A stretch of DNA of 27,929 bases from positions 1 to 27,929 of IMG/VR virus record IMGVR_UViG_3300002835_000872. One strand, written 5' to 3'. The DNA is from a virus. The notes under the pieces were generated by a model that was not told the DNA's origin, made no database searches, and was given only the letters and a program-made list of their open reading frames with translations. Each line of letters starts with the position of its first letter. The first letter of the stretch is position 1. The position numbers were made by a program, and so were the translations under genes. This document shows, in pieces, positions 1 to 27,929 of this stretch.

Positions 1-381
1 AATCTAGATCGTGTTAGTCATATGATTACCAAGATGTGGATGGATGGTCCTAACGGCTACGGAAAACTTAAAGTACTCCCTACTCCAATGGGGCAATTAG
101 TTGCTACCATGTTGGATTCCGGAGTCAAGTTGGGAGTAAGTAGTAGAGGCTCTGGCGAAGTGGACGGCAGCGGTAATGTTCAAGGATTTGAAATTATCAC
201 TGTTGATGTCGTTGCTCAACCTTCCGCTCCGGGAGCATACCCAACTCCAGTTTATGAACACCTTATGAATAGTACAGGTGGATATCAGGCATTTAAAATA
301 GCACAAGAAGTTAAAGGCGATCTTAAGGCACAGAAATACCTAGCAGAGAGTCTCAAGAGAATTATCTCTGGACTCAAATAA
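1..381 (+). CDS. 21: Prohead core protease gp21, C-terminal part (5' end outside window)
   Basis: This is the C-terminal part of the T4-type prohead protease, which cleaves scaffold and capsid propeptides inside the assembled prohead. The reading frame is open from base 1, so the first ATG at 22 is internal. About 126 codons are visible; T4 gp21 is about 212 residues. Two features match the family: a His just before that ATG (bases 19-21, in V-S-H-M), and a V-S-S-R-G-S-G segment at about 136-156 whose serine is the likely nucleophile. Both assignments come from family knowledge. The downstream gp22 and gp23 genes complete the conserved 21-22-23 order. The stop codon lies 14 bases before gp22, with an AGAGGAG ribosome-binding site in the gap. 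Confidence 0.88.
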   Translation, partial: NLDRVSHMITKMWMDGPNGYGKLKVLPTPMGQLVATMLDSGVKLGVSSRGSGEVDGSGNVQGFEIITVDVVAQPSAPGAYPTPVYEHLMNSTGGYQAFKIAQEVKGDLKAQKYLAESLKRIISGLK

Positions 382-395
382 CAGAGGAGAATCAC

Positions 396-1490
396 ATGTT
401 AGATATAGTAAAACAGTTGTTTGAAAACAATGTGATTTCCGAAGAGATCAAATCGGAAATTGAATCCGCTTGGCAAACAAGAATTCAAGAAAACCGTGAT
501 CAAGTCACTGCTGAACTACGTGAAGAGTTCGCTCAAAAATATGAGTACGATAAGTCCGCAATGGTAGAAGCTGTTGAAGCTATGCTATCTGACAGACTAC
601 AAGCAGAACTAGGCGAACTTGCAGAAGATCGCCAAGGCCTAATTGAAGCTCGTGCCAAGTATGCTAAGAAAATGAAGGATGATTCCAAAGCAATGGAATC
701 GTTTATCCTTAATAATCTTAAGAAAGAATTGAGTGAATTACACGAAGATCGCAAAGCAGTTGCAGGCAATGTTACTAAATTAGAATCTTTTATCGTGGAT
801 GCTCTAGCGAAAGAAATCGCAGAATTCCATGCTGATAAGAAAGACCTAGCTGAAACCAAAGTTAAATTGGTACGCGAAAGCAAGGTTAAATTTGAAGCTA
901 TGAAGAAAGATTTTGTTGCACGTTCTGCTAAAATCATCGAAGAAACAGTCGCAAAAGGACTGCGTTCTGAAATGACACAGCTACGTGAAGACATCGAAGC
1001 AGCTCGTAAAAATGACTTTGGTCGCAGAATTTTTGAAAGTTTCGCCAGCGAGTATGCTGCATCTCACTTAAATGAGAAATCTGAAACAGCTAAACTTCTT
1101 CAAGTTGTAAAACAAAGAGAAGCGGAGCTAGAAGAAGCAGCAAAAATTGTTGCAGAAACACAACAACTAGTAGAAAACAGAGAAACTGAATTGCGCATAG
1201 CTAAGGACTCAGCCACTCGTAAGGAATTAATGAGTGAATTGCTAAATCCGTTAGCCGGCGACAAGAAAGAAGTTATGAATAGTCTACTAGAATCAGTTCA
1301 AACTGAAAAGCTACGTACAGCGTTCGATAAGTATCTACCAGCAGTAATGAATGGTAATGCACCGGCGAAGAAAGTACTATCAGAAGGCAAAGAAATTACA
1401 GGCGATAAAGCACAGGCACAATCTATCGGCGGCGAGGAAAAGACCGCCGAAATATTTGACATCCGCAGGCTTGCGGGACTTAAAGTTTAA
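396..1490 (+). CDS. 22: Prohead core scaffold protein gp22
   Basis: This is the major internal scaffold on which the capsid shell assembles; in T4 it is then degraded by gp21. The 364 residues are almost wholly charged and helical, rich in Glu, Lys, Ala and Leu, with heptad-like spacing typical of a coiled coil, and without cysteine or a membrane segment. It begins MLDIVKQLFENN and ends in a basic-hydrophobic tail (RRLAGLKV), which in this family is thought to contact the shell or portal. It is longer than T4 gp22 (269 residues). The call rests on composition and on position between gp21 and gp23. The start has a good Shine-Dalgarno (AGAGGAG). Several L/I-x-E sites that gp21 could cut are present. 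Confidence 0.88.
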   Translation: MLDIVKQLFENNVISEEIKSEIESAWQTRIQENRDQVTAELREEFAQKYEYDKSAMVEAVEAMLSDRLQAELGELAEDRQGLIEARAKYAKKMKDDSKAMESFILNNLKKELSELHEDRKAVAGNVTKLESFIVDALAKEIAEFHADKKDLAETKVKLVRESKVKFEAMKKDFVARSAKIIEETVAKGLRSEMTQLREDIEAARKNDFGRRIFESFASEYAASHLNEKSETAKLLQVVKQREAELEEAAKIVAETQQLVENRETELRIAKDSATRKELMSELLNPLAGDKKEVMNSLLESVQTEKLRTAFDKYLPAVMNGNAPAKKVLSEGKEITGDKAQAQSIGGEEKTAEIFDIRRLAGLKV

Positions 1491-1501
1491 GGAGAACTAT
1501 A

Positions 1502-2674
1502 ATGTCACAACTACTCGAGTCACGCTGGTCGGAAACCAAAGAGGCACTATTAGAAGGTCTTCAAGGTACAAAGCGTTCAGTAATGGCAACTACTCTAGAG
1601 AATACCCGCAAGTATCTCGCAGAAAGTGCTACTGCTGGAGCTACATCCGCCGGTAACGTTGCAACCCTAAATCGTGTGATCCTACCTGTGATCAGACGTG
1701 TAATGCCAACAGTCATTGCTAATGAACTAGTCGGTGTACAACCAATGACAGGTCCAGTTGGTCAGATCCATACCCTGCGTGTTCGCTATGCAGATAGCTT
1801 CAACAGCGCAAGCGGTACTGATACTACTGCTGGTGAAGAGGCACTAAGCCCATTCAAGATCGCAGAAGGCTATTCTGGTTCTGCTGCTACTGACAGAGCT
1901 GCTGCTACTGCTGCTCTTGAAGGTATCGCAGGTAACAGACTAAGCATTCAAATCTTGAAACAAACAGTTGAAGCTAAGACACGTAAATTGTCAGCTCGCT
2001 GGACATTCGAAGCAGCTCAAGATGCACAAGCCCAACAAGGTATTGACATCGAAGCTGAGATCATGGCAGCTCTTGCACAAGAGATCACTGCTGAGATCGA
2101 CCAAGAAGTTATCGGATCATTGAATTCGTTAGCTGGTACAGTACTAACCTACGATCAAAACGCAGTGTCAGGTACAGCTACATTCGTTGGTGACGAACAC
2201 GCTGCTTTGGCTGTTCAAATCAACCGTACTGCAAACCTAATCGCTCAGCGTACACGTCGTGGTGCAGGTAACTGGGCTGTTGTATCACCAACAGTTCTAA
2301 CATTGCTACAGAGCGCAACAACTTCTGCTTTCGCAAGAACAACAGAAGGCACATTCGAAGCCCCAACAAACACCAAGTTCGTTGGTACATTGAACAGCGC
2401 AATGAAGATCTATGTTAACGGCTATGCAACATCTGACGATGTTCTAGTTGGCTACAAAGGTTCTAGCGAATCTGATGCAGCAGCATTCTATTGCCCATAC
2501 ATTCCGTTGATGAGCAGTGGTGTTGTTCTAGATCCTAGCACATTTGAGCCAGTAGTTAGCTTCATGACACGTTATGGATATGTTGAGTTAACAAACACAG
2601 CATCATCTTTAGGTAACGCTGCTGACTATCTAGGCAAGGTTGCTGTAACTACCGCTAACCTAAAGTTTGCTTAA
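1502..2674 (+). CDS. 23: Major capsid protein gp23 precursor
   Basis: This is the major head subunit, with an HK97-like fold in T4 relatives. Recognisable gp23 segments include KQTVEAKTRKLSARWTFEAA, a DVLVGYKG segment, and the near-C-terminal stretch with FEPVVSFMTRYG. A gp21-type cleavage site is visible at Y-L-A-E41/S-A-T-A-G-A; cleavage there would remove 41 residues and leave about 349. At 390 residues it is clearly shorter than T4 gp23 (521), so it probably lacks the inserted accessory domain seen in T4 and looks like a compact, divergent member. The start has AAGGAG eight bases upstream. A strong terminator follows the stop, so this gene closes the head operon. Confidence 0.94.
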   Translation: MSQLLESRWSETKEALLEGLQGTKRSVMATTLENTRKYLAESATAGATSAGNVATLNRVILPVIRRVMPTVIANELVGVQPMTGPVGQIHTLRVRYADSFNSASGTDTTAGEEALSPFKIAEGYSGSAATDRAAATAALEGIAGNRLSIQILKQTVEAKTRKLSARWTFEAAQDAQAQQGIDIEAEIMAALAQEITAEIDQEVIGSLNSLAGTVLTYDQNAVSGTATFVGDEHAALAVQINRTANLIAQRTRRGAGNWAVVSPTVLTLLQSATTSAFARTTEGTFEAPTNTKFVGTLNSAMKIYVNGYATSDDVLVGYKGSSESDAAAFYCPYIPLMSSGVVLDPSTFEPVVSFMTRYGYVELTNTASSLGNAADYLGKVAVTTANLKFA

Positions 2675-2695
2675 TTGTAAACTTGCTAGTAATTC

Positions 2696-2719
2696 AAAAA
2701 GGCTCTTCGGAGCCTTTTT
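2696..2719 (+). terminator. Intrinsic terminator after gp23
   Basis: This is a perfect 10-bp stem (2696-2705 with 2710-2719) closed by a stable TTCG tetraloop. It has an A-run on the 5' arm and a T-run on the 3' arm, the classical rho-independent form. It lies 22 bases after the gp23 stop and separates the head genes from the fibre region. The arms are symmetric, so it could also act on reverse transcripts. Confidence 0.92.
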
Positions 2720-2725
2720 GTTTGA

Positions 2726-2733
2726 CTTAAATA
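2726..2733 (+). promoter_or_regulatory. Weak late-promoter-like motif before the 89-aa gene
   Basis: CTTAAATA matches six of eight bases of the T4 late promoter TATAAATA. It lies directly after the gp23 terminator, where a new promoter is needed, but is so close to the ATG at 2742 that the RNA would have almost no leader. Low confidence. Confidence 0.35.
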
Positions 2734-2741
2734 TCTGAGAT

Positions 2742-3011
2742 ATGCAGATAGAATCAGAAAAAGATTTTCCAGAACTACGTCGTCAATTTTCTGCTTGGCG
2801 AAAAAGATTTCCTATGTTTACACATGATGTTCATCAGATAGAAAACATCATAGAAAAACACATTCAAAATTACAGTATTGCCCTGGTTCATTATAGACAG
2901 AGGCATAGCACATCATATTTAAAAATAGCACAGAATGAAATTGACGAAATTAATAGGGTCTTGTTGACCGTGGGTAAATTAGAGTTAATGGCTATGCTGA
3001 GTCGCGGATAA
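2742..3011 (+). CDS. Small conserved-looking protein downstream of gp23, function unknown
   Basis: This 89-residue, charged, mostly helical protein begins MQIESEKDFPELRRQFSAW. It has no membrane segment, signal peptide or cysteine. The composition (regular Leu/Ile with Glu, Lys and Arg) suggests a compact helical bundle or coiled coil. It lies alone between the gp23 terminator and the next late-promoter-like motif. There is no good Shine-Dalgarno before the ATG, and a CTTAAATA motif lies only about nine bases upstream, so a transcript starting there would be almost leaderless. I do not recognise a function. Its position beside the head genes suggests a virion or assembly role, which is inference. 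Confidence 0.7.
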   Translation: MQIESEKDFPELRRQFSAWRKRFPMFTHDVHQIENIIEKHIQNYSIALVHYRQRHSTSYLKIAQNEIDEINRVLLTVGKLELMAMLSRG

Positions 3012-3014
3012 ATA
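3007..3014 (+). promoter_or_regulatory. Late-promoter-like motif (GATAAATA) before the 3103 gene
   Basis: GATAAATA differs from the T4 late promoter TATAAATA at the first base only and overlaps the stop codon of the preceding gene. It lies about 90 bases before the next start and would produce the structured leader described at 3020-3102. Late promoters of this type are read by the phage late sigma and clamp machinery; that machinery is not in this window. Confidence 0.6.
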
Positions 3015-3019
3015 AAGTA

Positions 3020-3102
3020 TCATAAGGTAACAGCGCCGTATGATTCGGACTTATGCGGTACCCACCGCGTAGACCTAGAACGTCAACTTAAGGAGAAAAC
3101 AA
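3020..3102 (+). promoter_or_regulatory. Structured 5' leader with two competing hairpins
   Basis: The segment 3053-3059 (ATGCGGT) can pair upstream with 3035-3041 (GCCGTAT; 7 pairs, two of them G-U) or downstream with 3064-3070 (ACCGCGT; 7 pairs, one G-U). The two helices cannot form together. The leader ends with a good AAGGAG ribosome-binding site. The structure is read by eye; any regulatory role is inference. Confidence 0.45.
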
Positions 3103-3591
3103 ATGGGACGTCCACTTAGAAAAGATGTGTTTGGTACTGATGTTATTGGTACCCCAGCAAGCAATACAGGAATTACCTGCGAATTTTACGACGGTTCTAC
3201 TAATCAAACCGACGGAGTAATTATTAAACAAAGAGGCGCAAGTAGTTTTCTTGTTTGCCGTGTAGGTGATATCGGAACTACAGCAAACTATAAAGTTTGC
3301 AAATTAGTAAACACTACTCCGAATGCCTCCGGAGAAATGAGAATCCAAGGCTCTACTACAGGTTTATTAGATCAAGGTCTAGTGCCCATCGCTAAACTAA
3401 CACGCAGAATTGCCTATGGCTTTCCATCGAGCCCTGATTTAAGTACAGTTCCAGGAACCGGTGCTCAATTTTGGAGAGGTGAAGATTCAAACGATTCTGA
3501 TAATCACGATCAGACCAAATACAACTGGTATTTAGAAAATGATTCGTCTGCAGACTATATCGTACTAACACCAATCACATCTACAATGTAA
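3103..3591 (+). CDS. Virion-structural-type protein of unknown function
   Basis: This is a 162-residue protein starting MGRPLRKDVFGTDVIGT. It is rich in Gly, Thr, Ser and Asn with alternating hydrophobic residues, as expected for a beta-rich virion protein. A basic first few residues are followed by an acidic, Asp/Asn-rich C-terminal third (residues about 127-150), which could bind metal or lie in a loop. There are three cysteines and no signal peptide or membrane segment. A strong AAGGAG site lies nine bases before the ATG. The next gene follows after 13 bases, so it heads an operon of fibre-type genes. I do not recognise a specific gene; a structural role is inferred from composition and context. 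Confidence 0.65.
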   Translation: MGRPLRKDVFGTDVIGTPASNTGITCEFYDGSTNQTDGVIIKQRGASSFLVCRVGDIGTTANYKVCKLVNTTPNASGEMRIQGSTTGLLDQGLVPIAKLTRRIAYGFPSSPDLSTVPGTGAQFWRGEDSNDSDNHDQTKYNWYLENDSSADYIVLTPITSTM

Positions 3592-3604
3592 TTTAGGAAA
3601 TACG

Positions 3605-4669
3605 ATGGGACAGTTTCTTCAGGTAAACGGCGACTATAATATTAAGACTAGAGAAGGATCTAAGATAACCTTAGATCCTGGTCTTACAGGTCAGGTAAGA
3701 GTAACAGGTGATCTTGTTGTAGAAGGCGACACTCTTACAGTTAGTGCTGAAAATTTAAATGTTAATGATAACATTATTATTTTAAATTACGGAGAAACTG
3801 GACCAGGAGTAAGTCTTCAGTACTCAGGTATCGAGATCGACAGAGGAAGTTACGTAGATTCTTCACAGGTTCCTAGAGCAGTATTTCTATTCGATGAATC
3901 TATAGAATCTTGGATCATAGCAAATGGTAGCGTTCCTAACCCATTAAGTTTTGAAAACAGTAATCTTAAACTCCGAAGAATATATACAGATCCAACTCAG
4001 CCAGATTTAATTTTAATTAGAAACGGTAGTGGTGTTGTTAACGTTGGTAATAGAGAGCTAGATGACGACGGGGTAGCAACAGGCGATTCTCCTTATGAAA
4101 CTCTAGTAGTAGATGAAGATGATGTACCTAATAAAAAATATGTAGACGATGCTATTCAAAATAATCCTACATTTCAAATTAGATCGCCGGGAGTTAGCAC
4201 AGCAGCAGACACTAGAATTATTATTGCAGACAGTTCAGTTACACCAAACAATTCTAGTACTCCGGGTTCAATAGAATATTTTAAATCTGAAACTTCTACA
4301 TTTGATGTATTTGAAAGTACAGTAGGTGTATTTGTAGACGGAATTAAAAATACATATTTTCATAATAATAGAACAGTAATACAAAATCTAGAAATTCAAG
4401 GAACTACGATTAGTACCAACGAACTAACTAACTCAGACATAAGGTTAAGGACGCAAGGTACAGGACGAGTAGTAGTAGAATACGGAATTGCTATTGAAAA
4501 CGAGGCTCACGGAACAATAGCAGGACCTAGTTATTTTTCCGGAGCTACAGTATTGTACACAGGTGCAGAGGAAACTGGTAACTCCGGGGTGTTCTTCGTT
4601 GCGTCATCACAAAACAGAGACGAATTAATGAGCAGACGTAGATCCCTAGTTTGGAGCATGCTATTTTAA
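3605..4669 (+). CDS. Fibre-like virion structural protein (354 aa)
   Basis: This is a beta-rich, Gly/Asn/Thr/Val-rich protein of the type found in marine T4-like tail fibres. The N-terminus (MGQFLQVNGDYNIKT) leads into repeated short beta motifs such as VTGDLVVEGDTLTVSAENLN, which resemble the stacked strands of trimeric fibre shafts. A central YVDDAIQNNP segment has the look of the common linker YVDxAI seen in fibre proteins. The last 20 residues turn basic (about 343-349, MSRRRSL). It shares style, but no long identity, with the fibre genes at 5875 and 7077. The RBS is TTTAGGAAA. The assignment is by composition and context. Confidence 0.7.
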   Translation: MGQFLQVNGDYNIKTREGSKITLDPGLTGQVRVTGDLVVEGDTLTVSAENLNVNDNIIILNYGETGPGVSLQYSGIEIDRGSYVDSSQVPRAVFLFDESIESWIIANGSVPNPLSFENSNLKLRRIYTDPTQPDLILIRNGSGVVNVGNRELDDDGVATGDSPYETLVVDEDDVPNKKYVDDAIQNNPTFQIRSPGVSTAADTRIIIADSSVTPNNSSTPGSIEYFKSETSTFDVFESTVGVFVDGIKNTYFHNNRTVIQNLEIQGTTISTNELTNSDIRLRTQGTGRVVVEYGIAIENEAHGTIAGPSYFSGATVLYTGAEETGNSGVFFVASSQNRDELMSRRRSLVWSMLF

Positions 4670-4682
4670 ATAAGAGAGAATT

Positions 4683-5249
4683 ATGATAACAAACACACCA
4701 GTATTTTCAACAGCACTAACTGATGCTTATCAAATTTTTAAAGCTACAGATACAGGAGCTACCGGTGGTACTGCAGAAAGACGTGCAGTTACAACAATTA
4801 TACTTTGCAATACCGGCTCAGTAACTTTAACTGATGAAACTATTAATCAATCAACAGTTAACATTTACATAGTTGATAGTTCAAAAACCGGATACACTAC
4901 TCCCGGTACATATAATCTTGTAGCCAGCAATTTAATTATTCCAGCAGGAGAAACATTTTTCTTTTCAGAAGAAAGAGTAGTTTTAGATAACAACGATTCT
5001 ATACATGTAAGTTGTACTTCAGGCGGAACAATTACTGCTGGATCTTTTGTAGCTGGAGCAAATTATAAAATTTTAACGTTAGGGACAACAACTAACTGGA
5101 ATACTGTAGCAGCAACTTCTACTCAACGATCTTGGGGCGGAGGATCTGCTTCAGTAGGAGATACATTTACAGCAACAGCAGCAGGGTCTGGCGACGGTAC
5201 TGCTATACTATGCTTATTAACAGCTACAGTGAGTTCATTAGAAGTATGA
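4683..5249 (+). CDS. Small beta-sandwich virion protein carrying an inserted domain
   Basis: The outer part (residues 1-115 and about 176-188) resembles the small proteins at 8134 (110 aa) and 22026 (108 aa). Shared features are an N-terminal strand pair, a central V-x-I-Y/x-I-x-D segment, then I-P-A/P-G or equivalent, and a final strand pair. Between the last two strands lies an extra unit of about 58 residues (118-175), beginning TAGSFVAGANYKI and ending TATAAGSGDGTA. Its pattern recurs inside the 2538-aa protein. The body is probably a fibre or baseplate decoration domain; the insert looks like a portable beta module. The stop overlaps the next start (ATGA), which implies translational coupling. 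Confidence 0.7.
   Translation: MITNTPVFSTALTDAYQIFKATDTGATGGTAERRAVTTIILCNTGSVTLTDETINQSTVNIYIVDSSKTGYTTPGTYNLVASNLIIPAGETFFFSEERVVLDNNDSIHVSCTSGGTITAGSFVAGANYKILTLGTTTNWNTVAATSTQRSWGGGSASVGDTFTATAAGSGDGTAILCLLTATVSSLEV
5034..5207 (+). repeat. Portable beta module, copy 1 (protein level)
   Basis: This encodes about 58 residues with the pattern AGSF-x-x-G-x-x-Y-x-I-x-x-L-G-T-T, a variable middle, then G-D-T-F-T-A-T-A-A-G-S-G-D-G-T-A. The same architecture occurs at 20122-20262 in an otherwise unrelated gene. It is inserted in the last hairpin of the host protein. Confidence 0.65.
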
Positions 5250-5872
5250 AATTCTTAAAACAAAAACATCTAGGTAAATTCAGTGTAAGAGATCAAACAC
5301 TGTTTACTAATCAGTTTGGTCGTGCTGTTATGGATCTCACAGGCGGTCTACGATTACCTCAAGGAACTACAACCCAAAGACCGCAGACCTCAGGCGTAAG
5401 ATATCCTGCTTCCGGAGTAACTTCTAGTTCAGAATACGCCGACGGTCTTATTCGTTACAATATAACACTAAATCAGTTAGAATGTCTTATCGCCGGAGTT
5501 TGGGAAGTAGTTAGAGCAGCAGGCGGTGGCACAGTTATTAAACAGACCATAGGACCCGGTAATGCTGTAGAGCAGTATTTTGGACCTTTACAAAATCTAG
5601 GTGTTAATTGGACACCACCAAGCTTAGTAGCTGGAGGTAGCGCCAGTACAGGCTTGTATACGTATCCGTTGATTGTGCTAGTTGAAAACGTATTTCAAAT
5701 CTACAGCGACAACTGGACACTGGTACAAAATCCTGCAGGGGTACCTTCAGCATCATTCTATGGCGGTGCAGGTAGTTATCCCGCAGGATATTACCTAGAT
5801 TTTGGTGCTAGCCCTTTAGGAACTGTGCCTTTAAACAAATCCGTAACAGTTCTTTATAACTTCGGAAATTAA
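5246..5872 (+). CDS. Fibre or receptor-binding-type structural protein (208 aa)
   Basis: The start is the ATG at 5246, which overlaps the preceding stop codon as ATGA. An in-frame ATG at 5132 would add 38 residues that merely read the previous gene in another frame, so it is rejected. The protein begins MKFLKQKHLGKFSV. It contains a short fibre motif, G-L-I-R-Y-N-x(5)-L-E-x(4)-G-V-W-E (residues about 70-87), also found in the fibre proteins at 5875 and 7077. A Gly/Pro/aromatic-rich C-terminal half follows (segments YPLIVLVENVFQIY and YPAGYYLDFG), compatible with a compact tip domain. Catalytic motifs are absent. The next gene starts two bases after the stop. Confidence 0.72.
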   Translation: MKFLKQKHLGKFSVRDQTLFTNQFGRAVMDLTGGLRLPQGTTTQRPQTSGVRYPASGVTSSSEYADGLIRYNITLNQLECLIAGVWEVVRAAGGGTVIKQTIGPGNAVEQYFGPLQNLGVNWTPPSLVAGGSASTGLYTYPLIVLVENVFQIYSDNWTLVQNPAGVPSASFYGGAGSYPAGYYLDFGASPLGTVPLNKSVTVLYNFGN

Positions 5873-5874
5873 TC

Positions 5875-6957
5875 ATGCCGCAGTTAGGTAGAATAACAGG
5901 CCCTTTACTAGAAGCTAACCTGTTGAGAAACGGTGTAGATCTTGCTTTCGAAACTACCTTATTGTATATCGATGTCAACGACGACAGCATAGGAATTAAT
6001 AAAAATCCTTCTTCAGTATACGACCTTGATGCAAACGGCGAAATTCGTACGACTGATATAATTGTTGACACTGCTGCTAATGTAGCCAACATTATAATCA
6101 ACAGTTCTTCTACCTTTACTACCTCAACAGGACCAATAAATCTCAGTCCTAGTTCTGCAGGTGCAGTAATTTTTCACGACAGGATGAGTACTAGCAATTT
6201 AGTGTTTGATGGCAACAGTATCTTTTCTAGTGCTAACGCAAACATAGTTATAGATCCCAATGGGTCTGGCACTACTCAAATTTATGCAGATACAAACGTT
6301 ACTGGCAATGTTAATGTATCCGGAAATATAACTACACCACAAAATATTATTTTAGGCGGCAATCTTATCATCGGCGATAGTATAGTAGACACTATAACTG
6401 TATCACCAGACTTTACACAGAGTATAATTCCAGGCCAAGATCTGGTATGGTCGCTGGGAGAGGATACCGGAGATTCTTCTCCGAGGCGTTGGAATCAACT
6501 GTACTTCACTGACGAAACCAAAGTTAATTTTTGGTATCCTGACATAATAGATATAAGCAATCAAACAAGAATAAACGGACTTACTAACACTATATCCTCT
6601 TTGCAATCCAATGACGATATAGAAATTTTACCAGATACCGGCATTGTTTATATTGAAAGAACTAAGTGGCAAGACAGCGATATAACCAATCTAAATAATA
6701 CCGCTATCACACTAGGTTCTACAGGCATAGGGTACACTAATTTTAATGGCGACAACGCCATGGTGATACCGGCAGGAAATGATTCCGAAAGACGTGTAAG
6801 TCCCGATGTAGGTGAAACACGATGGAACACAGATCAAGGCTATCTCGAATGTTTTGACGGCTCAGTTTGGTCACCCTCAATCGGTGCCGGCGGTGCCGGT
6901 TTAACAGTGTCCGGTATGGAAGACCTAGGCCATATCTATACCATCATACTGGGTTAA
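5875..6957 (+). CDS. Tail-fibre-like structural protein, tandem paralogue A (360 aa)
   Basis: This is the first of two tandem paralogues. The N-terminus PQLGRITGPLLEANLLRNGV followed by DLAFET and LLYIDVN closely matches the one at 7077, and is typical of marine T4-like fibre proteins. The middle is a shaft of short beta repeats around V-T-G-N-V-N-V-S-G-N-I and G-G-N-L-I-I-G-D-S. The C-terminal module (from about residue 300) is R-R-V-S-P-D-V-G-E-T-R-W-N, then L-E-C-F-D-G-S-V-W. It ends in a short helix with HIYTIILG, also shared with the next gene (AAAYALILG). It probably forms a trimeric fibre or baseplate-attached shaft. It is tightly spaced after the 208-aa gene and no terminator follows. 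Confidence 0.78.
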   Translation: MPQLGRITGPLLEANLLRNGVDLAFETTLLYIDVNDDSIGINKNPSSVYDLDANGEIRTTDIIVDTAANVANIIINSSSTFTTSTGPINLSPSSAGAVIFHDRMSTSNLVFDGNSIFSSANANIVIDPNGSGTTQIYADTNVTGNVNVSGNITTPQNIILGGNLIIGDSIVDTITVSPDFTQSIIPGQDLVWSLGEDTGDSSPRRWNQLYFTDETKVNFWYPDIIDISNQTRINGLTNTISSLQSNDDIEILPDTGIVYIERTKWQDSDITNLNNTAITLGSTGIGYTNFNGDNAMVIPAGNDSERRVSPDVGETRWNTDQGYLECFDGSVWSPSIGAGGAGLTVSGMEDLGHIYTIILG

Positions 6958-6968
6958 TTACCAATCTG

Positions 6969-6976
6969 ACTAAATA
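6969..6976 (+). promoter_or_regulatory. Late-promoter-like motif (ACTAAATA) before the 7077 gene
   Basis: ACTAAATA matches TATAAATA at six of eight positions. It lies 12 bases after a stop codon and about 100 bases before the next start, at the head of a structured leader. Its layout repeats that at 3007-3103. Confidence 0.5.
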
Positions 6977-6982
6977 CTAGTG

Positions 6983-7076
6983 ATTACGGTGGACGACCAA
7001 TCCCCGTATGGTTAAACTGTGGTAAACCCGCAATGTAAGGTGGTTAACCGTGAAACACGGGGTATGAGGAGAACGC
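6983..7076 (+). promoter_or_regulatory. Long structured 5' leader of the 7077 gene
   Basis: CCCCGT at 7002-7007 pairs with ACGGGG at 7057-7062, and GGTTAA at 7010-7015 pairs with TTAACC at 7044-7049. An inner hairpin pairs TGTGG (7018-7022) with CCGCA (7028-7032). Together they form one long branched or bulged stem ending just before the GAGGAG ribosome-binding site at about 7066-7071. No terminator is evident. The pairing is read directly; its role (stability, translation control or processing) is unknown. Confidence 0.5.
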
Positions 7077-8129
7077 ATGGCCATTGGTCGTATTTCTGGA
7101 CCGCTCCTGAAGTCGAATCTTACTCGTGACGGAGTAAATCTGGCTTTTGAGACGGACCTACTTTATCTTGATGTAAACAATCTTAGGGTCGGTGTAAACA
7201 CCCAAACTCCTGATACTGACCTACAGATCAATGGAACTACTCATACTACAAATTTAGTTGTTGATAATCAAATCGATGTAGGTACATTAAGTATCTATGG
7301 CAATACTATCAGCAGCAGTCTAAATACTATAACTTTTAATCCTTCTGGCGGCCAAGCCACGGTTTACCACTCTAGATTACAAGTTGACGAAATTGAAATA
7401 ACAGGAAATGTTATTTCTACGTTTAATTCAAATGCTTCTATAGAACTACAGCCTAACGGAACCGGTACCGTTAACATACTGTCCACAACAAATATCACCG
7501 GAAACCTCGCAGTCACTGGAGACATTTCTGCTGTAGGAAACATACAGTTAAATGGTAATCTCATAATTGGTGATAGTCTAACAGACACTATCACTATCAA
7601 TGCCAGTATTCAAAGCGATCTAATCCCAGAAACTGATAATACCTACGACTTAGGTAGTGCTAGTTTTAGATGGAAAAGCGCATACATCGGAAATGTAATA
7701 ACGGACAACCTTTCTCTAAACACTTTAGATGTTGGAAATCTTATGTTTAGGGACAACGAAATCACCACCACTACAGGACAAGATATTATCATAGACGGTA
7801 ATGGATCTGGTGGAGTAAGACTAGCTAACTTTAAAATCGTAGACAATACTATTACTAACATAGTAAACAATGCAGTTACACAGATAGTGCAAAGCGGTAC
7901 TGGATATTTTAAAATCGCTGGTACTAACGGTTTTGTACCGCCAGTTGGCAATGACGCACAAAGACCTACTGCCTATGCTGTGTTAGGTATGGTAAGATTT
8001 AATATTGGTTCAAAAGCTTTAGAAGTATGGGACGGAGCAACTTGGGCCAGCCCAGCAGGATCTTCTGGAGCAGTTAGCTCGTTGTCAGCAGCAGATATCG
8101 CGGCTGCTTATGCATTAATTTTAGGATAA
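7077..8129 (+). CDS. Tail-fibre-like structural protein, tandem paralogue B (350 aa)
   Basis: This is the second tandem paralogue. It begins MAIGRISGPLLKSNLTRDGV followed by NLAFET and LLYLDVN, which align with the gene at 5875. Short stacked beta repeats follow (I-T-G-N-L-A-V-T-G-D-I, N-G-N-L-I-I-G-D-S). A segment with D-N-T-Y-D-L-G-S-x(2)-F-R-W-K appears near residues 186-200, a hallmark of phage fibre repeats. The C-terminal module (A-Q-R-P-T then G-M-V-R-F-N and L-E-V-W-D-G-A-T-W) and the final AAAYALILG match paralogue A. Here the paralogue has its own late-type promoter and structured leader, so it may be made in different amounts. RBS: GAGGAG. Confidence 0.8.
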   Translation: MAIGRISGPLLKSNLTRDGVNLAFETDLLYLDVNNLRVGVNTQTPDTDLQINGTTHTTNLVVDNQIDVGTLSIYGNTISSSLNTITFNPSGGQATVYHSRLQVDEIEITGNVISTFNSNASIELQPNGTGTVNILSTTNITGNLAVTGDISAVGNIQLNGNLIIGDSLTDTITINASIQSDLIPETDNTYDLGSASFRWKSAYIGNVITDNLSLNTLDVGNLMFRDNEITTTTGQDIIIDGNGSGGVRLANFKIVDNTITNIVNNAVTQIVQSGTGYFKIAGTNGFVPPVGNDAQRPTAYAVLGMVRFNIGSKALEVWDGATWASPAGSSGAVSSLSAADIAAAYALILG

Positions 8130-8133
8130 TATT

Positions 8134-8466
8134 ATGCCAACCATATTCAAACACGCTGTTAATACAAATATAGGGACAACTCCGGTAGACGCACTACAGA
8201 TTCCCGCAGGTGTTAGGGCAACAGTCATAGGATGCAATCTATCAAATGTCACAGATTATGATGTAGTAAATGTAGATGTGTATGTGATCGATGAAAATTC
8301 TACACAAGGTAGTTATGTTACAGGATTAACCATTCCGCCAAACACCAGCGTAAAACTGATCACACAAGGTGAAAAATTAATCTTACCGGAAACTGCAGGT
8401 ATTAGAATCGTCAGCGATACAGAAGACAGCGTAGATGCTACTATAAGTTACGTAGAGATTTCCTAA
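8134..8466 (+). CDS. Small beta-sandwich virion protein (110 aa)
   Basis: It starts MPTIFKHAVNTNIGTTPVDA and shows about eight short beta strands. Features shared with the genes at 4683 and 22026 are the V-N-V-D-V-Y-V-I-D strand, a P-P-N-T/A-x-G-like turn and a last pair of strands. Proteins of this kind are common beside fibres in marine T4-like phages and are usually annotated only as virion structural. It lies four bases after the fibre gene with the ribosome site AGGATAA, so it is made together with it. A cap, linker or decoration role on the fibre is inference. Confidence 0.7.
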   Translation: MPTIFKHAVNTNIGTTPVDALQIPAGVRATVIGCNLSNVTDYDVVNVDVYVIDENSTQGSYVTGLTIPPNTSVKLITQGEKLILPETAGIRIVSDTEDSVDATISYVEIS

Positions 8467-8475
8467 GGAGCGACA

Positions 8476-8841
8476 ATGACATCGACATATTATATTGGAC
8501 AAACCCCAGCAGAAGCCTTAGGAGATGCCAAACGATTTCTATATCTAATTAGAAGAAATGAAGACGGTGAGATATTTTTTTACAGAAGCGATCAGTTAAA
8601 GGATAAGGATTCTATAGAATTAAATAGTTCCGGAGATCCTGCGGAAAATTTTGAAGATTTTGAACCAGGAATAGATTACTATGAAGGTATAACAGCCGAT
8701 CACCAAGTAGAATTCGATAATTTAATTTGGACACAATATAGATGGGATAATAGAAGTTGTCTTTACTATATCAATGCAGAAGGACAACTAGTGCTTAGAA
8801 TAAATCAAGGATATACATATCCTAATGGAATTTCAAGTTAA
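8476..8841 (+). CDS. Hypothetical structural-region protein (121 aa)
   Basis: This acidic 121-residue protein starts MTSTYYIGQTPAEALGDAKR. An N-terminal helix (residues about 11-22) precedes strands with conserved-looking aromatic residues (YLIRRNEDGEIFFYRSD). An acidic stretch F-E-D-F-E-P-G-I-D-Y-Y-E-G follows, then a C-terminal W-T-Q-Y-R-W-D-N-R-S-C-L-Y-Y-I segment. The general look matches small proteins of marine T4-like fibre regions, but I do not recognise a named function. The ribosome site AAGGAG is strong. The gene sits nine bases after the 110-aa protein and 12 bases before the first giant gene, so it is part of the same operon. Confidence 0.65.
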   Translation: MTSTYYIGQTPAEALGDAKRFLYLIRRNEDGEIFFYRSDQLKDKDSIELNSSGDPAENFEDFEPGIDYYEGITADHQVEFDNLIWTQYRWDNRSCLYYINAEGQLVLRINQGYTYPNGISS

Positions 8842-8853
8842 CGGAAGAATAAA

Positions 8854-11800
8854 ATGGCAGAATTTAAAATCAGTAGATTAAGATACACCTGGAAAGGTGC
8901 TTGGACTGAAAATACAGATTATAACAGAGACGACGTAATAAGATACGGTGGTTCAACTTGGGCCTGTATTAGACAACATAACGCTACTGATTTTAATCTA
9001 GATCAAGAATACAAAGCAGACAACACAGACACTGATGTTCAACCAGCCTGGGAAAAAATAGCAGACGGTTATAAATTCCGAGGAGCTTGGGCAGCTAGTA
9101 CAGATTACGATGCAAATGATATTGTAAAATATGCAGGCGGACTATATCTTGTTGTAACAGCATTTACTTCACAAACTGTTTTTGATGACGACCTACAATA
9201 CTTGTCGTCTTACCTAGAATATCCTAACTTTAGGGGAGATTGGCAAGAACAAATAAGATATGGTGTAGGAGATGTTGTTGCATATAACGGTAATGTTTAC
9301 ATATGTGTAAGAAGTCATGATAGCTCTGTAAATGAAGAAGGAATTGAAGTAGGTAACAATGATGGTACAGACGACAGCACCGGAGAAACCTGGCAATTAT
9401 ATTTCCAAGGAATAGAATTCCGAGGAAACTATCAAAGTGAAACTATTTACAGATTGAATGATTTAGTAGTCTACCTAGGGTCTGTAATTAAATGTACACA
9501 GAGTTTTATTTCTACGACAACATTTGACAGCAGTAAATGGACAGTTCTTCTTGGCGGATCTGAGTTTTCTCAAGATTGGTCAGCTAGCAGCATATATGGT
9601 TACGGTAGTGTAGTAAGGTACGGAGGATTTTTATATTATTCTTTAAGGCCTAATACAAATAGTTCACCTATAAATTCTACCTATCAACTAGGATCAGCCA
9701 CTCCTGACTGGGAAATCCTTAGCAAAGGTATTAATTTTAGAGGAGATTGGGCAGTTGGTACTGTTTACAGAACAGGTGATGTAGTTCGCAGAGGCGGAAA
9801 TTTATATGTATCTCTAACTGGTAATGTATCGGACGGCAGTTCTTTAGATTACTTAGATACCAGCAACTGGGAAATTTTAAATTCTAGCCACAATTGGAGA
9901 GGTCCGTGGAATTCTGGAAACACTTATGCCCTCGGTGATATCGTAATATTTTTAGGTGATGTATACGAATCAACAGTTGAACACCTAAGCACTGCTGATA
10001 ATTTTCCTGGAGACAACGGTTCAGGATTTGATTATTGGGATGTATTAGTTCAAGCCGCTGGCCCAACAGTGGGTATGCGTCAAATTGGAGATCTGCTTAC
10101 CTACGGACTTTCTAGATCCCTAGCAGGCGACGGCAGCACATTAGGTGCGACTAACGTTCCTATTGGAACTCTAGGACAAGTAGTTTCTGTTTCAGGAGAG
10201 CAAACAGTTGATTATAGAGACTTTGGAACAATCGCCAGAGTAGTATACGTTGACATTGACGGAGTAGATGATACCGCATTGCATAGAGGACTAAGTTCTG
10301 ATTTTCCTTTCAGAACTATCAGATATGCTGCAAAACAATTAGATGACAATTACGATGGATTTTCTACTATTTCGGTCGGGGTCGGAGTATTTGAAGAAAT
10401 CTTACCTATAATCGTACCTAAAAAAACAGTAGTCATAGGATCTGAACTTAGGTCTACTACTATCAGAGCCGCAGCACCAGCCACTCCTGTATTAAACGAT
10501 ACCTATCTTTCACTAGTTTTAAATAGAATACGATCAATGATGCCTTCGTTAATAGAAGGAGCAGAATTAAATCCTTCTAAGAGTGCATCTAATGAACTAG
10601 AATCAGTAGATCCCACAGGACCAAGTGATTTAATCGCAGCAGACAATATTCAAGACAAAATTGATGATATAAAAGCTTATATCAATTATCATCTTAACGA
10701 TGCAGGATCGGAAGTAACTGTTGATGGGACTAATACCGCCATTATTTCTGCGACTTATCTAACAGCTATAGAAACATTTGAAGCAAACAAAGAATTTTTA
10801 CAAGCTGAAGCTACAGCATTCCTTACAGACACGTACCCTTCTCTAGAGTTTAACGAATCAGAAGTTCAAACTTTAATCGGTAATTTTATAGATGCTATAG
10901 TATATGATATAACATATCCAGGAAATTACAAATCTGTTCTTGAAGCAAGATGGTACAGCAATAATATTCTTGGCAGCGATCATGAAGATATGTTCTATAT
11001 GAGAGATGCTACCGGACTTCGAGATTGCACATTGAAAGGTTTAGAAGGAATATTAAATCCTCCTACAATATTTGATTTATATAGAAGACCCACCGGCGGA
11101 TCATATGTCAGTCTCGATCCAGGTTGGGGTCCTAATGATGACCGCTGCTGGATTACTTCAAGATCTCCTTATATTCAAGGAGTAACTACTTTTGGAACTG
11201 CCTGCGTTGGCCAAAAGATCGATGGCGCTCTACACAACGGCGGCAATAGATCCATGGTGAGTAATGATTTTACACAGGTCCTTAGTGATGGCGTTGGAGC
11301 ATGGGTGACAAATAACGGTCGAGCTGAATTAGTTTCTGTGTTTACCTATTACTGTGCTATTGGCTATCTAGCAGAGGCCGGAGGAAAAATTCGTGGAACT
11401 AACGGTAACTGCTCATATGGTAGATACGGTGCATTGTCTGATGGTGTAGACGAAACAGAAACTCCGCAATCAGTGGTTGTTAATAATAGAAATCAACAAG
11501 CAACAATCCACGAAGCATTATCAGGAAACTCAGTTGATGATATCATCGCATTATTTTTTAGAAATGCCGGACAAAATTATACACAAGCAGCAGCAACATT
11601 TTTAGGGTCAGGTATAAATGCAGATGTAGTGTTTGAAGATTTTAGAGATAACGCTATATTTGAGCCAAGAATGTTAGACATATCTACTTCAACTGTCGAA
11701 ATTATAGGCGGAGCTGGGTATTCAGTAGAAGAAAATAATGCTCAAGTTCACGGTACTCCTGGCGGAGACCTAATCAGCATTACTATTGCCAGCAGTGACC

Positions 11801-14364
11801 TTAACTTAGAAGCAGATTATTTAGATAAACGAATTATAATTGTTGGAGGTGTTGGCACAGGACAATATGCAAGAATTTCTGCTTATAATTCAACTTCTAA
11901 AGTAGTTAGTGTAGAGAGAGAATCAGACGGAGTAGCCGGATGGGATAATATAATTTCAGGAACTCCAAGTGCGCCTATTTTAGATACAACTACTAGATAT
12001 CGAATAGAACCTAGAATCACTTTTCCTCATCCAGGATTCAGCTCTATTAGCACAGACTGCGGTGTGACTACTACCTGGGGCTCACTAATTTATGGAGAAA
12101 TAACAAATAGTTTTACTAATATAGTTGGAGATGCAGGCACCGATCAACCAGAAGCACCTTTGACTCCTGTTACAGCAAGATTCAATGTAGCACAACAGGG
12201 AAGGTCGTACACAGTATCAATTACAAATGCAGGGGCAGGATATGCAGCCGGAGATGTTATAGTATTAGAAGGAACTAATTTTGGCGGAGTATCCCCAGCT
12301 AACGATATTACTATAGAAGTACTGGACGTGACTGATGACTCTACAAATAGCATAAGTCAATTCCAGTATAGCGGAACAGCACCGAGTGGAAAATTTGTTG
12401 CACTAACATCATCAGGAACTGCGGGCGTGTACAGCACCGATGGTGTAGAGTGGGAATCATTTAATTTACCCACTTCTGGTGACTGGTCAGTCCTTATGGC
12501 AGGTCAAAACAAGTTTATTGCCGTTAGAAACGGTAGTAACATAGGTGCTAGGAGCTCGACAGGCGCTGCTTGGGCCGGATTTACAATGCCGGAAAACAGA
12601 CTATGGACAGCAGGAATCTACGGCGGTGGAAAATTTGTTGTAGTAGCAGCTGATCAAAATACTTCCGCCTATTCTGAAGATGGAATTACGTGGACAACAT
12701 CGTCGTTACCAACTATAGGCGACTCTTCGTCTAACGAATGGATAGATATAACTTACGGCCAGAACAAATTTGTTGCTATAGCAAATAGTCAAAACGCTGT
12801 AGCATATTCCGAAGATGGTTATACCTGGACTGGAACAACTATAGAAGTGCAGGACAGCACACAATTAGATTGGGTTTCGATCGCATACGGCAGCAATAGA
12901 TGGGTAGCTTTAAGTAGTCAAGGAACTGTAGCTTATTCTTTGGATTTGGTAACCTGGTACTCGAATAATATGCCTACGCAAGACGGATCTACAGCCCACA
13001 ATTGGGTGCAGATGAGATATTCTCAGGGAGTATTTTTCGCTATAGGAAATACCGGTAGTAAAAACGTAGGAGGAGATCCGACCACAGGAGAAACTACTTT
13101 TGCAGCTACTTCCGAAGACGGCATTGTCTGGACTGGACGAACACTTACCCAATCTAGAGATTGGTCTAATGTATGTTTCGGTAACCCTTATATCCAGTCA
13201 GAGGATTCATCAGTGACTTTGAGCACTCCGACTTGGGTATTGACTTCGGACGGAACTAGTTCTTTTAATAAAGTAAGAACAGGTTGTACAGCCAAGGGAC
13301 GTCCTTTTATTAATTCTGGAAAAATTAATAGAATACATCTATGGGACACGGGATCGGGCTATCTGGAACCTCCTACTGTAGAGATAGCAGATCCCGCAGA
13401 AACTACTCCTGCTGCTGTAGAATGCAGATTAGCCGACGGAGTTCTCGGACAACCTAGCTGGATAAATCGAGGACTAGGATATAGAACTTCAAGCACCACA
13501 GTGACTATAACCGGCAACGGGTTTGCTGACGTCATACCAATTGGAAAATTTGTTACAATAGAAGGCTTGGATTTTTATCCAGGAGCAGGTGCTCAAATTA
13601 CTTTTGCAGGTTACAGTCAAATTTATGTAATTATCACTGAAGAACAATTAGGCAATATAGGAAACGGTCTTGCTGCTCTGTATAGGGTCGCTCCTGAATT
13701 AAAAGTTCGAAATAAACTAGAACACGGTAATGCGGGATCTATACAGATTAATTATTCTCAAGTAAGAATAACAGGACACGATTTCTTAGATATTGGCACA
13801 GGAAATTTTGAAGATACTAACTATCCTGAAATATATTCTACAGGTAATTTTACAACTGCACCCGAAAATGAAGTATACGAAGAAAACGGCGGTAGGGTGT
13901 TTTACACAGCCACTGACCAGTCCGGTAATTTTAGAGCAGGTGAATTATTTGCAGTTGAGCAAGCTACAGGTATTGTAACAATTTCAGCAGATTTCTTTGA
14001 TTTAAGTGGTCTTTCTGAATTACGACTAGGCGGAATAAGAATAGGCGGATCGGGTGTTGTGATTAGAGAATTCTCTACAGACGCACTTTTCTCAGCAGAT
14101 TCTAACAACATAGTACCAACACAACGAGCGATAGCAGCCTATCTAGCTAATAGATTAACTCTAGGCGGATCTGAAATTGCCACAGCTAGCTTTATTGCAG
14201 GACAGATAAGAGTAGGACCAGATTATATCAATAGCACGGTAGAAGATACAATTTATATTAGGCAACCGGTGGATTTTGAAACATCCGGTACCGATGTTGC
14301 AGCTATCAGTGGAACAATGTTGGCCCAAGCATTTTTCAAGAAATCTTTTAATAGAAGCAGGTAA
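8854..14364 (+). CDS. Giant modular virion protein 1 (1836 aa): CBM5/12-like repeats, core, propeller, fibre C-terminus
   Basis: Domains in order: seven repeats of about 50-65 residues (1-402) with W-x(4)-Y-x(2)-x-D-x-V-x-Y-x-G-x(2)-Y, resembling chitin-binding CBM5/12 modules. Next comes a parallel-beta/pectin-lyase-like section (about 463-540, FRTIRYAAKQL, ILPIIVPKKTVVIGSELRST) and a helical unit with N-F-I-D-A-I-V-Y-D-I-T-Y-P-G-N (about 650-690). The core (about 746-871) has SLDPGWGPNDDR and QKIDGALHNGGN. A six-fold propeller-like block follows (about 1179-1445; K-F-V-A-x-x-x, then A-Y-S-E-D-G-x-x-W-T). The shared C-terminus (from about 1636) has ITGHDFLDIGTGNF and VPTQRAIAAY. A whole-length paralogue follows. 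It is probably a long fibre or side structure that binds surface glycans. No signal peptide or enzyme site is evident. Confidence 0.8.
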   Translation: MAEFKISRLRYTWKGAWTENTDYNRDDVIRYGGSTWACIRQHNATDFNLDQEYKADNTDTDVQPAWEKIADGYKFRGAWAASTDYDANDIVKYAGGLYLVVTAFTSQTVFDDDLQYLSSYLEYPNFRGDWQEQIRYGVGDVVAYNGNVYICVRSHDSSVNEEGIEVGNNDGTDDSTGETWQLYFQGIEFRGNYQSETIYRLNDLVVYLGSVIKCTQSFISTTTFDSSKWTVLLGGSEFSQDWSASSIYGYGSVVRYGGFLYYSLRPNTNSSPINSTYQLGSATPDWEILSKGINFRGDWAVGTVYRTGDVVRRGGNLYVSLTGNVSDGSSLDYLDTSNWEILNSSHNWRGPWNSGNTYALGDIVIFLGDVYESTVEHLSTADNFPGDNGSGFDYWDVLVQAAGPTVGMRQIGDLLTYGLSRSLAGDGSTLGATNVPIGTLGQVVSVSGEQTVDYRDFGTIARVVYVDIDGVDDTALHRGLSSDFPFRTIRYAAKQLDDNYDGFSTISVGVGVFEEILPIIVPKKTVVIGSELRSTTIRAAAPATPVLNDTYLSLVLNRIRSMMPSLIEGAELNPSKSASNELESVDPTGPSDLIAADNIQDKIDDIKAYINYHLNDAGSEVTVDGTNTAIISATYLTAIETFEANKEFLQAEATAFLTDTYPSLEFNESEVQTLIGNFIDAIVYDITYPGNYKSVLEARWYSNNILGSDHEDMFYMRDATGLRDCTLKGLEGILNPPTIFDLYRRPTGGSYVSLDPGWGPNDDRCWITSRSPYIQGVTTFGTACVGQKIDGALHNGGNRSMVSNDFTQVLSDGVGAWVTNNGRAELVSVFTYYCAIGYLAEAGGKIRGTNGNCSYGRYGALSDGVDETETPQSVVVNNRNQQATIHEALSGNSVDDIIALFFRNAGQNYTQAAATFLGSGINADVVFEDFRDNAIFEPRMLDISTSTVEIIGGAGYSVEENNAQVHGTPGGDLISITIASSDLNLEADYLDKRIIIVGGVGTGQYARISAYNSTSKVVSVERESDGVAGWDNIISGTPSAPILDTTTRYRIEPRITFPHPGFSSISTDCGVTTTWGSLIYGEITNSFTNIVGDAGTDQPEAPLTPVTARFNVAQQGRSYTVSITNAGAGYAAGDVIVLEGTNFGGVSPANDITIEVLDVTDDSTNSISQFQYSGTAPSGKFVALTSSGTAGVYSTDGVEWESFNLPTSGDWSVLMAGQNKFIAVRNGSNIGARSSTGAAWAGFTMPENRLWTAGIYGGGKFVVVAADQNTSAYSEDGITWTTSSLPTIGDSSSNEWIDITYGQNKFVAIANSQNAVAYSEDGYTWTGTTIEVQDSTQLDWVSIAYGSNRWVALSSQGTVAYSLDLVTWYSNNMPTQDGSTAHNWVQMRYSQGVFFAIGNTGSKNVGGDPTTGETTFAATSEDGIVWTGRTLTQSRDWSNVCFGNPYIQSEDSSVTLSTPTWVLTSDGTSSFNKVRTGCTAKGRPFINSGKINRIHLWDTGSGYLEPPTVEIADPAETTPAAVECRLADGVLGQPSWINRGLGYRTSSTTVTITGNGFADVIPIGKFVTIEGLDFYPGAGAQITFAGYSQIYVIITEEQLGNIGNGLAALYRVAPELKVRNKLEHGNAGSIQINYSQVRITGHDFLDIGTGNFEDTNYPEIYSTGNFTTAPENEVYEENGGRVFYTATDQSGNFRAGELFAVEQATGIVTISADFFDLSGLSELRLGGIRIGGSGVVIREFSTDALFSADSNNIVPTQRAIAAYLANRLTLGGSEIATASFIAGQIRVGPDYINSTVEDTIYIRQPVDFETSGTDVAAISGTMLAQAFFKKSFNRSR
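8884..10059 (+). repeat. Seven tandem CBM5/12-like repeats in giant protein 1
   Basis: Repeat starts are marked by W/F-K/R-G-x-W (or N-F-R-G-D-W) followed by Y-x(2)-x-D-V/I-V-x-Y-x-G-x-x-Y and a closing W. Units vary from about 50 to 72 residues because of loop insertions. They are diverged at DNA level, so this is an old expansion seen in protein only. Confidence 0.75.
11212..11247 (+). repeat. 36-base exact repeat, copy 1 (core of giant protein 1)
   Basis: This stretch is identical to 18832-18867 in the second giant gene and encodes Q-K-I-D-G-A-L-H-N-G-G-N. The surrounding DNA has diverged, including at silent sites. It marks the most conserved core and is a possible site of recombination or gene conversion between the paralogues. 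Confidence 0.9.
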
Positions 14365-14370
14365 TAAATA
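14363..14370 (+). promoter_or_regulatory. Late-promoter-like motif (AATAAATA) before giant gene 2
   Basis: AATAAATA is one mismatch from TATAAATA. It overlaps the end of giant gene 1 and lies 18 bases before the ATG at 14389, with the ribosome site CGGAG between. It would allow separate transcription of the second giant gene. Confidence 0.5.
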
Positions 14371-14388
14371 TAGAATACGGAGTCTAAA

Positions 14389-17300
14389 ATGGCAGAATTT
14401 AAATTAGGTAGAATAAAATTTGTATGGAAGGGAGATTGGACTTCCAGCACAGTATATTATGTAGATGACGTAGTAAGATACGGCGGACGTACATATATTT
14501 GTGTAGTAGGGCATACAGCAGCTTCATCGTTCGGTACAGATCTAAGCTACAGTCCTACTAGATGGAACCAATTTACCGACGGCCAACAATGGAAAGGTGA
14601 TTGGGCGACTTCAACAGAATATAAGATCAACGATATAGTAAAATACGGGGGTCTACTGTATGCCTGTAATCAGGTACATACATCTGCCGCTACTGCTCTG
14701 TTAGGATTAGAGACTGATCAAGGAAAGTGGACTCTATACGCTGAAGGATTTGATTGGAAAAATGATTGGGCAGTATCTACTAGATATAAAGTCAACGATC
14801 TTGTAAAATACGGAGGTATTACATATCTCTGTAATACATATCACACATCGGCAGCTACAGCATCTTTAGGATTAGAAGCCGATCAAGGAAAATGGACCGC
14901 TTTTAATCAAGGCTTAGAATATAAAGGAACCTGGGGATCAACAACTAGATATAAGGTTAATGATGTAGTTAAGTACGGATCTGGTTTATGGATCTGTGTA
15001 ACTGCACATACATCAGGTGGATCATTTAGTTCTGTAAACTTTACTCAGTTTGTTGACGGATTTAGTTACGAAAACAGTTATAATAGCGGAACTACATATA
15101 AAATTGGCGATATTGTAAGATACGGCGGAAATCAATACATCGCCAAAGCAGAAACAACAGGAACAAATCCAAGTACCTCTACAGCAAATTGGGATTTATT
15201 CAGTGAAGGCTTCAGTTGGCAAAATGATTGGGACATAGCGACCAGCTATAAAATAGGCGATGCAGTAAGACAGAATGGTTACAGCTATGTTGCTGTACAA
15301 GACTCGCTGTCAATATCTACATCAGTAACAAATACTTCTTCAGGATCCCCGTACCCGTTCACTTGCGGATCGACTACTGGTATGGTAGCCGGTATGATTG
15401 TAAGATTTACAGGTACTACATTTGGAAATGTTTTTACCGGTGGAACTTATTACATAAAACAAGTTATTGGGGGTAACAGCTTCTCGATATCCGTAACCCC
15501 GGGCGGTGCAACATTTGTACCTACCACAGCAGCAGGAACAATGACTGCTACAGTTTCGGCACAGCCAGGAAACACTACTTACTGGTCAAGACTAAATTCT
15601 GGTATCTTCTGGAAAGGTGTGTGGGCAGACGATACAGAATATGCCATCGGAGACGCAGTTAAATTTGGTAGCAATGCATATATTTGTGTACAGAATCACA
15701 GATCGGAAGGAGATGACGGATCTACGATCGGTGCAACAGGCGGCGGTGCAGCGAACAGTAGGCCGGATTTAGATACTAATGGTACATACTGGAACGCACT
15801 AGCAGTAGCATCAGAAGTCGAAGTACTCACTACAGTGGGTGATCTTGTTTACTACAGTCCTAGCGGTCCAACAAGATTACCAATTGGTACAGAGGGACAG
15901 GTATTAAGAGCAGGAGTATCTGTACCAGAATGGGCAACTTTTGGTGCTACAGAACACGTTTATTTTGTGGCTACTTCGGGGTCCGATCACCCTGCACCTG
16001 TACACGGAAAAACCAGAGATAAACCTTGGAAAACTATTAGATACGCCTGCGAACAGGTAGAAAAAGGACCTCGCAATCCAAATGCCAAACATCTATTAGA
16101 AATGAATAGAGCATTTATTCAACGAGAAGTGGCAGAATGGATCGATTATCAAGTAGCTAATACAATATCTCCGTTCAGCGGATCTTTCGACTATGATGAA
16201 TATAAATGCGAAAGAGATATAGGATACACTATAGATGCCTTAATACACGATATCGGACACGGTGGAAATGTCAAAACCAGAGGTGTGGCTAATGCGTTAA
16301 CCGGCGGCATCACTGAAGACAGTCCCGGCGCATATCCTGGATTAGCCGTAGAGTCAGACGAAAGTATTGCAGCTTATAATTATATGTTAACTGTAATAGC
16401 AGATGTCTTAAACAATGATGCTCCGACTATTAATTATCAGGTCACCAACGGAGACAATTCTACTTCTGTGGTAGAACAGTTCATCGATAATGATTACGAA
16501 GCCGAAACCACAGCAATAACTGAAATTACATCGTTAGTTACATTAGTCACTGATGCTATTGATGCTGGAGTACCCGACGATATTCCAGCAAGAAATGCTC
16601 CTAATAATTTAATTATCGTAGCTACCGGTCAATATAGAGAAACATTACCTATCATTGTTCCAGAACAAACCTGTATACAAGGTGACGAACTACGTTCAAC
16701 TAACGCAGGATCAGCAGGTAGTCTAGTAGATATATCTGATTCTTATTACAGTATGACAGCATTGTCAAGATTAGAATCTGTAGTAGGAGACATTATTCTT
16801 GGAAATAATGTAACAGAAAGTTCTGGCAATACTGAAACACAAGACATTGCTTGGCCTTATGCTAGTTCAGTAGAAGAAGAAGATATTGAACAATTAGTTA
16901 GAAGCATGAAACACAAGATTGATTTTAATCTTGGAACTTTGTATCTTTCAACTATCACTGATCCTACGGGTTATAACGGTGCTTACTTATCCGGATATGG
17001 TGATGCAAGACGACTGTTAAAAGAAAATAAAACATTTATACAAGAAGAGATTATCGCTTATCTAGCAGATACATATCCTAATCTAAAATATTCAAGAACA
17101 GCTTGTAAGAGAGATGTTGGTTATATCGTCGATGCTATGATATATGATCTAACATACGGCGGTTATACTCAATCTCTTAATGCAGGACTGGCCTATTTTG
17201 ACGGCACCAGCAGCACATTGATGATTGATGCAACTGAAATAACACCTACATTAGATGCGTACACTAGATTAAAAACTGTGATGCAACAGATAGTAGCTAA

Positions 17301-20300
17301 CACCTCAGTGGTAAAATCTAATACTAATACTGCTACCCAGTGGACTGACAATGTCAACTTAACTGGGGGATCAGCAGCAAATACATTTATCGGTGCTAAT
17401 ATTGATATCATTTATAATATTATAGCAGGTGATTCTACAGGAGCTAATCCGCCTACAGTAACTATTATCACAGTCAGCGGAACTAATACAATTACAACAT
17501 CGTCTAATCATAATTTACAAGTAGGCGATACTATAACACCTTTAGAAACATCAAATGGTTTAACAGCTAACACAACATATTTTATTAAATCTGTTCCGGC
17601 TAACGACCAAATGACTATAGCTGCGAGTTATGATGGAACAACTATCAGCTCGTTATCAAATGGATCGGGACTTTCTATACCAGCACACGTGGTTGATTGG
17701 CCAGCTGCCACCAACGGTGTGAGCTCAACAACTGCACTGATTACTGCATATACAACACTAAGTGCTGCTGTAGGTACGATCGTGACTAACACAATCAGTT
17801 ATTTGACTGCAAATTATTCTTCTGTAACATACAATCAATCAAAGTGTGAAAGAGATATTAGAATAATTTTAAACGCTGTCGGATATGACTTTATGTTCAA
17901 CAGCAATTTCCAAAGCATAAAAGCTGCTTACGCATATCTAAGATCAAGCGCATCTGAAGTATTCAGTTTAAACCAAAAAGCAGCTACTCGTGCAGCATTG
18001 ACCTATGCCAAAACACAGGCAAAATCAAATGTAGGGGGAAATGCTACCGCCCAGTCAAGAATTGAAACATTGATGACATTAATCGATGATATACTATTCT
18101 CGGCTAGCAATGAAGGCACAAACTGTGCTACGGGAAATAGATCTGCAGATTACGCTGTACTGCAATTAGAAAGAAATAGAAATTATATCCTAGCAGAAGT
18201 TAACGCCTATATTGGTACTACATTTACAGGCACAGTAACTGCCACATCCGCTGCTACTGACTATCTAACTATAGGCAGTACCAGTTGGTTGGTTAGAAAT
18301 GCTGCTATTAGATTCAGCGGATCAGTAATAGGCGGAGTTCAAGCTGGTGTAACATATTATGTACAGAATGTTGTCAGTTCAACTACATTTAGAATAGCAA
18401 CAACTAGAAATGCAAATACACCGTTTGATCTAACAGTGACAGCATCTGGATCAATGACAGTATCTCTATACTATGATGAAGAATCATGTACAAGAGACAC
18501 TAATTCATACATTGATGCGATCAAGTATGATATGAAATATCCAGGAAATTATAAAACACTCTTTGCTGCCAGATTATATTCTAATGCTGTAAAAGGCAGC
18601 TTAGAAGAAGATATGTACTATCTAAGAGACGGAACAGGTATCAGAGATCAAACCTTAGACGGCCTATCTGGAGATTTGTTACCAGCAAACGAATATGGAA
18701 CCAGTCGTGTATCTGCCGGAGCATACTGTTCGTTAGATCCAGGTTGGGGTCCAGACGATTATCGTACTTGGATCATCAATAGATCACCTTATGTACAAGG
18801 TGTAACTACATTTGGTACAGCGGCTATAGGTCAAAAGATCGATGGCGCTCTACACAACGGCGGCAATGATTCTATAGTTAGCAATGATTTCACACAGGTT
18901 ATCAGCGATGGTATTGGTGCTTGGGTAGCGAATAACGGTCGCGCAGAACTTGTTTCTGTGTTTAGCTACTATGCCCACATCGGATACCTATCCACAGAGG
19001 GCGGTAGGATCAGAGGAACCAACGGAAATAATTCGTATGGTGATTATGGTTCTGTGGCAGAAGGATTTGATGCTACAGAAACACCTAATACAGGTATAAT
19101 AGATAATAAATTCCAATTTGACCCTGTAGTAGGATCGATTCTCACAGACGGCGACCAATTGTTGGCCTACCAATACGAGCACGCCGGCAACGATTTTACC
19201 GAAGCTGTCTGGACACTCACAGGGGCAGGACTAAATGGAGATGTTGAACAAGACGAATTCAGAGACGACGCTGTATTCCAAGTTAGACTATTAGATCTAG
19301 TAGAGGATAGTTCAAATGCCCCAGAGGCTGACGGGAATATTGGCGGTTTTGGATATCTATCCAACGCTAATACTGCTCAAACAGGAACAACAACTCAAAT
19401 TACTATTGCTGCTACAGACGATGAATCTAGTTCAGCTTATGTAGGAATGAAAGTTTACCTTACAGGGGGTACAGGAGTAGGGCAATTTGCGATCATTGAT
19501 ACCTACAATAGCGGTACTAAAGTAGCTACAGTAGTTAAAGAAACAACTGGAGCTGCTGGATGGGATCACATAATTCCAGGAACTACTATAGTCGCTCCTG
19601 ACGCATCATCGACTTATGTGATAGAACCAAGATTATCTTTTAATAATCCAGGATTCACTGCATCAAGTCGAACTCTACCATCAAGCTCAACTTGGGTAGA
19701 TGCAACTTACGGAGATATTGTTTCTACGTACACAGGATTATCGGGAACTACTTCTGGTACTGGCACCAGTGCAACATTTAATGTGGTAAAAAGAGGCAAT
19801 GCTTATTTGATCAGCAAAGTAGCTTCTGGTGCAAATTATGATAGATTAGATACTATCACTATTTCCGGAACTAGCTTAGGCGGAGCATCAACAACCAACG
19901 ATATTACTATAACTATTACAGCAGTTAATTCTGTTACCGGAGCTATACAGGCTTTCGATAGCGAGGGACAAGGAGCAGGAGGTAGTTTTGTTGCGATAGC
20001 ATCAGGCACCAGCGATCTTGCATATTCGCTCAACGGCACATCGTGGACCGGTGTTACTTCAGGAATGCCAGCTTCTACTACTTGGGTTTCGGTTGCAGCG
20101 GGTAATATTACTACTGTTGACACTGCAGGATCATTTACGATTGGTAGATCGTACACGATATCTACTTTAGGCAGTACGGATTATGTCTTAGTCGGTGCTT
20201 CTGCTAACGCAGTTGGAATAAATTTTGTAGCTACAGGAGTCGGTACAGGTACAGGTACAGCAAGACCAAATCTTTCTGCTGTAGTTGCTATTTCTTCCAC

Positions 20301-22005
20301 TGGTACTATATCTGCTTATTCTAGAAACGGCGGCCTAACTTGGTCATCGGGGGGAGCATTACCTGCTGGAATGTCTGGAACAGGAGTATCTGTTGCCTAC
20401 GGTGCAGGACAATGGGTGGCTATTGGCACCGGCGGTGCTACAGCCTATTCGACGAACGGCGGAGCATCTTGGACAGCCGGCGGAGCATTACCTGCCGGAA
20501 CATACACTAGCGTTGCCTACGGTGCCGGAAAATGGGTGGCTGTAGCTTCAGGCGGAACAGTAGCAGCCAGCTCAACAAACGGCGGAGTTAATTGGACCTT
20601 GAGAACATTGCCAAGCAGCAGTAACTGGACTAGTGTTACTTACGGTAACAACAGATTCGTTGCTGTTTCTAATTCTAGCGGTACTGTTGCTGCATATAGC
20701 TTAAACGGAACTACTTGGACAGCTAGCACCTTGCCCGCTACAGCCTCTTGGACCAGTATTAGTTACGGTCAAGGTGTGTTCTTAGCAGTAAGTCAATCTA
20801 CTCAGGCAGCTAGTTCTGAGGATGGTGTGCATTGGACTTCGAGAACTATGAGCACAGCAGCCAACGGATTCAGCGCAGCGGTATTTGGCAATCCTAACAG
20901 AAGCGGCATTTGGGCAGCAGTTCAAAGAAGCACAGCTGGAACCGTAGCAAGTTCTGTATTGACTGGTGCAACTACAAAAGCAAGAGCTGTGGTAACGGAT
21001 GAAAAGATTTCTGTAATCAGAATCACAGAGCCAGGATCGGGATACAGTACTGCTCCTACAATGACAATAACAGATTCTAACAATATCTACGAAGCACCAT
21101 TTAGTGTAAGAAAAGGTGATGGAGTATTAGGTAATCCTTCGTTTAAAAATCGAGGAGCTGCTTATAGTCAAGCAGGTGCTGAGATAGATAGTGGAAATGG
21201 CTATGCAGATTTTTATCAACAAGGCTCATTTGTAGCAGTAAGACGACTAACTCAAGAACCTGTAGCAGGTTCGAACGTAGTGTTTTCTAATTTACCTGAC
21301 AGAACATTTAAATTAGTTAATGTGATTTCTCGTTTAGGAGAGTTTGACGGCTCATATACAGCATTTTTTCAAATCAGCCCAAGTCTAACAGTTTCAGAAG
21401 CACCGGAACACGGTGACTCTATCACTACTAGAATCAGATATAGCCAAGTTCGACTAACAGGACATGATTTCTTAGATATTGGTACAGGAAACTTTACTGA
21501 GTCTAACTATCCAGGAACACCTACACAATCACCAATTCCTGCCAACGAAACTGTGGAAAATAATGGTGGTCGTGTGTTCTACACATCAACCGATCAAGAC
21601 GGTAATTTCCGAGTTGGCGGCTTGTTCAGTATTGAACAAGCGACTGGTGTAGCTACATTAAATGCTGATGCATTTAATATTTCAGGACTGCAAGAACTTA
21701 CATTAGGCTCAGTGGCGTTAGGAGGTGCTTCGGCAACAATTAACGAATTCAGCACTGATCCGTTTTTTACTGCTGATTCTGATAGCGTAGTACCAACACA
21801 ACGTGCGATCAAAGCATATATTTCAGCACAGATTGGTGGTGGTGGTGCTAGCTTAAACGTTAACAGTATTACAGCAGGTTCTATTAAGATAGACAGTAAT
21901 CAGATCACCAATGTTTCTGGAACAACTATCAAGATGAGAGCGCACTTTGAGTTCCAGGGCAGTGTATCAGGGTATCCAGTGGCTTGGAATTACTTTTTAG
22001 TATAA
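14389..22005 (+). CDS. Giant modular virion protein 2 (2538 aa), expanded paralogue of protein 1
   Basis: The same plan as the 1836-aa protein, enlarged by insertions. Seven CBM5/12-like repeats (1 to about 480) are followed by the pectin-lyase-like start (about 523-558). Four copies of a helical unit with C-x-R-D-x(5)-D-A-x(2)-Y-D follow (about 572-627, 880-928, 1121-1178 and 1260-1389). I-V-P-E-Q-T-C-I-Q-G-D-E-L-R-S-T lies at about 755-770. The core (about 1438-1566) has SLDPGWGPDDYR and QKIDGALHNGGN. A six-fold propeller-like block (about 1865-2170) and the shared C-terminus (from 2353) complete it. Three beta modules of about 80 residues (313-394, 1023-1099, 1281-1360) and one AGSF-type module (1912-1958) are inserted relative to the paralogue. 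It probably forms a large fibre or tail-side structure. The RBS is CGGAG and the stop overlaps a late promoter. Confidence 0.8.
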   Translation: MAEFKLGRIKFVWKGDWTSSTVYYVDDVVRYGGRTYICVVGHTAASSFGTDLSYSPTRWNQFTDGQQWKGDWATSTEYKINDIVKYGGLLYACNQVHTSAATALLGLETDQGKWTLYAEGFDWKNDWAVSTRYKVNDLVKYGGITYLCNTYHTSAATASLGLEADQGKWTAFNQGLEYKGTWGSTTRYKVNDVVKYGSGLWICVTAHTSGGSFSSVNFTQFVDGFSYENSYNSGTTYKIGDIVRYGGNQYIAKAETTGTNPSTSTANWDLFSEGFSWQNDWDIATSYKIGDAVRQNGYSYVAVQDSLSISTSVTNTSSGSPYPFTCGSTTGMVAGMIVRFTGTTFGNVFTGGTYYIKQVIGGNSFSISVTPGGATFVPTTAAGTMTATVSAQPGNTTYWSRLNSGIFWKGVWADDTEYAIGDAVKFGSNAYICVQNHRSEGDDGSTIGATGGGAANSRPDLDTNGTYWNALAVASEVEVLTTVGDLVYYSPSGPTRLPIGTEGQVLRAGVSVPEWATFGATEHVYFVATSGSDHPAPVHGKTRDKPWKTIRYACEQVEKGPRNPNAKHLLEMNRAFIQREVAEWIDYQVANTISPFSGSFDYDEYKCERDIGYTIDALIHDIGHGGNVKTRGVANALTGGITEDSPGAYPGLAVESDESIAAYNYMLTVIADVLNNDAPTINYQVTNGDNSTSVVEQFIDNDYEAETTAITEITSLVTLVTDAIDAGVPDDIPARNAPNNLIIVATGQYRETLPIIVPEQTCIQGDELRSTNAGSAGSLVDISDSYYSMTALSRLESVVGDIILGNNVTESSGNTETQDIAWPYASSVEEEDIEQLVRSMKHKIDFNLGTLYLSTITDPTGYNGAYLSGYGDARRLLKENKTFIQEEIIAYLADTYPNLKYSRTACKRDVGYIVDAMIYDLTYGGYTQSLNAGLAYFDGTSSTLMIDATEITPTLDAYTRLKTVMQQIVANTSVVKSNTNTATQWTDNVNLTGGSAANTFIGANIDIIYNIIAGDSTGANPPTVTIITVSGTNTITTSSNHNLQVGDTITPLETSNGLTANTTYFIKSVPANDQMTIAASYDGTTISSLSNGSGLSIPAHVVDWPAATNGVSSTTALITAYTTLSAAVGTIVTNTISYLTANYSSVTYNQSKCERDIRIILNAVGYDFMFNSNFQSIKAAYAYLRSSASEVFSLNQKAATRAALTYAKTQAKSNVGGNATAQSRIETLMTLIDDILFSASNEGTNCATGNRSADYAVLQLERNRNYILAEVNAYIGTTFTGTVTATSAATDYLTIGSTSWLVRNAAIRFSGSVIGGVQAGVTYYVQNVVSSTTFRIATTRNANTPFDLTVTASGSMTVSLYYDEESCTRDTNSYIDAIKYDMKYPGNYKTLFAARLYSNAVKGSLEEDMYYLRDGTGIRDQTLDGLSGDLLPANEYGTSRVSAGAYCSLDPGWGPDDYRTWIINRSPYVQGVTTFGTAAIGQKIDGALHNGGNDSIVSNDFTQVISDGIGAWVANNGRAELVSVFSYYAHIGYLSTEGGRIRGTNGNNSYGDYGSVAEGFDATETPNTGIIDNKFQFDPVVGSILTDGDQLLAYQYEHAGNDFTEAVWTLTGAGLNGDVEQDEFRDDAVFQVRLLDLVEDSSNAPEADGNIGGFGYLSNANTAQTGTTTQITIAATDDESSSAYVGMKVYLTGGTGVGQFAIIDTYNSGTKVATVVKETTGAAGWDHIIPGTTIVAPDASSTYVIEPRLSFNNPGFTASSRTLPSSSTWVDATYGDIVSTYTGLSGTTSGTGTSATFNVVKRGNAYLISKVASGANYDRLDTITISGTSLGGASTTNDITITITAVNSVTGAIQAFDSEGQGAGGSFVAIASGTSDLAYSLNGTSWTGVTSGMPASTTWVSVAAGNITTVDTAGSFTIGRSYTISTLGSTDYVLVGASANAVGINFVATGVGTGTGTARPNLSAVVAISSTGTISAYSRNGGLTWSSGGALPAGMSGTGVSVAYGAGQWVAIGTGGATAYSTNGGASWTAGGALPAGTYTSVAYGAGKWVAVASGGTVAASSTNGGVNWTLRTLPSSSNWTSVTYGNNRFVAVSNSSGTVAAYSLNGTTWTASTLPATASWTSISYGQGVFLAVSQSTQAASSEDGVHWTSRTMSTAANGFSAAVFGNPNRSGIWAAVQRSTAGTVASSVLTGATTKARAVVTDEKISVIRITEPGSGYSTAPTMTITDSNNIYEAPFSVRKGDGVLGNPSFKNRGAAYSQAGAEIDSGNGYADFYQQGSFVAVRRLTQEPVAGSNVVFSNLPDRTFKLVNVISRLGEFDGSYTAFFQISPSLTVSEAPEHGDSITTRIRYSQVRLTGHDFLDIGTGNFTESNYPGTPTQSPIPANETVENNGGRVFYTSTDQDGNFRVGGLFSIEQATGVATLNADAFNISGLQELTLGSVALGGASATINEFSTDPFFTADSDSVVPTQRAIKAYISAQIGGGGASLNVNSITAGSIKIDSNQITNVSGTTIKMRAHFEFQGSVSGYPVAWNYFLV
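16103..18558 (+). repeat. Four dispersed copies of a helical C-x-R-D unit in giant protein 2
   Basis: Copies at about 16103-16270, 17026-17170, 17750-17920 and 18166-18558 share N-x-x-F/Y-I-x-x-E, then (except copy 1) A/S-Y-I/L-x(3)-Y, then C-x-R-D-x(5)-D-A-x(2)-Y-D-x-x-Y. Copy 4 is split by a beta module of about 80 residues. The 1836-aa paralogue has one copy, lacking the Cys. They are similar in protein, not in DNA. Confidence 0.65.
18832..18867 (+). repeat. 36-base exact repeat, copy 2 (core of giant protein 2)
   Basis: This is identical to 11212-11247; see that entry. The two copies lie 7.6 kb apart in direct orientation. Confidence 0.9.
20122..20262 (+). repeat. Portable beta module, copy 2 (protein level)
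   Basis: This encodes A-G-S-F-T-I-G-R-S-Y-T-I-S-T-L-G-S-T-D, then G-A-S-A-N-A-V-G and T-G-V-G-T-G-T-G-T-A. It lies between blades one and two of the propeller-like block and is absent from the same place in the 1836-aa paralogue. It matches the insert at 5034-5207. Confidence 0.65.
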
Positions 22006-22008
22006 ATA
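22001..22008 (+). promoter_or_regulatory. T4-type late promoter, perfect TATAAATA
   Basis: This is an exact match to the T4 late promoter consensus, overlapping the stop codon of giant gene 2. It lies 18 bases before the ATG at 22026, with GGAG in between. It is the best late promoter in the window and probably drives the genes at 22026 and 22368. Confidence 0.75.
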
Positions 22009-22025
22009 CGATTGGAGAATAAATT

Positions 22026-22352
22026 ATGCCAACATTACAAGGAAGATTAGGTACAGCGGATTTATCAGCGGCCACTAATACAACATTATACACCTGCCCT
22101 TCGGCAACATTCACAGTGTGTACAGTAAACGTTGTAAACAGAGGCGCTTCTGCTGCAAACATTAGAATAGCAATATGCGACACCTCTACACCGGGTGACG
22201 ATGAATACATAGAATATGATGTATCTCTAGCTGCTAAAGGTGTATTAGAAAGAACAGGTATAGTAGTAGATGCTGGAAAACTAGTAGTAGTTAGGTCAAG
22301 CGCAGTCAGTGTGAATGCTGTAGCCTACGGCATCGAAACTCCTACTGCTTAA
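22026..22352 (+). CDS. Small beta-sandwich virion protein (108 aa)
   Basis: It starts MPTLQGRLGTADLSAATNTT and matches a type common in marine T4-like phages. A central strand V-C-T-V-N-V-V-N-R-G is followed by I-R-I-A-I-C-D, then D-E-Y-I-E-Y-D and V-L-E-R-T-G-I-V-V-D-A-G-K. These features give a compact beta sandwich, with L-V-V-V-R-S-S-A near the end. It is related in layout to the proteins at 4683 and 8134. Each of the three lies in a run of fibre-type genes; this one follows the 2538-aa gene directly. It probably decorates or joins a fibre, which is inference. RBS TTGGAGAAT; the next gene starts 15 bases later. Confidence 0.74.
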   Translation: MPTLQGRLGTADLSAATNTTLYTCPSATFTVCTVNVVNRGASAANIRIAICDTSTPGDDEYIEYDVSLAAKGVLERTGIVVDAGKLVVVRSSAVSVNAVAYGIETPTA

Positions 22353-22367
22353 TTAGAGGAATAAAAT

Positions 22368-23270
22368 ATGGCAAGAGTCATTTCAGGCGGATCAGCAGGA
22401 GATCCAACAGTCGGTGGTATTACTGTTACCTCTCAGGCTACCGTATCCGCTAGCTCAAACGTTGACATCACATTAGATCCTCAAGGTACAGGTAGAGTTC
22501 TTATTGCAGGCGATATGCAACTGCAGGCGCAGGGCGACTTAAGATTTGCCGATGCAGATTCTTCTAATTATGTGGCATTCCAAGCACCCGGAACAGTTGC
22601 TTCAAATCTTACTTGGACATTACCTGCCGCAGACGGATCCAACGGACAATCATTGGTAACTAACGGTTCGGGAACATTGAGTTTTACAACTGTTGGCCCA
22701 GCGGTCACAGATAATACCAGCGATACTGGAACAAACTATATGTTGTTTGGTACCGTAACTTCTGGAAGTTTAACCGCAGCTCGTGTTTCATCTACAAAGG
22801 TAACATTCCAGCCAAGCACTGGTAGATTAACGACAACAGAAATTGAAACATCGGGTAGAGCCAATATCAAACACGTTGAAACATCAACTCAAACCGGCAA
22901 CTATTCTGCTGCACTTACAGATGCAGGCGGCGTTGTATTTTTTAATAATACTTCAGCAGCTCAGATTACAGTCCCTGCCGACAGTACAACTAATTTTCCA
23001 GTAGGATCTTTCTTGTATATTTACAGAGGCAATACAGGAACAGTAGAGTTAGTTGCTGGGGGCGGTGTAACTCTAAGTAAAACAGGATTTTTAGCTTCAG
23101 GCGAACAGCTTTATCTAAGAAAACGAGCAGCCAATACGTGGGTAGTTGTTGATACTCCGCAAACTATTTCGTTTGCTGCTACCGGCGGCACTATTGCAAC
23201 CGCTGGCGGATTTAGAACCCATTCATTTAACTCTACAGGCTCAAGTTCATTAGCCATTACTGTTACTTAA
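22368..23270 (+). CDS. Tail-fibre structural protein (300 aa), ending at a fibre-tip motif
   Basis: The N-terminal shaft has V-D-I-T-L-D-P-Q-G-T-G-R-V-L-I and D-L-R-F-A-D-A-D-S-S-N-Y-V-A-F. The common fibre segment L-T-W-T-L-P-A-A-D-G-S-N-G-Q-S-L comes next (about 83-98), and a beta-rich domain spans about 170-262. The last residues contain T-A-G-G-F-R-T-H-S-F (278-287), which in many phage fibres leads into a glycine-rich tip. Here the protein stops 13 residues later with no glycine-rich region. A similar motif opens the glycine-rich protein at 27137. The stop overlaps the stop of the convergent oxygenase gene by four bases. RBS GAGGAATAA. Confidence 0.75.
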   Translation: MARVISGGSAGDPTVGGITVTSQATVSASSNVDITLDPQGTGRVLIAGDMQLQAQGDLRFADADSSNYVAFQAPGTVASNLTWTLPAADGSNGQSLVTNGSGTLSFTTVGPAVTDNTSDTGTNYMLFGTVTSGSLTAARVSSTKVTFQPSTGRLTTTEIETSGRANIKHVETSTQTGNYSAALTDAGGVVFFNNTSAAQITVPADSTTNFPVGSFLYIYRGNTGTVELVAGGGVTLSKTGFLASGEQLYLRKRAANTWVVVDTPQTISFAATGGTIATAGGFRTHSFNSTGSSSLAITVT

Positions 23271-23872
23271 TTAAATCTAAAATTCATAGCGATACTGATT
23301 CTGTCAGTGTCGCTATTGTTTTTTTCTACCATATGTAGTAGATTTGATCTAAAAATCAAAATCATCGATTCTTTTGGAGTATAAAAACAGCTTTTATATG
23401 AAGCCGATGTATAATTACCGGCATCGATAGGAAGTTGACACATATCTGCAAAAGATTCAATAGTTTTAAATAAAATATTTCCGCAATTATTATTTGCTTT
23501 AACATAGTAGACAAGACTAAAATGTGAATCACTGTGTTGATGATATTCTTGAAAACTTCCTATAGCTCCGATATTAAACCAAAGCTCGTCACAGCTAAGA
23601 CTATCTAAGGATTTATTGATGCCGTACTGCCGAGAAAATTCTAATACTTTTAATTTACAGATATTAATCAGTTGATTTATTTGTTGATCATTATCAAGCT
23701 TATAATTAAATTTGCCCAACGTGTTGTACGTATCACAATTCCAAGTTGTACCTGTTAAGTTTTCATTATTTTTTTGAATATAGTAAGCTTTATTAGAAAA
23801 ATAAGAATTTCTATCTTTGAATTCTTCTAAAACTTCATGAGAAATTAAAGTGGGGAACCAAGAGTCTATCAT
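23267..23872 (-). CDS. 2OG-Fe(II) oxygenase family protein (201 aa)
   Basis: A putative 2-oxoglutarate/Fe(II) dioxygenase, hydroxylating an unknown substrate. The metal-binding set is visible: H113-S-D115 (in YHQHSDSHFS), H180 (in S-N-L-L-H) and R191 in D-R-I-S-I-A-M-N-F for 2-oxoglutarate. L-V-Y-Y-V-K after the H-x-D is the usual next strand. The opening W-F-P-T-L-I resembles the family often called TIGR02466-type; that name is from memory. It is the last gene of the reverse block and overlaps the preceding one by four bases (ATGA), so it is translationally coupled. It has no terminator of its own that I can see, and its 3' end hosts the forward terminator. Confidence 0.8.
   Translation of the reverse strand: MIDSWFPTLISHEVLEEFKDRNSYFSNKAYYIQKNNENLTGTTWNCDTYNTLGKFNYKLDNDQQINQLINICKLKVLEFSRQYGINKSLDSLSCDELWFNIGAIGSFQEYHQHSDSHFSLVYYVKANNNCGNILFKTIESFADMCQLPIDAGNYTSASYKSCFYTPKESMILIFRSNLLHMVEKNNSDTDRISIAMNFRFN
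23286..23325 (+). terminator. Strong intrinsic terminator of the fibre operon, inside the convergent gene
   Basis: The stem pairs 23286-23298 with 23304-23316 (13 base pairs, one G-T) around a five-base loop, and is followed by T-G and seven Ts (23319-23325). It acts on the forward transcript, 16 bases after the fibre stop. The same bases encode the last residues of the reverse-strand oxygenase, including its presumed 2OG-binding Arg. Confidence 0.9.
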
Positions 23873-24510
23873 TTGAATTCTAAATAAGATTTATTAGAAA
23901 AACTTTTTAGCTGTGTTCTTTTTTCTTCCGGTAGTAATCCTAGCTGCTCTCTTTTATCAAATTTAAAATCGGCACAGGGACCATCTTGATTAACATAATG
24001 AAAAAACCCTTGTGCGTGCCAAACATCATCAGAATGATTCAGCGGATACCTCCAATGGGGTAAATCCATTCCTCGGTAAATTAACATATCACCTGGTTTA
24101 AGATCGGCAGGAAAATCGTTTGCGATGTAAATGGGCCAACTAAATGCGTTGTCATCGTAGCTGTAGTTAAAACACAAAGTACAGGAAATTTCACAAGATG
24201 GTCTATCGGTGTGCTTAACTAATTCTGCGCCGTTTCTATAAATCCTGTAATAAGAATAAGTAGGATGAAGTTTTAAACCAGTTGCTTCTTCCATAGTTTT
24301 TCGTAGATGTAGTAAAACTGTTTCCGTGACTGGATTAGCATAAGAAGCGTACGATCCGGGGACCTGAGCGTCCTCTCCGTTGATGCCAGGAACGAATCTT
24401 TGACTCTCATCAAATAACAATGTCTGTGTTACAAAATCTCTCAACTCATCAGATATTGCAGATCTAACTATGCAATAACCTTTTTTAGAAAATTCGTTTT
24501 GTGTACTCAT
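23869..24510 (-). CDS. 2OG-Fe(II) oxygenase, prolyl-hydroxylase-like (213 aa)
   Basis: A putative dioxygenase with the double-stranded beta-helix signature. Y-Y-R-I-Y-R-N-G-A-E-L (87-97) is followed by H100-T-D102, then C-T-L-C-F-N-Y-S strands, L-K-P-G-D-M-L-I-Y-R-G (137-147) and the distal His H152 with R154. Further His residues (H165, H171) lie in W-H-A-Q-G-F-F-H. The N-terminal F-x-K-K-G-Y-C-I-V-R-S-A-I-S is typical of the phytanoyl/prolyl hydroxylase style. The C-terminus is basic and charged. The ATG lies three bases after the preceding stop, with a weak GGATAA. The substrate is unknown; a protein or a small molecule are both possible. Confidence 0.82.
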   Translation of the reverse strand: MSTQNEFSKKGYCIVRSAISDELRDFVTQTLLFDESQRFVPGINGEDAQVPGSYASYANPVTETVLLHLRKTMEEATGLKLHPTYSYYRIYRNGAELVKHTDRPSCEISCTLCFNYSYDDNAFSWPIYIANDFPADLKPGDMLIYRGMDLPHWRYPLNHSDDVWHAQGFFHYVNQDGPCADFKFDKREQLGLLPEEKRTQLKSFSNKSYLEFK

Positions 24511-24513
24511 ATT

Positions 24514-25281
24514 TTATCCAAAGTATTTTTTAAAAGGGCAAGAAGATTTTTCTTCTATTGATGTTTGCAATTTCTTCTTTCTATTGTAAAATTTTACAGC
24601 ATCATCTGAATTTCTTCTAAAAAGAAACCTATCTACGCCAAAAATTCTCAGCCATTCTTCTTTGCTTACTAAATGATTTTTTATTTTTATTTTTCTCTCA
24701 GTTAGAGGGTGCAGAATAGCCAACGGTGTTAACGGTGAAATATTTATTTTTTTACTCTGCAGTTGATTAACGATAAAAAAATTAATCTCTGTAGCGTGTT
24801 GAAATTTATAGTTTACGGTTGCTGGCAGTATCGTTAAATCGCATAGCAGATCCCTCATATTCCAAGTTGGCTGTGTCCAGGTAAAATAAATTTCTTCTTT
24901 GGTTCTAAAGGCCCACGGGCTAGTTATTTTGATATTTTTACCAGACTCGCCAGCAAATCCAAAAAACTGAGAAGGTTTGTGAGAGTTATCTGTATTAACA
25001 TCTTGATTGCTGGCCTGCCATCTATACAATTCGGGATTCCCTTGTTCTAAAATATCTACATCCATTTCAAACCATGAAGGAATAACGATACCTTTTTTAT
25101 AAAATTCAATAAATCCAGGACAATTTTTAATAGTAGCTTCGCTGTCAACATTCACAGCAGGAGTTTCTTTCCACCAATTCGGGACAAATTTTGTTGCATG
25201 ATCTATTTTTGCATGATCGTAGACATACGGAACATGAGTAAAACAATCTAAAACGATTTCTTTAGATTTGTTAAAAATCAT
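24514..25281 (-). CDS. Unrecognised protein within the oxygenase block (255 aa)
   Basis: I do not recognise this family with confidence. The start is the ATG at 25281, which overlaps the preceding stop as ATGA; a TTG seven codons upstream (25302) is less likely. Visible motifs are F-V-P-N-W-W-K-E-T-P (32-41), T-I-K-N-C-P-G-F-I-E-F (50-60) and G-I-V-I-P-S-W-F-E-M-D-V-D-I (64-77). F-F-G-F-A-G, T-W-T-Q-P-T-W and an F-Q-H-A-T-E-I-N-F-F strand follow, then L-H-P-L-T-E-R-K, and a basic C-terminus with CPFKKYFG. It has no H-x-D set and no signal peptide. The fixed Trp, Cys-Pro-Gly and aromatic pattern suggests a folded, perhaps binding or catalytic, domain that works with the neighbouring oxygenases. 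Confidence 0.75.
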   Translation of the reverse strand: MIFNKSKEIVLDCFTHVPYVYDHAKIDHATKFVPNWWKETPAVNVDSEATIKNCPGFIEFYKKGIVIPSWFEMDVDILEQGNPELYRWQASNQDVNTDNSHKPSQFFGFAGESGKNIKITSPWAFRTKEEIYFTWTQPTWNMRDLLCDLTILPATVNYKFQHATEINFFIVNQLQSKKINISPLTPLAILHPLTERKIKIKNHLVSKEEWLRIFGVDRFLFRRNSDDAVKFYNRKKKLQTSIEEKSSCPFKKYFG

Positions 25282-25907
25282 ATTTGTCGATCTCTGATCC
25301 AAGTAACCAAGGCATATTTTGTTCCTTCGATTACGGGATGTGCTACGTGTGTATAAGCAAAATTACTAGGAAATAGAATTAACATTCCAGGCTGAGGCTT
25401 GATCTTTACACCAAAATGCGTAAATTCTAATTCTCCACCTTTGTAATCGTTGTTAAGGTATACTAAAGCAGATACTGCTCTAGCCATAGCTGTGCCGCCA
25501 TCATAATGTGCCTTATATTCTTCTCCACCCCTATACTTTAATAAATTATAACCCTCGTGCCAAAAAGGTTCTTGTATGCCTAATCTCTTTGCATAAGGTA
25601 TAGTTGACGCTAATAATAAAAGATTAAGTTGATTATGAATATTTTGCAGAACGGGGTTGCCGCTTACCTGAGCCAAATGTGTAATAGCCATCAACTTATT
25701 GGTTCTATAATTTTGAAAAGGCCCATCGGTTACAGTTCCTGCCTGTTCCCAAAAAGCTCCGCTGTCTGGATTGGATGCTTCTTCTTCGACCATCTTTATA
25801 GTTTCAGATGGATTCGGCCAAGCATTTTCAAAAATATCAATACAACCAGCTACTGTTGTGCTGGCTTTAATTTCTCCGGGAAATATCCCATTTACCATAG
25901 ATGTCAT
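25278..25907 (-). CDS. 2OG-Fe(II) oxygenase, prolyl 4-hydroxylase-like (209 aa)
   Basis: The clearest of the four oxygenases. Y-N-L-L-K-Y-R-G-G-E-E-Y (120-131) leads to the metal pair H134-Y-D136. Next come the core strand A-L-V-Y-L-N and G-G-E-L-E-F (158-162), L-I-L-F-P-S (176-181), and the distal H187 in T-H-V-A-H-P-V. K197 in E-G-T-K-Y-A-L-V-T-W takes the place of the usual 2-oxoglutarate-binding Arg/Lys. This is the P4H layout used on peptidyl proline and on small molecules. The start has a good AGGAAT site, and a candidate sigma-70-type promoter lies just upstream. Translation of the next gene is coupled through ATGA. Confidence 0.88.
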   Translation of the reverse strand: MTSMVNGIFPGEIKASTTVAGCIDIFENAWPNPSETIKMVEEEASNPDSGAFWEQAGTVTDGPFQNYRTNKLMAITHLAQVSGNPVLQNIHNQLNLLLLASTIPYAKRLGIQEPFWHEGYNLLKYRGGEEYKAHYDGGTAMARAVSALVYLNNDYKGGELEFTHFGVKIKPQPGMLILFPSNFAYTHVAHPVIEGTKYALVTWIRDRQI

Positions 25908-25921
25908 AAATTATTCCTAAT

Positions 25922-25951
25922 ATTATATTTAAAGGCCGCTTTAACGATCAA
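25922..25951 (-). promoter_or_regulatory. Candidate sigma-70-like promoter within the reverse block
   Basis: On the reverse strand TTGATC (25951-25946) and a perfect TATAAT (25927-25922) are separated by 18 bases, 14 bases before the oxygenase start. This fits host-type early transcription. The leader would be very short, which weakens the call. Confidence 0.4.
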
Positions 25952-25963
25952 AATCATTGTCAA

Positions 25964-26536
25964 CTATTCTTTGATCCAGCACCATGTGTTGTCAAAACAA
26001 CTAAGCTGTGCAGTAATATGTTTTTTATCTCTAAATTCGAGAACAGACTGTTGAATCAATACGCTGTCCCAATCGTGCCCAGAAAATAAGCCCCCAGTTT
26101 TCAGTTTCGGATACCATTCACAAAGGTCTTTGTCGCTTTGTTCTTTAGTCATATAAGTATCTATGAATATAAAATCGAAAGTTTCATCGTCGAATAATCC
26201 TAAAGCCTTTGAGCTATCCTCTTCAATTAATTCCGCTTTGTGATTATTATCACAAAATCTAATGTTGTGTATAGCAGTGTGTTTTATACAATCTACAGCT
26301 TTTTCGTCCCAGATAATAGGCGGATCTGCCAATCGATCAACATAAGGTAAAAATGCGTCTATTCCGTATAATTTTTTAATATTTGGACAATTTGATAAAA
26401 ACGTGCAGAAAGTATGAGCCTTAAAAACTCCTAGTTCTAAACCTATGAGATTCGATCCTAATTTTAAATTTATTAGGTGCACCAAACTTTGGCCGTCATT
26501 GTACTTGTCGTTAAAAGAATAATTCAATTTTTCCAT
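25964..26536 (-). CDS. Class I SAM-dependent methyltransferase (190 aa)
   Basis: A putative S-adenosylmethionine methyltransferase of the Methyltransf_24 style. Motif I is I-G-L-E-L-G-V-F-K-A (31-40), and the acidic end of strand two is Y-G-I-D-A-F (57-62). F-D-F-I-F-I-D-T-Y-M-T (120-130) provides the strand-four Asp, and L-K-T-G-G-L-F-S-G-H-D-W (145-156) is the family's usual G-G-x(3)-x-H-D-W ending. The length is short but complete. Members often modify sugars or small molecules, though the substrate cannot be read here. The start overlaps the preceding oxygenase by 13 bases with no clear ribosome site, so translation is probably coupled. A 56-base gap separates it from the next gene. Confidence 0.85.
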   Translation of the reverse strand: MEKLNYSFNDKYNDGQSLVHLINLKLGSNLIGLELGVFKAHTFCTFLSNCPNIKKLYGIDAFLPYVDRLADPPIIWDEKAVDCIKHTAIHNIRFCDNNHKAELIEEDSSKALGLFDDETFDFIFIDTYMTKEQSDKDLCEWYPKLKTGGLFSGHDWDSVLIQQSVLEFRDKKHITAQLSCFDNTWCWIKE

Positions 26537-27036
26537 TTGTAATAATTAAAATTAATCACACATCTCACTTTCTCATTGGAACTAGTTGTTCCGGTATGTC
26601 GCATATCAGCGGGAAAAATAATCATCCTATTAGCTGTTGATTCGATAATTTCGCCCGATTCAAATTCAGTAAAACCATTGTTAGAATTTACGTAAAATAT
26701 AGCAGTCTCACCGTTGAAATTTTCAAAATCCACGTGCATAGGATATTTGATTATATCCTGTGTTCTCGTAGTTAGGTTTGCTTTGATTCTCACTAATGCA
26801 GATGGGTTTAAAAAATTTATCAAAGGTTGCAATGCATCAATGTACCTGCTCTGCGCAGAATAGTTATTGTAAAAAATGTGCTGAAACTGAAAGTCAAATT
26901 CGTTGCCCTTATAATCACTGTAATTTTTACCTACTTTATAAGGAAAATAAAACCAAGGAAAATCGTTTCCTAGCAGAGATTGTTGCAGATGTGCAAGATC
27001 TGCATCAGCGAGTACATTGTCTTTTTTTACGATCAT
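26524..27036 (-). CDS. 2OG-Fe(II) oxygenase-like protein (170 aa)
   Basis: A compact putative dioxygenase: Y-P-M-H101-V-D103 supplies the metal pair, followed by a T-A-I-F-Y-V-N strand (111-117). M-I-I-F-P-A-D-M-R-H147-T-G supplies the distal His, and R158 (K-V-R-C-V-I-N-F) the 2-oxoglutarate contact. This matches a short phage oxygenase type with H-x-D-F-x-N-F. It is the first gene of the reverse block and diverges from the glycine-rich gene at 27137 across 100 bases. No strong ribosome-binding site is seen before the ATG. A GTTAAATA motif lies close upstream on the reverse strand (27050-27043), but too close to be a convincing promoter. Confidence 0.8.
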   Translation of the reverse strand: MIVKKDNVLADADLAHLQQSLLGNDFPWFYFPYKVGKNYSDYKGNEFDFQFQHIFYNNYSAQSRYIDALQPLINFLNPSALVRIKANLTTRTQDIIKYPMHVDFENFNGETAIFYVNSNNGFTEFESGEIIESTANRMIIFPADMRHTGTTSSNEKVRCVINFNYYKWKN

Positions 27037-27136
27037 GGCTTTTATTTAACACTGCGAACCGCTAAAAAACGATAAATAGAAACTGTAATATGTTCATCAG
27101 TTTAATAGATAAATATCATATCACGGGAGTTAACCA
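27037..27136. promoter_or_regulatory. Divergent intergenic region between the oxygenase block and the glycine-rich gene
   Basis: A 100-base AT-rich gap with starts pointing away on both sides. It holds two forward GATAAATA motifs (27071-27078 and 27108-27115). Besides the close GTTAAATA motif, I see no clear reverse-strand promoter, no strong hairpin and no terminator, so how the reverse block is first transcribed is unresolved. Confidence 0.5.
27108..27115 (+). promoter_or_regulatory. Late-promoter-like motif (GATAAATA) before the glycine-rich gene
   Basis: One mismatch from TATAAATA, 22 bases before the ATG at 27137, with GGGAG at about 27125-27129 as ribosome site. A second GATAAATA lies upstream at 27071-27078. 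The layout matches the other late promoters here. Confidence 0.65.
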
Positions 27137-27929
27137 ATGCCATTTATAACTAGCATTAGAAAAAATCATCTACAAGAACAACCAAATACCGTAGATCTAC
27201 CAAAAGATCTATGGATTATAGAAGGTGGAGATTCTGTAGTTACCGCAGGCGGATACAGAATTCATACATTTCTCAGAGGACAAAGCGAATTAAAAGTTCT
27301 ACTTAATCCTAAATATCAACAGTACGCAGATAAAATCGCGCTCACATCAGGATCGTCTACTAAATCAGCAGATTATCTTGTGATCGGTGCAGGCGGTGGC
27401 GGTGGCTGCGATATCGGCGATGCTGGCGCAGGCGGTGGTGGTGGCGCAGGCGGATATGCTTCTGGAACTGTGACACTGGGTGCAGGAACCTATCCTACCA
27501 GTGTCGGAACTGGCGGCCCCGGCGCTCCTCCAAACACACGTAACCCAGGAGCCACTTACCAAGGCGGTGACACCACATTTGGCGGCCCAGCTCCCGTAAC
27601 ATCCACCGGTGGCGGCGGCGGCGGTAGTCCTAGTGCTAATGCTAATCCTGGCGGATCTGGAGGTGGTGCAGGCGCTAACCCTTCTTCACCAGGGAGTGGA
27701 ACCCCGGGACAAGGAAATCCGGGAGGATCATCTGGTACTTTTTATGCAGCAGGTGGCGGCGGCTCAGGTGGCGGCGGTAATCCAACTCCGGGTGGTAATG
27801 GTGGTCCAGGCGGCAGCGGCACAACTTGGCCTGTTAACTCTTTAGTATATTCAGGCGGTGGCGGTGGCGGTGGCAGCGTTCCGAGAGGCCCGCAAGGCGG
27901 ATCAGGTGGCTCTAGCGTGGGAGGTATTG
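27137..27929 (+). CDS. Glycine-rich adhesin-like tail protein, 3' end outside window
   Basis: The reading frame from the ATG at 27137 stays open to the window edge (264 codons). The N-terminal 80 residues are ordinary and include T-A-G-G-Y-R-I-H-T-F (36-45), then S-A-D-Y-L-V-I-G-A-G-G-G-G-G. After that the protein is dominated by Gly with Pro, Ser and Asn. Such regions occur in phage receptor-binding proteins; T-even gp38 adhesins use glycine-rich strands packed as polyglycine helices at the fibre tip. There is no long shaft before it, so it may cap another fibre. Gly-codon use raises local GC well above neighbouring genes. The identity as an adhesin is inference from composition and context. 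Confidence 0.75.
   Translation, partial: MPFITSIRKNHLQEQPNTVDLPKDLWIIEGGDSVVTAGGYRIHTFLRGQSELKVLLNPKYQQYADKIALTSGSSTKSADYLVIGAGGGGGCDIGDAGAGGGGGAGGYASGTVTLGAGTYPTSVGTGGPGAPPNTRNPGATYQGGDTTFGGPAPVTSTGGGGGGSPSANANPGGSGGGAGANPSSPGSGTPGQGNPGGSSGTFYAAGGGGSGGGGNPTPGGNGGPGGSGTTWPVNSLVYSGGGGGGGSVPRGPQGGSGGSSVGGI

Follow-up and report, generated by a model that had tools for sequence, protein, structure and literature searches.

What might a block of six genes do that runs against all the other genes of a phage fibre locus, and on what would its products act? The window, by which we mean the whole stretch of 27,929 nucleotides that was analysed, carries six minus-strand open reading frames at 23267-27036, and its other substantial genes all lie on the plus strand. 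The block, or cassette, and its flanks contain the following features:

22368-23270, + strand: tail-fibre gene that precedes the cassette and is convergent with it (PHROG tail matches phrog_8780 and phrog_16053)
23267-23872, - strand: P1, 2OG-Fe(II) oxygenase-like protein of the PF13759/TIGR02466 type (metal-site pattern H111-x-H113...H180, R191; Pfam, PHROG, NCBIfam)
23286-23316, + strand: terminator-like hairpin and T run within the 3' end of P1, which would serve the + strand fibre gene (14-pair stem, T tail; pattern match only)
23869-24510, - strand: P2, prolyl-hydroxylase-like 2OG oxygenase, 'ferrochelatase' in databases (H100-x-D102...H152; phrog_2954, AF2, Foldseek)
24514-25281, - strand: P3, protein of predicted dUTPase (beta-clip) fold, phrog_7084 (W36 and C54 invariant; probable start ATG 25281; AF2, Foldseek)
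25278-25907, - strand: P4, prolyl-4-hydroxylase-like 2OG oxygenase (H134-x-D136...H187; PF13640, profile matches)
25964-26536, - strand: P5, Methyltransf_24-type SAM methyltransferase, accessory (PF13578, 6.1e-11)
26524-27036, - strand: P6, 2OG oxygenase-like protein, 'DNA endonuclease V' in databases (H101-x-D103...H147, R158; phrog_274)
27137-27929, + strand: Gly-rich adhesin-like fibre protein, the proposed substrate, cut by the window end (ORF, phrog_2295, composition)

Layout of the block

The tight coupling described in the earlier note was confirmed: P1 and P2 share the four bases of an ATGA, P2 and P3 stand 3 bases apart, P4 and P3 again overlap by an ATGA (provided that P3 starts at ATG 25281), P5 and P4 are separated by 56 bases, and P6 and P5 overlap by 13 bases. 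For P3, ATG 25281 coincides with the MFFxKKKE start of its relatives, and the listed TTG 25302 is less likely. The placement between fibre genes also held, the flanks being the tail-fibre gene and the Gly-rich gene, with further fibre genes beyond; in a relative locus (L001) the Gly-rich protein is found at full length (5213-6166, 317 aa). Since all six proteins have relatives with conserved residues and two further contigs carry the same six genes, with proteins that are 96-100% identical, the block is no chance set of open reading frames.

Oxygenases and their partners

Complete H-x-D...H sets had been claimed for four oxygenases, which proved right for P2, P4 and P6. Their iron sites are conserved in relatives, at 28/29 for each site of P2, 26-27 of 27 for P4 and 20/21 for P6. 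P1 contains an H-S-D that its relatives do not conserve; across 24 of them H111-x-H113...H180 is invariant, R191 occurs in 21/24 and D115 in 2/24, and an H-x-D/E...H iron site was not found. P1 still matches Pfam PF13759 (1e-16), along with phrog_81 (1.9e-31), NCBIfam TIGR02466 (7e-23) and PDB entries 3bvc and 2rg4. PF13759 is itself named a putative 2OG oxygenase family. We regard P1, P2, P4 and P6 as 2OG-Fe(II) oxygenase-like, with predicted Fe(II)/2-oxoglutarate catalysis.

By profile or predicted fold, P2 and P4 are prolyl-hydroxylase-like. P2 matches phrog_2954 at 5.4e-48, and for its AF2 model (pLDDT 91.8, pTM 0.87) the best 50 Foldseek matches are all prolyl hydroxylases (top 5.3e-10). 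With these matches and no Pfam match at E<=1, the annotation of P2 as a ferrochelatase was rejected. P4 matches PF13640 at 8.4e-16, and its alignment profile matches the prolyl 4-hydroxylases 3itq and 5hv0 at 1.9e-14, as well as PHD2 and LH3. P6 matches phrog_274 at 1.7e-45 and, below the cut-off, PF13640 at 3e-4; the name 'DNA endonuclease V' was discarded as well, as Pfam gives 2OG families only (both below the cut-off) and the 2OG motif is present. Both gene names have been widely copied and are corrected by the present analysis. A single family, phrog_3531, unites P2-like and P4-like parts, and in one relative (L003) P2 is fused to a halogenase. By sequence, no closer PDB relatives of P2, P3, P5 or P6 were found.

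P3, formerly an unrecognised partner, gained a predicted fold and no sequence profile match (no Pfam family at E<=1). The best 50 Foldseek matches of its AF2 model (pLDDT 87.3, pTM 0.82) are all dUTPase/dCTP deaminase proteins (top 8.7e-4, probability 1.0, TM-score by query about 0.3). The motif-3 Asp of dUTPases was not found in P3, the GxVDTD segment of distant relatives being PATVNYKFQ in the window protein, and tblastn found no P3 in the phage collection. Bacterial homologues occur in Rhizobiales and other alphaproteobacteria, some of them adjoining ECF sigma/anti-sigma-like genes, which gave no functional clue. The methyltransferase could not be upheld as a core part of the pathway: P5 is accessory, is limited to the close kin of this phage and elsewhere occurs without oxygenases, with homologues of 49% identity in phage loci that lack the cassette.

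Linkage to the adhesin and its composition

The comparison took in hundreds of relatives, and we located adhesin loci by DNA patterns of the adhesin, a putative name given to the Gly-rich protein for its sequence type and location. The conserved core of the cassette is (P3)-P4-P2, to which VirX1-type flavin halogenases are added in many relatives; in several phage groups the neighbour of the core is a putative tail-tip adhesin rich in Gly (GGGG). In an unrelated, podo-like group, scanned with adhesin DNA only (52 non-redundant adhesins), P4 was present in 73/73 loci that extend 1.6 kb or more downstream and P4 together with P2 in 67/67 that extend 2.6 kb or more; P4 always starts as the second gene after the adhesin, in the order adhesin, ~150-aa gene, cassette. 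The adhesin-only scan of this phage's own group gave 42 records, with P4 in 24, mostly abutting the adhesin. Among cultured cyanophages, 60 records have a VirX1-type halogenase, and these include 14/14 records with the Syn10-type adhesin, in which the two genes are within a few kb of each other. No flavin halogenase was found in the window or in two sister records (25.6-34 kb fragments). P4 and P2 adjoin a Gly-rich fibre gene both in the window and in L001, the arrangement by which we recognise an adhesin-modification cassette.

The expectation that the six genes would co-occur beside fibre genes is borne out for the P4/P2 core, and the rest of the gene set is not constant, with P1 and P6 present in some loci and missing from others. 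Independent scattering, named beforehand as the outcome that would speak against a pathway, was seen for P5 and not for P4 and P2, and P3 also occurs without oxygenases in some phages. In this reduced form, a dedicated pathway that has a fibre component as its target is well supported, as the core travels with the adhesin and the composition of the adhesin covaries with it.

In 32 non-redundant adhesins, proline was the top of 20 residues associated with P4 (7.0 vs 2.8%, tree-corrected p 2.6e-7) and histidine the top of 20 associated with the halogenase (2.6 vs 0.5%, p 1.2e-4), with record-level family-wise permutation p values of 3.5e-4 and 2e-4, respectively; most records are fragments that are kin by descent, the tree correction comes from one short domain, and shared descent may inflate the signal. 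In a joint model Pro was raised by P4 and by neither the halogenase nor P3, and P3 was dropped as a proline partner. The covariation is residue-specific and confined to the Gly-rich part of the adhesin, and no shift appeared in the Pro of other proteins, in GC or in the adhesin N-terminus. A third scan, with predictions fixed beforehand, again linked the halogenase with His (6.0 vs 0.5%, p 2.5e-8) and P4/P2 with Pro (4.2 vs 2.0%, p 0.0039); A, T, Y and Q also differ with the halogenase there, which is what a single clade of halogenase-bearing adhesins would show. Trp was rejected as a halogenase target, as adhesin Trp and Tyr do not follow the halogenase. P3 also goes with His, though this phage has P3 and 0 His.

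In cultured phages the P4-Pro association did not reach significance (11 vs 3 phages, p 0.23). Syn10, S-CREM1, Sf-FP1 and S-RIM44 have P2 homologues yet Pro-poor adhesins, and therefore the presence of P2/P4 alone does not set the Pro content. In S-T4 the end of the fibre is His-rich, with no halogenase nearby. The phage of the window fits the pattern, with P4 and P2, a Pro-rich adhesin (41% Gly, 19 Pro and 0 His in the 179 residues of the Gly part) and no halogenase in its records. The Pro enrichment is an indirect hint that P2/P4 may act on prolyl residues of a protein.

Proposed role, alternatives and known systems

On the evidence of gene content, linkage and composition, the block is likely to be an operon for post-translational modification of the Gly-rich receptor-binding adhesin encoded next to it, probably through prolyl hydroxylation here and halogenation in relatives. 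Late in infection, P2 and P4 would hydroxylate prolines in the Gly-rich loops of the adhesin, often at X-Pro-Gly sites, P1 and P6 would oxidise other residues, and P5 would perhaps O-methylate one product; P3 is probably a binding or handling partner and no oxygenase. In relatives, a VirX1-type flavin halogenase would act on, or next to, adhesin histidines. Modification may make the tip more stable or give it a binding chemistry out of reach of the 20 amino acids. We put forward more tentatively, as a possibility on the doubtful side, the full version of this scheme for aquatic phages, a RiPP-like hypermodification in which P2/P4 hydroxylate prolines, VirX1-type enzymes of halogenase-bearing relatives iodinate, brominate or chlorinate histidines or residues of the same loops, and the natural substrate of VirX1 is the tail adhesin.

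Linkage could also arise if the fibre-tip region simply gains genes and the enzymes of the cassette act on metabolites or on glycans of the host surface, leaving the adhesin untouched. Fibre loci are known insertion hot spots, P3-related genes stand beside fibres with HldE-like sugar genes (L019-L036), and P5 and P1/P6 copies vary; however, the constant gene order in all 73 podo-like loci and a residue-specific signal, restricted to the Gly-rich part and repeated in the predicted scan, make this reading unlikely. Host, habitat or shared descent might instead drive both adhesin and enzymes with no enzyme-substrate relation. Halogenase-bearing adhesins do partly form clades that differ in other residues too, and cultured cyanophages split into His-rich adhesins with the halogenase and Pro-rich ones without, but Pro and His stay on top in tree-corrected tests, the background controls hold, and proline agrees with the known chemistry of P4-like enzymes; we consider such a common cause quite improbable.

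Two further readings were weighed. Metabolic roles have been put forward for cyanophages (PMC3037559, PMC9964418), in which the oxygenases would draw down 2-oxoglutarate or serve nitrogen signalling and the halogenase would make antibiotic-type chlorotryptophan. These roles leave unexplained the fixed adhesin linkage, the P2-halogenase fusion, the number of enzymes per operon and the residue covariation, and adhesin Trp is indifferent to the halogenase, so that we think them very improbable. Modification of phage DNA by a dUTPase-fold protein, a TET/JBP-like oxygenase and an 'endonuclease V' draws on the P3 fold, the PHROG names and a weak, sub-cut-off Tet_JBP score of P4 (9e-4), but prolyl hydroxylases are by far the better match for P4, the family named 'endonuclease V' shows a 2OG motif and weak 2OG profile matches, and the genes sit in a fibre locus; this reading is barely credible.

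Adhesin modification, if true, would account for the large number of 2OG oxygenases, up to ten or more, in T4-like cyanophages and pelagiphages, would reveal what the viral halogenase VirX1 acts on, and would mean that phages extend the chemistry of their host-binding tip past the 20 amino acids. Cultured phages (Syn10/Syn9, S-CREM1, Bellamy, HTVC023P, Mosig) would allow a direct test of the proposal by mass spectrometry; the virion proteome of S-CREM1 has already been measured (PMC9964418), and K/R are sparse in the Gly-rich part of the adhesin. Searches of the open-licence literature turned up no previous account of hydroxylated or halogenated phage adhesins.

A virus that hydroxylates its own Gly-rich fibre-type protein has a precedent in Mimivirus, whose L230 is a lysyl hydroxylase-glucosyltransferase that modifies collagen; unlike the present case, Mimivirus is a giant virus of amoebae, the residue is lysine, not proline, and the gene set is another. 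For VirX1, we know of no natural substrate reported so far. Published work on this flavin-dependent halogenase of Syn10 (PDB 6QGM) used small aromatic substrates (PMC8407142). Syn10 has two halogenases, and the one searched (CPUG_00132) matches VirX1 in the PDB at 1.6e-94; VirX1-type halogenases share the operon in cassette relatives, whereas none was found in the window or its two sister records. T4-like cyanophages are described with 2OG oxygenase clusters, a 'hypothetical with ferrochelatase domain' and the tryptophan halogenase PrnA (Sullivan 2010, PMC3037559), the same kinds of enzymes as in the cassette and its relatives, but the text examined assigns them, as auxiliary metabolic genes, to nitrogen or DNA repair and draws no adhesin link. 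Known prolyl hydroxylases (P. putida PPHD, crystallised with EF-Tu; PHD2/EGLN1; bacterial and algal P4H) resemble P2 in predicted fold, P4 in profile and both in the H-x-D...H sites, whereas P2 identity is low (about 11-20%) and P2/P4 are phage-encoded, in operons beside a fibre adhesin that is their putative substrate. RiPP pathways likewise encode substrate and tailoring enzymes together and overlap in enzyme types (oxygenases, methyltransferase, halogenase), but the substrate proposed here would be a structural fibre protein of ~300 aa.

Gene content and predicted protein identities

The window, a 27.9-kb IMG/VR-type record, carries the gene for a T4-type major head protein whose nearest relatives are in jumbo myoviruses, among them Phosso and PA5oct; fibre genes on the + strand follow. 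The compact reverse-strand unit described in the earlier note was confirmed, with the following features:

23267-27036, - strand: cassette of six tightly packed genes, P1 to P6
23869-24510, - strand: P2, 2OG-Fe(II) oxygenase-like
26524-27036, - strand: P6, 2OG-Fe(II) oxygenase-like
27137-27929, + strand: Gly-rich putative tail-tip fibre protein (the adhesin)

Two sister contigs carry the block too; downstream of it they have the Gly-rich fibre gene in full (317 aa), with further fibre genes beyond. The + strand fibre gene before the cassette has a terminator-like hairpin (23286-23316) that falls within the coding end of the opposite-strand P1.

Four oxygenases and a methyltransferase had been proposed here. 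P4 matched PDB prolyl 4-hydroxylases by profile (1.9e-14), and the P2 model (pLDDT 91.8) returned prolyl hydroxylases throughout its top 50 Foldseek matches, the first being a P. putida P4H, a protein crystallised also with EF-Tu. The predicted fold of P2 is thus that of a prolyl hydroxylase, though PHROGs and RefSeq name it 'ferrochelatase'. P1 is a PF13759/TIGR02466 protein. P6 (database name 'DNA endonuclease V') carries the 2OG motif and gave weak 2OG profile matches. The methyltransferase held, P5 being a Methyltransf_24 protein. The names 'ferrochelatase', 'DNA endonuclease V' and 'minor coat protein', attached to phrog_2954, phrog_3531, phrog_274 and phrog_1644 (window 23869-24510 and 26524-27036; related locus L006), look wrong on these 2OG-oxygenase-like families in many cyanophage records.

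P3 (phrog_7084) had no match in Pfam or NCBIfam, and the top 50 Foldseek matches of its model (pLDDT 87.3) were dUTPases and dCTP deaminases only. Since dUTPase sequence features are absent, we describe P3 as dUTPase-folded and do not infer a putative dUTPase activity from the fold. Chromosomal P3 homologues in L138, L140, L162 and other Rhizobiales loci adjoin apparent ECF sigma factor and anti-sigma genes. In L019-L036, a different phage group without oxygenases, a P3 homologue lies amid NUDIX, HldE-like kinase, epimerase-like and cupin-like genes, immediately before a giant fibre gene.

Linkage of the cassette to Gly-rich adhesins

Relatives of P3 and P4 were collected from IMG/VR. P4 and P2 are adjacent in most of these loci. 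P3, P6, P1 and one to three flavin halogenases frequently accompany them, and L003 carries a fusion of P2 and a halogenase. Co-occurrence of the six genes stood for the P4-P2 pair but not for P5, which is restricted to kin of the window phage and unrelated loci. Among 28 non-redundant loci, 14 hold a Gly-rich gene, and in every one of these it lies no more than three genes from the cassette; random insertion would place ~7 that close.

Scans were also started from the adhesin. The first used a motif from the N-terminus of the window's Gly-rich protein and found 42 records, with P4 in 24 and P2 in 20, and the cassette abuts the adhesin in most P4 cases. A scan (MPRIIK...GRV) for a Gly-rich fibre protein of podo-like phages, unrelated to that of the window, found 80 loci. 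P4 was present in 73/73 with at least 1.6 kb downstream and always began as the second gene past the adhesin; 67/67 with at least 2.6 kb had P4 plus P2. Cultured cyanophages (Syn10, S-CREM1, S-WAM1, S-SZBM1, P-TIM40, P-RSM6, Sf-FP1, S-RIM44) share a recurrent order of adhesin(s), a ~135-220-aa gene, halogenase(s), P3 in some, and then several 2OG oxygenases. In several groups a ~115-220-aa protein of differing family lies between adhesin and cassette (L013 11119-11541, L001 4771-5211, L006 1844-2338) and could be an adhesin chaperone. In S-H35 (L406) and S-B64 the VirX1-type halogenase adjoins genes for recombination endonucleases and lies away from any adhesin, and therefore the adhesin pattern does not hold for all phage halogenases.

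Adhesin composition and enzyme content

All 20 residues in the Gly-rich part of 32 non-redundant first-group adhesins were tested against each gene. Pro was raised with P4 (7.0 vs 2.8%; Mann-Whitney 3.7e-5; tree-corrected PGLS 2.6e-7) and with P2 (PGLS 5.6e-7), and His with halogenase (2.6 vs 0.5%; Mann-Whitney 1.9e-5; PGLS 1.2e-4). His also rose with P3, though less clearly; some of the covariation figures are inflated by common descent. Dropping four contig-end records gave PGLS p values of 2.5e-3 (halogenase-His) and 6.7e-6 (P4-Pro). With per-record averages (27 records) and family-wise permutation, the top residue was Pro for P4 (p 3.5e-4) and His for halogenase (p 2e-4). In a joint model for Pro, P4 was positive (8e-7), halogenase slightly negative (0.04) and P3 without effect. 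Neither GC content nor background Pro differed between groups, nor did the N-termini of the same adhesins; background His was not significantly higher with halogenase but was higher with P4, which we attribute to His-rich cassette enzymes. Among 383 Pro in P4-bearing adhesins, 45% directly precede Gly, vs 31% for other non-Gly residues.

Predictions were written down before scanning for a third adhesin type. His was the top residue in halogenase-bearing loci (6.0 vs 0.5%, 12 vs 72 loci, p 2.5e-8), and Pro in P4/P2-bearing loci (4.2 vs 2.0%, 4 vs 80, p 0.0039). In cultured phages, adhesin His and Pro are 3.9% and 2.0% near a halogenase, vs 1.6% and 6.8% without one; counted per phage, His followed halogenase (p 0.043), and Pro showed no significant association with P4 alone (p 0.23). 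S-T4 is an exception to the halogenase-His pattern: the C-terminal part of its tail fibre (L408 1-888) has 20 His in 154 residues, with halogenase absent nearby.

Proposed role of the cassette

Linkage, predicted fold and covariation are most simply explained if the adhesin is what the cassette modifies; P2 and P4 would act on its prolines, and the halogenase of relatives on or near its histidines. Of the targets suggested earlier for a dedicated modification pathway, a fibre component, here the adhesin, is favoured. The methyltransferase travels with the other genes only in close kin of the window phage. The cyanophage literature consulted offers other roles for such enzymes, namely nitrogen signalling or DNA repair (PMC3037559) and, for the halogenase, antibiotic precursors (PMC9964418), but none of these predicts the linkage and covariation patterns.

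A modification operon of this kind would matter, as it occurs widely and the proposal can easily be put to the test. In the open literature searched, an operon by which a phage would hydroxylate, and probably halogenate, its adhesin appears to be undescribed. The enzyme families themselves are already known, and in mimivirus a viral collagen is hydroxylated by the virus itself; we file the cassette likewise under virus-encoded modification of virion proteins.
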